Shown piece by piece: positions 1 through 64,000 of a stretch of 64,000 bases of DNA. The notes under the pieces are model-generated. The model was not told the origin of the DNA and did no database searches. It saw only the letters and a program-made list of their open reading frames with translations. The position numbers and the translations under genes are program-made. This stretch comes from an uncultured Porphyromonadaceae bacterium (GTDB taxonomy: Bacteria; Bacteroidota; Bacteroidia; Bacteroidales; Muribaculaceae): positions 1-64,000 of the forward strand of contig CANOLV010000009.1 of the NCBI GenBank assembly GCA_947567425.1, given 5' to 3'. Positions within the stretch are counted from its first letter, which is position 1; each line of letters begins with the position of its first letter.

Positions 1-125
1 TGAAGGAAGCTAAGGAACTCGTTGACGGTGCTCCCAGCACAGTTAAGGAAGGTCTTGCTAAGGCCGACGCTGAAGGTCTTAAGAAGCAGTTGGAAGAGGC
101 CGGCGCTGAAGTTGAACTTAAATAA
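1..125 (+). CDS. rplL: 50S ribosomal protein L7/L12, C-terminal end (partial)
   Basis: Only the last 40 codons are present, read from base 3 to the TAA at 123-125. The encoded tail, ending in [10 protein letters not shown], is the conserved alpha-helical C-terminal domain of L7/L12, the ribosomal stalk protein that recruits translation factors. Its position directly upstream of rpoB and rpoC is the standard bacterial rplJL-rpoBC arrangement. The 5' part lies outside the window. Confidence 0.95.
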
Positions 126-149
126 TACTGCCTGTTAATCAGGTATATG

Positions 150-187
150 GGTTAAGAATCATTCTTTAGGTGATTCTTAACCTTTTT
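150..187 (+). terminator. Hairpin with T-tract between rplL and rpoB (attenuator-like)
   Basis: GGTTAAGAATCA (150-161) and TGATTCTTAACC (171-182) form a perfect 12-bp stem with a 9-nt loop, followed by TTTTT. No consensus Bacteroidetes promoter is obvious between it and rpoB. It therefore probably acts as a partial terminator that lets some ribosomal-protein transcripts read through into rpoBC. Confidence 0.8.
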
Positions 188-230
188 GTGCTATATTTTA
201 GTCAAGTTCATTCCTTAACGTTTTTTATTA

Positions 231-3200
231 ATGTCAGTTCCATCTAAAAAACCACGTATAAATTTTACATCGGTAAAGAATCCCCTTCCGTATCCCGACT
301 TTTTGGAAGTGCAGCTTAAGTCGTTCCAGGACTTTCTACAGCTCGACACTCCTCCTGAGAAGCGCAATAACGAGGGGCTTTATAAGGTGTTTGCCGAGAA
401 TTTCCCTATTGTGGACACGCGTAATAATTACGTGCTTGAGTTTCTCGACTACTATATCGATCCGCCGCGCTACACCATTGCTGAGTGTCTTGAAAGGGGA
501 TTGACCTATAGTGTGCCGCTTAAGGCTAAATTAAAACTTTACTGTACAGACCCCGATCACGAGGATTTTGAACCGAAAATTCAAGATGTATATCTGGGAT
601 CAATTCCCTACATGACTGCACAGGGCACATTCGTGATTAACGGTGCCGAGCGTGTTGTCGTGTCGCAGCTGCACCGTTCGCCCGGTGTATTTTTCGGTCA
701 GAGCACGCATGCCAATGGAACGAAGCTCTATTCGGCCCGTATCATCCCGTTCAGGGGTTCCTGGATAGAATTCGCTACTGACATTAATAACGTCATGTAT
801 GCCTATATTGATCGTAAGAAGAAGCTCCCCGTGACTACTCTTCTCCGTGCTATAGGCCTTGAAAGCGATAAGGATATCATTGAGATTTTCGGACTTGCTG
901 AAGAAGTCAAAGTCAACCGTACCAACCTTAAGAAGGCTGTCGGCCGTAAGCTGGCCGCACGCGTGCTTAAGACTTGGGTTGAGGACTTCGTCGACGAAGA
1001 TACCGGTGAGGTTGTCTCTATTGAGCGTAATCAGGTCGTGATCGACCGTGAGACTGTTCTCGAGGAGGAGCACATCGACGAGATCATTGATGCCGGAGCG
1101 CAGACCGTGCTCTTGCACAAGGAGGACGCTAACACAAGCGACTACTCGATCATCTTCAACACCCTTCAGAAAGATACAAGTAACTCCGAAAAGGAGGCTA
1201 TACAATATATATACAGGCAGCTGCGCAACGCGGAGCCGCCGGATGATGCATCGGCCCGTGAAGTCATCACTAACCTGTTCTTCTCGGAGAAGCGTTACGA
1301 CCTCGGTGAGGTAGGACGCTACCGCATCAATAAAAAGCTCGGTCTTGGAACTTCGATGGATGTGAAAGTCCTTACCAAGGAGGATATCATCGCCATCATA
1401 AAGTACCTTATCGAGTTGATCAACTCTAAGACTGACGTGGACGATATCGACCACTTGAGCAACCGTCGCGTGCGTACAGTCGGTGAGCAGCTTTATAATC
1501 AGTTTGGCGTGGGTCTTGCCAGAATGTCGCGCACCATACGTGAACGCATGAATGTGCGTGACAATGAGGACTTCACTCCGATTGACCTTATCAATGCGAA
1601 GACTATTTCGTCGGTTATCAACACCTTCTTCGGTACGAACGCACTGTCGCAGTTCATGGACCAGACCAACCCTCTGGCTGAAATGACCCACAAACGCCGT
1701 ATGTCGGCTCTCGGCCCCGGCGGTCTGTCGCGTGAGCGTGCAGGTTTCGAGGTGCGCGACGTGCACTATACCCACTATGGCCGTCTGTGTCCTATCGAGA
1801 CGCCTGAAGGTCCTAACATCGGTCTTATTTCTTCGCTTTGCGTATACGCGAAAATCAACGACCTTGGATTCATTGAGACTCCTTACCGCAAGGTAGACAA
1901 AGAGAATGCCAAGGTCAATATAAATAATGATGAGATTGTCTATCTGACAGCCGAGGTAGAGGAGGGTAAGATAATTGCCCAGGGTAATGCTCCCCTTGCC
2001 GACGACGGTTCGTTTATCCGTGACCGTGTGAAAGCACGTCTCGATGCCGACTTCCCGATTGTCGCTCCTAACGAGGTTGACCTCATGGACGTTTCTCCTA
2101 CACAGATTGCTTCTATCGCCGCATCATTGATTCCGTTCCTTGAACATGACGACGCTAACCGTGCGTTGATGGGATCGAACATGATGCGCCAGGCTGTGCC
2201 TCTGCTTCGTTCAGAAGCGCCTATCGTAGGTACCGGCCTGGAGGGTCAGCTTATACGTGATTCGCGCACTCAAATCACTGCCGAGGGCGACGGTGTCATC
2301 GAATATGTCGATGCAACTGTGATCCGTATACGCTATGACCGTACTGAGGATGAAGAGTTTGTGGCATTTGAGGATGCAGTCAAGGAATATCGCATACCCA
2401 AATTCCGCATGACCAACCAAAGCACCACCATCGACCTCCGTCCTATATGCGAGAAGGGACAGCGTGTGACTGCCGGACAGATTTTGACCGAAGGTTACTC
2501 GACTGAAAACGGTGAGTTGGCGCTCGGACGCAACCTGAAGGTGGCTTTCATGCCATGGAAGGGTTATAACTATGAGGATGCTATCGTGCTCAACGAACGT
2601 GTCGTTCGCGAGGATATCCTGACTTCTGTGCATGTCGACGACTATACGCTCGAAGTACGCGAGACTAAGCGCGGTATGGAAGAGCTTACAAGCGACATCC
2701 CCAATGTCAGCGAGGATGCAACTAAGGATCTTGACGAACGAGGCATAATCCGTGTGGGTGCGCATGTCGCTCCGGGCGACATAATTATCGGTAAGATCAC
2801 GCCTAAGGGTGAATCTGATCCGACACCTGAAGAGAAGTTGCTTCGTGCTATCTTCGGCGACAAGGCCGGTGATGTAAAGGATGCGTCTTTGAAGGCTACC
2901 CCCTCTTTGAAGGGTGTGGTTATCGGCACCAACCTGTTCTCTCGCGCGGCTAAGAAAAAGAAGACCAAGAGCGCAAATGCCCAGCTCCCCAAACTTGACG
3001 AGGAGTATGAGGAAAAGCAGGCTCAGCTTCTTGACGTGCTCGTCGACAAGTTGATGGTGCTGACGTCCGACAAGCCTTCGCAGGGCGTTAAGGACTTCCT
3101 CGGAGCTGATATTATCGCCAAGGGAGCCGATTTCACTCCGGGTGCGTTGCGCGGCATCAACTACGACACTGTAAATCTGTCAAAGTGGACGGCCGACGAC

Positions 3201-4049
3201 CATGCAAATGAACTCATCCGCTCAACTATCGTCAATTACCTGCGCAAGTATAAGGAAATAGATGCCGAACTTCGCCGCAAGAAATTCGACATTTCCATAG
3301 GCGACGACCTGCCTTCTGGAATAATGCAGATGGCTAAGGTCTACATCGCCAAGAAGCGTAAGATAAGCGTCGGCGACAAGATGGCCGGACGTCACGGTAA
3401 CAAGGGTATCGTGTCGCGTATCGTCCGTCAGGAGGATATGCCGTTCCTTGCCGACGGTACTCCGGTCGACATTGTCCTCAACCCGCTCGGTGTGCCTTCG
3501 CGTATGAACCTCGGACAGATCTTCGAGACTGTGCTTGGTTGGTCCGGAGCCATACTTGGAGAAAAGTTTGCTACTCCTATTTTTGACGGAGCAAGTCTTG
3601 ACGACCTTAACAACTGGACTGACAAGGCCGGATTGCCGCGCTACGGTAAGACTTATCTTTACGACGGAGGCACCGGTGAACGTTTTGACCAGCCTGCCAC
3701 TGTAGGCATCATCTACATGCTTAAGCTCGGCCACATGGTCGAGGACAAGATGCATGCACGAAGCATCGGTCCGTACTCGCTCATCACCCAGCAGCCTCTT
3801 GGAGGTAAGGCTCAGTTCGGTGGACAGCGTTTCGGAGAGATGGAAGTATGGGCGCTGGAAGCTTTCGGCGCATCACACATCCTTCAGGAGATCCTGACCA
3901 TCAAGAGTGACGATGTCAACGGCCGCAGCAAGGCTTATGAGTCGATTGTCAAGGGCGATCCGATGCCTACACCGGGTATCCCCGAATCTCTCAACGTGCT
4001 TCTGCACGAGTTGCGCGGTCTCGGACTCAGCATCAACCTTGAGCAATAA
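231..4049 (+). CDS. rpoB: DNA-directed RNA polymerase subunit beta
   Basis: This encodes the 1272-residue beta subunit of RNA polymerase, which with beta-prime forms the catalytic cleft and carries the rifampicin pocket. Family motifs are clear: an N-terminal segment with KKPRINF and [11 protein letters not shown], the central [24 protein letters not shown] stretch (written here only as landmark fragments [11 protein letters not shown] and HYTHYGR) near residues 495-520, and the C-terminal [20 protein letters not shown] clamp region. Length matches Bacteroidetes RpoB. The ATG at 231 follows an AT-rich leader without an obvious Shine-Dalgarno, which is usual for the phylum. It lies 105 bp after rplL and 33 bp before rpoC and is presumably cotranscribed with both. 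No disruption was seen. Confidence 0.99.
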
Positions 4050-4082
4050 TATATTTACAGATAAGAAAGGAATAACTTAAAT

Positions 4083-7000
4083 ATGGCTTTTAGAAAAGAC
4101 AATAAATCAAAAACCGGATTTTCAAAGATTTCCATCGGGCTTGCTTCGCCCGAGGAAATCCTTGAGAAGTCAAGCGGTGAGGTATTGAAGCCCGAAACCA
4201 TCAATTACCGCACTTACAAGCCTGAACGCGACGGTCTGTTCTGCGAAAAGATATTCGGCCCGGTAAAGGACTATGAATGTCACTGCGGAAAGTACAAGCG
4301 TATCCGTTACAAGGGTATCGTCTGCGACAGGTGCGGTGTCATGGTCACTGAAAAGAAAGTGCGCCGTGAACGTATGGGTCACATAAAGCTCGTCGTGCCC
4401 GTCGCCCACATTTGGTATTTCCGTTCGTTGCCCAACAAGATTGGATATCTCCTCGGTCTTCCCTCTAAAAAACTCGATGCTGTCATATATTACGAACGCT
4501 ACGTCGTGATACAGCCCGGTGTGGCCGAGGGTGTTCAGGAGCTCGACCTTCTTACTGAAGAGGAATATTTCGACATATTGGATAAGTTGCCTAAGGATAA
4601 TCAGCTTCTCGACGATTCCGATCCCAACAAGTTCATCGCTAAGATGGGTGCGGAAGCCGTTTATGATCTGTTGATACGCCTTGACCTCGACTCGTTGTCG
4701 TATGAATTGCGTCACCGTGCAAACACCGACGGTTCGCAGCAGCGCAAGAACGAGGCCCTTAAGCGTCTGCAGATTGTCGAGTCATTCCGTGCGTCGCGCC
4801 ACCGCAACAAGCCCGAATGGATGATTCTGCAGGCTGTGCCCGTCATCCCGCCCGAACTCCGTCCGCTTGTTCCCCTCGATGGTGGACGTTTCGCCACATC
4901 CGACCTTAACGACCTTTACCGTCGTGTCATCATACGTAACAACCGTCTGAAGCGTCTTATCGAGATCAAGGCTCCTGAAGTCATTCTCCGCAATGAGAAG
5001 CGTATGCTTCAGGAGGCTGTCGATTCGCTCCTTGACAACTCCCGCAAGTCGTCGGCTGTCAAGACCGAGGCAAACCGTCCTCTTAAGTCTCTGTCCGACT
5101 CTCTTAAAGGTAAGCAGGGACGTTTCCGTCAGAACCTTCTCGGTAAGCGTGTCGACTATTCTGCCCGTTCGGTTATCGTCGTGGGTCCGGAACTTAAGAT
5201 GCACGAGTGCGGTATTCCTAAGAACATGGCCGCCGAGCTTTACAAGCCGTTCATCATCCGCAAGCTCATTGAGCGCGGTATCGTGAAGACTGTTAAGTCG
5301 GCAAAGAAGATCGTCGATCGCAAGGAACCAGTGGTTTGGGACATCCTTGAACATGTTATGAAGGGTCATCCGGTGCTTCTCAACCGTGCACCGACACTGC
5401 ACCGTCTGGGTATTCAGGCATTCCAGCCCAAGATGATCGAGGGCAAGGCTATCCAGTTGCATCCGTTGGCATGTACGGCATTCAACGCCGACTTCGACGG
5501 TGACCAGATGGCTGTCCACCTCCCGCTCGGCAACGAGGCTGTGCTGGAGGCTCAGATGCTCATGCTTGGTGCCCACAACATCCTCAACCCTGCCAACGGT
5601 GCTCCTATCACCGTGCCTTCGCAGGACATGGTGCTTGGTCTTTACTACATCACCAAGCTCCGTCCGGGCGACAAGGGCGAGGGACATAAGTTCTATGGCC
5701 CTGAGGAAGCTGAAATTGCATACAATGAAGGCCGTGTCACTCTCCACGCTCCCATTACGGTGATGGTGGACGATGTTGACGAAAACGGCAATCCTATAAA
5801 GCACCTTGTTGAAAACACTTCTGTCGGACGTATACTCGTCAATCAGTATGTGCCGAAGGAGATCGGTTATGTCAATCAGATTCTTTCCAAGAAATCGCTC
5901 CGCGACATCATCGGTAAGGTTATCAACACCTGTGGTGTGACCCGTTCGGCACAGTTCCTTGACGACATCAAGAACCTCGGTTACTACATGGCGTTCAAGG
6001 GTGGTCTGTCGTTCAACCTCGGCGACGTGCTTATTCCGGCTGAAAAGGAACAGCTCGTGGCTGAAGGTAACGAACAGGTACAGGAAGTCCTCAACAACTA
6101 TGCGATGGGCTTTATCACCAACAACGAACGCTACAATCAGATCATCGATATCTGGACTCATGTCAACAGCCGCTTGACCGACACGCTGATGAAGCAGATG
6201 ACCGAGGCCAACCAAGGTTTCAACTCTGTATTTATGATGCTTGATTCAGGTGCCCGTGGTTCTAAGGACCAGATTCGTCAGCTCGCCGGTATGCGTGGTC
6301 TTATGGCCAAGCCCCAGAAAGCCGGTGCGGAAGGCGGTCAGATTATCGAGAACCCGATTCTTGCCAACTTCAAGGAGGGTCTGTCGGTGTTGGAGTACTT
6401 TATCTCTACCCACGGTGCCCGTAAGGGTCTTGCCGATACCGCTTTGAAGACCGCCGACGCCGGTTATCTTACCCGTCGTCTTGTCGACGTGGCCCACGAC
6501 GTGATTATCCACGAAGAGGACTGCGGAACATTGCGCGGACTCGTATGTACCGAAATCAAGAACAACGAAGAGGTCGTGGCATCGTTGGCCGAGCGCATTC
6601 TGGGCCGCGTGTCCGTACACGACGTCGTTGATCCTATATCCGGAGAGATCATCGTAGCTTCAGGCGAGGAGATCGACGAAGTAGCCGCCAAGCGCATCAA
6701 CGATTCTCCCATTGAATCTGTCGAGATCCGTTCAGTGCTCACTTGCGAGTCGAAGAAGGGTGTCTGCGCCAAATGCTACGGCCGCAACCTCTCCAACAAC
6801 CGTCTTGTGCAGAAGGGTGAGGCTGTCGGCGTGATCGCGGCTCAGTCGATTGGTGAGCCTGGTACCCAGCTTACGCTCCGTACATTCCACGTCGGTGGTG
6901 TGGCCTCCAACATTGCGGCCGTATCCACCATCACTTCTCGATATGAAGGTGTCCTCGAAATCGAAGAACTCCGCACTGTGGCTACTGATGAAGTCGGCCC

Positions 7001-8384
7001 CAACGGCGAACCTGTCAACGTGGTTATCGGTCGTCTGGCCGAAATGCGCATCATCGACCCCAACACGAAGATGATGCTGACCAACGCCAACATACCTTAT
7101 GGTTCGAAGCTTTACTTCGGCAATGGCGCTACAGTCAAGAAGGGCGACGTAATCTGCGAATGGGACCCGTTCAACGCAGTCATCATCTCGGAAGTTGCCG
7201 GACGTATCGAATTCCAGAATCTCGTCGACAACGTCACATACCGCGTCGATTACGACGAGCAGACCGGTCTTGAAGATAAGATTATAATCGAATCCAAGGA
7301 TCGTACGCGTGTCCCCGAGGCCAACATCGTTGATGCCAACGGTCAGGTGCTCAAGACCTACGCGCTTCCTGTGGGTGCACACCTCATGGTCGAGGACGGC
7401 GCTCAGCTCAAGACTGGCGATGTCCTTGTCAAGATACCCCGTTCTGCCGGTAATGCCGGTGACATCACCGGTGGTCTGCCCCGTGTCACGGAGCTGTTCG
7501 AAGCCCGCAACCCGTCAAATCCCGCCATCGTGTCGGAAATCGACGGCGAGGTTAAGTTCGGCAAGGTTAAGCGAGGCAACCGCGAGATCTCTGTCACTTC
7601 CAAGCTCGGTGAGATCAAGAAGTATCTTGTTCCGCTGTCGAAGCAGATCCTTGTTCAGGAGAATGACTATGTGCGTGCCGGAACTCCGTTGTCCGACGGT
7701 GCCATAACTCCTGCCGACATCCTTAACATCATGGGTCCGACTGCAGTTCAGGAATATATCGTCAACGAGGTTCAGGACGTTTACCGTATGCAGGGTGTGA
7801 AGATCAATGACAAGCACTTTGAAGTGATCGTACGCCAGATGATGCGTAAGGTCAACATCCTCGATCCGGGTGACACTTGCTTCCTTGAGCAGCAGATTGT
7901 CGACAAGCGCGAATTTATGGAGGAGAACGACCGCATCTGGGGCAAGAAGGTTGTTGTCGACGCAGGCGACAGTGAGAATGTCAAGCCCGGTCAGATCATC
8001 ACTGCCCGTAAGCTCCGCGACGAGAACTCTGCGCTTAAGCGCCGCGACCTTAAGACGGTCACTGTGCGTGATGCCGTTCCCGCCACTTCCGAGCAGATTC
8101 TCCAGGGTATCACACGTGCCGCCCTCCAGACATCGAGCTTCATGTCGGCCGCTTCGTTCCAGGAGACCACCAAAGTGCTCAATGAGGCCGCCATCAATGG
8201 TAAGGTCGACACCCTCGAGGGTATGAAGGAGAATGTGATCTGCGGTCATCTGATACCTGCCGGTACGGGTCTTCGCGAGTACAGTGCTCTTGTCGTAGCC
8301 GGAAAGGACGACATAGACACCGTGTTCGACAAGGATCGCGATGCGGTTGAGATCATGGACGTAGCCCACGAAGAAGTGAAGTAA
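4083..8384 (+). CDS. rpoC: DNA-directed RNA polymerase subunit beta-prime
   Basis: This is the 1433-residue beta-prime subunit. The N-terminal zinc-binding cysteines are present (CHCGKYK then CDRCG, about residues 66-84). The universal active-site Mg2+ motif NADFDGDQM lies at about residues 468-476. The second zinc cluster ([13 protein letters not shown]) is near residue 885, and the bridge/trigger region [16 protein letters not shown] near residues 921-936. The C-terminus ends with the expected IPAGTG segment. It starts 33 bp after rpoB, so the two are an operon, and a strong terminator follows at 8410-8445. This is an intact housekeeping gene. Confidence 0.99.
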
Positions 8385-8409
8385 ATCCGAAAATATTATA
8401 TCCTATATA

Positions 8410-8445
8410 AAGCATGGAGCCGACTGTCGGTTCCATGCTTTTTTT
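8410..8445 (+). terminator. Rho-independent terminator of rpoBC
   Basis: AGCATGGAGCCGAC (8411-8424) pairs with GTCGGTTCCATGCT (8426-8439) with one G-U pair, followed by a run of T. It begins 26 bp after the rpoC stop and ends the ribosomal/RNA polymerase operon. Confidence 0.9.
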
Positions 8446-8530
8446 GTTACTATTGATTGGATAATCATAAATCTTGTCAAAGCATAGACAATAAAATATT
8501 GAGTATCGACGTTTATCGGAAATATTTGAG

Positions 8531-8538
8531 TAACTTTG
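8531..8538 (+). promoter_or_regulatory. Candidate -7 box for the sulfatase/PAP2 pair
   Basis: TAACTTTG matches the Bacteroidetes -7 consensus TAnnTTTG and lies 28 bp before the ATG at 8567. No good TTTG is found at the -33 spacing, so the assignment is moderate. Confidence 0.5.
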
Positions 8539-8566
8539 TGGATGTATCTATCGTATTTTTAGGCTG

Positions 8567-10459
8567 ATGAAGCGCAGAGTAGCAATAATAGTAAGCACAT
8601 ATATAATATTCCTTCTCATATTCGTCCTTCAAAAACCGTTGTTCATGTTTGCCACGGTGTGCAATTGGACGATCTACGACGGTGTACCCTTTTCGCAGTG
8701 GCTGCAGGTGGCATGGCACGGGCTTCCTCTCGACCTTTCGCTTGCTGGCTATCTGACGGCTATACCGGCGTTGCTGACTGTCGCTACGGTGTGGACGGTG
8801 TCGCGTGTAGTCCGGCGTATGATGTCGTGGTATTTCTGGGTGGTCAGTTTCCTGATGGCCTTTGTATTTGTTCTTGATACGGGGCTTTATCCATATTGGG
8901 GATTTAAGCTCGACACCACTCCGTTCTTCTACTTCTTCACATCGCCGGCCGATGCCATGGCCAGTGTGTCGCTACCCGTGGTGATGCTCGCAGTGGTTAT
9001 GATAAGCTTTTTTACGGTGTTCTACTACTATATGCTGTGGCTTATGCCCCTTAAGCTTGCCCGTCTGCGGAGCGCCGACCGCATATTGAATCCCGTTCCG
9101 GCCACGGTGGTCATGCTTTTGTTGACCGGATTGCTTTTTATCCCGATCAGAGGCGGTTTCACGGTGTCGACGATGAATGTGGGCAAAGTGTATTTCAGTC
9201 CGAACCCCGCGCTTAACCATGCGGCCACAAATCCGATGTTCAGCCTTATGGAGTCGTTGGCCAGACGCAATGACTTTGTCGACCGCTACAGATTCATGGA
9301 CGATGTGGATGCGTCGTGGACATTCAGTCAGATGACCGATCCTTCGGCTACGGGTTCTACCGTGGAAGCGGCCGATTCTTTGGTTTCCGACACGATTCCG
9401 CAGCTGTTGAACACGTCGCGCCCCGACATCCTGTTCATAATCCTTGAGAGCTTTTCCAACCATCTTATGGGAGAGTTGGGCGGTGATGCTCCGGTGGCTG
9501 TCTGTCTCGACAGCCTGAGCCGGGAGGGTGTGCTGTTCACCAACTTCTTTGCCAACAGTTTCCGCACCGACCGCGGCCTCGTGTCCATTCTGAGCGGATA
9601 TCCGGCACAGCCTACCACGAGCATAATGAAGTATCCCCGCAAGACACAGAATCTTCCTTCCATAGCGAAGAGCCTGAAGGGTGCCGGCTACGACACCCGA
9701 TATTACTATGGAGGCGATGCCGACTTCACCAACATGCGTTCATATCTTGTCTCCGCCGGATTCGACACCATCGTTTCTGATGTCGATTTTCCGGTCAAGG
9801 ACCGTTTGAGCAAATGGGGTGTGCATGACCATCTGGTGTTCTCCCGCTTGCTGTCCGACATTAAGTCCGACACTTTGCGCCATGGTGCGTTGCCGCGCTA
9901 CACTGTGCTTCAGACCTCAAGCAGCCATGAGCCGTTTGAGGTCCCTTACGCCAAGCTGGACAATCCGAGGCTCAACGCGTTCGCCTATACCGACAGCTGT
10001 GTCGGAGCTTTTGTCGACGAGTTCCGCAAGCTTCCGCAGTGGGACAGCACGCTGATCGTGCTCGTTCCCGACCATCTCGGAGCATATCCCGAGGGCATAA
10101 GCAACTTTACGGTCGACCGTTACCGCATCCCGCTGATCCTTGCCGGAGGCGCCGTCAAGAGTCCCGTGTGTGTCGATACCTACGGTTCGCAGCACGACCT
10201 TGCCGCCACGTTGCTCGGCCAGCTCGGACTTTCCCACTTCGACTTCCGGTTCAGCAAGGACATGCTTGATCCGCGCTCTCCCCACTTTGCATTCTTCACA
10301 GTTCCTGATGCATTCGGTCTTGTCGATGAGGAGAATGCTCTGATCTACGACTGTCAGGCCGGTACCCCGGTTGTCGACGAAGGCCCGGATCCGGGCAGGA
10401 ACCTTGAGCGGGGCAAAGCCTACCTCCAGAAACTTTATGACGATATTTCCAACAGATAA
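8567..10459 (+). CDS. LTA synthase-like membrane sulfatase-fold phosphotransferase
   Basis: This 630-residue protein has an N-terminal block of about five hydrophobic helices (residues 5 to about 215) and a periplasmic alkaline-phosphatase/sulfatase-fold domain from about residue 285 (PDILFIILESF). The conserved Glu of that motif and the nucleophilic Thr in FRTDRGL (about residue 334) are visible. Later metal-ligand segments include SSHEPF and PDHLGAYP. This is the architecture of lipoteichoic acid synthase relatives. In Gram-negative Bacteroidetes, which lack LTA, members probably transfer phosphoglycerol or phosphoethanolamine groups from phospholipid to envelope glycans; the substrate here is inferred only. 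It is followed 17 bp later by a PAP2 phosphatase, consistent with recycling of lipid products. A -7 box lies just upstream. Confidence 0.85.
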   Translation: MKRRVAIIVSTYIIFLLIFVLQKPLFMFATVCNWTIYDGVPFSQWLQVAWHGLPLDLSLAGYLTAIPALLTVATVWTVSRVVRRMMSWYFWVVSFLMAFVFVLDTGLYPYWGFKLDTTPFFYFFTSPADAMASVSLPVVMLAVVMISFFTVFYYYMLWLMPLKLARLRSADRILNPVPATVVMLLLTGLLFIPIRGGFTVSTMNVGKVYFSPNPALNHAATNPMFSLMESLARRNDFVDRYRFMDDVDASWTFSQMTDPSATGSTVEAADSLVSDTIPQLLNTSRPDILFIILESFSNHLMGELGGDAPVAVCLDSLSREGVLFTNFFANSFRTDRGLVSILSGYPAQPTTSIMKYPRKTQNLPSIAKSLKGAGYDTRYYYGGDADFTNMRSYLVSAGFDTIVSDVDFPVKDRLSKWGVHDHLVFSRLLSDIKSDTLRHGALPRYTVLQTSSSHEPFEVPYAKLDNPRLNAFAYTDSCVGAFVDEFRKLPQWDSTLIVLVPDHLGAYPEGISNFTVDRYRIPLILAGGAVKSPVCVDTYGSQHDLAATLLGQLGLSHFDFRFSKDMLDPRSPHFAFFTVPDAFGLVDEENALIYDCQAGTPVVDEGPDPGRNLERGKAYLQKLYDDISNR

Positions 10460-10476
10460 ACAGCTTTATACCAGAT

Positions 10477-11160
10477 ATGATTCTTACTATGATTAACGCT
10501 CTTCAGGGAGCTATCGACATGGACACCAGTGTGTTTCTCTTCTTCAACGGTGCCCACAACGGTTTTTTCGACCATTTTATGAAAGCCTATAGCGGCAAGT
10601 GGATATGGGTGCCTCTCTATGCCACGCTGCTCTACGTGATGATCCGCAATTTTTCCATCAAGCAGACCATACTGTGTGTCATCGGTCTGTCGCTGACCAT
10701 AGCCTTTGCCGACCAGATATGCGCCACGTTCATCAGGCCGTTCGTCGAACGTCTGAGGCCGGCCAACCTTGACAATCCGATATCTCCGATGGTGCATATC
10801 GTGGGCAACTACCGTGGTGGCAGCTACGGCTTCCCGTCGTGCCATGCCGCCAATACGTTCGGCCTTGCATTCTTCATCTTTTTCCTCTTCAAGCGCTATT
10901 GGCTCACAGTGTTCATCATGGGGTGGGCGGCTCTGACCTGCTATTCCCGCATATACCTCGGGGTACACTATCCCGGCGACCTCCTTGCAGGCATGCTTGT
11001 CGGGTTTGTAGGCGCTTCGATCATGTATTTCCTATTTACGAGAATCGGCCGCTATCAGCGCGCCGAGCGCATCCACCACGTCTATTCACCGATTCTGACT
11101 GGCATGCTCACCATCGTGGGCATAATGGTCTATTCGGCCCACGCCTATTTCCTCAGTTGA
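10477..11160 (+). CDS. PAP2-family membrane phosphatase
   Basis: This 227-residue integral membrane protein carries the three PAP2 motifs: RPFVERLRP (about residues 87-95, the KxxxxxxRP position), PSCHAANT (about 119-126, the PSGH position with Cys for Gly), and SRIYLGVHYPGD (about 157-168, SRxxxxxHxxxD). The catalytic His and Asp are all present. Such enzymes remove phosphate from lipid phosphates such as undecaprenyl pyrophosphate or phosphatidate on the periplasmic face. The start may be the ATG at 10489 instead. It sits 17 bp after the sulfatase gene, suggesting cotranscription, and its last 8 bp overlap the convergent lipoprotein gene. Confidence 0.9.
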   Translation: MILTMINALQGAIDMDTSVFLFFNGAHNGFFDHFMKAYSGKWIWVPLYATLLYVMIRNFSIKQTILCVIGLSLTIAFADQICATFIRPFVERLRPANLDNPISPMVHIVGNYRGGSYGFPSCHAANTFGLAFFIFFLFKRYWLTVFIMGWAALTCYSRIYLGVHYPGDLLAGMLVGFVGASIMYFLFTRIGRYQRAERIHHVYSPILTGMLTIVGIMVYSAHAYFLS

Positions 11161-12115
11161 CGCTGAGGGCCTGTATTATCTCTCCGGCCTGGGCGTCCTT
11201 GAGCAGCACGGTATTGTCGGGCGCCAGCAGGTAGAGGGTAGGGGTGGCGCGGATCACGTAGACTTCGTCGCGGTCCACCGCTCCGTCGGGCGAACAGGCG
11301 CTGATCCAGTTGCCCGGAATCTTATTCTTCGACTTTTCCCATACTTCATTGTCGCCATCGCTGTACACCGCCACCACTTTGAGGCGGCCGTCGGCGATGG
11401 CGTCGTTTATTGCCGTATTTCCTGAGAGCATCGCTTTAGCGTGCTCGCACACGTCGCAGTCCGGATCATAGAACATCAGCAGCCTGTAGCTCCTGCCGTC
11501 GGCCGTACCGTAGAGTGAATTGCTGTTTCCGTTGCGGTCTACGAAGCTGAAGTCCGACGCTTTTTCGCCACGGCGGTTCTTCAGAGCATCCTTCAGTTGG
11601 CTTTCGAAGCGCACCTTTCTGTCGCTGTCCATGAATCGCGAGCCGGTTATGGCGTTGAGAAACAGTATATAGGCCTCTTCGTCCATCATGGGCGAATTTG
11701 GATCGTAGAGATATTTGTCGGCTATGTCGGCCAGCAGGTTGTAGGCCGACCGGTCGGCCGAGGCTTTTTCCATCAGCCGCTCCACGCTCGACCGGGCCGT
11801 GGCTTCGTCGACGTATGGAAGCAGATTGGCATAGTTGGCGAAATTCTGCTCCATGAATGCCTCGTCGCGGCTTTTCAGAGTATCGCCGAAGTCCATGGCT
11901 TCCCAAAAGTGCGTGACGAGATATGCCGCCCTGTCTGTAGGCAAAAGCAGAGTGTCGGGCACTTGGGGCAATGGCAGTTCCTCCGTAGTCGTCTCTTCAA
12001 CTTCAGCGGGTGCATGGGCCGTCGTGGATGACTCGTTATGCCGTTCGGCGCCGGTGCCGCACGAGGCCGGCAGCAGAGCCGCAATTGATAAGATAATAAT
12101 GTGTAAAGTCTTCAT
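11153..12115 (-). CDS. DUF5106/thioredoxin-like periplasmic lipoprotein
   Basis: This 320-residue protein has a lipoprotein signal (hydrophobic stretch ending LLPASCGTG, lipobox Cys about residue 19), an acidic Pro/Glu-rich linker, an alpha-helical segment typical of DUF5106, and a C-terminal thioredoxin-like domain. The domain has a CDVC redox motif (about residues 218-222, in FYDPDCDVCEHA) and the cis-Pro region RATPTLYLL. It is expected to face the periplasm as a disulfide reductase or oxidoreductase; the partner is unknown. It is convergent with and overlaps the PAP2 gene by 8 bp. Its own promoter (12123-12154) leaves almost no 5' leader. It also lies downstream of the leftward promoter in the invertible segment at 12239-12449, so that switch may influence it. 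Confidence 0.85.
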   Translation of the reverse strand: MKTLHIIILSIAALLPASCGTGAERHNESSTTAHAPAEVEETTTEELPLPQVPDTLLLPTDRAAYLVTHFWEAMDFGDTLKSRDEAFMEQNFANYANLLPYVDEATARSSVERLMEKASADRSAYNLLADIADKYLYDPNSPMMDEEAYILFLNAITGSRFMDSDRKVRFESQLKDALKNRRGEKASDFSFVDRNGNSNSLYGTADGRSYRLLMFYDPDCDVCEHAKAMLSGNTAINDAIADGRLKVVAVYSDGDNEVWEKSKNKIPGNWISACSPDGAVDRDEVYVIRATPTLYLLAPDNTVLLKDAQAGEIIQALSVN

Positions 12116-12122
12116 ATCGGCA

Positions 12123-12154
12123 CAAAACTACGATATTTAATCGTCATCTCCAAA
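12123..12154 (-). promoter_or_regulatory. Bacteroidetes consensus promoter of the thioredoxin-like lipoprotein
   Basis: On the minus strand TTTG (12151-12154), exactly 20 bp, and TAGTTTTG (12123-12130) match the -33/-7 consensus. The ATG at 12115 begins only 7 bp after the -7 box, implying a leaderless or near-leaderless mRNA if the annotated start is right. Confidence 0.75.
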
Positions 12155-12194
12155 TCAAGTGCCGGGAGTCACCGGCATCTGCTGTCCGATATGC

Positions 12195-12211
12195 TGTAGC
12201 GTCGATAGATG
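12195..12211 (+). repeat. 17-bp direct repeat, left copy (flanks fimbrial locus)
   Basis: TGTAGCGTCGATAGATG is found here and again at 22809-22825, where it overlaps the left arm of a terminator just past the last fimbrial gene. The two copies flank the entire fimbrial region in direct orientation. Confidence 0.6.
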
Positions 12212-12238
12212 TTAAATTTTTATCGATTAAAAATCACA

Positions 12239-12449
12239 CTCTCTTCCGTAGAGATAAATGTATGCTACAAAATTATGTAATAATCGCTAACTGACCAAAT
12301 AAATGCCACAATTTTAACACATAAATTTTCGAGAAGTATGAATGAAGTCGCGAATTATTGTCGATTTGTTTAGGAAATCAATCCGGGCGTGCCTGCAATT
12401 GCTTTTATATCAATGTTTTGCTCATGGTTTTTATCTCTACGGAAGAGAG
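12239..12449. repeat. Probable invertible promoter segment (20-bp perfect inverted repeats)
   Basis: CTCTCTTCCGTAGAGATAAA (12239-12258) recurs as its exact reverse complement at 12430-12449, bracketing 171 bp. Inside is a consensus promoter on the minus strand (12268-12299) that points away from the fimbrial genes starting at 12567. No TAnnTTTG box was found reading rightward between 12259 and 12566. This geometry is that of the phase-variable invertible promoters known upstream of Bacteroidales surface loci. Inversion would turn the promoter toward the fimbrial operon, so the assembled orientation is probably OFF for the fimbriae. No recombinase lies nearby, so a distant invertase would be needed. 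The rest of the 12116-12566 gap holds the lipoprotein promoter, a 17-bp repeat at 12195-12211 and the fimbrial leader. Confidence 0.8.
12268..12299 (-). promoter_or_regulatory. Promoter inside the invertible segment, currently leftward
   Basis: Minus-strand TTTG (12296-12299), 20-bp spacer, TAATTTTG (12268-12275): a full match to the Bacteroidetes sigma consensus. Transcription would leave the segment through the left repeat toward the lipoprotein gene at 12115. After inversion it would fire rightward toward the fimbrial gene at 12567. Confidence 0.75.
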
Positions 12450-12566
12450 AATGAAATTGTCGCTTTGTCGCACACCGGCACACAGAGGTCGCTTGCAGAT
12501 GGAAAAAATAGACACGTGACAACTCATGAAGCATCGAGATAATATCGTGAACTGAAAAAATATATA

Positions 12567-13151
12567 ATGAAAAAGATTATCATCTTATTGTTGGCGTTAG
12601 TTGCCTCGGCCGGTGCGGCCAAGGCTCAGGACATCGCAGTCAAGACAAATCTGCTCTACGACGCGTTTCTGACCATCAACGCCGGTGCAGAAGCCCGTGT
12701 GGCTCCTAAGTGGTCTGTCGACCTGTCCGGCAACTTCAATGCCTGGACTTTGAGCCACGGCAAAAAGTGGAAGCATTGGCTGGTCCAGCCTGAAGTGCGT
12801 TATTGGTTTTGCGATGCTTTTGCAGGTCACTTCGTTGCGGCGCATGCGCTCGCCGGACAGTACAATGTCGGTCACATCGACATGGGAGGTTTCAAATTTC
12901 TCGGTTCCGACTTCTCCCGATTGAAGGACCACCGCTATCAGGGTTGGTACGGAGGCCTCGGAATTGCCTACGGTTATTCCTGGATCCTGAGCAAGCACTT
13001 CAACCTTGAAGCCGAGATCGGTCTGGGCTGGATCTACACCAAGTACGACACTTTCGAGTGTGCCGGTTGCGGCCGTAAGGTGGCCCGCGGCACCACGCAC
13101 AACTATGTCGGCCCGACCAAGGCGGCCATCAGCCTTGTCTATGTATTCTAA
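12567..13151 (+). CDS. DUF3575-family barrel-like protein of the fimbrial locus
   Basis: This 194-residue protein has a cleavable signal peptide (to about AKAQ, residue 21) and alternating amphipathic beta-strands. Features include the DUF3575-like start AVKTNLLYDAFLTINAGAEA, tryptophan-rich central strands and a terminal VYVF typical of outer-membrane barrels. A CAGC pair near residue 164 could form a disulfide. DUF3575 proteins are regularly encoded at the head of Bacteroidales Mfa/Fim-type fimbrial operons; their exact role is not established. It is the first gene after the invertible promoter and is 39 bp from the DUF3868 gene. It is GC-rich, unlike the subunit genes downstream. Confidence 0.8.
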   Translation: MKKIIILLLALVASAGAAKAQDIAVKTNLLYDAFLTINAGAEARVAPKWSVDLSGNFNAWTLSHGKKWKHWLVQPEVRYWFCDAFAGHFVAAHALAGQYNVGHIDMGGFKFLGSDFSRLKDHRYQGWYGGLGIAYGYSWILSKHFNLEAEIGLGWIYTKYDTFECAGCGRKVARGTTHNYVGPTKAAISLVYVF

Positions 13152-13190
13152 CCCCGTCATCATTCATTCATCACTCATCGTCAGAGAATC

Positions 13191-14591
13191 ATGAAGAAAT
13201 TTCTTTTCAGCATAGCATTGGCTTCATGCGCCGTTTCGGCCATGGCCTCGGATCCTGTCGCCGACCTTAACGTCGAGCGGTCGGAAAGCAATCTTATCGT
13301 CAGCATGACGGTCGATCCTCAGTCCGTCGAGTCAAAGTCAAACCGCGAGGAGTGGCTCCGTCCGCTCATCACCAACGGTGTCGATTCGCTGTGGCTGCGG
13401 CCTGTGGTCATAGCCGGACGCACCCGCTACTACCAGCACCTGCGCCGCGACGGCAACGACCCCGCCGCATACTATATGATGCGCTCGGGCAAGGGCGAGC
13501 CATACGCCTATTCCGAGGTGGTGCCCTACGCCGACTGGATGGAGATGTCGACCCTCGTCATGAAGCGCGATGTCGACGGATGTTGCGGCGACGCCCTTGA
13601 GCCCACCAAGTCGTCAGACCTCGCTGTGCTCGATTTCCGTCCGCGCATATTCGAGCCGGTGCTCGTCTACGTAAAGCCTGAGGCGGAAGCCGTCAAAACC
13701 CGCGAGGTGCATGGGTCGGCCTACATCGACTTCCGTGTCAACCGCACCGACATCGACCCCTCCTACCGCCGCAATCCTGAAGAGCTGGCTGCCATCAGGG
13801 CCACCATCGATGCCGTCAGAAACGATGCCGACGTGACCATCACAAGCTTGTCGGTCAAGGGATTCGCTTCGCCGGAAGGCCCGTATAAGAACAACGAACG
13901 CCTTGCCAAGGGCCGTACAGAAGCTCTGGTGGACTACGTGCGCGACCTCTACAGCTTCCCTGCCGGACTGATGTCCACTTCGTGGGAGGCCGAGGACTGG
14001 GCAGGTCTGATTAAATATGTGGCTTCGTCCGATCTGGCCGACCGCGAGGCCATCATGGACGTGATCACCGACGACTCGCTCCAACCCGACGCGCGTGAAT
14101 GGCGATTGAAGTCGCGCTATCCCGAGCAGTATGCATTCCTGCTCAAAGAGGTATATCCCGGACTGCGCCACTCCGACTATGCCGTCAACTATAACGTGCG
14201 CAATTATGTCTCCGTCGAGGAGATAGCCGCAGTTATGGCCACGGCTCCGCAGAAGCTTTCGCTTGAAGAGCTGTTCCGCTATGCCCAGAGCCTCGACGAG
14301 GGATCGCCCGAGTTCCAGGAAGTGATGGAGGTGGCCGTGCGCATGTATCCCCAGTCCGACGTGGCCAATCTCAACGCCGCGGTGACTGCCATAGGCCACG
14401 GCGAGTTTGACATGGCCAGGGCATATCTCGCCAAGGCCGGCGATAGTCCTGAGGCGTCCTACGCTCGCGGCATCCTTGAAGCCAAAGCCGGCGACTATCC
14501 CGCCGCTGTGGCCCATCTGCAGGCCGCCCGCGGTGTAGCCGAGGCACAGGCCGCCATCGAGCGTCTGCGCGAACTCGGATTCATCGATTGA
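13191..14591 (+). CDS. DUF3868/OmpA-like fimbrial accessory protein
   Basis: This 466-residue exported protein has a signal peptide ending near AMAS (residue 20). Its N-terminal beta-rich half fits DUF3868. A central segment resembles an OmpA-type peptidoglycan-binding domain (GFASPEGPYKNNERLAKGR, about residues 224-242, then EALVDYV). The C-terminal 80 residues are Ala-rich TPR-like helices (MARAYLAKAGDSPEASYARG). Proteins of this type accompany fimbrillin genes in Bacteroidales and may tether the fimbrial assembly to the cell wall or outer membrane; this is inference. It is 39 bp after the DUF3575 gene and precedes the major fimbrillin, whose ATG at 14642 is 50 bp beyond this stop. Confidence 0.8.
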   Translation: MKKFLFSIALASCAVSAMASDPVADLNVERSESNLIVSMTVDPQSVESKSNREEWLRPLITNGVDSLWLRPVVIAGRTRYYQHLRRDGNDPAAYYMMRSGKGEPYAYSEVVPYADWMEMSTLVMKRDVDGCCGDALEPTKSSDLAVLDFRPRIFEPVLVYVKPEAEAVKTREVHGSAYIDFRVNRTDIDPSYRRNPEELAAIRATIDAVRNDADVTITSLSVKGFASPEGPYKNNERLAKGRTEALVDYVRDLYSFPAGLMSTSWEAEDWAGLIKYVASSDLADREAIMDVITDDSLQPDAREWRLKSRYPEQYAFLLKEVYPGLRHSDYAVNYNVRNYVSVEEIAAVMATAPQKLSLEELFRYAQSLDEGSPEFQEVMEVAVRMYPQSDVANLNAAVTAIGHGEFDMARAYLAKAGDSPEASYARGILEAKAGDYPAAVAHLQAARGVAEAQAAIERLRELGFID

Positions 14592-14641
14592 TACAACATG
14601 ATCTATTAAATACTCACTTTTTATTAATCAATTTAATTGCA

Positions 14642-16591
14642 ATGAAAAAATCCAATTTTCTATTCGGAGCAGTTGCCGCTTTAGCAATGGGCGGTGCTCT
14701 CACTGCTTGCTCCGACGAAGCTCCTGTTCAAGGAAACCAAAAGGCAGAGGCCGATGAAAACCTCTACATGAGAGTAGCCATCTCGGATATTAGTGCTGGT
14801 TCACGTGCCGCAAATACCGATGAAAATTTTGTGGATGGAACTCCTGCAGAAAATGAAGTAAAGTCAATGTACTTCAAATTCTATGACATTAACGGAGCGC
14901 CTGTCGCTACTCAAGCAGCTACAGATTATACTTTTGTTGATGCCACTACGGCTGATGGTGCACCAAGTGTAGGTAAGATCAAGACTGCAGTAGTTAAGAT
15001 AGGACTTGAAAAGGGTGAAAACTATCCGGCTTATGTTATGTGCTTTATCAATCCTGTAAACTGGAATGAAATTAGTGCTGAGTCAGATGCAAAAATGCAG
15101 GATCTTAGAAATAAGACCAGAGATAGCTACAAATCAACAGATAATGGTTTTGCCATGAACAACTCCGTTTATTATGGTAACGATGCTGTTTCCGGTGCTT
15201 CAAATGTTAAGATGAGCGGTACTCCAATCCTTGCTAATCAACTTTATACTTCCGAGGCGGCCGCAAACGCCGGTGATGCATCTACAGTTGATATTTATGT
15301 AGAACGTTATGCTTCTAAAGTTAACTTCACAATTGCTGAGAATGCCATAAAAGAATACACGACTGCTAATGGATATACTTTGACATTCGAACCTGAAGCG
15401 TGGACTATCAACGCTGATGCAAAAGAAATGTATGCCGTTAAGCGTTTTGCCACTACAGCTCCGGCTGAAGGTGCGGAGCAGCCTATCCCAACACTTGCTG
15501 ACGTTAACGCTATGCTTGGTAACTGGACTCTTTGGAATGACGCACCTCTTCACCGTAGCTATTGGGCTTGTTCTCCGTCATATTATGCGGTTGCTTTCCC
15601 TCAGGTATCTGACAATATCGCAGATTTAGTGGATGGTGATGGAACTGGTGCCGGTGAAGAAGTTGGAGAGTTTAAGCTAAAATACTACAGCTACAACCAG
15701 ATTGTGGCTACAACCGGAACAGGAGCCGGTGTGAAGGATTTTGCAGCATCGAATGACGGAACATTGCCTTGTAAGTATGTCCTCGAGAATACAATGGGAG
15801 AAGCTGCATTTGCTTCGCTTAATCCGAAAGCTGCGGCTCCTTCATTGCTCATGGCTGGAAGTTATAACGTAAAGAACGGCGAAACTGCTATTGACGCCAA
15901 CACCGGATTCTATTTGTATGACAATAATTTGTATTTTGGTGAAGTAGTAACCGGAGCAGTGGCTAATGCCGTAACGATGAAGAATAAATTCTTTGATGCT
16001 AATCTAGTTTTGGCTGTTGACGAGGAGGGAACTCTTCTGAATAGTGCAAGTGCCGGTACTTTAGCCTCTATCTTTGTTGTAAAACATCCTGATAAGGAAG
16101 TGCGTGGAACTCAGGCTGTTCCTCACCGTTTCGTTACATTGCAGCTTTCTTCCGCCCCGGCTACAGGTCTGTATTACAAGCCTAATGGTTCTTCTGTTTG
16201 GGTTGCTGTAACAGCTGACAATCTTAATGCTGTCAATCTTCTTCTTTGGCAACAACTTGGTAATGCATACGCATATACTGAGGGCAAGGCATATTATTCA
16301 ATTCCTATCAAGCACCTTGGAGCAACAGAGAATAAGACTGATTCTCCGTTCTCAGAAGTAGATGGTAAGGAAAGCATTGATTGGGCAAAAGTTCGCGTAG
16401 GTGACTTTGGTCTTGTACGTAACCACGTATATACACTTAATGTAACTGAGATATCTGGTCTTGCTACAGGTATTGAAGATCTTGATTATCCTATCGTTCC
16501 TCCGATGGATACTGATAATTATTGGATCAAGTATCGTCTTAATATCTTGAACTGGCGCATAGTTCCTGCTCAAGGCGGTATTATCCTCTAA
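14642..16591 (+). CDS. Mfa1-type major fimbrial subunit (lipoprotein precursor)
   Basis: This 649-residue protein starts at the ATG at 14642, not the in-frame ATG 54 bp earlier, because MKKSNFLFGAVAALAMGGALTACSDE is a textbook lipoprotein signal (lipobox LTAC; only fragments are needed to see it). The N-terminal domain has ENLYMRVAIS and VKSMYFKFYD strands typical of Mfa1 fimbrillins. The C-terminus LNWRIVPAQGG fits the strand that fills the next subunit in donor-strand exchange. Family members are exported as lipoproteins, trimmed by a protease on the surface (an Arg near SAGSRA is a plausible site) and polymerised. It is followed by a strong hairpin terminator, suggesting it is made in excess over the downstream minor subunits. 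The gene is AT-richer than its upstream neighbours. Confidence 0.88.
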   Translation: MKKSNFLFGAVAALAMGGALTACSDEAPVQGNQKAEADENLYMRVAISDISAGSRAANTDENFVDGTPAENEVKSMYFKFYDINGAPVATQAATDYTFVDATTADGAPSVGKIKTAVVKIGLEKGENYPAYVMCFINPVNWNEISAESDAKMQDLRNKTRDSYKSTDNGFAMNNSVYYGNDAVSGASNVKMSGTPILANQLYTSEAAANAGDASTVDIYVERYASKVNFTIAENAIKEYTTANGYTLTFEPEAWTINADAKEMYAVKRFATTAPAEGAEQPIPTLADVNAMLGNWTLWNDAPLHRSYWACSPSYYAVAFPQVSDNIADLVDGDGTGAGEEVGEFKLKYYSYNQIVATTGTGAGVKDFAASNDGTLPCKYVLENTMGEAAFASLNPKAAAPSLLMAGSYNVKNGETAIDANTGFYLYDNNLYFGEVVTGAVANAVTMKNKFFDANLVLAVDEEGTLLNSASAGTLASIFVVKHPDKEVRGTQAVPHRFVTLQLSSAPATGLYYKPNGSSVWVAVTADNLNAVNLLLWQQLGNAYAYTEGKAYYSIPIKHLGATENKTDSPFSEVDGKESIDWAKVRVGDFGLVRNHVYTLNVTEISGLATGIEDLDYPIVPPMDTDNYWIKYRLNILNWRIVPAQGGIIL

Positions 16592-16629
16592 TTCTTGAAG
16601 ATTAGTGCTTCGGCACTGAATAGACTTTT

Positions 16630-16690
16630 GGCGGGCGGAGCCTTTGCGTTCTTAAACCCTCGCGCGGATGTCCCCGCCCGCCTCTTTTTC
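16630..16690 (+). terminator. GC-rich terminator after the major fimbrillin
   Basis: GGCGGGCGG (16630-16638) pairs perfectly with CCGCCCGCC (16674-16682) across a 35-nt loop, followed by TCTTTTTC. It would separate abundant major-subunit mRNA from readthrough into the minor-subunit genes. Confidence 0.8.
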
Positions 16691-16979
16691 TCCTTATTAT
16701 CATTAATGGTCATAATCGACGCTGACTGTCCGTTATGACGATGCGCCCGATACCGCGCGCCACCCATTGACACCCCGATATCCGCCCCACGAGGCCGGAT
16801 GTCCACCTAAATTGACTATAAAGTAGCAGCCCGTGTCTGACCGGCAGACGGACTCCGCGATCCATATACACCCGGCTTTGGCCGGTTCATGTCAACTCTG
16901 ATCCATACTGATGGGTAAGACTGAATAGACAATATTTAGAAATAATAAAAATAACAATATAAATAACTGACCAACTGTT
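16691..16979 (+). other. Intergenic region before the minor fimbrial genes
   Basis: This gap has no credible gene. It holds a short GC hairpin near 16873-16890 (CCGGC/GCCGG) and an AT-rich leader just before 16980. No TAnnTTTG box was found, so the anchor and tip genes probably depend on readthrough past the terminator at 16630-16690 or on a non-consensus promoter. Confidence 0.5.
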
Positions 16980-18023
16980 ATGAAACTTACTTGCATGCGA
17001 CGCCTGTCCGGCATTTTGGCGATGTTGCTCACTCTCGGGGCCGCGTTGACATCGTGCGACAGTGCTATCTATGACGACCAAGGCGACTGTACGGTGCACT
17101 ACCGTGTGAAGTTTCGCTATTCTAAAAATGTCCTTGATGCGGATGCTTTTGGTTCGCAGGTGACAGATGTAAATTTATATCTGTATGACAAACAGGGGAA
17201 TCTGGTTTGTCACAAGTCTCAAGCACGTGCACTGACATCGGACAATGATTATTATATTGAGGTTGACGTACTTCCTGGGAATTATGACATGATAGCCTGG
17301 TGTGAGGGTAAGTCAGTTATTAAGGATGCGGAATCATTTGGCATTTCGGAAGATGCGGAATTAATGACCAGTTTGGGTGCAAAACTCCCTCTTAAAGGAA
17401 ATGGAGGTGATGGCTTGTATTCCAATAGTGATATAAACCGTTTCTATCATGGAATGTTGGAGAACGTTAATTTCCCAGATTCGTACGGTGTGGTTGATAT
17501 TGCACCTATCGAACTTACGAAGGATACAAATCACATACTTGTCCAACTTCAGAACGTCGGTAATGAACCTTTGGATGAAAGTATCATATCTGTAGAACTT
17601 GAAGGTGAAAACAGCTCTCTTGATTATAAAAATGAGTTGGTCGGGAGTACGGTATTTAAATATGAGCCATGGTCATATACTGGTACATCACTATCATATG
17701 GATCTGAAAATGAATCGCGTGCTTCGTTGGTGCAAAATGGTTTTCAGGCAGAGTTGACGACTGGTCGTATTATGGCCGATAAGGAGCAAAAGTTGACGGT
17801 ACGCCGTACGGACACGGATGAAATCATATTTAGCATTCCTCTTGTCGAGTATTTATTGCTTGTAAGAGGTGAGTACGAGAAGGCCACGTCTAATCAGGAC
17901 TATCTTGATCGCTGTGATGATTACACCTTGGTGTTTTTTATACAGGATGGCTATACGTGGATGAAAACTAAAGTGCTTATCAATGGTTGGCGAAGAGTCC
18001 CTCCTCAGAATTCCGGGATGTAA
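16980..18023 (+). CDS. FimB/Mfa2-family fimbrial anchor lipoprotein
   Basis: This 347-residue protein has a lipoprotein signal (LTLGAALTSCDSA, Cys about residue 26). The following CTVHYRVKFRYSKN and DVNLYLYDKQG segments are hallmarks of Mfa2/FimB proteins. These stay lipid-attached in the outer membrane, anchor the fimbrial base and limit fimbrial length. The C-terminus ends with the strand WMKTKVLINGWRRVPPQ. Position after the major subunit agrees with Porphyromonas mfa1-mfa2 order. It is AT-rich (visibly below the roughly 50 percent GC of nearby housekeeping genes) and 16 bp from the next subunit gene, so the three minor genes form a unit. Confidence 0.88.
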   Translation: MKLTCMRRLSGILAMLLTLGAALTSCDSAIYDDQGDCTVHYRVKFRYSKNVLDADAFGSQVTDVNLYLYDKQGNLVCHKSQARALTSDNDYYIEVDVLPGNYDMIAWCEGKSVIKDAESFGISEDAELMTSLGAKLPLKGNGGDGLYSNSDINRFYHGMLENVNFPDSYGVVDIAPIELTKDTNHILVQLQNVGNEPLDESIISVELEGENSSLDYKNELVGSTVFKYEPWSYTGTSLSYGSENESRASLVQNGFQAELTTGRIMADKEQKLTVRRTDTDEIIFSIPLVEYLLLVRGEYEKATSNQDYLDRCDDYTLVFFIQDGYTWMKTKVLINGWRRVPPQNSGM

Positions 18024-18039
18024 TCATAAATTATAGGTT

Positions 18040-19464
18040 ATGAAACACTTTTACGGTTATATTAGTGGGCTTGCTTTAGTCACCATTATGTTAACATTGA
18101 TACTTGGATTGTATTCCTGTGTCGATGAGAATGGTAACTGTTCTGACCCTGTGGCCGGAGATGACGGCAAAATATTTCTCCGGTTTACCATAATGACAAG
18201 GTCTGATGATGCTCCATTGCTAAATTCAAATAATACATTTATGTCCAAAGCCCCCGATATTGAAGGCGATATTGAGGGGTCAGGGTTGGAGAATAAGTTG
18301 AATTTGGATGATTTACATTATTTCCTATTTGATGAGGATCGCGGATTTCTTCAAGATTTCACTCCGAAATCCACCACAATAGCTGAATCTGATAATTATA
18401 AGCTTTATCAAGTTGTCGCAAATATTGATGATGAGTATATAGAAAAAAATATCACCGGAACAGTATCATTTTATATAATGGCTTTGGCTAATTACTCAGA
18501 TTGGGGAGTGAATTTGCCGACGTTAACCAGAGGTACGACAATAGAGGAATTTTTGCAATTGGCATCGAATGTTGTGATGACTTCTATGCCCAATCCGAGA
18601 AAGTTATTGCGTTCGGACGATTATTGGCATCTTTACCCGGGAGGAGCCTATTTCCCTATGGCAGGATTGCAAAAATTTGATGTCCCAGGGAACATGCTTA
18701 CTGTGTCGAGTGTCCAGAATCCGTATGATATCTCGTTTGCTACGGGGAAGGATCTGAATATGCTGAGATCTCTTGTGAAAATTGAGGTTATCGACAAAAT
18801 CAATGTAAATGGGATATATCAAGAAAGTGTCGACGGTATTTATTTTCACGATGGTACGACTGAGGATCCTGCCGGGAAAAACTCATGGCTTCGTGTCGAT
18901 AAAGTAGAAATTAATGGAGTTATGTCCCAGGGTACCTTAGTGCCGTCAATATCAGAATGGACTAATGGAGACGCCGATGAAACTCAGCAAGTTAATGCCC
19001 CAACAATTCCGTTAAGTGCAAAGTATAATGCACCTCCGGAATTATATGACAACAATGAATTTGGCGACGGTTATAATGGAGATGCGTTGATTGACTTTAT
19101 GCCGGATCGTTATGCTACGGAATTAAGGGCTGACAAGTGTCCAGTATTTTCTGGATATGTATTTGAATATAGCAAGTTGGCAGAACAATTGAAGGATATT
19201 CCTTCGACAATGCAGCCATATATCAGAATAACCACAAGGGGATATACTGATTTTAGCGGGCAAGTGTTGGCGGAATCCATGATTCTACCATTAAGAATAG
19301 CGAAGTATAAGGACGGCATATCGAGTGCTTCTGATAATTTGGATTATTTGTTGCGCAATCATATATACCGGTTCGAGTTGTTTGGTATTTCTCAAGATAT
19401 TCAAATAAACTGGACGGTTTGTGATATGACAACTGGAAAAGAAGCTAATATTGAATTCAATTAG
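18040..19464 (+). CDS. Minor fimbrial subunit, fimbrillin-like lipoprotein
   Basis: This 474-residue lipoprotein has a hydrophobic signal ending LGLYSCVDE (Cys about residue 27). N-terminal strands such as GKIFLRFTIM and LDDLHYFLFDEDRGF, and the C-terminal strand YRFELFGISQDIQINWTV, resemble Mfa1/Mfa3-type minor subunits that cap or extend fimbriae. No precise orthologue can be assigned by eye. Its location between the Mfa2-type anchor and the large DUF4906 protein suggests an adaptor near the tip. The region is AT-rich, like its neighbours. It is 15 bp upstream of the next gene. Confidence 0.75.
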   Translation: MKHFYGYISGLALVTIMLTLILGLYSCVDENGNCSDPVAGDDGKIFLRFTIMTRSDDAPLLNSNNTFMSKAPDIEGDIEGSGLENKLNLDDLHYFLFDEDRGFLQDFTPKSTTIAESDNYKLYQVVANIDDEYIEKNITGTVSFYIMALANYSDWGVNLPTLTRGTTIEEFLQLASNVVMTSMPNPRKLLRSDDYWHLYPGGAYFPMAGLQKFDVPGNMLTVSSVQNPYDISFATGKDLNMLRSLVKIEVIDKINVNGIYQESVDGIYFHDGTTEDPAGKNSWLRVDKVEINGVMSQGTLVPSISEWTNGDADETQQVNAPTIPLSAKYNAPPELYDNNEFGDGYNGDALIDFMPDRYATELRADKCPVFSGYVFEYSKLAEQLKDIPSTMQPYIRITTRGYTDFSGQVLAESMILPLRIAKYKDGISSASDNLDYLLRNHIYRFELFGISQDIQINWTVCDMTTGKEANIEFN

Positions 19465-19479
19465 ATTACCAGGTAAATA

Positions 19480-22400
19480 ATGAATAAGTTGAAATTTAGC
19501 ATACTGTTGGCGGTGTTATTTATGTCATTGAGCATCCTGCCATCATGTAACGATGAGACAATTGATATACCCAACTATACTGTGGAGGGTCAGGATGTCA
19601 CGTTGTCCATACCGATAAAGATTCCGGAAATGGAGGTGAAATCAAGGGCTTCACTCCCTACTGAGGCTCTTAATACGGTCAACTCGTTATGGATTAGAAC
19701 GTATAGTTCGTCTACCGGATTGGCAACCAGTAAGTGGTTGAAATTAGATCCAAATACAACCGATACTGAAGTAGGTCGGCAGGTAGAGATTAATATTGAT
19801 ACTCAAAGTGGGTACAATTATATTGTAGGTGTTGCTAATGTTGAGAATCTGGGAATTGACAAGAATAACCCTACTGTCGAAAAATCTCTCAGCGAACTTC
19901 TTGACGGTGCCGATACATGGACTGATTTTTTGAATATTGCAGTTGTATCTCCATCGGATTTCAATGATGTCAATGCTCCGGCAACTCCGTTGCCAATGGC
20001 CGGTTGCTATATTGATATAAATCCGGGATCAACGCATCCGAATAATCTTGGAGAGTGGCAGAAGAGCAATTTTACGCCATACTTTATTCCGGCGCAAAAG
20101 AGTATCGTAAAGTGGACAAACGGCGCTATTCATCTCCGTCGTTTGGTGTCCAATTTTACTTTTAATGTGTTGCCCGGAAATGATAATATTGAAGTTACGG
20201 TTAATAGTTATGCCGTATCAAATGCACCCAAGTATTCGTGGCTCTATGAACGTTCAGATGACGATGGAATGACCTCTAATTATGGCGATTTTGCTGATGA
20301 AGAAGATGCCGATGGTTTTTATGTGGACGTTCCTCAGTTCCCATCTCAGTATATTACGAAAAATACGGATGGCACCTCCGTTTTTAATTTTTGGTTAGCG
20401 GAAAACAAGCATGAAGGAACATCTACAACTTATCAGGAACGTGAGATTCGTGATACCTCAAATCGGAGTCTATTTACAAGTCTGACAGGATCGATATGGA
20501 CTCCCAATAATATGGCATCATATATACGGTTGTCCTGTACGATTGATTATAAGAATCAGATATCTGTTGGTGATCAAGGGCAAATGCAGGATGGAGGAAC
20601 CGATGTTTATCGTACGGGAAATGCAGAGTATTATATCCATTTGGGCTATATCGAAGGTTCAACATTGGCTGAAAAGTCAAAGGATTTCAATTGCTATCGT
20701 AATACGGATTATACATATAATATAACAGTCAATGGTATCGACGACATTCGGGTTGATGCTTGGGCAAACAAGGAAAGCTATCCGGGTGAGGAAGGTCAGG
20801 TAAGTGACCTGCAGTACGCTACGATTGAGCTCGATGCGCATTACCATGTGTTTAACATTAATTTGACGCAAACAGATTTGAGCGATCCTAATTTTGGATT
20901 TATAATAACATCATATTACAATGGTATTCAATATAATTTTGATGAGAACACGGCTTTAGATCAAGTTGATGATGCAAAGTTATATAATTGGATAGAACTT
21001 AGGCCTACAACGGGTCGGGATGTCCTTTCGGAATATAAGCCAAGGTACGGAAGCAATGCCGATGGAAAGACATTCCTGCTTACAGATTTAAAGGGTGGGT
21101 GGAACAGTATGACATCGAATATGAAGTCTGAGACGGGATGGTACACAGTATTCGTAAATGAATATACTTATGAAAATATGTTCGGTAGCGATGGATATGG
21201 AAATGAAGTCACTTCTGGAGATAGACCCAATTGGATGAATTATGTAAATCAAAATCCGAGACGTTTCTATATACGTGTCACAAGAAGTATGTCTGTTGAT
21301 GGAAATAGTATATATACCCGATCGAAATACGGTGTATCGCAAAAATCCATTCAAACATATTATTCAGACCAGGTATTTGCTCCTGCCGACGGTGATATTT
21401 CTAAAGGTACGGCTATCGGTACGGAACGTGAAAATGAGACAGAGGGGTTAAATATCTGCCGTCCGGGAGATTACGGAAATGACGCAAGCAATGGCCGTTT
21501 TAATGCGGCTCAGTGGTTGCAAAAGAGTAATTCGGACGTTGTCTCAATTAATTCTGATGAGAATAGCAGACCTTTGTGGAGCAACTTTGTAGATTTAACA
21601 AAGCCGATGCAGATTCCGGCAGTAAATGGTGAGCGGACTCAGGGTGGTCCTGATTTGCCGGACCGCACAGGTGATAATGCAGTAAAGTTACCAAAACTCG
21701 CAAATAGTACAGATTCGCGTAGTTACACATATTCGGATCCTCAGGCAAGTAACGATAGAGACTATTATATAGATGTCTATAATGCGTGTATGAGCCGTAA
21801 TCGCGATAATAATGGAAATGGACGAATTGATCCGGAAGAATTACGTTGGTATATCCCTGCTATGGGCAAATATCTTCGATTGCTTCTTGGCGCTCCTTCG
21901 CTGTCTGAGCCTTTGATGAATTTTAGTGAAATTGCAAGGATTCCAAAAGGAAGCAATAACGGATGGGTTACCCCCAATAATGACCAGATTCCGAACGACT
22001 ATTTGTCCCGATACATGTTCTCGACCAGCGATGGTGCCCGTGTTCTGTGGGCTATGGAGGGTATGTCTACTTCAACGTGGAGTCAAGTTTATGGTTGGTC
22101 GACGAATAATTCATATCCATGGCAGGTTCGGTGTATCCGAAATCTTGGCACAGACTTGAGAAGTGTATCGAAGAATGAGAAGGTCACTATGGCATACGTT
22201 TTTGATGAAACGAATCGCGAGATAACATTTACATATTATGATAATGCAGCTATACGTCAGTATCGTTTAAGCGGTAATGGAACAGGTGGAGGGGCAATGC
22301 CTACGCATAATATCATTTCGGATAATAATAAGCCATATAAAAAATTCGAGTACGCTTCCTCCAACATTACCGTTTCTGGCAATAATAAGACGCTCAATGG

Positions 22401-22713
22401 CTTGCAGAATTATATATTGTCTAATCCCTGTTCCAGCGTGTCAGGTACGGGTTGGAGAGTCCCGAATCAGAAAGAGTTGGCAATTCTATTAAACCGAGGA
22501 ACTATCCTTACTGAAAATGGCAGTTTTTTGACTTGTACGTATAACTATTTTAATAGCATTACAGGAGTAGGCGGAGGATATACGAATGGCCAAAACTATT
22601 TTCTTGGGATGCTTGGCTCCGGAATTGGAAACATGGGATCGAGAGGTACATTATTTTCATCAGGTAATTTAGCGTACACAATGTATGTGCGTTGTGTACG
22701 TGATGTTGATTAG
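19480..22713 (+). CDS. Large DUF4906-like fimbrial tip protein with an EF-hand-like loop
   Basis: This 1077-residue lipoprotein (signal ending LSILPSCND, Cys about residue 23) is the last gene of the locus. Its N-terminal half is fimbrillin-like (TVNSLWIRTY, GYNYIVGVANVENLG). The C-terminal half contains DNNGNGRIDPEELRWYIPAM (about residues 776-795), which fits a calcium-binding EF-hand or dockerin-type loop, and a C-terminal lectin/FISUMP-like module (GTGWRVPNQKELAIL, YTMYVRCVRD). Large DUF4906 proteins are common companions of Bacteroidales fimbriae and are thought to act as tip adhesins; binding specificity is unknown. It is AT-rich and followed by two terminators. Confidence 0.75.
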   Translation: MNKLKFSILLAVLFMSLSILPSCNDETIDIPNYTVEGQDVTLSIPIKIPEMEVKSRASLPTEALNTVNSLWIRTYSSSTGLATSKWLKLDPNTTDTEVGRQVEINIDTQSGYNYIVGVANVENLGIDKNNPTVEKSLSELLDGADTWTDFLNIAVVSPSDFNDVNAPATPLPMAGCYIDINPGSTHPNNLGEWQKSNFTPYFIPAQKSIVKWTNGAIHLRRLVSNFTFNVLPGNDNIEVTVNSYAVSNAPKYSWLYERSDDDGMTSNYGDFADEEDADGFYVDVPQFPSQYITKNTDGTSVFNFWLAENKHEGTSTTYQEREIRDTSNRSLFTSLTGSIWTPNNMASYIRLSCTIDYKNQISVGDQGQMQDGGTDVYRTGNAEYYIHLGYIEGSTLAEKSKDFNCYRNTDYTYNITVNGIDDIRVDAWANKESYPGEEGQVSDLQYATIELDAHYHVFNINLTQTDLSDPNFGFIITSYYNGIQYNFDENTALDQVDDAKLYNWIELRPTTGRDVLSEYKPRYGSNADGKTFLLTDLKGGWNSMTSNMKSETGWYTVFVNEYTYENMFGSDGYGNEVTSGDRPNWMNYVNQNPRRFYIRVTRSMSVDGNSIYTRSKYGVSQKSIQTYYSDQVFAPADGDISKGTAIGTERENETEGLNICRPGDYGNDASNGRFNAAQWLQKSNSDVVSINSDENSRPLWSNFVDLTKPMQIPAVNGERTQGGPDLPDRTGDNAVKLPKLANSTDSRSYTYSDPQASNDRDYYIDVYNACMSRNRDNNGNGRIDPEELRWYIPAMGKYLRLLLGAPSLSEPLMNFSEIARIPKGSNNGWVTPNNDQIPNDYLSRYMFSTSDGARVLWAMEGMSTSTWSQVYGWSTNNSYPWQVRCIRNLGTDLRSVSKNEKVTMAYVFDETNREITFTYYDNAAIRQYRLSGNGTGGGAMPTHNIISDNNKPYKKFEYASSNITVSGNNKTLNGLQNYILSNPCSSVSGTGWRVPNQKELAILLNRGTILTENGSFLTCTYNYFNSITGVGGGYTNGQNYFLGMLGSGIGNMGSRGTLFSSGNLAYTMYVRCVRDVD

Positions 22714-22779
22714 ATTTGATAAATACAATAATATGAACCTAACTTAGGATTGGAGAACAAGAACTGAACAAAGCAAACA

Positions 22780-22807
22780 TGGCCGTCATTATTGGTACGG
22801 CCTTTAT
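22780..22807 (+). terminator. Terminator 1 after the fimbrial locus
   Basis: GGCCGT (22781-22786) pairs with ACGGCC (22797-22802), followed by TTTAT. It is short but well placed, about 70 bp after the last fimbrial stop codon. Confidence 0.65.
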
Positions 22808-22817
22808 ATGTAGCGTC

Positions 22818-22852
22818 GATAGATGCGTCGTGATGACGCGTCTATCTTTTTT
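22818..22852 (+). terminator. Terminator 2 after the fimbrial locus
   Basis: GATAGATGCGTC (22818-22829) pairs with GACGCGTCTATC (22835-22846) with one G-U, followed by TTTTTT. Its left arm lies within the 17-bp direct repeat shared with 12195-12211. Confidence 0.85.
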
Positions 22853-22886
22853 GTACATATCCGGGGCTTTTAGTCCGAGTTGTATA

Positions 22887-23028
22887 AATCACAGCGCATT
22901 GTGATTTTGCGGGGATTGGACGGTGATGTTGCCGGGAAAATATGCGGAATCACAATGTAGTGTGATTTCGCATTGGATTTTCAGCGAATATGCTTATCTT
23001 TGCGTCAGAATCACAATATACTGTGATT
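22887..23028 (+). promoter_or_regulatory. Three evenly phased palindromic operators
   Basis: The palindrome AATCACA-N6-TGTGATT occurs at 22887-22906, 22948-22967 and 23009-23028. The three starts are exactly 61 bp apart. The second lies just upstream of the -33 element and the third at the predicted transcription start of the HTH gene at 23039. This is the layout of an autorepressor whose bound dimers could contact each other by looping. Half-sites are identical in all three while the six central bases differ. Confidence 0.85.
22972..23002 (+). promoter_or_regulatory. Promoter of the HTH regulator
   Basis: ATTG (22972-22975), 19-bp spacer and TATCTTTG (22995-23002) fit the Bacteroidetes consensus. 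The promoter sits between operators 2 and 3, so repressor binding would block it. Predicted leader is about 30 nt. Confidence 0.75.
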
Positions 23029-23038
23029 CAGGTATGCT

Positions 23039-23242
23039 ATGGATTATCAAGAAATAGGTAAGACGATCAAGTCACGGCGTAAGTCGTTGAACATAACGCA
23101 GCCTACGCTGGCCTCACTGGCCGGTGTAGGTCTGAATACGTTGGTGGCGATAGAACGTGGCAATGGAAATGCAAAGATTCAGACTATCATGTCGATACTC
23201 GACACTCTCGGTCTGAAAGTAGATGTGACGCTTAAAGATTGA
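23039..23242 (+). CDS. HipB-like XRE-family regulator (orphan)
   Basis: This 67-residue protein is almost entirely a helix-turn-helix domain of the XRE/Cro type (IGKTIKSRRKSLNITQPTLA, then GVGLNTLVAIERGNGNAKI). It ends with the LDTLGLKVDVTL segment typical of HipB and Y4mF-type antitoxins. Such proteins repress their own operon through palindromic operators and neutralise a HipA-type kinase encoded downstream. Here no hipA follows: the next 390 bp contain no suitable reading frame. It is therefore an orphan, either a remnant or a stand-alone regulator. The three perfect operators upstream suggest that it still works as an autorepressor. Confidence 0.85.
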   Translation: MDYQEIGKTIKSRRKSLNITQPTLASLAGVGLNTLVAIERGNGNAKIQTIMSILDTLGLKVDVTLKD

Positions 23243-23301
23243 CGATATGAGAAAATGAGATGGTTCATCTTTTTTGTCGCGGAGATTAATTCGGGAAAAT
23301 G

Positions 23302-23333
23302 TTTGGAAAATTCAACTTTAACTTCTAACTTTG
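23302..23333 (+). promoter_or_regulatory. Promoter of the structured RNA
   Basis: TTTG (23302-23305), 20-bp spacer and TAACTTTG (23326-23333) are a perfect Bacteroidetes promoter. No plausible coding frame follows on this strand before the convergent GH43 gene, so it probably drives a non-coding RNA. Confidence 0.75.
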
Positions 23334-23339
23334 TGTTAT

Positions 23340-23576
23340 AAGATAAAGCGAGGGGGCAAGAGAGCCTCCGCAGAGCTTAAAGGTATAACCACATCAAAGT
23401 AGATTGGGAAACTCATCAAATTTACATGAAATACCGAGACAAGCTTGGTCGTCTGATGGCGGGCCCCAGCCGCTCTCCGGAGCGGAGGCTTCAATGCCCA
23501 GGCGGATTACAAAGGACGGCGAGCGCTCAAATCCTGTCATTCGGAGTTTCATCGCATCCTTTGATGTGGCATTATA
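23340..23576 (+). ncRNA. Candidate structured non-coding RNA (6S-like rod?)
   Basis: Downstream of a perfect promoter the sequence folds into a long rod. 23384-23399 pairs with 23559-23576 (core CCACATCAAAG/CTTTGATGTGG, 11 perfect pairs, then TATAA/TTATA past a 2-nt bulge). An asymmetric loop follows (26 nt on the 5' side, 6 nt on the 3' side). Then 23426-23441 pairs with 23535-23552 (ATGAAA/TTTCAT, CCGA/TCGG, GACA/TGTC). The apical part has GGGC/GCCC and a CCGCTC-TCCG-GAGCGG hairpin with a UNCG tetraloop (23470-23485). A small GC hairpin lies near the 5' end (about 23353-23370). Size and the one-sided central bubble recall 6S RNA, but the family cannot be proved by eye. A strand-symmetric fold is possible; the promoter favours plus. 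Confidence 0.55.
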
Positions 23577-23577
23577 A

Positions 23578-23612
23578 AGAAGCCGGAACTGCGTCGAGCT
23601 GTTCCGGCTTCT
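23578..23612 (-). terminator. Terminator of the GH43-containing operon
   Basis: AGAAGCCGGAAC (23578-23589) and GTTCCGGCTTCT (23601-23612) form a perfect 12-bp stem with an 11-nt loop. On the minus strand it is followed by TTTATAA, 24 bp past the GH43 stop. It could also end the plus-strand RNA, although the plus side has only a weak T-run. Confidence 0.8.
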
Positions 23613-23635
23613 GTCGTTATAGGGGTGATGTCGTT

Positions 23636-24619
23636 TCATCGGGTGGGCACGACGGGCTTTATAGTGCCGTCGGGATTGAAGTGGAGCGGATCGATGCACA
23701 CTTCGCGGTGCCATCCGGGGCCTTTGTCGCGCTCGATGTAGTCCTTGTTGATGCGGTGGTAGACCATGTACCATGTGTCGGTGCCCGGTGCTTTGAGCAC
23801 GGAGTTGTGGGCCGGACCGTAGATCTCCAATTCCGGATTCTGAATGAGTATCACGGGCTGGTCGGCCACTTTGATGGGCCCGAGCGGCGAGGTGGCGGTG
23901 CCGTAGGCCACGTGGTAGTTGGGCGATCCGGTGTCGTCGACCGACCACATGAAGTAGTAAAGTCCGTCGCGGAAGAATACGTAGGGGGCTTCGCGGTAGT
24001 TGTAGTCGGCGAGAGTGCCGCCTTCGGGGGTCATCACCGTGATGGTGGATTTTTTGACTGAGAGCATGTCGTCGTTAAGCTCGGCGCCGGCCATGTAGCC
24101 GTTGCCCCAGTATAGGTAGGGTTTGCCCGACTGAGGGTCGACAAACACGTCGACATCTATCTGCTGGCCGTGGCCTACGGGTGATTCGGTCAGGATGGGA
24201 TGTCCGAGGTCGACAAACGGGCCTGTGGGCGAGTCTGCCACGGCCACACCTATCTGCTTGCCTCCTCCGGCGGCGGTGTTGCCGCTGAAGTATAGGTAGT
24301 AGCGGTATTTTCCGTCGACTTTGCGCTCTTCGATGGCCGGTGCCCAGGCGTTGCCGTCGGCCCATGCCACCTGGTCCGACTTAAGGTCGAGGGCCACACC
24401 TTCGTATGTCCAGTCGCGTAGATCGTCGGAGGAGAACACGGTGTAGTACCATCCTCCCCATCCGGGCTGTCCGTCGGTGGTGGAGTAGATGTAGTACTTT
24501 CCGGTGCCTTCCGCATATAGGATTTCCGGGTCGGCGTGGAAACCGGGGAGTATGGGGTTTGATCCGAAGGCCGTCAGGCCCATGAGGGCCGTGACGGCGA
24601 GTTGAGTCAGTCGTTTCAT
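23636..24619 (-). CDS. Glycoside hydrolase family 43 enzyme
   Basis: This 327-residue exported enzyme (signal peptide to about AFGS, residue 19) begins its mature part with NPILPGFHADPEI, the classic GH43 start that contains the catalytic base Asp. The pKa-modulating Asp lies in the QQIDVDVFVDPQSGKPYLYW region (about residues 150-170) and the acid Glu in NYREAPYVF (about 207-215). The five-bladed propeller would act on arabinose- or xylose-containing side chains (alpha-L-arabinofuranosidase or beta-xylosidase); specificity cannot be decided here. It starts 4 bp after the M3 peptidase stop, so it is the last gene of a five-gene leftward operon. Confidence 0.9.
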   Translation of the reverse strand: MKRLTQLAVTALMGLTAFGSNPILPGFHADPEILYAEGTGKYYIYSTTDGQPGWGGWYYTVFSSDDLRDWTYEGVALDLKSDQVAWADGNAWAPAIEERKVDGKYRYYLYFSGNTAAGGGKQIGVAVADSPTGPFVDLGHPILTESPVGHGQQIDVDVFVDPQSGKPYLYWGNGYMAGAELNDDMLSVKKSTITVMTPEGGTLADYNYREAPYVFFRDGLYYFMWSVDDTGSPNYHVAYGTATSPLGPIKVADQPVILIQNPELEIYGPAHNSVLKAPGTDTWYMVYHRINKDYIERDKGPGWHREVCIDPLHFNPDGTIKPVVPTR

Positions 24620-24623
24620 CAGT

Positions 24624-26789
24624 TTATTTGCCTTCGATGTTGTTGATGCGCAGGTCCTTGTTTGGCTCGTCGATCAGTCCGCGGTTGCGGAGAAGCGCGT
24701 CGGGGGTCGGCTTTTTTCCGCGGAATTTGATGTAGAGTTCCATCGGATCTTCGCTTCCGCCCATTTCGAGCACGTTTTCTTTGAAAGCCTTTGCCGTGGC
24801 GGGGTCGAATATGCCTTTCTCCTTGAACAGCTCGAATCCGTCGGTGTCGAGCACTTCAGCCCACAGGTAGGTATAGTAGCCTGAAGCATAGCCGTCGCTG
24901 CCGAACACGTGCTTGAAGTAGGGGCTGCGGTAGCGGTACTGAACTTCGCGGGGCATGCCGAGCTTATCGGCCACCTGCTGTTCGAATGCTTCTACATTGA
25001 TATTCTCGGTGTCGGTGAGCTTGCCCCACTGGAGGTCGAGCAGTGCGGCACCGGCCAGTTCTGTAGTGGTGAAGCCCTGATTGTGGGTCGAGGCGGCCTG
25101 CAGCTTGGCTATCAGCTCGTCGGGAATCACTTCGCCGGTCTTGTAGTGGAATGCGTAGGTCTTGAGCAGTTCGGGTTCGAGGGCCCAGTGTTCGTGGATC
25201 TGCGACGGGAGCTCCACGAAGTCGCGGTCGACGTTGGTGCCCGACTGCGATTTATATTTGGCGCGGGAGAGCATGCCGTGGAGGCCGTGGCCAAATTCGT
25301 GGAACATGGTCTCTACGTTGTCTATCGACAGCAGCGAGGGTGAGTCGGCGGTCGGTGTCGCAAAGTTGCAGACATTGACCACGATCGGGCGCACGGCTTC
25401 GCCATTGTCGGGAACGAATGAGCCTTTGAACTCGGTCATCCATGCTCCCTGGCGCTTCGAGGGACGGGTGAAGTAGTCGGTCATGAATATGGCCACATGT
25501 TCGCCCTTCTCGTCGGTCACCTCGTATACTGTCACTTCGGGGTCATACTTGGGCGCGTCGGGAATTTCGGTGAAAGTCACGCCGTAAAGACGCTTGGCCA
25601 TTCCGAATATGCCTTTGCGCACGTTGTCGATGTGGAAGTACTGGCTCACTACATCCTCGTCGAGGTCATATTTGGCCTTGCGCACCTTTTCGGCGTAGTA
25701 ATAGTAGTCCCAGGGCTGGATGGTAAACGAGTTGCCCTCCTTGTTGCTGAGACGCTGCATCTCGGCCACTTCCTCTTTCACGCGTGCGGTGGCAGGCTTC
25801 CAGATCTGCATGAGCAGGTCCTCGGCGTTGCCTACGGTCTTGGCCATTACGGCGTCGGTCATATAGTCGGCAAAAGTGTCGAATCCGAGCAGACGGGCCT
25901 TTTGTCCGCGGAGTTTGACGATCTCGGCTATGATGGGATAGTTGTTATATTCGCCGCTTGAAGCGAGTGTGGTGTAGCCTTTGTACATCTTTTCGCGGAG
26001 ATCGCGGTTGTCGGCATACTGGAGCACGGGCAGACGCGAGGGCGCATGCAGAGTGAACACCCACTTTCCGTCCAGGCCGCGTTTGGAGGCGGTCTCGGCG
26101 GCCGAGGCCACTACGTTGGCCGGCAGTCCGGCGAGCTGAGCTTTATCGTCGACAGTTATATCGAACGCATTGGTGGCGTTGAGCAGATTTTTGTTAAACT
26201 TAAGGTAGAGGTCCGACAGGCGGCTGTTGATGTTCTTCAGCTCCTCTTTCTTGGAGTCGGACAGCAGGGCACCGCTGCGAACGAAGCTTTTGTAGGCCTG
26301 CTCTACGGCACGGAGCTGTGCGCGGTCGTATCCGGCGTTGGCTCTGGCGTCGTACAGGGCTTTCACGCGGACGAACAGCTTCGGATTCATCGAGATCTCG
26401 TCCTGGTGGGCCGATACGAGGGGGTAGAATTCAGAGCCGATGGCATCCATCTCGGCGTTGGAGTTTGACTCGTCGAGATTCATGAACACCGCGCATACGC
26501 GGTCGAGAATCGGACCGGAGTGGTCGAGAGCCACGATAGTGTTGTCAAATGTCGGGGCTTCCGGATTGTTGACTATCGCCTCGACATTCTTCTTCTGCTC
26601 CTCTATTCCGGCCTTAAGTGCGGGCAGATAGTCGGAATAGGTGATTTTGTCGTAGGGCGCGATGTCGAATTTCGTGCCGTAGGGCGCGAGAAATGGATTC
26701 TGTCTGGTGTCATCCATTGCATTTGCGGTTGAGAACGCCGACCCGCATATTGCGGCTGACGTTGCGATGGTTAATAATAATCGGTTCAT
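24624..26789 (-). CDS. dcp: M3-family metallopeptidase (peptidyl-dipeptidase Dcp-like)
   Basis: This 721-residue protein has a signal peptide (to about TANA, residue 24), a long helical N-terminal half and the M3 zinc motif HEFGH (in MFHEFGHGLHGML, about residues 494-498). Supporting signatures include YRSPYFKHVFG and GYYTYLWAEVLD near the C-terminus. Dcp-type enzymes remove C-terminal dipeptides from oligopeptides; with a signal peptide this one should work in the periplasm. Length matches the family (about 680-720). It lies 15 bp after the EEP-family gene and 4 bp before GH43. Confidence 0.92.
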   Translation of the reverse strand: MNRLLLTIATSAAICGSAFSTANAMDDTRQNPFLAPYGTKFDIAPYDKITYSDYLPALKAGIEEQKKNVEAIVNNPEAPTFDNTIVALDHSGPILDRVCAVFMNLDESNSNAEMDAIGSEFYPLVSAHQDEISMNPKLFVRVKALYDARANAGYDRAQLRAVEQAYKSFVRSGALLSDSKKEELKNINSRLSDLYLKFNKNLLNATNAFDITVDDKAQLAGLPANVVASAAETASKRGLDGKWVFTLHAPSRLPVLQYADNRDLREKMYKGYTTLASSGEYNNYPIIAEIVKLRGQKARLLGFDTFADYMTDAVMAKTVGNAEDLLMQIWKPATARVKEEVAEMQRLSNKEGNSFTIQPWDYYYYAEKVRKAKYDLDEDVVSQYFHIDNVRKGIFGMAKRLYGVTFTEIPDAPKYDPEVTVYEVTDEKGEHVAIFMTDYFTRPSKRQGAWMTEFKGSFVPDNGEAVRPIVVNVCNFATPTADSPSLLSIDNVETMFHEFGHGLHGMLSRAKYKSQSGTNVDRDFVELPSQIHEHWALEPELLKTYAFHYKTGEVIPDELIAKLQAASTHNQGFTTTELAGAALLDLQWGKLTDTENINVEAFEQQVADKLGMPREVQYRYRSPYFKHVFGSDGYASGYYTYLWAEVLDTDGFELFKEKGIFDPATAKAFKENVLEMGGSEDPMELYIKFRGKKPTPDALLRNRGLIDEPNKDLRINNIEGK

Positions 26790-26804
26790 ATATTTAGAAT
26801 TATG

Positions 26805-27995
26805 TCAATGATTGTTCTTTCGGTCGGGGTGCGAGCCTGTCGTGGCATCGACTTTTGCCGCTGCCGTGTCCCATACAAAAGTGGTCAGCAGAGGATAGTG
26901 GTCGGAGTAGGGCACTTTTGCCCTGTTTATGCTGTAGGCCTTGAAGTCGCCTCTGTAAAGTACCTGGTCGATGTGGAAGTAGAATCGGTTGGCGTTGTAG
27001 GTGGCTCTCGCTCCGAATGCACAGTCGGCGTAAGCGTCGCGCAACCCTGCGCTCCTGACGGTGCGGTAGGCGTAGCTGCCGGGCACGTCGTTGAAGTCGC
27101 CCACGAGGATTACGTTGCCCTGTCGGGTGTCGAGGAAGTCGCGTATGTCGCGGGCTTGCGACGCCCTTTGGCGAAATGCTTCCAGGAGCTTTGATATAAG
27201 GTCGTTTTTCACTTTCGCTATCTCTTTGCGCGATGGCCTGATGGTCTCCTTTTCGGTCAGTTCGAGATACAGCTCCTTGTCGCCGGGAGTGAGGCCGATG
27301 GACTGCAGGTGGCAGTTGACCAGTGTCAGCTGATGACCTTCGATGTCTACCTGATATGCACTGTAGTTGCCGGTGTCCCATTCGTCGTGCGGCGGGATGT
27401 CGAGTTGCTTTAGCGGATATTTCGACATGACCATATCGAGGTTGTAGCGTGTCTGGTCGTAGTAGGGATATCGGGCGTGTATGGAATCGAGCTGTTTTTG
27501 CCAGTGCTTATTCCGATATTTGCCCATGATGGGGACGGCTTCCTGGAGGCATACGATGTCGGCGTCTGTCGACAGGATGTATGACAATGTGCGGTTGCCC
27601 CATTCAGGTTCCACCCCCTTTTGGTCGGTAAAGTTGATGACATTGTAGGTGAGTACGGTGAACGACCTTGCCTTGTCGGCTTCGGAGAGCTTGTGCGGGC
27701 CGAAATTGACCGGGCATACTGTCAGCACCGGTCCTGAACAGATTATGAATGCGAGGGCGTCGATCAAAGCCATCTTGCGCATCACGAACAGATTGGCTAC
27801 GAACAGAGCCAGCACTACCGCCACCCATAGTGGCAGCGTCATCCCCGGAAGTTGCGCCCATGCGCACGTGTCGGGATCGATATATCCGGCAAATGACGCG
27901 GTGACGAGCGCGGCCACGCATAGGATGTTGAGCGCACCCCATAGCAATCTGAACAGCGACCTGCCTGCATGCCATATTCCCAATATTGTCGACAT
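26805..27995 (-). CDS. Membrane-anchored endonuclease/exonuclease/phosphatase-family protein
   Basis: This 396-residue protein has about three N-terminal membrane helices (residues 10-30, 50-70, 75-92) followed by a periplasmic EEP (DNase I-like) domain. Catalytic landmarks are visible: LTYNVINF (Asn), VCLQEA (metal Glu), LVNCHLQS (His region), VILVGDFNDVPGSYAYRT (Asp/Asn) and SDHYPL (terminal His). Such membrane EEP proteins are widespread in Bacteroidetes; substrates may be phospholipid headgroups or nucleic acids and are not known. It is 27 bp after the first rhomboid stop and 15 bp before the M3 gene. Confidence 0.88.
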   Translation of the reverse strand: MSTILGIWHAGRSLFRLLWGALNILCVAALVTASFAGYIDPDTCAWAQLPGMTLPLWVAVVLALFVANLFVMRKMALIDALAFIICSGPVLTVCPVNFGPHKLSEADKARSFTVLTYNVINFTDQKGVEPEWGNRTLSYILSTDADIVCLQEAVPIMGKYRNKHWQKQLDSIHARYPYYDQTRYNLDMVMSKYPLKQLDIPPHDEWDTGNYSAYQVDIEGHQLTLVNCHLQSIGLTPGDKELYLELTEKETIRPSRKEIAKVKNDLISKLLEAFRQRASQARDIRDFLDTRQGNVILVGDFNDVPGSYAYRTVRSAGLRDAYADCAFGARATYNANRFYFHIDQVLYRGDFKAYSINRAKVPYSDHYPLLTTFVWDTAAAKVDATTGSHPDRKNNH

Positions 27996-28022
27996 TGTGT
28001 TTTAGAGCATTAACCAGTTGTT

Positions 28023-28937
28023 TCAATCCTTAATCTGCCTGCTTATGTCAAACAGGCGTGTCTTTTCGTCCTGTGTCAGTCCGGCATAGCCGTTTTTCTT
28101 GATTTTTTCAAGTATGGCGTCAAGTTCGGCCTCGTTGGGCTGTGTGCGGTGGGACTGGCCGTTTGACTGGCCTGTGGGACGCTTGGCCTCCCGGCGGAAA
28201 GCATTGTACGACTTTTTTTCTTTAGGTACGGGCTTTAGCTTTCCGGCAAGGTTGACCACCGAATCGACCGCCCGGTTGAAGGGCCGGGTTATGTCCTTGC
28301 CACGTTTGAACGCCATGGCATATATAAGACCTACGATGGCACCTCCGATATGCGATACATGTCCTCCGCCGTTAGCTCCGGTGACGCTCATCAAGTCGAT
28401 GGCTATAGTGGCTATGGCTATCCATTTCAGTGATACCGGGCCGAGAAAGAGCAGCCCTACTTTATAGTCGGGATGCAGCAGGGCAGTGGCGGCTACGATG
28501 GCTATGACTGATGCCGACGATCCGATCAGCCAGCCGTGGACTCCATGGAACACCGGCAGGAAGTTGTAGGCGAGCATGAACAGCAGTCCACCTCCGATAC
28601 CGCCGTAGATATAAAGTGCTGTCAGACGGCGCGAATCGCCGACAAGCATGAAAATCGAGCCGAACCAATAGAGCCAAAGCATGTTGAACAGTATGTGGAA
28701 CACATCGAACTGCGAGAACATGTATGTCAGTATGGTCCACGGACGGGTCAGGAACGTGGCAAAGTCCGAAGGGAGTTCAATCCATGAAAGCGCTTCCGAC
28801 GCAAATGCTGAATTCATCAGGCTGCACACGAAGTTGACCGACATCAACACCGCGAACACGGCGATGTTGATATAGATGATCCGCATCAGCATCGAGCTGA
28901 AGCGCCAGCGCGAGCGCAGAGTGTCAAAAGTACCCAT
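28023..28937 (-). CDS. Rhomboid-family intramembrane serine protease (second copy)
   Basis: This 304-residue protein has six to seven membrane helices and a cytoplasmic C-terminal tail of about 90 residues (charged, ending LTQDEKTRLFDISRQIKD). The catalytic Ser is in WLIGSSASVIAIV (GxSx with Ala in place of the usual Gly after Ser) and the catalytic His in GGHVSHIGGAIVG. Rhomboids cleave transmembrane segments of other proteins. The tail helix is a Bacteroidetes feature. Its start overlaps the upstream rhomboid by 14 bp, implying translational coupling. The Ala after Ser is worth testing but does not remove the nucleophile. Confidence 0.9.
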   Translation of the reverse strand: MGTFDTLRSRWRFSSMLMRIIYINIAVFAVLMSVNFVCSLMNSAFASEALSWIELPSDFATFLTRPWTILTYMFSQFDVFHILFNMLWLYWFGSIFMLVGDSRRLTALYIYGGIGGGLLFMLAYNFLPVFHGVHGWLIGSSASVIAIVAATALLHPDYKVGLLFLGPVSLKWIAIATIAIDLMSVTGANGGGHVSHIGGAIVGLIYAMAFKRGKDITRPFNRAVDSVVNLAGKLKPVPKEKKSYNAFRREAKRPTGQSNGQSHRTQPNEAELDAILEKIKKNGYAGLTQDEKTRLFDISRQIKD

Positions 28938-29691
28938 TGCGGTTGACTATTCCTTTGTGTTTCCAATAAAGTATCATAAACACTCCGAAGAGCATTCCAC
29001 CGAGATGGGCGAAGTGGGCCACTCCGTCGTTGGCGGCGCTCATGCCCAGTGCCAGCTCGATGACGCCGTAGCCTATCACCATCCATTTTGCTTTTATCGG
29101 TATGGGGATGAACATCAGGTAGAGCGGCAGATTGGGGAACAGCATTCCGAAAGCCAGCAGCACACCGTAGACTGCACCCGAAGCCCCTATGGTGACCATC
29201 GAATTGGCCACCATCTCCTTGAACGCATCAATCTGCGATGCCGGAATCATCTGGTAGGCCTGCTCCATGGTCAGGCGGTTGGCGTGGGCGAATGTGGCCA
29301 CGGTCATCTCAAGATTCTTGTTTACGATATTGTCCACCATCAAGGCCCATACTCCTTCCTGCACCAATGCGGCTCCTACGCCGCATGAGATGTAGTAGAA
29401 CAGAAACCGCCCGGAACCTAACACTCGCTCAAGCGTGACTCCGAACATGAACAGGGCAAACATGTTGAAAAACAGATGGGCCATGCTCTGTCCGGAATGA
29501 AGGAACATATATGTGAACAACTGGGCCACGTTGAAATCGGCCACTGTGAAATAGTGAAGTCCGCAGTACTTCACCAGGTCTATGCGCGAGGGGAGCAGCA
29601 TCATGGCCACCCATATTATCACATTGATTATGATAAGATTCTTTGTCACGGGAGGCATTGAGCTGAAGAATGATCTGCCGTTTGTCTGCAT
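28924..29691 (-). CDS. Rhomboid-family intramembrane serine protease (first copy)
   Basis: This 255-residue polytopic protein has the canonical GASGAVYGVLLAF (catalytic Ser) and HFAHLGGMLFGV (catalytic His) motifs, plus the HxxxN-type segment SMAHLFFNMFALF in helix 2 that stabilises the oxyanion. It is first in the leftward operon of two rhomboids, an EEP enzyme, an M3 peptidase and GH43. The two rhomboids are not identical and this one lacks the long C-terminal tail, so they may have different substrates. Confidence 0.92.
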   Translation of the reverse strand: MQTNGRSFFSSMPPVTKNLIIINVIIWVAMMLLPSRIDLVKYCGLHYFTVADFNVAQLFTYMFLHSGQSMAHLFFNMFALFMFGVTLERVLGSGRFLFYYISCGVGAALVQEGVWALMVDNIVNKNLEMTVATFAHANRLTMEQAYQMIPASQIDAFKEMVANSMVTIGASGAVYGVLLAFGMLFPNLPLYLMFIPIPIKAKWMVIGYGVIELALGMSAANDGVAHFAHLGGMLFGVFMILYWKHKGIVNRNGYF

Positions 29692-29732
29692 CGTAGGGTC
29701 TTTTTATTTAAAGTAAAAATCCATATTAAACA

Positions 29733-29740
29733 CAAATTTA
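29733..29740 (-). promoter_or_regulatory. Candidate -7 box of the rhomboid operon
   Basis: Minus-strand TAAATTTG, 42 bp before the ATG at 29691. The -33 position lacks TTTG, so only the -7 element is clear. Confidence 0.5.
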
Positions 29741-29821
29741 GGGAAAAATATCCGGAATTAACCGAACCGAAATGGCATTGGCCGTGTTAATAAGTAAAAT
29801 TTATCAAATTTTTGGTAAATA

Positions 29822-29854
29822 TTGGCGAATTTAAGAATTAAACGTTTAAATTTG
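29822..29854 (+). promoter_or_regulatory. Promoter of the outer-membrane barrel gene
   Basis: TTGG (29822-29825), 21-bp spacer and TAAATTTG (29847-29854), with a predicted leader of about 75 nt before the ATG at 29936. Confidence 0.55.
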
Positions 29855-29935
29855 CGGAGTCTTATATCTGCCGATATGCCAAATTTGGAAAGAGAGATGT
29901 ACAACTATTTATAACAAAATCAAAATTCAAAAAGT

Positions 29936-30523
29936 ATGAAAATGTTCAAGAAAGTTTTAGCCATGACTCTGATGGCGGTGGCTTTGGCGATTCCCGCATC
30001 CGCACAGTTCCGTTGGGGACCTAAAGTAGGTCTTGATGTCAGCAATATGCACTTCAGCAAGGATGTGTTCGACTCGTCTAACCAGACCGGATTTACCGGC
30101 GGTATCATGGCTGAATTTCAGGTGCCCATCATCGGACTCTGCTTTGACGGATCAGTGATGTACGCGCGTCGCAACGCGGAGCTTTCCTCTACGGAAAATG
30201 GAAGGACATATAGTGAGACGTTTAAACGCGACTATATCGACATACCCATCAACTTGAAGTATAAATTCAACTTCCCGGTGATCAGCCGTATCGTGGTTCC
30301 ATACCTCACTACCGGACCTAACTTCTCATTCCTTATGGGTAAAAATAGGGTCGAAGGCGGGAAGAGATCGACCGTGGCATGGAGCTTCGGACTCGGCGCA
30401 GAGTTGATCAGTCATCTGCAGATCGGTGCCAGCTACAACTTCGGTATCACCAAGGCCTCCGATGCCGACGGCGTTTACGGCAAGGACCGCTATTGGGCAG
30501 TGACAGCCGCATGGCTCTTCTGA
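29936..30523 (+). CDS. Outer-membrane beta-barrel protein (PorT/OmpW-like)
   Basis: This 195-residue protein has a signal peptide ending PASAQ (about residue 22) and eight or so amphipathic beta-strands: FRWGPKVGLDVSN, GFTGGIMAEFQVP, YIDIPINLKYKF, FSFGL-type segments. It ends in the aromatic terminus TAAWLF recognised by the barrel assembly machinery. This is the generic outer membrane beta-barrel family common in Bacteroidales; its function is unknown. It is a single-gene unit between its own promoter and a very strong bidirectional terminator. Confidence 0.85.
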   Translation: MKMFKKVLAMTLMAVALAIPASAQFRWGPKVGLDVSNMHFSKDVFDSSNQTGFTGGIMAEFQVPIIGLCFDGSVMYARRNAELSSTENGRTYSETFKRDYIDIPINLKYKFNFPVISRIVVPYLTTGPNFSFLMGKNRVEGGKRSTVAWSFGLGAELISHLQIGASYNFGITKASDADGVYGKDRYWAVTAAWLF

Positions 30524-30553
30524 TAAAGGATGCGTCATTGACCGCTAATCATA

Positions 30554-30590
30554 CAGACAGCCCGGAGTCATTTTGACTCCGGGCTGTCTG
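30554..30590. terminator. Bidirectional terminator, 17-bp perfect stem
   Basis: CAGACAGCCCGGAGTCA (30554-30570) and its exact complement (30574-30590) enclose a TTT loop between two convergent genes. It probably serves both the barrel gene and the flippase operon. Confidence 0.9.
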
Positions 30591-30633
30591 ATTTATATGT
30601 TCAATTCTCTGAAACGCCCTATTGAGTCGGCGT

Positions 30634-32082
30634 TCATTTATTGAGGGCTTTGAGCAGTCGGATTGCAGAGTAAGTGGCCGTGGCTGTGAATATGGCAGAG
30701 AGTGTGGTGTAGTAAATCGGCGACGAAGTTATGTAGGTCGAGGCCAGCGCCGCTGTCACTGATATGAACAGAGGAAGTATCGCCATGAAGGTTGAACGGC
30801 GCATCGTATATGAATATAGTCGGCGGTTTACGGCATAATACACTGCGAGGCTGATCATGTATGTGGCGCACATGGCCGCTCCTAATCCGGTAAGCCCCCA
30901 GATGTAGTAGCATGTGCAGTTGGCGGTAAGATAAAGGGCGTTGCCGAATATGCCTTCGAGCAAGAAGAACAGGCGTTTGTTGCTTTTGGCAAAAGCTATG
31001 TATCCGGGAGGGTAGGCGAGTGCCCGCAGAAACACTCCGGTTCCGAGCCAGTAGACTAAAGGCAGGATGTGTATGAACTCTTCCGTCAGCAGGATTCTGA
31101 TGACGACAGGTGCGGTCAGCATGAGAAGTATCATAAGCGGAGCCATGATCAAGGCTATGATTTCTGTCTGCCGGTTCACTATCTCCGTGACTTTGACATT
31201 GTCTGAGGCCACAGCCGCAAGCCTTGGAAAGTAGTCTACTGACATGGCGGCGAAAATCACTCCGGCATACTGGTTGGTGATAGAGTTTGCCGCTTGAAAA
31301 TATCCAACATCGTCGATGCCTCCGATATATCGGATGAAAGCATTTGACAGATATGTCACACATGTGCCTATCAGCGAGCCTGCCATCAGTACCGACCCTA
31401 AAGCCAGTAGTTTGCGCATTATGGACAGTCTGACCTGATGGTCGATGCGGCGGTTGGCTATGCCGGCTGTCCGGGATATCGAGATTCTATAAAATATGTA
31501 TGCGGCCAATGACACGGCAATCATGGCGGGGACAATTCCGCCGTTGCCCCAGATATAGTATAAAGGTACTCCTATGGCCAATCCTGTAGAGGCTCCTACC
31601 ACCGACGACCATGACAGGCGCTTGACTTGGCGAAGTCCTTGGAGTATCGACATTTCGCCCGATCCGAGTATGCCGAACAATACGGCTATGCTCAGAAGCA
31701 TGTATTGCCATGTAAAATTGTCATCGCCAAATGTCCACCGGCTCATAAATACCGAAAATGCCATGCATATAATGGCTCCGGTGAGGGCTGTGATTCTTGT
31801 GGCATGGCGGGCCGACGCGATTATTGCATCCCTTGCCGAATTGTCCTCTTGGTCGGCTCCGGACAGCTCTTTTACGATGGCGGTAGGTATGCCGAATGAT
31901 GCGAGTTGCTGTATGGTGTTTGATGAGGCGGTCAGGAGTGACGATATGCCCATGCCTTCCGGTCCTAAGAGGAGAGCCACGAATTTCCCGCGAACCAGAT
32001 TGATCATAATCTGGAACATCTGCGCTCCACCGAAGAACGACATTCCCTTAAGGATACTTTTATAGCTATTGTCTTTTTCCAA
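30634..32082 (-). CDS. Wzx-type oligosaccharide flippase
   Basis: This 482-residue protein has about 12-14 membrane helices of the MATE/MOP polysaccharide-exporter superfamily. The N-terminus (SILKGMSFFGGAQMFQIMIN, then RGKFVALLLGPEGMGI) is the family signature. It would flip undecaprenyl-linked glycan units across the inner membrane. The start is a TTG at 32082; the later ATG at 32043 would delete part of helix 1, so TTG is preferred. It overlaps the glycosyltransferase gene by 17 bp and is the last gene of the dut operon. No other capsule or O-antigen genes are next to it, so its glycan is unknown. Confidence 0.85.
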   Translation of the reverse strand: MEKDNSYKSILKGMSFFGGAQMFQIMINLVRGKFVALLLGPEGMGISSLLTASSNTIQQLASFGIPTAIVKELSGADQEDNSARDAIIASARHATRITALTGAIICMAFSVFMSRWTFGDDNFTWQYMLLSIAVLFGILGSGEMSILQGLRQVKRLSWSSVVGASTGLAIGVPLYYIWGNGGIVPAMIAVSLAAYIFYRISISRTAGIANRRIDHQVRLSIMRKLLALGSVLMAGSLIGTCVTYLSNAFIRYIGGIDDVGYFQAANSITNQYAGVIFAAMSVDYFPRLAAVASDNVKVTEIVNRQTEIIALIMAPLMILLMLTAPVVIRILLTEEFIHILPLVYWLGTGVFLRALAYPPGYIAFAKSNKRLFFLLEGIFGNALYLTANCTCYYIWGLTGLGAAMCATYMISLAVYYAVNRRLYSYTMRRSTFMAILPLFISVTAALASTYITSSPIYYTTLSAIFTATATYSAIRLLKALNK

Positions 32083-33061
32083 GGCTTGAGAGAAGTTTTT
32101 GGATTATTATCGTGGTTGCCGGCCCGCATAGAAGTATGGCTGTACGGAGTGTGCCGATGCGTCGTCGGCTTTTGAGTATGTGCCGTCGGCCGTAGGCCTC
32201 TGTCAGCATGTGGCGAATCCGTTTACGCTCCTGTTTATCGCGGAATTTGAACGATGCGTAATTGCGTAGGCAGCTCCATAGGTTTGCAGTGGCTTGATTG
32301 TTGATAAGTCTTATTTCCTGCGAACCGGATGGATAGTGGCTTTCAATCAATCTGCGCAGGCGCATGTCGGTGTCGAGCACGTCGAACAGGCGCGGATGCA
32401 TTGCGCGAGTGGTGGATCCGGTATGGATCCGGTAATAATAGGTGGGTTCCACAAATGCTATTTTTGCAGCCTGGAGCATGATGACGCGGGTGAGCAGCTC
32501 GTCGGCCGACATGGATGTCCCGTTGACAATCGGATCTCTCGTGGCCGTTAAGAAAATGGCGCGGCGTATTGCTCCCTTGCACCCGTCGCCCCATTGGTCG
32601 AGAGTAAGATGCAGATGCGATGCTCCGTCCACTACGTCCTGTCGGTCAAACCGTGTGGTCAGCGGCGATGATGTTCCGTCGGCGTATACGAACGTCATGT
32701 TGCCGAACACGATGTCGGCTCCGGTGGCTTTAATCCTTGCGCTGATGCTTTCGAGATAGTCGGAATCCATATAGTCGTCGGCGTCAAGCTCCACTATGTA
32801 ATCACCTTTGGCAATGCCGGCGGCCTCGGATCTGGGTACAAAGGCTCCGCCGCTGTTGGCTGTGCGGCGGAGTAGCCTGATCCTGGGATCGGATGCTGCA
32901 AAAGATACTACAACGTCACGGGTATGGTCTGTCGAATTGTCGTCGGCCACGATAAGCTCCCAATGAGGATATGTCTGGGCCTGCAGCGACTTGATGGCTT
33001 CGGCTATGTATGCCTCGGCATTATAAGCCGGCATGACGATTGACAGTAACTCTCGGGGCAT
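32066..33061 (-). CDS. Family 2 glycosyltransferase
   Basis: This 331-residue GT-A enzyme has an N-terminal LSIVMPAYNAEAYIAEAIKS nucleotide-binding segment (residues 6-25), IVADDNSTD (about 36-44), and the metal-binding VELDADDYMDSDYL (DxD at about 92-98). It transfers a sugar from a nucleotide sugar to a lipid-linked or surface glycan. The C-terminal region is basic and amphipathic, suggesting membrane association. It starts 6 bp after the M23 gene's stop and overlaps the flippase gene, so both probably act on one glycan. Confidence 0.9.
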   Translation of the reverse strand: MPRELLSIVMPAYNAEAYIAEAIKSLQAQTYPHWELIVADDNSTDHTRDVVVSFAASDPRIRLLRRTANSGGAFVPRSEAAGIAKGDYIVELDADDYMDSDYLESISARIKATGADIVFGNMTFVYADGTSSPLTTRFDRQDVVDGASHLHLTLDQWGDGCKGAIRRAIFLTATRDPIVNGTSMSADELLTRVIMLQAAKIAFVEPTYYYRIHTGSTTRAMHPRLFDVLDTDMRLRRLIESHYPSGSQEIRLINNQATANLWSCLRNYASFKFRDKQERKRIRHMLTEAYGRRHILKSRRRIGTLRTAILLCGPATTIIIQKLLSSLGKRQ

Positions 33062-33067
33062 GGCTGC

Positions 33068-34567
33068 TTACTTTACCCAAAGTGAAGGATTTAGCTTCTC
33101 TTTCTCTTTTCGGATTTCGAAGTGCAGGATAGAACGGCCATTGTCGTCGGGATCGGCATATATTTTGCCGATGGGCTGTCCTTGGTGGAGTTCTTCGCCG
33201 TTTTTAACCATGATGTCGGTCAGGTTGGCATATATGGTCAGATATTTTCCGTGGCGGATCATCACTATAGTGTTGTAGCCGGGTTGATGGAATATGGCGG
33301 AGACTTTTCCGTCAAATATGGCTCTTGCCTCACTTCCGCTTTCGGTCTCGATGTCTATTCCGCTGTTGTCGGTGACCACATAGGGCAGGTCCGGATGCTT
33401 GTGGCGTCCGAACGGCCTGACTATCTTGTATTTCCCGGTCACGGGAAACAGCAGTCGGCCTTTGTTGCTCTCGAACGTTCCGGTCAGCTTTCTTGTCGAT
33501 TCGGCAGTAGCATGTGTGGTCGTGGTGGTTTTGGGCTGCGGTTTTACCGTTTCGGGTGTTTGAGGTACAGGAGTCGGATCGGCCGGTCGGTTCTGTTTGT
33601 CTTTTGAAGACTTTTTATTCTTTTTACCCTTTTTCTCGGTCTTTTTCTTGTCGGAATCCTGCTTGTCACGATTCTCCGTGGCGCTGTTTTGAGCCTTTTT
33701 CTCTTCTTCCGCACGCTTCTGTTCATCCGCTTTTGCCTGGCGCAGTCTCTCCTCTTCTTCTTGGCGGCGCTGTTCTTCCAGACGACGCTGTTCCGCCTCG
33801 CGTTGGCGCTGTTCCTCTTCTTGGCGGCGTTGCTCTTCGGCAATCAGACGTTCAAGTTCCTGGTCGAGGGCTTTCGCTTTGGCTTCACGATCCTTAAGTA
33901 CGCGTTTTAGCGATGAGCCTTTTTGCTTTAATTCGGCTACCATGTCGGCGGTCTCGGATTGACGCTGTTTTAGTTCGGCGCGTGAACTGTTGAGCGACTT
34001 TAATTTGGAAGCTCTTGAGGTGCGTATTTTGTCAAGACACTCTTTCTTGTCGTTGAGGTCTGACTGCATTTTGACTATCTGTTGGCTTTTACGTTCGCGC
34101 CACTGTGCAAACTCCTTAAGATATCTCGATCTGCGGTATGCCTGCCGGAATGAATTGGCCGAGAATATGAATGCCAGTTTTGTCGATGCCGAGTGGTGGC
34201 CTGCTTCCGATTGGCGTACAGCTTTGGCGTATGTGTCGCGGAGTTTTTTCAGGCTTCCGTCAAGTTGAGTTATGGAATCGCTGACAATGGCTATATGCTT
34301 GTCGGCAGAGTCGATCTGCTGTTCGAGCCTCCGGATGTTTCTTTCCTGAATCTGTATCTCGGCGTTGAGGGAATTGAGCGCGTTGAGGGTCCGTTCCGTA
34401 TTGCGGGCGTTGGCTTCAAGCTGTTCTGCAGTCTGTTTAATGGCTCGCTTGTTGTCGCGTTGCTCTTTTTTTATGCCGGTCACGGTGCGTTTGCGCGGTT
34501 TGGCCGCCGACATATCCGTTGCCGAAAGTATCAGGATGATTGCTAATAACCAGATGTTGCGTTTCAT
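33068..34567 (-). CDS. EnvC-like murein hydrolase activator (M23 domain)
   Basis: This 499-residue exported protein has a signal peptide (MKRNIWLLAIILILSATDMSA region, split here), a long coiled coil (about residues 25-260) and a highly charged Glu/Arg/Gln segment (about 230-290). A Lys-rich low-complexity linker follows, then a C-terminal LytM/M23 domain (FGRHKHPDLPYVVTDNSGID, then MIRHGKYLTIYANL). Canonical M23 zinc ligands are only partly kept, as in EnvC/NlpD activators that regulate amidases at division. The upstream in-frame TTG at 34588 is possible but would abut the previous stop; the ATG at 34567 gives a proper signal peptide. It follows DUF4292 and precedes GT2 in the same operon. 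Confidence 0.88.
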   Translation of the reverse strand: MKRNIWLLAIILILSATDMSAAKPRKRTVTGIKKEQRDNKRAIKQTAEQLEANARNTERTLNALNSLNAEIQIQERNIRRLEQQIDSADKHIAIVSDSITQLDGSLKKLRDTYAKAVRQSEAGHHSASTKLAFIFSANSFRQAYRRSRYLKEFAQWRERKSQQIVKMQSDLNDKKECLDKIRTSRASKLKSLNSSRAELKQRQSETADMVAELKQKGSSLKRVLKDREAKAKALDQELERLIAEEQRRQEEEQRQREAEQRRLEEQRRQEEEERLRQAKADEQKRAEEEKKAQNSATENRDKQDSDKKKTEKKGKKNKKSSKDKQNRPADPTPVPQTPETVKPQPKTTTTTHATAESTRKLTGTFESNKGRLLFPVTGKYKIVRPFGRHKHPDLPYVVTDNSGIDIETESGSEARAIFDGKVSAIFHQPGYNTIVMIRHGKYLTIYANLTDIMVKNGEELHQGQPIGKIYADPDDNGRSILHFEIRKEKEKLNPSLWVK

Positions 34568-34589
34568 AACCTTTACGATGCGGTGCAAG

Positions 34590-35429
34590 TTACTTCGGCA
34601 TGGCCCCTTTAAGAAGGTCGGATGCCTTTACACGTCTATAATCCTTGGGAAGGGAGAATTCCGTTTTGTTGCCGGAATTCCACTTTGCATTGTTCCACTT
34701 CCAGGTTAGTGAGGCGGCATACGGCTTTTTTTGTGTCTGTATGTCGATTTCAGTGGTGGATGCCACTGCTCCTGCGGGGGTGTTTGCCGCATGGCCCCCG
34801 TAGGTTATGTCAGCTTTGAATATGTCGGTACCTGTACTTACTATGATGAGTTTGGATAGCCGGTCGTCAGATCCTGCGGCATAACCGTAGTTGGCCATCG
34901 AAGGCTGTTTGCGTGGTGTTATGAGCATCCCGTTTTCAAGAATCTCGATCTTGACCGACTTTTTGTCATCGGCTTTCATGGTCGGCAGTCCGAGCAGGAA
35001 TGGCCGGCCTAAAAGCATATCCTGTATATTTTCGGTGGAGAACGACACGTATTTGGTCAATTCGTCAAGGCTCTCGGCCATGTAAGTGCGCTGGGGTTTG
35101 ATAATGACGAATGCAGAGTCGTTGGTGATCAGCGCACGTCCCATCTCGAAGCCGAGCACGCGCAGGCTTATGTCGATGGATTTTCCTCTGACCATGGTGG
35201 CCCGACCTGATATTGAAAATTTTGACGGCTGTGTAAGGTGTATGCTTACGGGTAAGCTTACGTCGTTCCACGTGCTGTAGTTGGCTGTCAGCCGAGCAAA
35301 TCCGTCTCCTTTGCCGGGAGTGGTTTGCCCGGATGTTTCCTGTTTGCCGGCAGACGTGTTTTTTGAAGAGCGGCAACCGCTCATAATAGCCGCGGCTATT
35401 AGAAATATGACGATTAGTTTGTACTTCAT
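34590..35429 (-). CDS. DUF4292 outer-membrane lipoprotein
   Basis: This 279-residue lipoprotein (signal ending AAAIMSGCRSS, Cys about residue 19) fits DUF4292, a Bacteroidetes family with a LolB/LolA-like curved beta-sheet fold. The mature part alternates strands such as FSISGRATMVRGKSIDISLR and AFVIIKPQRTYMAES. It may handle lipid or lipoprotein cargo, or assist M23-based cell-wall remodelling, judged from constant synteny with TPR and EnvC-like genes; this is inference. It is 18 bp after the TPR gene stop and about 22 bp before the M23 start. Confidence 0.85.
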   Translation of the reverse strand: MKYKLIVIFLIAAAIMSGCRSSKNTSAGKQETSGQTTPGKGDGFARLTANYSTWNDVSLPVSIHLTQPSKFSISGRATMVRGKSIDISLRVLGFEMGRALITNDSAFVIIKPQRTYMAESLDELTKYVSFSTENIQDMLLGRPFLLGLPTMKADDKKSVKIEILENGMLITPRKQPSMANYGYAAGSDDRLSKLIIVSTGTDIFKADITYGGHAANTPAGAVASTTEIDIQTQKKPYAASLTWKWNNAKWNSGNKTEFSLPKDYRRVKASDLLKGAMPK

Positions 35430-35447
35430 GTATGGTTAACGACTGTA

Positions 35448-37211
35448 TTATTCGTAAAAGTATGTGCGGTGTTTGACTTTTTTCTTTAGCAACTCGTTGT
35501 CAGGGGCAAGTTCGAGCGCCTGTTCCCAATATTCGATTGCCTTGGCATGGTCGCCGGTGAAGAAATATATGTCGCCGGCATGTTCAAACAGTTCTTCCGA
35601 CGGTTCGGCTGTATTGTCGAGGGCTTTCTGGATGAACACCTGGGCCTGGGTGTAGTCTTTTTTCTTGAACAGCACCCACGCGTATGTGTCAAGAGAAGTT
35701 GCGTCGTCGGGTCGTTCCTTTATAGTCATTGCACTTAGTTTTTCCGCCCGGTCGAGGTCCTTACCCTCCACTGCAAGGTGGTAGGCGCAGTTGTTCATCG
35801 CGAGCAGATTGTAGGGATTAAGCTCCAATGCTTTTTCATAACAGACGAACGCGGAGTCGGCGCTTCCGGCCGCATAAAATGAATCGCCTTTTGACGAATA
35901 GATTTGCGACATAAGTTCCCGATTGTCGGGGTCGGTGCCGGCGATGGCCTGGTCCAGTATGTCCTGAGCGCGGTCAAACTTCTTGTTTTGATTGTAGACG
36001 GCCGACATGAGCAGCTCCAACTGAGGATTGCCGGGATGGTAATGCATTGCATTTTCTCCGGCACGCTCGGCTTCTTCCGGTTTTTCGGCCTGCATGTACA
36101 GAGATATCAGAGTGTGCCACTTGTCCACGTCGGCAGGGTCTATGTCAAGGGCATAGCCCATCTGCTCCGCCGCGCCGGCAAAGTCGTTGACCACATATAG
36201 ATATGAGCAGTAGAGCTCGCGCACTTTGGATTCGTGCGGATTCTGTTTGAGCATCGAGTCAAACAGCTCCTCGATCCGGGCATGCTGGCTTTCGTCCTCA
36301 TACAGTTCGCGGATATATCCTGTCAGCAACTCGAGTTTGGTGTCAAGGTCGAGGCTCTCCTGCTTCAAAGCATTGAACACTTCCCGGTCGTAGGCAATGC
36401 TGTCGCCTATCGACTGGTACAGTGTGGCTCTTGAATAATAGGCCACTCCTGACGAGGGGTCGATTTCGCAGGCACGGTTGTAGTAGGTCAGTGCCGTATC
36501 GGGCATTGCAAACTGGGCATACACGTCGCCTGCGAATATGTTGTTGTCGACGTTGTTCGGGGCCGACGATATCAGTTTGCGCACTTCATTGAATATGGCG
36601 GTAGTGTCGTTGGTCGGCAGGTATGTCCTGATTTTGTTGAATGTCAGCGGGATGCTTTTCCCTTGGCTGATCTCGATCTTGTCGTATATTCCTACGGCTT
36701 CCTTAAGCTTTGCGGAGTCGCGTGAGGCTGTCAGCGCACTCGCCAGTTTGAGGGCCACTTCGAGCTTGTTCGGATATATTGAATCGAGAGTGCGCCACAC
36801 TCTTATCGATTCGGCGTTGTTGCCGAGCTGGTCGTTGATGGCTCCATAGATGCGGTTGTTGTAGAAGTCGGACGGCACTTTGTCGAAATGGCTTCGCATC
36901 ATGTTGTAGCCTTTTTCACCCAGCACAGAGTCGTTCTGAGCCATAAGTGCAGTGTAGAATCCGAGGTAAAACTCTATATCGCTTTCCGAGGGATTCAGTT
37001 CGTTGGCGCGTCGGAGAAGGTCGTAGTAGGCATCTTCATTGTCGGCGGAATGCTGTCGCAGCGCCTCCATGAATATGTAGTCTGCCTTAAGTTCGTCGCT
37101 GTTGACGGATGGAACCTGTTGTTTCTTTTTGGCGGAAACAGGGACGGCCGACAGTATGACTGCCAGTGCCGACAAGGCTATGAGGATTATATTTCCGTAG
37201 GATATTTTCAT
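35448..37211 (-). CDS. Exported tetratricopeptide-repeat protein
   Basis: This protein of about 587 residues has a signal peptide (MKISYGNIILIALSALAVIL then VSAK) and at least nine TPR units, for example AMPDTALTYYNRACEIDPSS, ADSAFVCYEKALELNPYN and GDHAKAIEYWEQALELAPDN. These form a helical solenoid for protein binding in the periplasm. The ATG at 37211 is chosen; a GTG at 37226 in frame is the alternative and would give five more residues. Synteny dut-TPR-DUF4292-M23 is usual for Bacteroidales, suggesting an envelope-maintenance module. Confidence 0.88.
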   Translation of the reverse strand: MKISYGNIILIALSALAVILSAVPVSAKKKQQVPSVNSDELKADYIFMEALRQHSADNEDAYYDLLRRANELNPSESDIEFYLGFYTALMAQNDSVLGEKGYNMMRSHFDKVPSDFYNNRIYGAINDQLGNNAESIRVWRTLDSIYPNKLEVALKLASALTASRDSAKLKEAVGIYDKIEISQGKSIPLTFNKIRTYLPTNDTTAIFNEVRKLISSAPNNVDNNIFAGDVYAQFAMPDTALTYYNRACEIDPSSGVAYYSRATLYQSIGDSIAYDREVFNALKQESLDLDTKLELLTGYIRELYEDESQHARIEELFDSMLKQNPHESKVRELYCSYLYVVNDFAGAAEQMGYALDIDPADVDKWHTLISLYMQAEKPEEAERAGENAMHYHPGNPQLELLMSAVYNQNKKFDRAQDILDQAIAGTDPDNRELMSQIYSSKGDSFYAAGSADSAFVCYEKALELNPYNLLAMNNCAYHLAVEGKDLDRAEKLSAMTIKERPDDATSLDTYAWVLFKKKDYTQAQVFIQKALDNTAEPSEELFEHAGDIYFFTGDHAKAIEYWEQALELAPDNELLKKKVKHRTYFYE

Positions 37212-37229
37212 TATTGGTCGGTTCACTGT

Positions 37230-37673
37230 TTATTCGACACCGGTATGGCCGAAGGCGCCTTCGCCACGTTTGGTCTCGTCAAGACGTTCCACGGTTTCCC
37301 ATTCTGCACGGACATACTCTTTGATCACCATCTGGCAGATTCTGTCTCCGTCGTTGATGATGAATGGCTCCTTCGATAAGTTTATGACGATCACTCCGAT
37401 CTCGCCCCGATAGTCTGAATCGACTGTTCCGGGAGTGTTTACGAGGCTTATTCCGTGCTTTAAGGCGAGTCCGGAACGCGGGCGCATCTGACATTCATAT
37501 CCATGGGGGAGCTGCATGTAGAGTCCGGTGGGTATAAGAGCGCGTTCGAGAGACTGCAGTGTTACCGGTTCTTTAAGGAATGCTCGGACATCCATGCCGG
37601 CTGCTGAGGGTGTCTCGTAGGTGGGCAGGTCGTGTCCTGACTTATTGATGATTTTTACTTTGATTCGTTCCAT
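37230..37673 (-). CDS. dut: dUTP diphosphatase
   Basis: This 147-residue trimeric dUTPase hydrolyses dUTP to dUMP and pyrophosphate, keeping uracil out of DNA and feeding thymidylate synthesis. All five motifs are visible: SAAGMDVRAF (I), MRPRSGLALKHG (II), NTPGTVDSDYRGEIGVI (III), GDRICQMVI (IV) and GEGAFGHTGV (V, the flexible Phe-containing tail). It is first in the leftward operon through the flippase gene. Confidence 0.97.
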   Translation of the reverse strand: MERIKVKIINKSGHDLPTYETPSAAGMDVRAFLKEPVTLQSLERALIPTGLYMQLPHGYECQMRPRSGLALKHGISLVNTPGTVDSDYRGEIGVIVINLSKEPFIINDGDRICQMVIKEYVRAEWETVERLDETKRGEGAFGHTGVE

Positions 37674-37937
37674 GTTTGTCCTAAGATAGTTTTTATTACG
37701 CGAAAATAGTTAAAAAGGCTCATTTAACATTCATAAATGGAGTGCTTTTTTATTAAAACATCATAAAATGCCCGGAGGTTTCGGCCTGACGCACAAAAAT
37801 CGATGTAATTTTGTTGACGGTCATCTCATGCGTGCGGGTCTGTTATGACCGATGTTGTGGGGATGTGCGTGAAATTGTGTAAAAAAGAGCTCCTGATGCG
37901 TGCCGTTTAATTAATTCTGTGTAATTTTGAGATAATT
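37674..37937. promoter_or_regulatory. Divergent control region between dut and dgt
   Basis: This 264-bp gap has no gene. TAATTTTG at 37806-37813 (plus) is a candidate -7 box for dgt with about 120 nt of leader; a second TAATTTTG at 37922-37929 would give a leaderless dgt mRNA. The dut side has only an imperfect TATTTTCG on the minus strand. None has a clear -33 TTTG. Confidence 0.4.
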
Positions 37938-39293
37938 ATGAATAATGACAGCCATAAGATGGAATGGGCCAGACTGATTAATGACAAGCGTTTCGGTCTG
38001 GAGGATTTCCACGATCCCAAGCGGGGAACGAGGAGCGACTTTCAGCGCGACTTTGACCGATTGGTGTTTTCGTCGCCGTTTCGACGTCTGCAGAATAAGA
38101 CGCAGGTGTTCCCGCTTCCGGGAAGCGTGTTTGTGCACAACCGCCTGACCCACTCTATGGAGGTGGCGTCGGTGGGGCGTTCGCTTGCCAATGAGATCAG
38201 CACTGTGCTTCGGGATAAATATGCCTCGATGCCTTGGTGCGCCAAGCTTGAAGCGCTTGACGAGATAGTGGGGGCGGCATGTCTGGCGCATGATCTGGGC
38301 AATCCTCCTTTCGGACATTCAGGCGAGAAGGCCATATCTACTTTTTTCAGCGAGGGTGCGGGAAAGGTTCTCGAAAAAGAATTTTCTGAAGCCCAGTGGG
38401 CCGATCTGACGCATTTTGAAGGCAATGCCAACTCGTTCAGGTTGCTTACCCATCAGTTCCGCGGCCGCAGGGCCGGCGGTTTCGCTATGACGTATTCAAT
38501 GCTGGCTTCGATAGTCAAGTATCCATACGAATCGCGGATGGCCGGACGTAAGAATAAATTCGGATTCTTTACCACTGAAATAGGAACTTTTACCCGTATA
38601 GCGGACGAACTCGGACTGATACGCAGATACAGCGAGGACGGTGAGGTGTGCTATGCCAGGCATCCGCTTGTGTATATAGTGGAGGCCGCCGACGACATCT
38701 GTTATCAGGTGATGGATATCGAGGATGCGCATAAGCTCAAAGTCATATCTTTTTCCGACGTGTCGGAGGTGCTGCTGTCGTTCTTCGGTGAGGAGCGCAG
38801 GATGCAGTGCCAAAGAGTGATGTCCACTGTCGACGATCCGAACGAGAGGGTGGCTTATCTGCGGTCGTGCGTCATAGGCGCGCTTGTCAAGCAGTGTGCC
38901 ATGGCGTTCATCGTTAATGAGGATGCCATTCTTGAAGGCCGCTTTGAGGGGTCGTTGCTCGACCATATCGAACCGTTGGAGCGCGACGGCTACCGGAGGT
39001 GTTCGGCATTGGCGTGGGATAAGATATACCGTGCCGGCGATGTCGTGGACGTGGAACTTGCAGGTAACCGCATCATATCTTTCCTTATGGAGAAGCTTAT
39101 ACATGCGGTGCGCTATCCCGAACTTAACTATTCGTCGCTGTTGCTGAGCAAGGTTCCTTTGCAGTATGACATCGACTCGCCGACTTTGTTCGGAAAGATC
39201 CAGGCCGTGCTTGACCATGTGTCGGGTATGACTGACGTATATGCGCTTGATTTGTACCGGAAACTCAACGGAATGAGTCTGCCGGCTGTTTAA
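37938..39293 (+). CDS. dgt: Deoxyguanosinetriphosphate triphosphohydrolase-like protein
   Basis: This 451-residue HD-domain protein hydrolyses dGTP (and in relatives other dNTPs) to the nucleoside and triphosphate, adjusting dNTP pools. Signatures are SPFRRLQNKTQVFPL (about residues 45-59), HNRLTHSMEVASVGR (His ligand) and ACLAHDLGNPPFGHSGE (HD metal motif, about residues 114-130). Length fits dGTPases of this type. It is divergent from dut, another nucleotide-pool enzyme. The stop is followed immediately by a 16-bp copy of a MITE end (39295-39310). Confidence 0.95.
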   Translation: MNNDSHKMEWARLINDKRFGLEDFHDPKRGTRSDFQRDFDRLVFSSPFRRLQNKTQVFPLPGSVFVHNRLTHSMEVASVGRSLANEISTVLRDKYASMPWCAKLEALDEIVGAACLAHDLGNPPFGHSGEKAISTFFSEGAGKVLEKEFSEAQWADLTHFEGNANSFRLLTHQFRGRRAGGFAMTYSMLASIVKYPYESRMAGRKNKFGFFTTEIGTFTRIADELGLIRRYSEDGEVCYARHPLVYIVEAADDICYQVMDIEDAHKLKVISFSDVSEVLLSFFGEERRMQCQRVMSTVDDPNERVAYLRSCVIGALVKQCAMAFIVNEDAILEGRFEGSLLDHIEPLERDGYRRCSALAWDKIYRAGDVVDVELAGNRIISFLMEKLIHAVRYPELNYSSLLLSKVPLQYDIDSPTLFGKIQAVLDHVSGMTDVYALDLYRKLNGMSLPAV

Positions 39294-39294
39294 T

Positions 39295-39310
39295 TAAGAG
39301 TGTGTCTAAA
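39295..39310 (+). repeat. Solo MITE terminal repeat (TAA + inverted-repeat end)
   Basis: TAAGAGTGTGTCTAAA is identical to the TAA target site plus first 13 bases of the MITE at 61900-62248. It lies just after the dgt stop and the opposite end is absent, so it is probably a scar or decayed copy. Confidence 0.6.
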
Positions 39311-39321
39311 GAAATTGAACT

Positions 39322-40596
39322 ATGTTTTTGAGAAGACTTATATCTTTCGCCTCCATTATGATATGTGCCGCGGTAGTGGCTATGGCGGCCGTATACGGGA
39401 TCGACGACATCCCCAATGTGCATGTCCAGGACCGGACCAAATATGTCAGCAATCCTGACGGCGTACTTTCTGCCGGCACTGTGGCCACGCTTGATTCGAT
39501 GCTGTATGGGTTGCAGCGTTCGACCACAGCCGAAGTGGCGGTGGTGGTCGTCGACCGTATCGAGGGTGGCGACATCGACACTTTCGGCACTGAGCTGTTC
39601 GGTAAATGGGGTATAGGAAAGAAGGACAATGATAATGGATTGCTGTTTCTCGTATCTAAGGATGACCGTAAAATGGTGATACGTACAGGGTACGGTGTGG
39701 AAGGACTGATTCCTGACCTCGTGGGCGGACGTCTGATCCGCAACGTCGCGGCTCCGCATTTCCGTTCGGGTGACTATGACGGTGGAGTGCTTGCCACTGT
39801 TTCTGCAATCAATGATATCCTTTCCGATCCGGAAGCCGCAGGCGAGGTGGTGTCTAAATATGGGCCTGAATCAGTGAGCCGGCCTGACGACACGGGTCGT
39901 GAGCTGTTTAATCTGTGGATAGGTGCAGGTATGGTGATGACGTTTATAGTGTTGGCCATGTACATTGTCACATTGCGTCGCCACAGCCGCGACGACCGTT
40001 ATGGCCGCTATCAGGCTTTGTCGAAGATTGAACTTCCGGCTTTGGTTATGTCGTTTCTTGGCATCGGCATTCCGTTTATTGCGTTTATCGTCATATTGAT
40101 AACCATGCGCCGTCTGCGCACAAAACGCCGTCTGTGCCCTAACTGCCATCATAAGATGAAGCGGCTCGACGAGCAGACCGACAATCAATATCTGACGCCT
40201 GCCCAGGACACTGAAGAGCGCCTTAAGTCGGTGGATTATGATGTCTGGCTCTGTGGCAACTGCGGTGAGCTTGACATACTCCCATACGTCAATAAGGCGT
40301 CGCACTATAAGGTGTGTCCTGTGTGCGGTGCTCGTGCGTGCTCTCTGCGCTCGGAGCGTATGGTCCAGCGTCCCACTTACCGCGCTGAAGGTCTTGTGGT
40401 GAAGGAATATGTGTGCCATAACTGTGGACGGCACAACGACGAGACGCATAAAGTGCCCCGACTGGAGCGTGAGGCTCCGATAATCGTAGGCGGACTCGGC
40501 GCCGGGCGAGGGTTCGGCGGCGGTGGAGGTGGATTCTCCGGAGGCTCTTTCGGTGGCGGTATGACCGGTGGCGGTGGTGCCTCGGGCGGTTGGTGA
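39322..40596 (+). CDS. TPM-domain membrane protein with Gly-rich tail
   Basis: This 424-residue protein has a signal-like N-terminal helix and a TPM domain (about residues 38-160: YVSNPDGVLSAGTVATLDSM, then VVVDRIEGGDIDTFG, LLFLVSKDDRKMVIRTGYG). Two membrane helices (about residues 200-220 and 240-265), zinc-finger-like CxxC pairs (CPNCHHK, CGNCGE, CPVCGA, CHNCGR) and a C-terminal Gly/Ser-rich run (GGGGGFSGGSFGGG) follow. It resembles YgcG-type TPM proteins. TPM domains have been linked to photosystem II repair and acid phosphatase activity; the role here is unknown. The four cysteine pairs between the membrane part and the tail would form two zinc ribbons facing the cytoplasm. Confidence 0.85.
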   Translation: MFLRRLISFASIMICAAVVAMAAVYGIDDIPNVHVQDRTKYVSNPDGVLSAGTVATLDSMLYGLQRSTTAEVAVVVVDRIEGGDIDTFGTELFGKWGIGKKDNDNGLLFLVSKDDRKMVIRTGYGVEGLIPDLVGGRLIRNVAAPHFRSGDYDGGVLATVSAINDILSDPEAAGEVVSKYGPESVSRPDDTGRELFNLWIGAGMVMTFIVLAMYIVTLRRHSRDDRYGRYQALSKIELPALVMSFLGIGIPFIAFIVILITMRRLRTKRRLCPNCHHKMKRLDEQTDNQYLTPAQDTEERLKSVDYDVWLCGNCGELDILPYVNKASHYKVCPVCGARACSLRSERMVQRPTYRAEGLVVKEYVCHNCGRHNDETHKVPRLEREAPIIVGGLGAGRGFGGGGGGFSGGSFGGGMTGGGGASGGW

Positions 40597-40612
40597 CGAT
40601 GCCTGCCGGAGG

Positions 40613-40951
40613 CTACTTCTTAGATTCGTCGTCCCAGGGATAGCGGCGTTTCGGATTGCGCGGAAACCACCCTTTCCGCACGCGTTCCTGCTGTTCGAGA
40701 ATCTCTTTGATGGTCCAGAATGAAGAGAATCCGACCACACCGAGAAGCGTGGCGCCGAGAACGTCGTCGATCAGAAGCGACAGTATAAGGCACACGGCTC
40801 CTAACAGTAGGAACCACCACCAGCATTTGGTGCCGAAATAGTATTCACACTTTATAGTAATCGGATGGAATAGTCCGATGCACAGAAATGTGCAGATGCC
40901 TATTGTAAGCCCAAGCACATGGTATTCCTGAAGAATTGATGTTATGTTCAT
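40613..40951 (-). CDS. DUF4491 small membrane protein
   Basis: This 112-residue protein has three membrane helices (about residues 13-33, 44-62, 66-84) and a basic cytosolic tail ending FPRNPKRRYPWDDESKK. The FHPITIKCEYYFGTKCWWWF segment is typical of DUF4491, a Bacteroidetes/Firmicutes family of unknown function. It is convergent with the TPM gene (16-bp gap) and lies beyond the guaA terminator on the same strand. Confidence 0.85.
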   Translation of the reverse strand: MNITSILQEYHVLGLTIGICTFLCIGLFHPITIKCEYYFGTKCWWWFLLLGAVCLILSLLIDDVLGATLLGVVGFSSFWTIKEILEQQERVRKGWFPRNPKRRYPWDDESKK

Positions 40952-40990
40952 AATTTGAATGGTATGGTTAGCGGTGAATTAATTATTATA

Positions 40991-41036
40991 AACGCCATAT
41001 TACTCCGGAGGTTTATCTGCTCGGAGAAATATGGCG
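40991..41036 (-). terminator. Terminator of guaA
   Basis: ACGCCATATT-A-CTCCG (40991-41006) pairs with CGGAG-A-AATATGGCGT (41021-41036) with one A-A mismatch. On the minus strand it is followed by TTATAATAATT. It lies 25 bp beyond the guaA stop. Confidence 0.75.
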
Positions 41037-41060
41037 TAATAAATTAGCAACTGTAGGGGG

Positions 41061-42584
41061 TTACTCCCACTCGATTGTGGCCGGCGGCTTTGAGGAGATG
41101 TCGTAGCACACGCGGTTCACTCCGCGGACCTTGTTTATGATGTCGTTTGACACTTTTGCCATAAAGTCGTATGGCAGGTGTGCCCAGTCGGCAGTCATTG
41201 CGTCGGTCGATGTGACGGCTCTGAGAGCTACCGCGCGTTCGTAGGTGCGTTCGTCGCCCATCACGCCTACGCTCTGTACCGGCAACAGGATCACTCCGGC
41301 CTGCCATACCTGGTCATATAGGCCCCAGTCGCGCAGACCTTGAATGAAGATGTCGTCGGCATCCTGAAGTATGCGCACTTTTTCGGGAGTTATGTCGCCG
41401 AGTATGCGCACTGCCAGTCCGGGTCCGGGGAACGGATGACGCTTGATGAGATGTTCGGGCATGCCAAGTTCGCGGCCTACGGCGCGGACTTCGTCCTTGA
41501 ACAGCAGGCGAAGCGGTTCACACAGTTTGAGGTTCATCTTTTCGGGCAGACCTCCTACGTTGTGGTGGCTCTTGATCGTGGTGCCGGTGATTGACAGCGA
41601 CTCGATGCAGTCGGGATATATGGTTCCTTGGGCAAGCCACTTCACATCCTTTATCTTGTGTGCTTCTTCGTCAAACACGTCGATAAAGCCTTTGCCTATA
41701 ATTTTGCGTTTACGTTCGGGCTCGGTCACTCCTGCAAGTTCAGAGAAGAATTTCGCACTCGCATCCACGCCGATCACGTTGAGTCCGAGGCATTCGTAGT
41801 CGTGGAGCACATTCTTGAATTCGTTCTTGCGGAGCATGCCGTGGTCTACGAATATGCAGGTCAGGTTTTTACCGATAGCCTTGTTGAGCAGGACAGCCGC
41901 TACGGAAGAATCAACGCCGCCTGACAGTCCGAGAACCACCTTGTCGTCGCCGAGCTGCTCCTTAAGTTGGGCCACAGTGCTTTCGATGAACGAAGCCGCG
42001 CTCCAGTCCTGGCGTGATCCGCAGATGTCGACCACGAAGTTCTTTAGCAGTTGCGTTCCCTCGGCCGTATGGTATACTTCAGGATGGAACTGCACACCCC
42101 ACAGCTTTTCGTCCTGCGCCTGATAAGCGGCCACGGCCACCTTGTCGGTCGAAGCGATGATGTTGAAGTTGCCGGGTATGGAGGTTATTGTGTCGCCATG
42201 GCTCATCCACACTTGTGTTTCGGGTGAAAGTCCTTTCAGAAGAGGATTCTCATTGTCGAACTTCATGAGGTGGGCGCGTCCGTATTCACGCGATCCGGCC
42301 GGCTCGACGGTGCCGCCGTTAGTATAGGCCATGAACTGTGCGCCGTAGCAGATGCCGAGAATCGGCAGACGGCCGCGGATTTTGCTCAAATCTACCTTGA
42401 ACGCCTTCTCGTCGTAGACTGAGAACGGACTTCCGGACAGGATGACGCCTATGACGGAAGGGTCGTCGTGGGGGAATTTGTTGTAAGGGACTATCTCGCA
42501 GTAGGTGTTCAGTTCGCGGACACGTCGTCCGATAAGCTGCGTGGTCTGACTGCCGAAGTCGAGGATAATGATTTTCTCTTGCAT
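41061..42584 (-). CDS. guaA: GMP synthase (glutamine-hydrolysing)
   Basis: This 507-residue enzyme converts XMP to GMP with ATP and glutamine. The class I amidotransferase domain has the catalytic Cys in [10 protein letters not shown] (about residues 77-86) and His/Glu in [10 protein letters not shown] (about residues 163-172). The ATP-pyrophosphatase domain carries the PP-loop [15 protein letters not shown] (about residues 219-233). The C-terminal dimerisation domain ends [12 protein letters not shown], the conserved XMP-binding tail. Length and motifs are normal. It has its own -7 box upstream and a terminator downstream. Confidence 0.98.
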
Positions 42585-42618
42585 ATTTTAGTGTATGAGA
42601 ACGAGGTTTATCAGACTG

Positions 42619-42626
42619 CAAAGATA
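42619..42626 (-). promoter_or_regulatory. -7 box of guaA
   Basis: Minus-strand TATCTTTG, 34 bp before the guaA ATG. No clear -33 TTTG, so -7 element only. Confidence 0.55.
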
Positions 42627-42682
42627 CGTAAAATTACCGATAATAGGGATGTTGCCGCTTATGAAAAATTGGTGACACCAGC

Positions 42683-45310
42683 TCAATATGTGATTGATGA
42701 AAAATTTTCGGCATTTCTGCGCCTGAAGTCTTTGTCTTCCGGTCCGACATATGTCTTTTTCAAACCGCCGTAATCTATTATGATACGTTGCACGATTATG
42801 CCAGGATCGATACAAGACAGGGTGAGTGTATGCGAGTCCTTTGATCGGTCTACTGGAAATTTATGTTTATAGATAGTGCTGTTGCGCAGTACTTGATCTT
42901 TCCACAAGTCGGAATACTCTTTTGCCTGGTTTTCATAAACTATGATTTTATCATTGTCGACACTCAATCCCATCTGTGTTCCTTTTCCTCTATATATTGG
43001 GAAGATGGGCAGTGTGTAGACTGTAATTTCTACGCTGTCTGCATCGATGTTCCCCAGATTGTAATTGACTTTCAAGGCATCTGTTGATTCTGGGGCTGTT
43101 GTTTGGCCTGTGGCATCGCCGAGCTGGAGCACCTGCCAGTCATAGCCAAGTCCTTCGATTAGTCTTGCGTCGTTTTTGGCTTTGTCTCCATTTATAGTAT
43201 AATCGGCAAGATTGACTACATCAAATCCGTTGCGGTCAGCTTGCTGTTCTACCGGCATTATGTCTATTTCCTTTGAATCGAATCCTGGGAGTACTCTCAG
43301 TTCAGGCAGAAATTGATGTTTCGCGCACCATCCCGGCCCTAGAGCCATTATATGGTTCCATTTGCCTTCAAGCTGATGGTTATAGAGGTAGGTCAATGCA
43401 TTTATGCTGTCAAATGCTTCGATTGACTGTTCGGCGGCCCAATTGGCTTCATGGAAGTTCATGCGGGAGTATCTCTGGTGATTCAATTGTGCCATAAGGA
43501 ATTTCCGATTCATCTGATATGAGGCCAGTATCGGATAAGCTACAATCTCATAGAACGACGGACGCAGATTTTCAGGAAGTTCTGACAATATTTGATTCGC
43601 TTTGTCGGATATGGCTTTGTAATCGGACAAGCGGTTGCGTGCATCGTTGTGGTTTTCGAATGAAAAATCGGTGTTGGCAAGTACCTCGAGCTTTGGATTT
43701 GAGTCCCATTCACGTTCCCATCCCATAAATTCGGGCTTTCTGCTCCACGCAAGGCGATAGTAGTTGTCAAGAAGCCATTGGAATGTAGAACGGTATTTCT
43801 CCCCATATATTAAACTTAAAAATTCTGCTTGATGACGGTTGATGTTCCCGAAGTTAAAGGCATCGATGTCGTATGCCATTTCAAAAAATGTCGTCATGCC
43901 CAACTCCATCGGCTTTATGTCGCCGACATTCAGTAGCCAATATCTGTCTGCTCCGAGATCGTAGGCCTTTTTCAGCTCTTCGTACATTAATGCTGGGGGT
44001 GTCGTGTTGAGCCACAGATAGTCATGCGGTGCTCCTAGATATGACAGATGGTAGTATACTCCGGCGCGTCCAGAGCGTTTCTGCTCTTCTGGGTTACTTA
44101 GCTTTTTAATATAGCCATAATTGTCGTCGACCCATACGAGAGTGACATCGTCCGGCACTTGCAGTCCGCGTTCGTATAGGTCCTGCGCTTCTTTATAAGG
44201 AATGAATATTTGTGGTATTTCTTCTATAGGGCGGTCGATGTGCTTTTTTAATATGTCACGTTGGTCGGATATTGCTTGGCTCAAAATTGCCACTTTTTCT
44301 TTGTCGGTGTAGTTCCCTCGCATACCGCCGTCGTGAAGTCCCCGCATAGCAAGTGTATATACATTGTCATACGGCGATGCTTCTTTTACGCGATTGTCAA
44401 GCTTCTTTATGATGGCGTTGCCGTTGGCTTTGTAGTCCCATTCACCATCTATCTTTGAGTCCCATTCAAGTTTGGATGCATTGTTGAACAGCAATGGCTC
44501 GCAGTGCGATGTGGTTATCATAATGCCGTATTTATCTGCAACGGATTTATTTTCGGCATGGGTATAAAAGGCTCCGGTACATTCGTGCATGGCCGGCGCA
44601 AGCATGTTGCCTTTAAGGCGCAGTATGAGCTCGCAAACTTTGGCATAAGTCTTTGGCCCGATGTCGCCCAATTCTTTTTCAAAATTGTGGGTTGACCACG
44701 TTTTCAGTCCCCAATCTTCGTCGTTGATGAATATGCCTCGTAATTTTACGGATGGAGATTTAGATGTATAATCGGCACTGATGAATAGATTATGCCGGGG
44801 TTGCACCGGGATGTCGGCCCACCAGTACCAAGGCGACACGCCAATGGCTTCGCTTACGGTGAAAGTGCCGTAAGCTGCCCCTCGCTTGTCGCTGCCGGCA
44901 ATTACAAGGGCTTTATCAATCCCTTTAAAAGGCTTGTCGATGACTTTGATAACAAACTGCTCCCATCCTCCGGCAATTTGTTTGATGTTCAGCTTTTTTT
45001 CAGAGACAAGACGGTCTATCCAACGGTTATGCCCTACAGTGCCGATGATAACAACAGATGATTTTGGCATAGACGTAATGACGTCAATCTTCTTCTGACA
45101 TACAGACCGTATGTCAGAAGAGAGCATTTCGGATATTTCAGCTATTAATCTCTCGTCCTCACTGTCATAGATTATAGTGGCCTTGGTTAAGTCTATGCTT
45201 CCGGGTGATGTTTGGTCATTAACGGTAAGAATAGTTTTACCTTGGATGGGAAACGGGATAATAGTTACACAGATAAACAAAGCATGCAGTGTCCGTCGTA
45301 AAATATTCAT
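42683..45310 (-). CDS. Glycoside hydrolase family 115 alpha-glucuronidase
   Basis: This 875-residue exported enzyme starts at the ATG at 45310; a TTG three codons upstream is less likely. The signal peptide ends near PIQGK. GH115 landmarks are AAYGTFTVSEAIGVSPWYWWAD (about residues 155-176), KLRGIFINDEDWGLKTW (about residues 195-211), GNMLAPAMHECTGAF, the EEIPQIFIPYKEAQDLYERG region, and the C-terminal beta-domain end IDYGGLKKTYVGP. GH115 enzymes remove (4-O-methyl-)glucuronic acid from xylan. It follows a GH43 gene in the same leftward unit, 34 bp apart, a natural pair for glucuronoarabinoxylan debranching. No SusC/SusD pair is present nearby. Confidence 0.93.
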   Translation of the reverse strand: MNILRRTLHALFICVTIIPFPIQGKTILTVNDQTSPGSIDLTKATIIYDSEDERLIAEISEMLSSDIRSVCQKKIDVITSMPKSSVVIIGTVGHNRWIDRLVSEKKLNIKQIAGGWEQFVIKVIDKPFKGIDKALVIAGSDKRGAAYGTFTVSEAIGVSPWYWWADIPVQPRHNLFISADYTSKSPSVKLRGIFINDEDWGLKTWSTHNFEKELGDIGPKTYAKVCELILRLKGNMLAPAMHECTGAFYTHAENKSVADKYGIMITTSHCEPLLFNNASKLEWDSKIDGEWDYKANGNAIIKKLDNRVKEASPYDNVYTLAMRGLHDGGMRGNYTDKEKVAILSQAISDQRDILKKHIDRPIEEIPQIFIPYKEAQDLYERGLQVPDDVTLVWVDDNYGYIKKLSNPEEQKRSGRAGVYYHLSYLGAPHDYLWLNTTPPALMYEELKKAYDLGADRYWLLNVGDIKPMELGMTTFFEMAYDIDAFNFGNINRHQAEFLSLIYGEKYRSTFQWLLDNYYRLAWSRKPEFMGWEREWDSNPKLEVLANTDFSFENHNDARNRLSDYKAISDKANQILSELPENLRPSFYEIVAYPILASYQMNRKFLMAQLNHQRYSRMNFHEANWAAEQSIEAFDSINALTYLYNHQLEGKWNHIMALGPGWCAKHQFLPELRVLPGFDSKEIDIMPVEQQADRNGFDVVNLADYTINGDKAKNDARLIEGLGYDWQVLQLGDATGQTTAPESTDALKVNYNLGNIDADSVEITVYTLPIFPIYRGKGTQMGLSVDNDKIIVYENQAKEYSDLWKDQVLRNSTIYKHKFPVDRSKDSHTLTLSCIDPGIIVQRIIIDYGGLKKTYVGPEDKDFRRRNAENFSSITY

Positions 45311-45344
45311 GTAATCCAAATATTTGATGATAAAAAATCAGCGG

Positions 45345-46427
45345 TTATTTCCAGTGCTTGCGTAGACGGTCGGCTTCTTCTGCGGTCAGGTGTATGACGG
45401 CTCCGTGCTTGGGGCTTGTGAAGTTTGTCGATTTCATAACACCCTCGTTGAAGTGTCCCAGAGGAGTGAATGTCTTGAAGTCGGATGTCTCTAAAAAACC
45501 GAAATTATTGGGGCGGATGCTGTAGATGTCATACATTACCACCCATTTGTCCTCGCCGATGCGCTTCCATGTGTTCGGAGCTTCGCACGCTCCCGGCTCT
45601 ACGTCGATCCATTCGTCGGCATATACATATCCCCCGTTGACTCTGTCGGAAATGGCGGTTTTTATACCTGGGGCTTTGGCCTGCGCCACGTATGTCATAA
45701 AGAAGCGTCCGTCGGGCATCGGGCAGATGTCGGCGTCAAGTATCGGCATTGTTGAGTCAGGATACTCAAACAGCAGTTCGGGCCGTGATGTCAGTGTAGT
45801 GAAGTCGTCATCGGCGTAGGCATAAAAAAGTCTTGTTTTCTTTGTCGCCGGATCGCCGCCTTCAAGATGTTCGCCGCGTGTGCGTATGGTGAAGTATACC
45901 ATCATTTTGCCCTCTTTGGGGTCGAATGTAGTCTCCGGTGCCCATGAGCAACCGATTTCGCTATATTCTTCAGGAAACAATTTGTCGATTCTGACAACGT
46001 TGTGCGACCAGTTTATGAGGTCGTTTGACTTCATCAGCACAAGGGCGCGGTTATTCCCCCAGCCGTATTCGTCCGGGCGTTCCCACTGGGTATCGCGCAG
46101 TCCCTGGCGTTTGGCGAATATGTGCAGGTCTGTCAGAGCCATGTAGAATGCCCCGTCAGGGCCGCGGTAGATATGCGGATCGCGAATGCCGCGTTGTTCT
46201 GCAATCGTGTCGCCTGAGATTACAGGCTTGTTGTCGTTGAGGGCGGTAAATGAGTAGCCGTCGTCGCTCAGCGCGAAGTGGAGGCTATGGTCGGAGTCCG
46301 AGAAATATACCATGAGATAGGCCGACATGTCGGCCTCCGACGGTGATTTGGCATCTGAATTTATGGCTGATGCCGGAATTAGTGAGGCAAAAGCCATGGT
46401 GCTGATAATTTGTCTGAGAGGTTTCAT
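45345..46427 (-). CDS. Glycoside hydrolase family 43-like enzyme
   Basis: This 360-residue exported enzyme starts at the ATG at 46427 (MKPLRQIISTMAFASLIPAS is the signal). The propeller fold is seen in MVYFSDSDHSLHFALSDDG, GIRDPHIYRGPDGAFYMALT (catalytic Asp region), CSWAPETTFDPKEGKMMVYF and PILDADICPMPDGRFFMTYV. This is the GH43 clade often listed as arabinosidase or beta-xylosidase; the exact activity is unassigned. It is first in a two-gene operon with GH115. A clear -7 box lies at 46487-46494, giving a leader of about 55 nt. Confidence 0.85.
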   Translation of the reverse strand: MKPLRQIISTMAFASLIPASAINSDAKSPSEADMSAYLMVYFSDSDHSLHFALSDDGYSFTALNDNKPVISGDTIAEQRGIRDPHIYRGPDGAFYMALTDLHIFAKRQGLRDTQWERPDEYGWGNNRALVLMKSNDLINWSHNVVRIDKLFPEEYSEIGCSWAPETTFDPKEGKMMVYFTIRTRGEHLEGGDPATKKTRLFYAYADDDFTTLTSRPELLFEYPDSTMPILDADICPMPDGRFFMTYVAQAKAPGIKTAISDRVNGGYVYADEWIDVEPGACEAPNTWKRIGEDKWVVMYDIYSIRPNNFGFLETSDFKTFTPLGHFNEGVMKSTNFTSPKHGAVIHLTAEEADRLRKHWK

Positions 46428-46486
46428 CGCTTTGGTGATAAATGGTTGATGTTGGTTGATAGTGCCGTTGTGGCATCTGACTGTTG

Positions 46487-46494
46487 CAAAGTTA
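46487..46494 (-). promoter_or_regulatory. -7 box of the GH43-GH115 operon
   Basis: Minus-strand TAACTTTG, about 60 bp before the ATG at 46427; a TTTT stretch 22 bp upstream may serve as -33. Confidence 0.6.
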
Positions 46495-46847
46495 TGCAAA
46501 GTTTCCGGTTCCCGGTAAAACTATACATAGTATTTCAGCCTAAATGGCTCTGCCGTCGCCATTATACGATGTGATTCATGGTGTAGCGCGGAACAGGTAT
46601 TGCCACAGACACATAACGTGGATGCGGATCATGTGTCACCGTGATGCTGGTGCCAAGAGCCGTATGCGGAGTAACCGAGTGCATTTCTGGTGTCCGGATA
46701 GTGTCGGATTGCTGTAGCCTGGGCAGTCGGCGGAAGCACGGCACGTAACCGGGGTACATGGAGCCATCAGGCGACATGTGCCCGGCCTAACTGGACCCCG
46801 TCGCAGGATGTCCGCAGGACATCGATTATAGAATATGTGATGAAAAT
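46495..46847 (+). other. Intergenic region of unknown content
   Basis: About 350 bp without a recognised gene. A 71-codon minus-strand frame (46562-46777) has Pro/Thr-rich but unrecognisable content and no start context. A perfect hairpin GATGTCC-GCA-GGACATC lies at 46807-46823, just before the lipoprotein gene. No consensus promoter was found for that gene. Confidence 0.4.
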
Positions 46848-47322
46848 ATGAAAAGGCTGAAATATATTGCTGTAATTTTGTCGCTATCCGCTTCTATCAT
46901 GCTTTTGGCGGGGTGTGATCCATATTATGAGATTGTGAAAGTAGAGAACAATACCCAGATTCCGATAGTAGATAGTAGTTGTGATGACTCGCGATAATCT
47001 ATATCCATATTGGACGCATTACAATAATATGCTGGGGGTGATTGAAGCGGGCAGTAGCGCAAATCAGTTGAGCGATGTCTCTCGGAAGGAGTATTTTTCC
47101 CGTGTATCAGTAGTGCAGGTGTTGGTGTACGATGCCTCGGATGTCGGCGACGACTTAGGGCAATTTTTTAAATATGCAAGCCAGAACCAGTGCTATATGG
47201 AGCGGTATCTGTTTACGCCCAAAGAGCTTTGTGCTATGGGATGGACTGTAACTGTCACTCCCGACGATGTGATGGAATATCGGCGTGGACAAGACGGCGA
47301 CATTATTGCCGAAGATAAATAA
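46848..47322 (+). pseudogene. Frameshifted small lipoprotein gene
   Basis: The ATG at 46848 opens a 49-codon frame with a lipoprotein signal (MLLAGCDPYYEIVKVENNTQ, Cys about residue 23) that stops at 46995-46997. The other frame, open from 46981 to 47322, continues with DNLYPYWTHYNN and ends with the tail RYLFTPKELCAMGWTVTVTP. Together they resemble small Bacteroidales lipoproteins whose C-terminus reads like LxRYDLxxxDLxxLxW (recalled pattern, not searched). Joining them needs one base fewer, or two more, around 46965-46990. This is a disrupted gene, an assembly indel or a slippage site. It precedes the barrel-like gene at 47341 by 18 bp. Confidence 0.6.
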
Positions 47323-47340
47323 CTTTAATTTCTGACACTT

Positions 47341-47997
47341 ATGTCTCTTCGGGTAATAATACTGTTGGTGGCTGTCGCCATATTTAAAGTGAGTGCGGGT
47401 CAGGATGTCGCGTCGTCGCGAGTTGACACTGCGCAGACTTCGCAGGTTGTGGCGCAGTTGCCCAATGCGCCTGAGAAAAACTTTCATCGGTTTATGCTGT
47501 CGTTCGGGAAGTCCTTTCCGATGGGTTCTTCGGCCAAATATTTGGCTTGTGTCTCGATGCATGTGAGGGCGTATAAAAACGTTTTTGTAGGGTTGAACAT
47601 AGAAAGCATCAGTCGTATATGGAAACGTGAATTGGAAGCGGATACTATAAGCGGTTCTTGCATAGAGCTGTCGGCATTGGCTTTCTCCGATCCGCTCTAC
47701 CGAAAGAAGCGGGTTGGAATCGGTCTGTGGGGAGATGCCGGTGCCGGAATACTTGCGTCCACCCGCAGTCTGGGTCTTCCCGGCGGTTTTAATTACTATG
47801 ACGAGTTTAAAGAGAAACAGTATTATGTCAGACTTGAAGGAGGGGTATATTGTAAATACCGAGGGATTATCCTGACATTGGGATGCTTTGTGAATGATTT
47901 GGATTTAAGCCGGTATAAGGGTCGAAAAGTGACGGGTATATTCCGCAAGCCTACCGAATACGGACTCAATTTATCTCTCAGATTCTCGATGTGGTAG
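47341..47997 (+). CDS. Hypothetical outer-membrane barrel-like protein
   Basis: This 218-residue protein has a signal peptide ending near VSAGQ (about residue 20). Amphipathic strands include NVFVGLNIESISRI, VGIGLWGDAGAGILAS, YYVRLEGGVYCKYRGIILTLG and a terminal LNLSLRFSMW suited to outer-membrane insertion. I do not recognise a named family. It lies 18 bp after the frameshifted lipoprotein gene, so the two may be a surface pair, and is convergent with the EamA gene. Confidence 0.65.
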   Translation: MSLRVIILLVAVAIFKVSAGQDVASSRVDTAQTSQVVAQLPNAPEKNFHRFMLSFGKSFPMGSSAKYLACVSMHVRAYKNVFVGLNIESISRIWKRELEADTISGSCIELSALAFSDPLYRKKRVGIGLWGDAGAGILASTRSLGLPGGFNYYDEFKEKQYYVRLEGGVYCKYRGIILTLGCFVNDLDLSRYKGRKVTGIFRKPTEYGLNLSLRFSMW

Positions 47998-48026
47998 CAA
48001 TCTGTCGGTTCGTGGCGAGTAGGGGG

Positions 48027-48902
48027 CTACCGGCTTCCAAGCACGAGCAGCGTCAGTCCGATAAGCAGTATGCCTAAGTCTATGAGTTTAAGCCGGATGT
48101 GCTTCTCATGCAGGGCGATCACTCCGTAGAAGAACGACACTATGACGCTGCCCCGACGGATCATTGACACCACGGCTATCATCGAACCTGGCAATGACAA
48201 GGCATAGAAATAGGCTATGTCGGCTCCGGTGAGGAATATGGAGATGCATGGTATGGCCCAGCTCCAGTGAAACGGCGTGCGCTCTTTCTGTCCCTTCAAC
48301 AGCACTCCTATGGTTATGCCCATAATTATCAGCTGGTAAAGCGAGTACCACGCCTGGACTTCGAGCGGTTTGTATTGCCCGAGCAGATATTTGTCGTAGA
48401 GTGCGCTGACGGCACCCATAAACGTGGCTCCGATGCTGAACCAAAGCCATTTGCTGTGCTTGAATGAGAAGCCCTCCTTCATGCCGACACGGCTGATGAA
48501 GAACAGTGACCAGAAACCAAGGATGACACCTGCCCACTGCAGCAGATTCAGACGCTCTCCGAATATGACCAATGCACCGACCAGCACTATCACCGGGCGT
48601 GAAGCATTGATAGGGCCGGCGATGGTCAACGGCAGATGCTTTATGCCGAAATAGCCGAGCAGCCATGATGTCAGCACTATGAATGCTTTAAGGACTATGC
48701 GCAGATGGCCCTCCACGGAGTCGCCGAGTCCGATGGAGCCGTCGGCCAGGCATGAGATGATGACGGGCGACATGAGCAGAGTGCTGAACAGCGTGTTAAG
48801 AAACAGCACTATGAGCACATTGTTGCCCTTTAACGACAGCTTTTTGAATATGTCGTAGAAGCCGAGTCCGACTGCTGAGGCGATGGCTAAGATTATCCAC
48901 AT
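48027..48902 (-). CDS. EamA/DMT-family transporter
   Basis: This 291-residue protein starts at the ATG at 48902 (MWIILAIASAVGLGFYDIFK). It has ten membrane helices in two EamA halves, with AGPINASRPVIVLVGALVIF in the first half and LPGSMIAVVSMIRRGSVIVS in the second. DMT transporters move small metabolites such as amino acids or nucleosides; the substrate here is unknown. It follows the antiporter gene by 11 bp at the end of a leftward operon. Confidence 0.88.
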   Translation of the reverse strand: MWIILAIASAVGLGFYDIFKKLSLKGNNVLIVLFLNTLFSTLLMSPVIISCLADGSIGLGDSVEGHLRIVLKAFIVLTSWLLGYFGIKHLPLTIAGPINASRPVIVLVGALVIFGERLNLLQWAGVILGFWSLFFISRVGMKEGFSFKHSKWLWFSIGATFMGAVSALYDKYLLGQYKPLEVQAWYSLYQLIIMGITIGVLLKGQKERTPFHWSWAIPCISIFLTGADIAYFYALSLPGSMIAVVSMIRRGSVIVSFFYGVIALHEKHIRLKLIDLGILLIGLTLLVLGSR

Positions 48903-48913
48903 GGTCGATACCG

Positions 48914-51202
48914 CTATTTGAACTGTCCTATTATTTTGGTGTTGCCTACCATCCACAATACGTCGTCGACGGCAAATACGCTTTGACCTGTCGGGTGCTC
49001 GTATGATCCGTCGGCATGCTGGATGGCCACAAGAAGAATCTTATATTTGTCGCGCAGGCGTGACGATGCGGAGGTCTGGCCGATGAGGGGCGACGATTCA
49101 GAGAGCTGTATATGCGTCATCTTGAAGTCGTCGGAGTTGGTCTCCGACATCTCTTCGTCATTATTCTCGACGATAGGCAGAAGGGCTTCTATCTGAGGGT
49201 CGGTGCCTATTATGCCGAGCACGTCGCCCGGAAATATGCGGGTATTGCCGTTGGGCACTTCTATCAAGGTGCCTCCGCGCTGGATGCTTGCTACGTTAAC
49301 TCCGTAGCGCTGGCGCAGATTCGAGTCGATGAGGCGGTCGCCTACAAACGGACAGCTGTAGCCGACTTCGATAAATGCGAGATGGAGGTCGCTGACGAGA
49401 TTGTTGTTTTTGCCGCTGCGCCTCAGCTCACGTTCGTTGAGATTATTGAAGAATGTGGATTCGATATTGCTTAAGCGCTTTCTGAACCGGCGGGAGAATG
49501 TACCTATAAGGGTAAAGAATATGAGGAACCCTATCAGCCAGCCCACTCGCATGGAATGGATGGAGCTTAAGGTGTAGATGATGAATCCGAGAGTCAGGAT
49601 CAGTCGGAACAACGTCATCACTATCAGCGGCACGTCGAAGTGGGCGTTGACCGAGCGCAGTCGCTGGCGTTCGGTGCGTTTCGAGGCCGGGGTGGCGAGC
49701 GCCAGCAGGAACGGTGCCATGGCCAGAAGTGTGACGATGCTGCAAATAAGTCTGCCCCACGACGGAGTGATGTCGAGAATCCATGGGAGGAAATACTTGG
49801 TAGATATGAGTATCAGGGCAATCAGCACGCTTGAGTACAGAAGTATGCGCCACATATACCGCTTCAGCACCGAGGCCCAAAGTGCGCGGGTTTCGCTTTC
49901 GGTGGTGGCTTTGTCGCTGTAGCGTTCGATCAGGAAGTGGAGTTTTTCGGGCAGATGTTTTTCTACAAACGTATATGCCGGGTCTGCCATCTTGATGAAG
50001 TAGGGGGTGGTGAAGGTCGTTATGACCGACACTGCCACCACGATGGGGTAGATGGTGCTGTCGAGTACGCCGAGCGACATGCCGAGCGATGCTATGATAA
50101 AGGCGAATTCTCCGATCTGAGTCAGCGAGAATCCTGACTCCATGGCTATTCTCAGAGGTTGGCCGGTGATGAGCATTCCGAATGTCCCGAATAGGATCAT
50201 CCCCGCTATGACCACCGCCGACAGAAGCAGGATCGGCGACAGATATTCGACTATGATGTTGAGGTCGACCATCATGCCCACGGAGATGAAGAATACGGCG
50301 CCGAAAAGGTCTTTTACCGGGGTCACCACGCTCTCAATTCGTTCGGCATAGCTGATTCCGGCTATGATCGAACCCATGACGAATGCACCCAGAGCCAGTG
50401 AGAATCCGCAATAGACCGAGAACACCGCCATGCCGAAGCATAGTCCGAGCGACACGATGAGCAAAGTCTCGTTGTTGAGATACCGGCGTATGGAATTGAG
50501 CAATGACGGGAGAATGTATGTGCCGACAAGGAACCATATCACAAGGAAAAACCCGAGTTTGCCGATGCTGAACAGCATCTCGCCGCCCTCCACGCTGTTG
50601 TTGATGGCTATTGACGACAGAATCACCATCATCAACACCGCAAACAGGTCCTCGACTATAAGCACTGCGAACACCAGCGATGCAAATTTCTTTTGACGCA
50701 GATTGAGGTCGGTGAAGGCTTTTATGATGATCGTCGTGGACGACATGGACAGCATGCCGCCGAGAAACAAGCTGTTGATGTGGGAAAAGTGCAGCAGGTG
50801 TCCGACGGCGAATCCTGTGGCCATCATGCCGATGACGATTATCATAGCCGTGACGATGGCTGAACCTCCCGTGTTGAGAAGTTTCTTGAAGCTGAATTCG
50901 AGTCCGAGGGAGAAGAGCAGCACGACAATGCCGAGCTGTGCCCAAAATTCGATGTTGCTTTCGGTGGTCACCGACGGTATATATTCGAAATGCGGGCTTG
51001 CCAGGAATCCGGCCACGATGTAGCCCAGCACTACGGGCTGTTTTATCCATTTGAACAGCACTGTGACTACCGCTCCGAGGAGCAGTATGAACGCGAGGTC
51101 TGACACGAGGTTGTCTACTTGAAGGTTTGACAGCGCCTCGCCGCCTTCCATTGCGGCATTCTCGGTTGCCGATATCATTGATAGTATGATGTTTTGAACC
51201 AT
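48914..51202 (-). CDS. CPA2-family cation:proton antiporter with two TrkA-C domains
   Basis: This 762-residue protein has an N-terminal KefB-like antiporter domain of about 12 helices (residues 30-420). Landmarks are QPVVLGYIVAGFLASPHF, VLLFSLGLEFSFKKL, GGMLSMSSTTIIIKAF and VEDLFAVLMMVI (conserved ion-site Asp). About four further helices follow (about 460-600), then a C-terminal cytoplasmic part with two TrkA-C segments (YSCPFVGDRLIDSNLRQRYG near 630 and SSPLIGQTSASSRLRDKYK near 710). There is no RCK-N nucleotide-binding domain, so gating differs from KefC. It exchanges K+ or Na+ for protons. It lies between MgtC and EamA genes in one operon. Confidence 0.9.
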   Translation of the reverse strand: MVQNIILSMISATENAAMEGGEALSNLQVDNLVSDLAFILLLGAVVTVLFKWIKQPVVLGYIVAGFLASPHFEYIPSVTTESNIEFWAQLGIVVLLFSLGLEFSFKKLLNTGGSAIVTAMIIVIGMMATGFAVGHLLHFSHINSLFLGGMLSMSSTTIIIKAFTDLNLRQKKFASLVFAVLIVEDLFAVLMMVILSSIAINNSVEGGEMLFSIGKLGFFLVIWFLVGTYILPSLLNSIRRYLNNETLLIVSLGLCFGMAVFSVYCGFSLALGAFVMGSIIAGISYAERIESVVTPVKDLFGAVFFISVGMMVDLNIIVEYLSPILLLSAVVIAGMILFGTFGMLITGQPLRIAMESGFSLTQIGEFAFIIASLGMSLGVLDSTIYPIVVAVSVITTFTTPYFIKMADPAYTFVEKHLPEKLHFLIERYSDKATTESETRALWASVLKRYMWRILLYSSVLIALILISTKYFLPWILDITPSWGRLICSIVTLLAMAPFLLALATPASKRTERQRLRSVNAHFDVPLIVMTLFRLILTLGFIIYTLSSIHSMRVGWLIGFLIFFTLIGTFSRRFRKRLSNIESTFFNNLNERELRRSGKNNNLVSDLHLAFIEVGYSCPFVGDRLIDSNLRQRYGVNVASIQRGGTLIEVPNGNTRIFPGDVLGIIGTDPQIEALLPIVENNDEEMSETNSDDFKMTHIQLSESSPLIGQTSASSRLRDKYKILLVAIQHADGSYEHPTGQSVFAVDDVLWMVGNTKIIGQFK

Positions 51203-51271
51203 AGCGTAAATAATGATGTCAAGCCTGCTTTAGCCCGCAGGCGATGGGCGGTTATTGCGGGCTGTCGAAGG

Positions 51272-51997
51272 TCAGATGCTGACCTGATTGCCGAGCGATA
51301 CGGCAAGTGTAGGCTTCACTCCGCGCAGCTCGGCGAAGAGAGCCATATAATTTGTGCGTTCGCTCACTAACACCACGAGATTCAGGCGCGTCACGTGTGC
51401 CTCATAGTCATACTCCACATAGACGTTGGTCAGATGCACGTGGTGGCGGTTGAGCACTTCGCGGTATCCGTCGATGTCTTCTGCTATTTCTGACAGTTTG
51501 AGTCTGATTATTCTTGACTCCACTCCGGCGCTTATCCGGTGTTCCCAGCGTTCGATCAGCACCAGGACCACCAGTATGAGGGCGGTGGCCACTATCGCAA
51601 GCATGTACATGCCTACTCCTACTGCCATTCCTATGGCGGCTATCATCCAGATTCCTGCCGCGGTGGTGAGTCCGCGCACCGAACCTTTCATCTGTATGAT
51701 TGCCCCTGCGCCGAGAAAACCGATGCCGGTGACCACCTGGGCCGCTATACGGCCCGGATCGCCGTTCTTTAGACCCATATATTCCTGTGGAACATATATT
51801 GAAAGGAGCATGGCCAAAGTGGCTCCCATCGAGATCAGAGCGAAGGTGCGCACTCCTGCTATCTGCCCCTTGCGCTTGCGCTCAAATCCTACGCAACATC
51901 CGAGCAACAGGCTCAGGCACAGTTTGAATATCGAGGAGACTGTGGTCACCTCGATGGAGTTTATGTCGGTCAATATGCCGGTCCAGAACGTAGACAT
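51272..51997 (-). CDS. MgtC/SapB-family membrane protein
   Basis: This 241-residue protein has an MgtC domain with five membrane helices (about residues 15-140; landmarks LLGCCVGFERKRKGQ, GVRTFALISMGATLAML, RIAAQVVTGIGFLGAGAII and RGLTTAAGIWMIAAIGMAVG). A C-terminal ACT-like cytoplasmic domain of about 90 residues follows. MgtC relatives are linked to Mg2+ limitation and ATP synthase control; the role here is inferred. It is 16 bp after the coiled-coil gene and 69 bp before the antiporter gene. A hairpin (AGCCCGCA 51232-51239, TGCGGGCT 51256-51263) lies in that gap and may modulate readthrough or mRNA stability. Confidence 0.92.
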   Translation of the reverse strand: MSTFWTGILTDINSIEVTTVSSIFKLCLSLLLGCCVGFERKRKGQIAGVRTFALISMGATLAMLLSIYVPQEYMGLKNGDPGRIAAQVVTGIGFLGAGAIIQMKGSVRGLTTAAGIWMIAAIGMAVGVGMYMLAIVATALILVVLVLIERWEHRISAGVESRIIRLKLSEIAEDIDGYREVLNRHHVHLTNVYVEYDYEAHVTRLNLVVLVSERTNYMALFAELRGVKPTLAVSLGNQVSI

Positions 51998-52013
51998 TCC
52001 CTTCGGATAGGCA

Positions 52014-52934
52014 TTATTTCTTAAGGGTGAACTTACGCGAAGTCAAACGGTAGTTGTCGGCAAACAGCTCCACGGTGTAGTCGCCGGGAGTGAGGGTGGT
52101 GTTGACATCCCAATAGATGTGGATGCCCGAAATCTCTTCTCCGGCATATTCGATGGTTTTCCTCGCGGTGCACGCTACGGAGCCGCCTTCGAAGCTGAAG
52201 TGGCCTGCATCGCCGAGCAGCGAGCCTTCGGGATTAGTGATGCGCAGATATATCACCTTTTCGCCTAACGGGGTGGAATTGTTCTGCGGTATGGTGAATG
52301 TCACCATGAGCTGCTTTGCCTTTGTGACGTTCTTTTCGTTTTTGCCGTTCTTCTTCAGAGGTGTGAGCGACAGTCCGGTGACGTTGAGCTTTTCGGCAAG
52401 CACCATACGTTCCGACAGGGCTTCTGCGCGTTTGGTCTCGTTGGCCACACGCGTCGACAGCTGTTGGTTGCGCTGTCTGATCTGTTCGTTTTCTGAGCGT
52501 AGCGACGCATTCTCTTTTCCGAGCGAGTCTATCTGCGACACGTAGTGGCGGAGAATATTCTTAAGAGTTCCGATTTCATCTTGAAGCTGTTTGATGCGTT
52601 GGGCGCTCTTTTTCTTCTCTGAATTGAGCTCCTGGAGGAGTTTCTCTACTTTGCTCTTGGCCGCGGCATATTTCGACACGAGCGAGTCGTTGGCCAGAAG
52701 CTGCGACTGATCCTCGTATTGTGCGAATTCGGTGTTCAAAGCCTGATATTCGTTTGACAGCTGAAGCTGTTCGTTGGTCAGCTGGAGCTGTTCGTTGGCT
52801 ATTTCCGCCGCTTCGATCTTCTTGTTCATCGAATTGGTGGTGAATATGAATGCGAGAATTGCCCCTATGAGCAGAACTCCTAACACGATAACGCCCATCT
52901 GCAGGCTTTTTGACTTCTTTTCGTTTCCTTCCAT
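52014..52934 (-). CDS. Membrane-anchored coiled-coil protein with Ig-like C-terminal domain
   Basis: This 306-residue protein has one N-terminal membrane helix (VIVLGVLLIGAILAFIF, about residues 16-32). A long coiled coil follows (about 38-185), with short repeats LQLTNEQLQLSN and a run through ENASLRSENEQIRQRNQQL. A beta-sandwich C-terminal domain ends the protein (VTFTIPQNNSTPLGEKVIYL, then LTPGDYTVELFADNYRLTS). The topology places the coiled coil and sandwich outside the cytoplasm. It has no recognised family name. It leads the operon with MgtC, antiporter and EamA genes, and its own promoter lies at 52978-53008. Confidence 0.75.
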   Translation of the reverse strand: MEGNEKKSKSLQMGVIVLGVLLIGAILAFIFTTNSMNKKIEAAEIANEQLQLTNEQLQLSNEYQALNTEFAQYEDQSQLLANDSLVSKYAAAKSKVEKLLQELNSEKKKSAQRIKQLQDEIGTLKNILRHYVSQIDSLGKENASLRSENEQIRQRNQQLSTRVANETKRAEALSERMVLAEKLNVTGLSLTPLKKNGKNEKNVTKAKQLMVTFTIPQNNSTPLGEKVIYLRITNPEGSLLGDAGHFSFEGGSVACTARKTIEYAGEEISGIHIYWDVNTTLTPGDYTVELFADNYRLTSRKFTLKK

Positions 52935-52977
52935 AGCTCTATTTTGTGCAATATCTGAGAGTTTGTCTAAATTTGTG

Positions 52978-53008
52978 CAAATTTACAAAAATTGGAGTAA
53001 TCACCCAA
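52978..53008 (-). promoter_or_regulatory. Promoter of the coiled-coil/MgtC/antiporter operon
   Basis: Minus-strand TTGG (53005-53008), 19-bp spacer and TAAATTTG (52978-52985), with a leader of about 40 nt before the ATG at 52934. Confidence 0.65.
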
Positions 53009-53138
53009 TCCCCGCGTGAAAAAATAGGCTGGACATCGCCATACATGGCATTTTGCATGTATAAAATTGAAGCGGCTCTTATTCCCGCAAAAAAGTCGTA
53101 TCTTTACGGATGTGCATTTAATATATTTATGTGGAATT

Positions 53139-53240
53139 ATGGGTAGATTTAATTTGGCTCTTTCGATGTTTGTTTTGCCGATGTTTTTTGCATTGGCCTC
53201 ATGCGAGGAGCGACGGATTTCTTGGCGATGGCCGTTTTGA
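53139..53240 (+). CDS. Possible 33-residue lipoprotein-like peptide
   Basis: A frame from the ATG at 53139 to the TGA at 53238 encodes a hydrophobic helix followed by a lipobox-like end (MFFALASCEERR). An imperfect -7 box (TATCTTTA, 53099-53106) lies about 35 bp upstream. It is too short to assign; it may be a small toxin-like lipoprotein, a truncated gene or chance. Confidence 0.3.
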   Translation: MGRFNLALSMFVLPMFFALASCEERRISWRWPF

Positions 53241-53272
53241 CGGCGTTTCGGAAGGCTTTGCCCGGAAATGAA

Positions 53273-53299
53273 AAAAGGCCACTTGGTGAGTGGCCTTTT
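53273..53299 (-). terminator. Terminator of the tRNA-Arg transcript
   Basis: AAAAGGCCACT (53273-53283) pairs with AGTGGCCTTTT (53289-53299). On the minus strand the hairpin follows the tRNA 3' end and runs into TTTTTT. Confidence 0.85.
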
Positions 53300-53301
53300 C
53301 G

Positions 53302-53375
53302 TGACTCCTACAGGATTCAAACCTGTAACCTTCTGATCCGTAGTCAGATGCTCTATTCAGTTGAGCTAAGGAGCC
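53302..53375 (-). tRNA. tRNA-Arg (anticodon ACG)
   Basis: The minus strand folds as a tRNA: acceptor GGCTCCT/AGGAGTC with one G-U, D arm with AGCTCAACTGAATAGAGC, anticodon stem CTGA/TCAG with loop CTACGGA (anticodon ACG), T arm ACAGG-TTTGAAT-CCTGT, and discriminator A. CCA is not encoded. The wobble A34 would be converted to inosine by TadA to read CGU, CGC and CGA. It has its own promoter and terminator. Confidence 0.95.
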
Positions 53376-53394
53376 ATGTTCTTGTTTGCGGATG

Positions 53395-53426
53395 CAAAGT
53401 TATGGAGTTTTTTTTATCTGTGCAAT
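53395..53426 (-). promoter_or_regulatory. Promoter of tRNA-Arg
   Basis: Minus-strand ATTG (53423-53426), 20-bp spacer and TAACTTTG (53395-53402), leaving a leader of about 13 nt before the mature tRNA. Confidence 0.75.
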
Positions 53427-53461
53427 AGTTTTTGTCAATTTTTTATAAAATTTTTGCGGCG

Positions 53462-53493
53462 ATTGTAGATTATGTGGATTTTACGTAATTTCG
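53462..53493 (+). promoter_or_regulatory. Promoter of the 5'-nucleotidase gene
   Basis: ATTG (53462-53465), 20-bp spacer and TAATTTCG (53486-53493, one mismatch to TAnnTTTG), 22 bp before the ATG at 53516. Confidence 0.6.
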
Positions 53494-53515
53494 TAATCCG
53501 AAATAATTGTATGCA

Positions 53516-54976
53516 ATGGAACTGATTAAGCGATTTATTACAGCAGGATTGTTGACGGCCATGTCGGCCGGAGGCATGTGTGCCGACAACCTTGTGATAC
53601 TACATACTAACGACACTCACAGCCAGATTGACCCCAACGACAAGGACCAAGGTGGAATATTGCGCCGCAAGGTGCTTATTGACAGTGTCAGAAGCGCCGA
53701 GCCGAACGTGTTGCTCATCGATGCCGGCGATGCCGTGCAGGGAACGCTCTATTTCACGCTTTACGGCGGTGAGGTGGAACGCAAGATGATGAATGCGCTT
53801 GGCTATGACATACAGATCCTTGGAAATCACGAGTTTGACAACGGTGTGGAGTCGCTCGCCGAGCAGTGGAGCGGCCTGACCGCCGAAAAGATCACATCCA
53901 ACTACGATCTTCGCGGTACTGCCCTGGAGGATATTTTCAAGCCATATACTGTCCGTCGCTACGGCGATAAGACAGTGGGTATACTCGGTATAAATCTTGA
54001 TCCGGCCGGGATGATAGCTTCTGACAAGTCGGAGGGAGTGGTGTATCTCGACGGTATCAAAGCCGCCAATTCCATGGCGTGGTATCTTAAGAATGTGGAG
54101 CACGCCGATGTAGTGGTGGCCGTGACCCATGTGGGCTATGATTCCGATAACCCTCCCACGCCGAGCGACGTCGACCTGGCCCGAGCATCGGACGACATAG
54201 ACATTATAGTCGGCGGACATTCGCATACGCTTATAGATCCCCGTTCGGCGTCGGCTCCGCAGTATATGGTGCCCAATGCGTCGGGCGATTCGGTGCTTGT
54301 GGTGCAGACCGGGAGCCGGGGTGTCAACCTCGGACTGATAGATCTTGATCTTGATTCGAAAAAGTCCGTGTACAGGTTGCTGCCTGTCGACAAGCGCCTT
54401 GACAGCCGGATTGATCCTGTGGCGGCTTCCATTCTGGAGCCTTATCGGGCCGGTGTGGATTCGCTGATGAATGTTAAGGTAGGACGTATGTCGCAGGAGA
54501 TGCCGCATTCAAGCGACCTGTTGCTGAATTGGATTGCCGATGCCATGCTCGACATGGGAGCCGGACTGTCGGACCGCAAGGTAGACCTTGCTATAGTCAA
54601 TAAGGGCGGCATACGCCGGGGGTTGCCTAAGGGCGATATCACCAAAGGTATGATAATGACCATGCTGCCGTTTGACAATCGTCTGGTGGTCATGGACATC
54701 AAGGGGTCTGATCTTGCCGCCGGTTTCTCAGTGATGGAGCATCGCGGTGGTGACGGTGTCAGCTCCGGATTTGATTATAGGAAGATTGATCCGGAAAAGA
54801 CTTACCGTCTGGTGACGATAGACTATCTGGCCAATGGTGGCGACTATATGGAGCCGCTGACCCATGGTGATGTAGTGTCCCGCAGCTCTTTGCGCCTTGA
54901 TGAGACTCTGATGGAATATCTCGAACGTAATAAGAAAAAATCGGTGAAGTATACCGATGGCAAGCCCCGTATGTAA
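53516..54976 (+). CDS. Periplasmic 5'-nucleotidase/metallophosphatase
   Basis: This 486-residue exported enzyme starts at the ATG at 53516 (MELIKRFITAGLL signal, cleavage near MCAD); the TTG at 53507 is less likely. The N-terminal calcineurin-like domain has ILHTNDTHSQID (metal Asp/His), IDAGDAVQG, LGNHEFDNG, VAVTHVGYDSD and GGHSHT, all five metal-site blocks. The C-terminal 5_nucleotid_C domain has NKGGIRRGLPKGDIT and DYLANGGDYM, which bind the nucleoside. It releases phosphate from nucleotides in the periplasm (UshA-type). It sits 41 bp before the GH3 fusion gene and may share its transcript. Confidence 0.93.
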   Translation: MELIKRFITAGLLTAMSAGGMCADNLVILHTNDTHSQIDPNDKDQGGILRRKVLIDSVRSAEPNVLLIDAGDAVQGTLYFTLYGGEVERKMMNALGYDIQILGNHEFDNGVESLAEQWSGLTAEKITSNYDLRGTALEDIFKPYTVRRYGDKTVGILGINLDPAGMIASDKSEGVVYLDGIKAANSMAWYLKNVEHADVVVAVTHVGYDSDNPPTPSDVDLARASDDIDIIVGGHSHTLIDPRSASAPQYMVPNASGDSVLVVQTGSRGVNLGLIDLDLDSKKSVYRLLPVDKRLDSRIDPVAASILEPYRAGVDSLMNVKVGRMSQEMPHSSDLLLNWIADAMLDMGAGLSDRKVDLAIVNKGGIRRGLPKGDITKGMIMTMLPFDNRLVVMDIKGSDLAAGFSVMEHRGGDGVSSGFDYRKIDPEKTYRLVTIDYLANGGDYMEPLTHGDVVSRSSLRLDETLMEYLERNKKKSVKYTDGKPRM

Positions 54977-55017
54977 GGGGATGCCTTTAAATGTCGATAC
55001 ATGAAAAATCATTCATT

Positions 55018-57981
55018 ATGAAACGATTATTAATCTCTTTCTTCGCGGCTTTGACGGCCGTGTGTGCAGGGTCGGGACTGAGTGCCGGGACTCTGCTTGT
55101 CGGACGCACCGACGCATCGGCCCGGGAAGCGTGGGTCGACTCGGTGATGGGATCCATGACTTTGCAGGAGAAGGTGGAGCAGCTGTTTGTCCCGGTAGTC
55201 GATCCGAGGGACGTGGCTTCTGCAAAAAGCGTGTTGCGCCGCTATGTCGGGAATCACCATGTAGGCGGACTCCTTTTCAGCGGAGGTACTGTCGACCAGT
55301 ATGCCGCGCTGATCGATTATGCGCAGTCGCTGTCGGGAGTGCCTTTGATGATAACCCTTGACGGGGAGTGGGGGCTGGCCATGCGGCTTAAGGATGCGCC
55401 AAGGTTCCCTTATAATATGAGTCTGGGGTCTATTGCCGACGATTCGCTGTTGTATGACTACGGGCGTGAGGTGGCGCGTCAATGTGCGCAGCTCGGCATC
55501 CACGTCAATTTTGCTCCTGTCATGGATGTCAATGTGAATCCTGCCAATCCGGTGATCGGGCGTCGTTCGTTCGGTGCCGATCCTGAGCGTGTGGCCAGGC
55601 TTGGAACAGCCTATGCGCGTGGACTTGAGGATGGAGGGGTATTGTCTGTGGCGAAGCATTTTCCCGGTCATGGCGACACCAGCGTCGATTCCCATAAGGC
55701 ATTGCCCACAGTCGACCATTCGCTGGAGGTGATGGAGAATGTCGATCTGATGCCGTTCCGCAGATATGTGGATTCGGGTATGGGCGGAGTCATGGTGGGC
55801 CATCTTAATGTGCCTGCGCTGGATCCGTCGGGTGTGCCTGCGTCTATGTCGCCGGCGGTTACCACCGGATGGCTTAAGGATAAGATGGGGTTTGAAGGTC
55901 TTGTATTTACCGACGGGTTGGCCATGAAGGGCGCCGCGCTTCCTGGTCAGAATATATGTGTGTCGGCCTTGAAAGCGGGGGCCGACGTGCTTCTTCAGCC
56001 TCTGTCGCTTGCATCCGACATATCGGCGGTGATGGCGGCTTTGCGTGAAGGTGAGTTGTCGGAAGAGGTGATTGACGGATGTGTGCGTAAAATGCTCGGC
56101 TATAAGTTCGCTCTTGGTCTTGACAAGCGTCCCGCGCCTGTGTCGTCGCCCGGATTGAAAAAGCGTATCGACTCGCCTGAGGCCGAAGCGGTTCGGCGTA
56201 GACTGACGGCGGCCATGATGGTGTGTCTTGACAATGGCGGAGGCAAGTTGCCGGTGCAGGGGCTTGATTCGGCCAGCATTGCCGTGCTGAGCGTAGGTGC
56301 GCCGCGCGACAACGAGTTCAGTGCCATGTGTCGCAAATATGCCGATGTCAGGCTTTATTCCGCCTCTGAAAGTCTTTCCGCTGATCAGATAGCTTCTGTA
56401 AAGAAGCATGACATAGTCATAGTGGCTCTGTTCACTGACAAGGCTGGCTCCCGCAATGTGCTTAGTCAGATCGGGTCGCATCCGGGTCTTGTGAATGTGT
56501 TTCTGATGGAACCTTACAAAATGGCTAAATTTGCTCCGTTGAGAAGCCGGTCCGTGATTTTGGCGGGCGAGGATTCCCCTCTGGCGAGAGAGTATGCGGC
56601 CCAGGCCCTGTTCGGAGGTATCCGTGTCAACGGCACCTTGCCTGTTGATGTCGACCGCATAGGTTCATGCGGATCGGGGATCGGTCTGATGAAGACACGC
56701 CTGGGCTATAGTTCGCCGTTGGCCGAGCGGATGGATGCGTCGCTTACGTCGCGGATCGATTCGATCGTGAAGGTCGGTCTTGCCTCGGGAGCATTCCCCG
56801 GATGCCAGGTGCTTGTGGCTCGTGACGGAATGGTGGTCGTGAACAGGAATTATGGATACACCGACCATCGAAAGACTCATAAAGTGGCTGATTCCACCAT
56901 GTATGACCTTGCATCTGTCAGTAAGGCCGCGGGTATGCTTCCGGGGCTTATGCTGGCCTACGACAGGGGGCTTTACCGCATTGACAGTCCGGTGAGTGCA
57001 TATCTGCCACGGATGTCGTCTCCCGATAAAAAGGCTATCACCGTGAAGCAACTGCTTTACCATGAGAGCCGTATGCCGGCTACTTTGAGCGTGTGGCACG
57101 CCGTCATGGATTCTTCTACCTACACCGGACGCCTGCTCGCCTATCGCTACCGGGGCGACAACACCATAAAGCTTTATAAAGGGGTGTACGGCAACAATAA
57201 GGCCCGGCTCCGCTCCGACATAACGTCTGCTGTGATGACGCCGCAGTTTGACGTAAGGATCAACGACGCTCTTTATGTGGGCAGGCCGACGGCCGACACG
57301 ATTCTGAACCGTATATATAATGTGGAATTGCGCAAGAAGGGAGGCTTATGCTATTCCGACCTCAACTTCATACTGCTTAAGGAGATGGAGGAGACACTGA
57401 CGGGAATTCCACACGACAGGTTTGTGCTTGACAATGTGTTTGCCCCAATCGGTGCATACCGGACCATGTACAATCCGCTGTCCCGATTTGTAAAAGGTGC
57501 GATAGCTCCGACCGAACATGACGCGTTTCTGCGTAAGCAGACCATGCACGGGTATGTCCATGACGAGCTTAGCGCGTTCATGGGTGGCGTCCAGGGCAAT
57601 GCCGGACTGTTCTCGAATGCCGACGGACTTGCGAAATTGTGTCAGATGTACATCGACCATGGCGTTTACGGAGGGCGGCAGATAATCTCCGCTAAGACGA
57701 TGGATATGTTCTTGAATGCAAAAAGTCCCAACTCACGGCGCGGTCTGGGATTTGACAAGCCCGACATCTCCAATCCGGCCAAATCTCCTGTTCCGGAAGC
57801 TGCCCATCCGTCGACGGTGGGACATATCGGTTTTACAGGCACATGTTTTTGGGTCGATCCCCACAACAGGCTGGTCTATGTATTCTTAAGTAACAGGGTC
57901 AACCCTACGCGCGACACTCCCGCATTTACCCGGCTTAATATCCGTCCTGCTATCCTTGCGATGGTTTATGAAGCACTTTGA
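55018..57981 (+). CDS. GH3 beta-N-acetylglucosaminidase / beta-lactamase-fold serine hydrolase fusion
   Basis: This 987-residue exported protein starts at the ATG at 55018 (MKRLLISFFAALTAVCAG is the signal; an in-frame ATG at 54991 is possible). The N-terminal GH3 domain (about residues 35-370) has the NagZ signature AKHFPGHGDTSVDSH with the Asp/His general acid-base loop and the nucleophile in LVFTDGLAMKG. A GH3 C-terminal-like region follows. A class C beta-lactamase-fold domain begins near residue 570, with ASVSKAAGMLPG (SxxK serine), a Tyr region near LLYHESRMP and HIGFTGTCFW. The fusion suggests cell-wall muropeptide turnover with linked peptide or ester hydrolysis. The fold combination is known in Bacteroidetes. 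Confidence 0.9.
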   Translation: MKRLLISFFAALTAVCAGSGLSAGTLLVGRTDASAREAWVDSVMGSMTLQEKVEQLFVPVVDPRDVASAKSVLRRYVGNHHVGGLLFSGGTVDQYAALIDYAQSLSGVPLMITLDGEWGLAMRLKDAPRFPYNMSLGSIADDSLLYDYGREVARQCAQLGIHVNFAPVMDVNVNPANPVIGRRSFGADPERVARLGTAYARGLEDGGVLSVAKHFPGHGDTSVDSHKALPTVDHSLEVMENVDLMPFRRYVDSGMGGVMVGHLNVPALDPSGVPASMSPAVTTGWLKDKMGFEGLVFTDGLAMKGAALPGQNICVSALKAGADVLLQPLSLASDISAVMAALREGELSEEVIDGCVRKMLGYKFALGLDKRPAPVSSPGLKKRIDSPEAEAVRRRLTAAMMVCLDNGGGKLPVQGLDSASIAVLSVGAPRDNEFSAMCRKYADVRLYSASESLSADQIASVKKHDIVIVALFTDKAGSRNVLSQIGSHPGLVNVFLMEPYKMAKFAPLRSRSVILAGEDSPLAREYAAQALFGGIRVNGTLPVDVDRIGSCGSGIGLMKTRLGYSSPLAERMDASLTSRIDSIVKVGLASGAFPGCQVLVARDGMVVVNRNYGYTDHRKTHKVADSTMYDLASVSKAAGMLPGLMLAYDRGLYRIDSPVSAYLPRMSSPDKKAITVKQLLYHESRMPATLSVWHAVMDSSTYTGRLLAYRYRGDNTIKLYKGVYGNNKARLRSDITSAVMTPQFDVRINDALYVGRPTADTILNRIYNVELRKKGGLCYSDLNFILLKEMEETLTGIPHDRFVLDNVFAPIGAYRTMYNPLSRFVKGAIAPTEHDAFLRKQTMHGYVHDELSAFMGGVQGNAGLFSNADGLAKLCQMYIDHGVYGGRQIISAKTMDMFLNAKSPNSRRGLGFDKPDISNPAKSPVPEAAHPSTVGHIGFTGTCFWVDPHNRLVYVFLSNRVNPTRDTPAFTRLNIRPAILAMVYEAL

Positions 57982-58005
57982 TAGAAAATTTAGAAAAAAT
58001 TGAAT

Positions 58006-58041
58006 AAAATGCCGGAAAAATTTGCAAGTCTCCGGCATTTT
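58006..58041 (+). terminator. Terminator of the GH3 fusion gene
   Basis: AAAATGCCGGA (58006-58016) pairs with TCCGGCATTTT (58031-58041), a perfect 11-bp stem. The loop contains TTTG at 58021-58024, which also serves as the -33 element of the gdhA promoter. Confidence 0.85.
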
Positions 58042-58053
58042 GTTGTATCTTTG
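58021..58053 (+). promoter_or_regulatory. gdhA promoter
   Basis: TTTG (58021-58024), 21-bp spacer and TATCTTTG (58046-58053), with a leader of about 40 nt. The -33 lies inside the loop of the upstream terminator. Confidence 0.8.
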
Positions 58054-58096
58054 CGTCGGTAAAAAACTTATTTGTTATTTTATTTAGAAAGTTACA

Positions 58097-59431
58097 ATGA
58101 AAGCTATCGAAGTATTATCTGACCTTAAGCGTCGGTTTCCCAACGAGCCGGAATATCTGCAGGCCGTGGAGGAGGTTATCACAACTATCGAGGATGAGTA
58201 TAACAAGCATCCTGAATTCGAACGCTACAACCTTATCGAGCGGCTTTGCATTCCTGACCGTATTTTCTCTTTCAGGGTTTCCTGGGTCGATGATAAGGGT
58301 AAGGTGCAGAACAATATGGGATATCGCATCCAGCATAACAACGCCATAGGTCCGTATAAGGGAGGCATACGTTTTCACTCATCTGTGAATCCGTCGATTC
58401 TGAAATTCCTTGCATTTGAGCAGACATTCAAGAACTCTCTGACTACGCTGGCCATGGGTGGCGCCAAGGGTGGTTCCGACTTCTCGCCCAGAGGTAAGAG
58501 CGACATGGAAGTCATGCGCTTTTGCCAGGCATTTATCCAGGAGCTTTGGCGTCAGATAGGTCCCGACACCGACGTGCCTGCCGGCGACATAGGCGTAGGC
58601 GGCCGTGAGGTCGGTTACATGTACGGTATGTACAAGAAGATGGCTCGCGAAAACACCGGTACTTTTACCGGAAAAGGTCTTGAGTTCGGTGGATCGCTGA
58701 TCCGTCCGGAGGCAACGGGCTATGGCAATGTCTATTTTCTTCTTAACATGCTTGCTACCCGCGGCATAGACATAAAGGATAAAGTGGTGGCCATATCCGG
58801 TTCTGGCAACGTGGCCACTTACACAGCCAAGAAACTCCTTGAACTTGGAGCGAAGGTGATCACTATGAGCGATTCCGACGGTTGCATCTATGTTCCCGAC
58901 GGTCTGACCAAAGAACAGCTCGACTACATCTTCAAGCTTAAGAATGAATATCGCGGACGTATACGCGAATTTGCCGATGAATTCGGTTGCGAATATGTCG
59001 AGGGCGGTCGTCCGTGGGGCTATAAGTGCGACATCGCAATGCCTTCGGCCACTCAGAACGAACTTGACGGCGACGACGCCCGCACTCTTCTCGCCAACGG
59101 TTGCTTCGCTGTTAGCGAGGGTGCCAACATGCCTTCTACGCCTGAAGCTATCAAGGAATTCCTTAAGGCTAAGATTCTGTATGCTCCGGGCAAGGCCGCC
59201 AATGCCGGCGGTGTGTCGGTTTCCGGCCTGGAAATGGCTCAGAATGCACAGAAGCTCACCTGGAGTGCCGAAGAGGTTGATGAGAAGCTCAAGGGCATCA
59301 TGGCCAATATCCACGGGCAGTGTATGAAATACGGACATGAGGATGACGGCTACACTAACTACGTGAAGGGAGCCAACGTGGCCGGATTCATCAAGGTGGC
59401 CCGCGCCATGATGGCGCAGGGTATCCTGTAA
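58097..59431 (+). CDS. gdhA: NADP-type glutamate dehydrogenase
   Basis: This 444-residue hexameric enzyme interconverts glutamate and 2-oxoglutarate plus ammonia and is the main ammonia-assimilation step in many gut Bacteroidales. The N-terminal domain has GYRIQHNNAIGPYKGGIRFH and the active-site Lys region LAMGGAKGGSDFSP. The Rossmann domain has VVAISGSGNVATYTAKKL. The ending NVAGFIKVARAMMAQG matches the family. Length and order fit NADP-specific GDH; the coenzyme assignment rests on the family. It has its own promoter and terminator. Confidence 0.96.
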   Translation: MKAIEVLSDLKRRFPNEPEYLQAVEEVITTIEDEYNKHPEFERYNLIERLCIPDRIFSFRVSWVDDKGKVQNNMGYRIQHNNAIGPYKGGIRFHSSVNPSILKFLAFEQTFKNSLTTLAMGGAKGGSDFSPRGKSDMEVMRFCQAFIQELWRQIGPDTDVPAGDIGVGGREVGYMYGMYKKMARENTGTFTGKGLEFGGSLIRPEATGYGNVYFLLNMLATRGIDIKDKVVAISGSGNVATYTAKKLLELGAKVITMSDSDGCIYVPDGLTKEQLDYIFKLKNEYRGRIREFADEFGCEYVEGGRPWGYKCDIAMPSATQNELDGDDARTLLANGCFAVSEGANMPSTPEAIKEFLKAKILYAPGKAANAGGVSVSGLEMAQNAQKLTWSAEEVDEKLKGIMANIHGQCMKYGHEDDGYTNYVKGANVAGFIKVARAMMAQGIL

Positions 59432-59465
59432 ATTTGATCCAAACTACACATTTTTATATACCTGC

Positions 59466-59500
59466 GAGGATTTGTCGTTACAGACAGATCCTCTTTTTTT
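59466..59500 (+). terminator. gdhA terminator
   Basis: GAGGATTTGTC (59466-59476) pairs with GACAGATCCTC (59483-59493) with one mismatch, followed by TTTTTTT. Confidence 0.9.
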
Positions 59501-59532
59501 GCCGTTACGCGGTAAGATGACGCATTAATTGC

Positions 59533-59540
59533 TATTTTTG
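59533..59540 (+). promoter_or_regulatory. -7 box of the propeller/AraC regulator
   Basis: TATTTTTG, ending 4 bp before the ATG at 59545 and 25 bp before the in-frame ATG at 59566. The -33 position is not consensus, so activation may be needed. Confidence 0.5.
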
Positions 59541-59544
59541 CAAA

Positions 59545-61827
59545 ATGAATATCAGGATTCACATCATGCCGCAGTGCCGCAACTCTGACTTTGTGAGATT
59601 TTTCGCTCTTATATGCGGAATGCTCATGTGTGCTCTCGCGTTTGCCGGCGAGGCCTACCTGTTCTCTCCGGTGGAGCTTGGAGGCGATGTGTCTGACAGG
59701 GAATTGCGTTCGATATCGCAGTTGCCTGACGGGAGGATGGTGTTTGTCACCGAGGAGTCGATCTATATTTACGACGGCGTAAACCATGACTCATACAGAA
59801 CAATGCCGGATGGAGGTGTATGCAGATTGCCTGGATATGATGGCTTCACGCATATATACATAGAAGGTGATTCGTTGCTGTGGTACAAAAACAGGGGACG
59901 TTTGAGTTGCCTGAACTGGCGTGATGGTTTCTCGCTGACGGCGGATGATATGAGCGGGGTGTTGGGAGGTCATGGAGTTCCTGACGATTTGTTCGTGGAC
60001 AATGGCGGGTGTCGGTGGATTTGTCGTGGCGATAGTCTCGTATCTGCTTCGTTGGCTATATGCATGCGTTCGGGAGCCGGGATGCTTCAGGACGTTGCAT
60101 CGCGTAGTGATACGTTGTATATGTTCTTTGACGACGGCAAAGTCGATGCCTATGCTCTTACCGACGGTAGTTTGAAGTACACTGTGGCGGCTTATGGTGA
60201 TGATGAGCTTGATGATTTCCGCAACACGTCATTGGTTGTGGCTGATGATGACGGGTTTTATCAGTTGCGCACCGGTCGCATGAGCGGCCTTTTTTATTTC
60301 GATTCAGGGTCGCGATGTTGGTCGCGGTTGCTTGATGCCGGCTATACTCTGAACACTTTGGCGTTGGGGCCGGCGCGTGAGGTTATGGTCAGTTGTCAGA
60401 AAGGATTGTGGATTATAGACCCTATTAACGGCGACAATCGCTACATGGATTATATTCACGTGTCGTCGGGCAATAATCTGGCTACTGAGATCAGTTCCGT
60501 ATTTGTCGATAAGGACGGGGGCATCTGGCTCGGGACTTTCAACCGTGGAATATTGTACACCCATCCTTCCGGATATGAATGCATATCTATAAAGTTGCCC
60601 GAAGTGCTTAAGTCGCGTCGTCCGGAAGGCTTCTGCGAAGATCGGTTCGGTCGGGTATATCTTTATGGCGACGGCGTCGCATATCTTGTCGATGTTGAAG
60701 AAAATACGATTTCAGATATGTCAGGCGGCATGTCGGCGGTGTCGTCTTATCATACCGGTTACGATGGCGGTAATGCATTCTCGGCTTTCGACGGTACGGA
60801 ATATTTTCTTGGGGCTGATGCCGTTACGGTCTTTAAGCCGGGTGTGCCGGTCACCCCTGTGCCGCGTTCGTATGCACCGTTGCTTACCGGAATAAATGTA
60901 AATGGCGATAGACTTGATGTCAGACAAGAATCTGCCGATAGTGTCAGTGTGCCATATGCGTCGGTTTGTGGCGTCGAACTCGACTATGGCCATGGTTTTG
61001 TCACCTTCGAATATTCTGTTCTCAATTATAGCCATGCTTCTGGAGTTGGATTGAAGTATATGCTTGAGGGATTTGATTCCGACACGATGTCCGTACCCCT
61101 GTCGCTGCCTGGCAATATGGTGGCCAAGATTAATTATTCGGCTTTGCCTCCGGGGAAATATATTCTGAAAGTATGGTACGGCGACGATTCCGGAGCGGCG
61201 CATCGGACCCGGTTGAGTGTAAGTGTCAAAGCTCCATGGTGGCATAATCCTTGGCTTTTGTTCGGTGTCGGATTGTTGATCGTCGCGGCATGCTGCGCTA
61301 TGGCGCGGCGCATGGCGGAGCGTAAGCGCCGGAGGCTGCTTAAAGAGGAGACTTTGTTGTCCCGCATGCGCGAGCTGATCGAGCAGTGTGAGCGCTATGA
61401 GAGTGAGCGCAGGACTCTTGCCGGTACAGATACCTCCTGCGGGACACCTGCCGGAGAAGATAACGATAAGGATGAGGAGATGAGTCCGGCCGACAAGGAG
61501 TTTTTGTCGCGTGCGGCCGCGATGGTCGAACGCAACATTGATGAACCCGGCTATTCGGTCGAGCGGCTGAGCCGCGACCTTTGTATGGACCGGACGGGAC
61601 TTTACCGTAAACTCGTGGGGCTTCTCGACAAGTCGCCGAGTCTGTTTATACGCAGTGTCCGTCTGCGCCGGGCTTTGAAGATTATCGAGGAGAATCCAGG
61701 CATCAGTATTGCCGAAGTTGCGGCGTTGACTGGTTTCAGCGGCGGCAGCTATTTCAGCAAATGTTTTCAGGAAGAATTCGGTTGTCGGCCGTCGGAATAT
61801 GCTTCCAAATGCGGAAAATCAACATAG
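59545..61827 (+). CDS. Membrane-spanning propeller sensor with AraC-type DNA-binding domain
   Basis: This 760-residue regulator has a signal/anchor segment and periplasmic two-component-regulator propeller repeats (about residues 35-440, for example SISQLPDGRMVFVTEESIYI, GLWIIDPINGDNRY, VFVDKDGGIWLGTFNRGIL). A Y_Y_Y beta-domain (VTFEYSVLNYSHASGVGLKY), one membrane helix (LLFGVGLLIVAACCAMA, about 569-586), an acidic linker and a C-terminal AraC HTH pair (YSVERLSRDLCMDRTGLYRK, then ISIAEVAALTGFSGGSYFSK) follow. Unlike hybrid two-component sensors it has no kinase or receiver domain. It probably senses an oligosaccharide and directly activates the GH31 gene downstream. Because the -7 box is so close, the true start may be the ATG at 59566. 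Confidence 0.88.
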   Translation: MNIRIHIMPQCRNSDFVRFFALICGMLMCALAFAGEAYLFSPVELGGDVSDRELRSISQLPDGRMVFVTEESIYIYDGVNHDSYRTMPDGGVCRLPGYDGFTHIYIEGDSLLWYKNRGRLSCLNWRDGFSLTADDMSGVLGGHGVPDDLFVDNGGCRWICRGDSLVSASLAICMRSGAGMLQDVASRSDTLYMFFDDGKVDAYALTDGSLKYTVAAYGDDELDDFRNTSLVVADDDGFYQLRTGRMSGLFYFDSGSRCWSRLLDAGYTLNTLALGPAREVMVSCQKGLWIIDPINGDNRYMDYIHVSSGNNLATEISSVFVDKDGGIWLGTFNRGILYTHPSGYECISIKLPEVLKSRRPEGFCEDRFGRVYLYGDGVAYLVDVEENTISDMSGGMSAVSSYHTGYDGGNAFSAFDGTEYFLGADAVTVFKPGVPVTPVPRSYAPLLTGINVNGDRLDVRQESADSVSVPYASVCGVELDYGHGFVTFEYSVLNYSHASGVGLKYMLEGFDSDTMSVPLSLPGNMVAKINYSALPPGKYILKVWYGDDSGAAHRTRLSVSVKAPWWHNPWLLFGVGLLIVAACCAMARRMAERKRRRLLKEETLLSRMRELIEQCERYESERRTLAGTDTSCGTPAGEDNDKDEEMSPADKEFLSRAAAMVERNIDEPGYSVERLSRDLCMDRTGLYRKLVGLLDKSPSLFIRSVRLRRALKIIEENPGISIAEVAALTGFSGGSYFSKCFQEEFGCRPSEYASKCGKST

Positions 61828-61860
61828 TTGCATCCTGTTTCAACATAGTTATTACATAGT
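61820..61860 (+). promoter_or_regulatory. Candidate AraC-type operator: three ACATAGT repeats
   Basis: CAACATAGTT occurs at 61820-61829 and 61841-61850, 21 bp apart (two helical turns). A third ACATAGT lies at 61854-61860, 11 bp further. They lie just upstream of the -7 box at 61877 where a -33 element should be, as for activator-dependent promoters. The first copy covers the TAG stop of the regulator gene. Confidence 0.65.
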
Positions 61861-61876
61861 AACGCCTTGATTGGCC

Positions 61877-61884
61877 TATCTTTG
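61877..61884 (+). promoter_or_regulatory. -7 box of the GH31 transcript
   Basis: TATCTTTG without a TTTG at -33; the ACATAGT repeats occupy that position. Transcription would start near 61890, immediately before the MITE. Confidence 0.6.
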
Positions 61885-61896
61885 CAGACGTAACAA

Positions 61897-62251
61897 TAAG
61901 AGTGTGTCTAAAAGTAAATGTTAATACGAGGATTCCGTATTTCGGAGAGGATTTTGTGGTGCAGTTGAAAGAGTGTACTTGATGTACACGACTGAAACAA
62001 AGCACAAAATACACCCGAAAGACGGGAGGCCACGGTAACTTTCACAGACATATTCCATGTAATCGAAAATTTTAGAATCATTAATCAAATATGTGTGAAT
62101 TAATAATTGATAACCCTGCACGACCACTCTTTGGTGCTTTATTCTTAACTCTGCGGTCGAGTGGCAAAGGCCACACTCCCTTATCGTTAAGAATAAATCC
62201 CTCAAAGATTAGTCGCCCTCGTGTTGACATTTATTTTTAGACACACTCTAA
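61897..62251. mobile_element. MITE-like element, 349 bp with 32-bp inverted termini and TAA duplication
   Basis: The left end (61900-61931, starting GAGTGTGTCTAAAAG) and the right end (62217-62248, ending TTTTTAGACACACTC) are inverted repeats matching at 29 of 32 bases. Flanking TAA triplets at 61897-61899 and 62249-62251 look like a 3-bp target duplication. The interior encodes no transposase; the longest inward frames are short, including a 49-codon minus-strand frame from 62230 to 62081 that begins in the right repeat. A 3-bp TNA-type duplication is typical of some IS5-group elements, so mobilisation by such a transposase is inferred. The element lies between the AraC-type sites and the GH31 ATG, in the presumed leader. 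Confidence 0.8.
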
Positions 62252-62269
62252 ATCTAAATCCATTAATTT

Positions 62270-64000
62270 ATGAAACTTAAAAGTGTTTTATTAGCCATGC
62301 TTGTCCCCGTGTTGGGGTCGGCCATGACGGCTCCGGAAGTGCAGGAGACTGCCCATGGAGTTAAGGCTACGCTCGACTCAATGGTGGTTGAGATGGAGTT
62401 CTATACCCCTTCGAGTCTGCGTATAGTGAAGTATCCGGTGTCTGAATCCGGACGGTCGGAGCAGGAGAGCTATTCTGTGATTGCCAAGCCCGGTGACGTT
62501 CCCTTTAAAGTGATGCGTTCCGGTAGTGCCGTGGCATTGAAGAGTGGGAAGCTGTCTGCATCGCTGAACCTTAAGAGCGGTGAGATTGCTTTCTCCGACG
62601 CTAATGGTCGTGCGTTGGTTAAGGAAAAGTCTACGTCGTTCAAGCCCGTCATGGATGCCGGAAAGCCGGCTCTTAGAGTAGGGCAGTCGTTTATCCTTGA
62701 TAAGAATGAGCCTATCTACGGACTCGGCAACTATGAGAATGGCAGCCTGTCGATGCGCGGATTCTCGCGCACGCTCATGCCCGGTAATGTCGAGGACGGC
62801 ATCCCCGTGGTGCAGTCGGTCAAGGGCTACGGCATACTTTGGGACAATTATTCTCCTACCGACTTCAATGACAATGCCGATGGCATGTCGTTTTCATCCG
62901 CTGTAGGCGACTGCGTGGACTATTATTTCATGTATGGAGGCAATGCCGATGGAGTAGTGGCGCAGATCCGTGCCCTTACCGGTGAAGTGCCGATGTTCCC
63001 GTTGTGGACTTATGGTTTCTGGCAGAGCCGCGAACGCTACAAGAGCCAGGATGAGACCATGGAGGTCGTGGCCCGCCATCGCGAACTGGGAGTGCCTTTT
63101 GACGGTATTATTCAGGACTGGCAGTACTGGGGCAACAATTATCTGTGGAATGCCATGGAGTTTATGAATCCCGAATTTCCGAATCCGAAGTTGATGGTTG
63201 ACTCTATCCACAACATGAACGCCCATGCCATAATATCTATATGGCAGTCGTTCGGTCCGCAGACCAAGGCTTACCGTGAACTTGACGAGAAGGGTCTGCT
63301 GTTCAACATCGAGACATGGCCTCAGTCAGGCATAGCGGAGCAGTGGCCTCCCCGTATGGACTATCCTTCCGGTGTCCGTGTGTTGGATGTCTACAGTCCT
63401 GAAGCCCGCGATATCTATTGGAACAACCTCCGTCGGCTTTACGATTTAGGCCTTGACGGATGGTGGATGGACTCTACAGAGCCTGACCACTTCAACGTTA
63501 CGGAAGCGGACTTCGACACGCCTACTGCTCTCGGCTCATTCCGCAGAGTGCGCGGTGCTTTCCCGTTGATGGCTGTCGGCGGTGTATATGACCACCAGCG
63601 TGCCACGTCCGACGATAAGCGTGTGTTTATCCTTACCCGTTCAGGCTGGACTGGCCAGCAACGCTACGGGTGCAATGTCTGGAGCGGCGACGTCAATTCG
63701 ACATGGGATATGTTGCGCAACACGGTGCCTGCTCTGCTTAACTTCACACTTACCGGCAACCCCAACTCCAACTCCGACATTGGTGGATTCTTCTGCGGTG
63801 TATACAATGTCAACGGAAGTAACTCGGCCACTAAAAATCCTCAATTCCAGGAACTCTATGTGCGCTGGCTCCAGATGGGCGCTTTCACTCCGATGATGCG
63901 TTCACACGGCACTGACATCAAACGCGAGATTTATTACTTCGGTGAGAAGGGAGAACCCGTTTACGATGCCATCGAGGACGCTATACGGTTGCGCTACTCA
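62270..64000 (+). CDS. Glycoside hydrolase family 31 enzyme (partial, runs off window)
   Basis: 577 codons are visible from the ATG at 62270 to the window end. It has a signal peptide (MKLKSVLLAMLVPVLGSAM), an N-terminal beta-sandwich with GYGILWDNYSPTDF, then the GH31 barrel starting MFPLWTYGFWQSRERYKSQD (about residues 242-261). The nucleophile Asp lies in LDGWWMDSTEPDHF (about residues 396-409) and the acid/base Asp in RYGCNVWSGDVNSTWD (about residues 464-480). NSDIGGFFCG follows. Members include alpha-xylosidases and alpha-glucosidases; the WWMDSTEP form is common in alpha-xylosidase-like Bacteroidetes enzymes, but specificity is not settled. It is presumably controlled by the regulator gene upstream. 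Confidence 0.9.
   Translation, partial: MKLKSVLLAMLVPVLGSAMTAPEVQETAHGVKATLDSMVVEMEFYTPSSLRIVKYPVSESGRSEQESYSVIAKPGDVPFKVMRSGSAVALKSGKLSASLNLKSGEIAFSDANGRALVKEKSTSFKPVMDAGKPALRVGQSFILDKNEPIYGLGNYENGSLSMRGFSRTLMPGNVEDGIPVVQSVKGYGILWDNYSPTDFNDNADGMSFSSAVGDCVDYYFMYGGNADGVVAQIRALTGEVPMFPLWTYGFWQSRERYKSQDETMEVVARHRELGVPFDGIIQDWQYWGNNYLWNAMEFMNPEFPNPKLMVDSIHNMNAHAIISIWQSFGPQTKAYRELDEKGLLFNIETWPQSGIAEQWPPRMDYPSGVRVLDVYSPEARDIYWNNLRRLYDLGLDGWWMDSTEPDHFNVTEADFDTPTALGSFRRVRGAFPLMAVGGVYDHQRATSDDKRVFILTRSGWTGQQRYGCNVWSGDVNSTWDMLRNTVPALLNFTLTGNPNSNSDIGGFFCGVYNVNGSNSATKNPQFQELYVRWLQMGAFTPMMRSHGTDIKREIYYFGEKGEPVYDAIEDAIRLRYS

Follow-up and report, generated by a model that had tools for sequence, protein, structure and literature searches.

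The 171-bp segment upstream of a type V fimbrial operon in an uncultured Porphyromonadaceae bacterium (family Muribaculaceae) is very probably a phase-variation switch, in which a tyrosine recombinase, most likely the one encoded on contig C3, would invert the promoter that precedes the operon. The segment lies in a stretch of 64,000 nucleotides (hereafter the window), and its features are collected in Table 1. An invertible promoter before the fimbrial locus had been proposed by an earlier, sequence-only reading, and the proposal is now supported by a family of similar sites, by the placement of promoters within such segments, by a sister switch found inverted between two species and by a matching recombinase in the genome.

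The segment, its promoter and the fimbrial operon

The perfect 20-bp inverted repeat around 171 bp, reported by the sequence-only reading, was indeed present. No other perfect inverted pair in the window with a gap of 20-1000 bp is as long, the next ones measuring 15 and 14 bp. A search of the 2.92-Mb assembly with up to two mismatches returned only the two places of the arm itself; at three mismatches one further place was found, on contig C34, and it had no inverted partner of at least 13 bp at 60-500 bp. The exact arm had no match in viral contigs, and neither the segment nor its left flank matched any of the other loci examined (blastn, E 1e-3). A single arm match in genome G007 was considered as a possible relative of the switch and rejected; it had no partner in the G007 loci examined and looks like chance.

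Table 1. Features of the window around the segment, with the basis of each assignment
Feature	Coordinates	Strand	Basis
Leftward neighbour, DUF5106 and thioredoxin-like protein	11153..12115	-	PF17127, PF13905
Separate fixed promoter of the leftward gene, TTTG-N20-TAGTTTTG	12123..12154	-	Perfect consensus
Weak terminator-like hairpin between segment and leftward gene	12160..12177	-	Consensus scan only
Left recombination site (inverted repeat arm), CTCTCTTCCGTAGAGATAAA	12239..12258	+	Perfect 20-bp repeat with 12430-12449; member of the ATCTCT-N5-AGAGAT family
171-bp segment, probably invertible	12259..12429	.	Site pair on both sides; 51 more non-redundant family pairs at other loci
Segment promoter, TTTG-N20-TAATTTTG, aimed away from the fimbriae as assembled	12268..12299	-	Perfect consensus
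Right recombination site (inverted repeat arm), core as in left	12430..12449	-	Repeat match
Fimbrial operon gene 1, DUF3575 protein	12567..13151	+	PF12099, E 1.4e-75
Operon gene 2, 466 aa	13191..14591	+	No Pfam match; homologues adjoin DUF3575 in L103, L114, L117, L197, L202, L032
Fimbrillin, Mfa1-like major subunit	14588..16591	+	PF15495 (Fimbrillin_C), E 9e-16; NF038041 119.3 bits, under the cut-off of 130
Mfa2-type fimbrial anchor	16980..18023	+	PF08842, E 2.5e-47
Operon gene, 474 aa, without family match; probable fimbrial subunit by position	18040..19464	+	
Large last gene, 1077 aa, perhaps tip protein (position and weak match)	19480..22713	+	P_gingi_FimA 20.0 bits against a cut-off of 21.4

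Inside the repeat, the full consensus promoter said to face away from the fimbriae was recovered as a perfect TTTG-N20-TAnnTTTG match on the minus strand. Perfect promoters of this type (spacer 19-21) numbered 5 in the whole window, against 0, 0, 2, 1 and 0 in five dinucleotide shuffles. The asserted absence of a rightward consensus promoter before the operon also held: the plus strand of 12116-12567 gave no match with up to one mismatch, and its sole string with two mismatches (12190-12220) lies outside the segment. An E. coli-type promoter-like string, GTGACA-N16-GATAAT, is present at 12516-12543 on the plus strand; strings of this kind numbered 4 in the scanned 3.6 kb as against 2.3 in shuffles. 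When the segment was inverted by script, the intact promoter came to lie at 12389-12420 on the plus strand with the repeats unchanged, so that a flip would aim it at the operon, as had been anticipated. The arrangement is that of an inverton, with an inverted pair around a short segment, a consensus -33/-7 promoter inside it aimed outward, and an operon for a surface structure targeted after inversion. The genes downstream include those of a fimbrillin and an Mfa2-type anchor together (PF15495, PF08842), as in a type V (Mfa/Fim-like) fimbrial operon. The fimbrillin reading frame is listed from a TTG at 14588 and overlaps the preceding gene (window 14588-14641); an in-frame ATG further inside it (MKKSNFLFG...) looks like the real start.

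We propose that a tyrosine site-specific recombinase would bind and pair the two inverted ATCTCT-N5-AGAGAT-type sites, and that the DNA between them would thereby be inverted. In the assembled state, the segment's only strong promoter would read to the left, towards a weak hairpin and a gene with its own promoter, and the fimbriae would be OFF. The flipped segment would begin transcription a few bases short of the right site, some 140 nt ahead of the DUF3575 start codon, and set the fimbriae ON. The OFF assignment made earlier is supported for the assembled orientation, where the promoter is aimed away and a rightward consensus promoter is absent, the assembly being one consensus. Alternatively, the promoter may alternate between the fimbriae and the DUF5106-thioredoxin gene, the present orientation being the other state and not a silent one. 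The promoter now faces that gene, whose start is about 150 nt away, and there are relatives with one segment between divergent DUF3575 operons (L103) or SusC operons (L101, L203, L205). We nevertheless consider alternation of this kind unlikely in the window, since the leftward gene has a perfect promoter of its own, a weak terminator-like hairpin stands in between, and the gene is neither fimbrial nor of the SusC type. The scan of 3.6 kb gave 9 terminator-like hairpins, and shuffled sequence gave 3.0 on average.

The ATCTCT-N5-AGAGAT site family

Muribaculaceae are abundant gut commensals, and inverted pairs were found before the DUF3575 genes of some relatives of the window species. Their letters differ but their plan is common, TCTCT-N5-AGAGA with mostly A/T flanks, and the inner letters (core) are equal within a pair and variable between loci. 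The window repeat belongs with these pairs in a family of recombination sites, ATCTCT-N5-AGAGAT. In Muribaculaceae genomes, pairs of the family adjoin fimbrial, SusC/SusD, capsule (UpxY) and other operons. The strict site ATCTCTTNNNAAGAGAT, from which the window sites differ by two bases, one in the arm and one in the core, occurred in 68 of 198 Muribaculaceae genomes (control: 1) and in 5 of 117 from elsewhere in the same order (control: 2). In the window's genus there were 57 pattern matches over 14/14 genomes as against 4 for the reversed control, counted strand-wise, so that a near-palindromic site can score on both strands. A site pair was present at 7/47 DUF3575 loci, the window counted in, with L051 as an imperfect eighth, and at 1/18 in a separate set of named database records; most DUF3575 operons therefore lie outside the control of such a switch. 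The one locus in the separate set (L177:296-507) comes from a record of an uncultured Porphyromonadaceae bacterium.

The window genome has two family pairs only, both before DUF3575 fimbrial operons, one in the window and the other on contig C2. Seven other places with up to one mismatch to the site were all single (control: two places). The C2 switch was assembled with its promoter towards its operon (ON-like) and the window switch is OFF-like; the assembly, which is a consensus only, thus shows one fimbria OFF and one ON. Pair-private cores as an evolved insulation between switches were considered and rejected. There was no sign of avoidance between loci of one genome, because identical cores made up only 3.4% of the comparisons between genomes (44/1289), as against 2/37 within genomes.

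Sister pairs were sought in 62 loci, namely the window, 20 regions of its genus (covering part of the pattern matches there), 40 regions of the family and L032. The 40 family regions comprised, among the matches listed, all 19 loci in which two strict sites lie no more than 500 bp apart and 21 others; L210 and L211 were picked partly because a recombinase adjoined the site. After three overlapping alternatives (L197, L202, L219) had been removed, 52 non-redundant pairs were obtained from 49 of the 62 loci; 13 of these loci, nearly all chosen around site matches, had none. Spacing was 138-205 bp in 42/52 pairs, the longest being 447 bp. Perfect promoters were carried by 9/52 segments (mean over 200 shuffles 0.5, maximum 3); with one mismatch allowed, the count rose to 26/52 (shuffles: mean 7.6, maximum 15). 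In 19 of these 26 switches with a recognised promoter, the first-listed promoter ended at the typical 10-16 nt from the site it faces, the other seven at 20-117 nt; in the window, the distance from the promoter end to the 15-nt site core is 13 nt. A promoter-like string (mismatch score up to 2) was found at one end in 44/52 segments and at the other end in 1/52, with 11/101 at control positions, which is a description and not an independent test because the searched place was chosen from the earlier promoter scan. Eight of the 52 segments had no such string at either end.

The neighbours of the pairs were DUF3575 operons (7/52), SusC genes (8/52) and UpxY/NusG-like genes (8/52, three of them with weak scores, two of these being fusion proteins), the remaining pairs being unlabelled by the query set. 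Of the fimbrial switches, those of L117 and L197 have the promoter towards the operon and those of the window and L116 have it away from the operon, as does that of L202 by a weak call; the switch of L103 serves two operons, and in L032 the orientation could not be called because a run of N lies inside the segment. Contig breaks were considered as a sign of mixed orientation, at least 9 strict sites among the matches listed being no more than about 130 bp away from the end of a contig; having no control, they were set aside as evidence.

One sister switch was found inverted between two species of the window's genus, at L105 (G001) and L109 (G009). The flanks of the two loci are collinear (84.5% identity over 400 bp on the left, 74.3% over 300 bp on the right), and between them the two segments, one taken inverted, share 76.5% identity over 213 bp (E 2e-41); the first 60 nt, on the side that carries the promoter, are identical. 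Compared without inversion, the segments showed 60% identity as against 58% in the control, which is near background. This was the only compared pair in which both flanks matched in the same order around an inverted segment. Since the segment is inverted between collinear flanks, the ATCTCT-N5-AGAGAT site family does invert. Beside this switch, both loci encode a protein of about 540 aa (L105:4491-6113 and L109:1541-3166, both on the minus strand). A profile scan of the L105 protein revealed a recombinase core-binding domain (PF13102) and a NusG/UpxY-type antiterminator (PF02357), to which a recombinase domain is also joined, and the L109 protein is similar. The recombinase domain is seemingly dead, as judged by eye, and the fusion protein may bind the switch sites without cutting.

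We give hardly any credence to the reading of the repeats as paired operators, a hairpin or the ends of a small transposable element instead of recombination sites. Each window arm does have internal dyad symmetry, as an operator might have. Against such readings stand the cores, equal within a pair and mostly different between loci (equality was required by the pair finder, but a motif-free repeat search gave the same pairs), the promoter placement, constant with respect to one segment end, and the sister segment inverted between species; nor was a target-site duplication seen by eye beside the window arms.

The candidate recombinase

Five Phage_integrase matches were found in the window genome: two proteins of 305-306 aa, which we take to be XerD and XerC, two integrases listed at 424-425 aa, on C17 and C3, and a fragment. 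Two serine recombinases are also present, including one of 227 aa on C2. The C3 gene (contig C3, 20210-21409) encodes a 400-residue protein with the architecture Arm-DNA-bind_5/Phage_int_SAM_5/Phage_integrase; among solved structures, only a XerC-like protein and IntI4 matched it by sequence, and weakly. An alignment of 17 homologues, that of the window genome included, shows no variation at R, K, R, H and Y, presumably the catalytic residues, and a tyrosine recombinase with catalytic residues is present in the genome.

Relatives of the C3 recombinase (E 1e-60 or better) occurred in 13/14 genomes of the genus and 123/198 of the family. Site-bearing family genomes had a match in 61/68 cases, leaving 7/68 with none, as compared to 62/130 among genomes without sites (Fisher p 1.4e-9, relatedness ignored). 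At the best 9 matching loci outside the window genome (one per genome), an ATCTCT-type pair was found in 6, a variant pair in 1 and none in 2, and in those 6 the distance from the 3' end of the recombinase gene to the start of the nearest site copy is 57-222 bp. A gene for this recombinase lies within 2.5 kb in 6 of the 19 listed loci with two strict sites (L194-L198, L208). Within the window's genus, an ATCTCT-type pair stands beside the recombinase in 1/15 loci (L122, G005), and the C3 gene of the window genome stands alone, with no ATCTCT-type pair beside it; the link between enzyme and site thus rests on homology and co-occurrence. Standing alone, the C3 recombinase would act in trans, on the window switch and on the second fimbrial switch on C2, a mode of action described for Tsr19 and Tsr0667 of B. 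fragilis (PMC4747536).

There is a small but real chance that the segment is inverted by another enzyme, for example the 227-aa serine recombinase of C2 or the second tyrosine integrase on C17, both of which are present in the genome. A serine recombinase, Mpi, runs capsule promoters of B. fragilis (PMC4747536), and in genome G027 a serine recombinase relative (100 bits) is located upstream of a tyrosine recombinase and its site pairs. In many genomes, site pairs follow the 3' end of a C3-type tyrosine recombinase gene, which argues for the C3 enzyme instead, adjacency having been compared for the C3 type only. It is quite improbable that the switch is a locked relic, its anatomy intact and its inversion lost in this lineage. 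Such a loss would fit a recombinase gene that adjoins no site in the window genome, and an inverted copy from the same species was not found by DNA search nor via the DUF3575 protein in GTDB contigs, the compared loci including no orthologous segment. The 20-bp arms are perfect, though drift would erode them, the recombinase keeps its catalytic residues, and the second family pair of the genome is in the opposite functional state, all of which speak for a working switch.

Two site pairs with different cores were seen in tandem after one recombinase gene at L208 (G027:C47), L210 and L211 (G183). At L135:2762-2974 (G008:C33), the gene of a more distant recombinase paralogue (41% identity) stops 32 bp short of an inverted pair of another sequence, TTCTCCGGGAGAAACTGA, after which comes a gene that we take to be of the UpxY type; the paralogue and its pair hint at a second site specificity.

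Known systems and shared segments

In E. coli, the tyrosine recombinases FimB and FimE, encoded adjacent to fimS, invert its promoter and set fimbriae ON or OFF. The window switch would work alike, but fimbria type, promoter type and sites differ and the loci are not homologous. The window switch belongs to a known kind, the tyrosine-recombinase invertible promoters of Bacteroidales, and the earlier statement that invertible promoters are established at surface loci of this order is borne out by B. fragilis and by fimbrillin-linked cases in the literature cited below. In B. fragilis, Tsr19/BF2766 (IVp-I, IVp-II) and Tsr0667 (SusC/SusD) are tyrosine recombinases that invert promoters locally and at a distance; as described in PMC4747536 and PMC3090145, these switches lie, like that of the window, upstream of surface operons and have a -7 box TAnnTTTG. 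Host family and targets differ from those of the window. Mpi of B. fragilis is one enzyme serving several invertible promoters, including those of capsule operons (PMC4747536, PMC12632263), but it is a serine recombinase whereas the enzyme linked to the window is a tyrosine recombinase.

Invertible promoters beside fimbrillin-family genes, with nearby integrases, are reported in Bacteroidota for inverton groups 137, 112 and 122 of the hCom2 community in PMC11892184, which the window resembles in this; group 137 is linked there to an invertase group. The main text of PMC11892184 has no 'Muribaculum', 'Duncaniella' or 'Muribaculaceae'. For Bacteroidales, PMC8748976 describes one or two invertible regions in tandem immediately behind an invertase gene, with a -33 TTTG/-7 TANNTTTG promoter and upxY neighbours, and the same invertase-plus-promoter plan is seen at sister loci L197, L198, L208 and L211. 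Compared with the systems of PMC8748976, the downstream genes are others and the recombinase gene of the window genome is not adjacent. No account of promoter inversion, or of this system, in Muribaculaceae was found among the open-licence papers listed, and the site motif may already be in print. The motif letters AGAGAT were not found in literature text on Bacteroid invertible elements, which says little because motifs get printed as figures.

More unusual than the window switch itself are the segments shared between divergent operons in relatives. At L103:6299-6722 (G012:C1, about 2987296-2987723), a single segment separates two divergent DUF3575 fimbrial operons, of which the left is the closest relative of the window operon (77% DUF3575 identity); the sole good promoter of the segment faces left, suggesting an either/or toggle. 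One segment also lies between two divergent SusC/SusD operons in three genomes (L101:6087-6448, L203:6756-7232, L205:5222-5651). With a single segment between them, the two operons at each of these four loci would be alternatives.

On balance we lean towards the view that Muribaculaceae own a family-wide phase-variation regulon, in which one type of tyrosine recombinase, often in trans, would act on dispersed ATCTCT-N5-AGAGAT pairs before fimbrial, SusC/SusD and capsule operons. The window species would have just two fimbrial operons under such control, with independent states, and the single segment between divergent operons in relatives would make two fimbriae or two nutrient receptors mutually exclusive. 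If this is true, divergent operons sharing a segment would offer an easy way to express either of two fimbriae but not both. With the site motif and a likely recombinase in hand, the switches of a genome could be listed, and variable surface operons predicted and tested by read mapping. At L104:6332-7770 (G001), a 1.4-kb stretch between two family sites holds a DDE transposase gene; an insertion element seems to have entered a switch that precedes a SusC/SusD-like operon.
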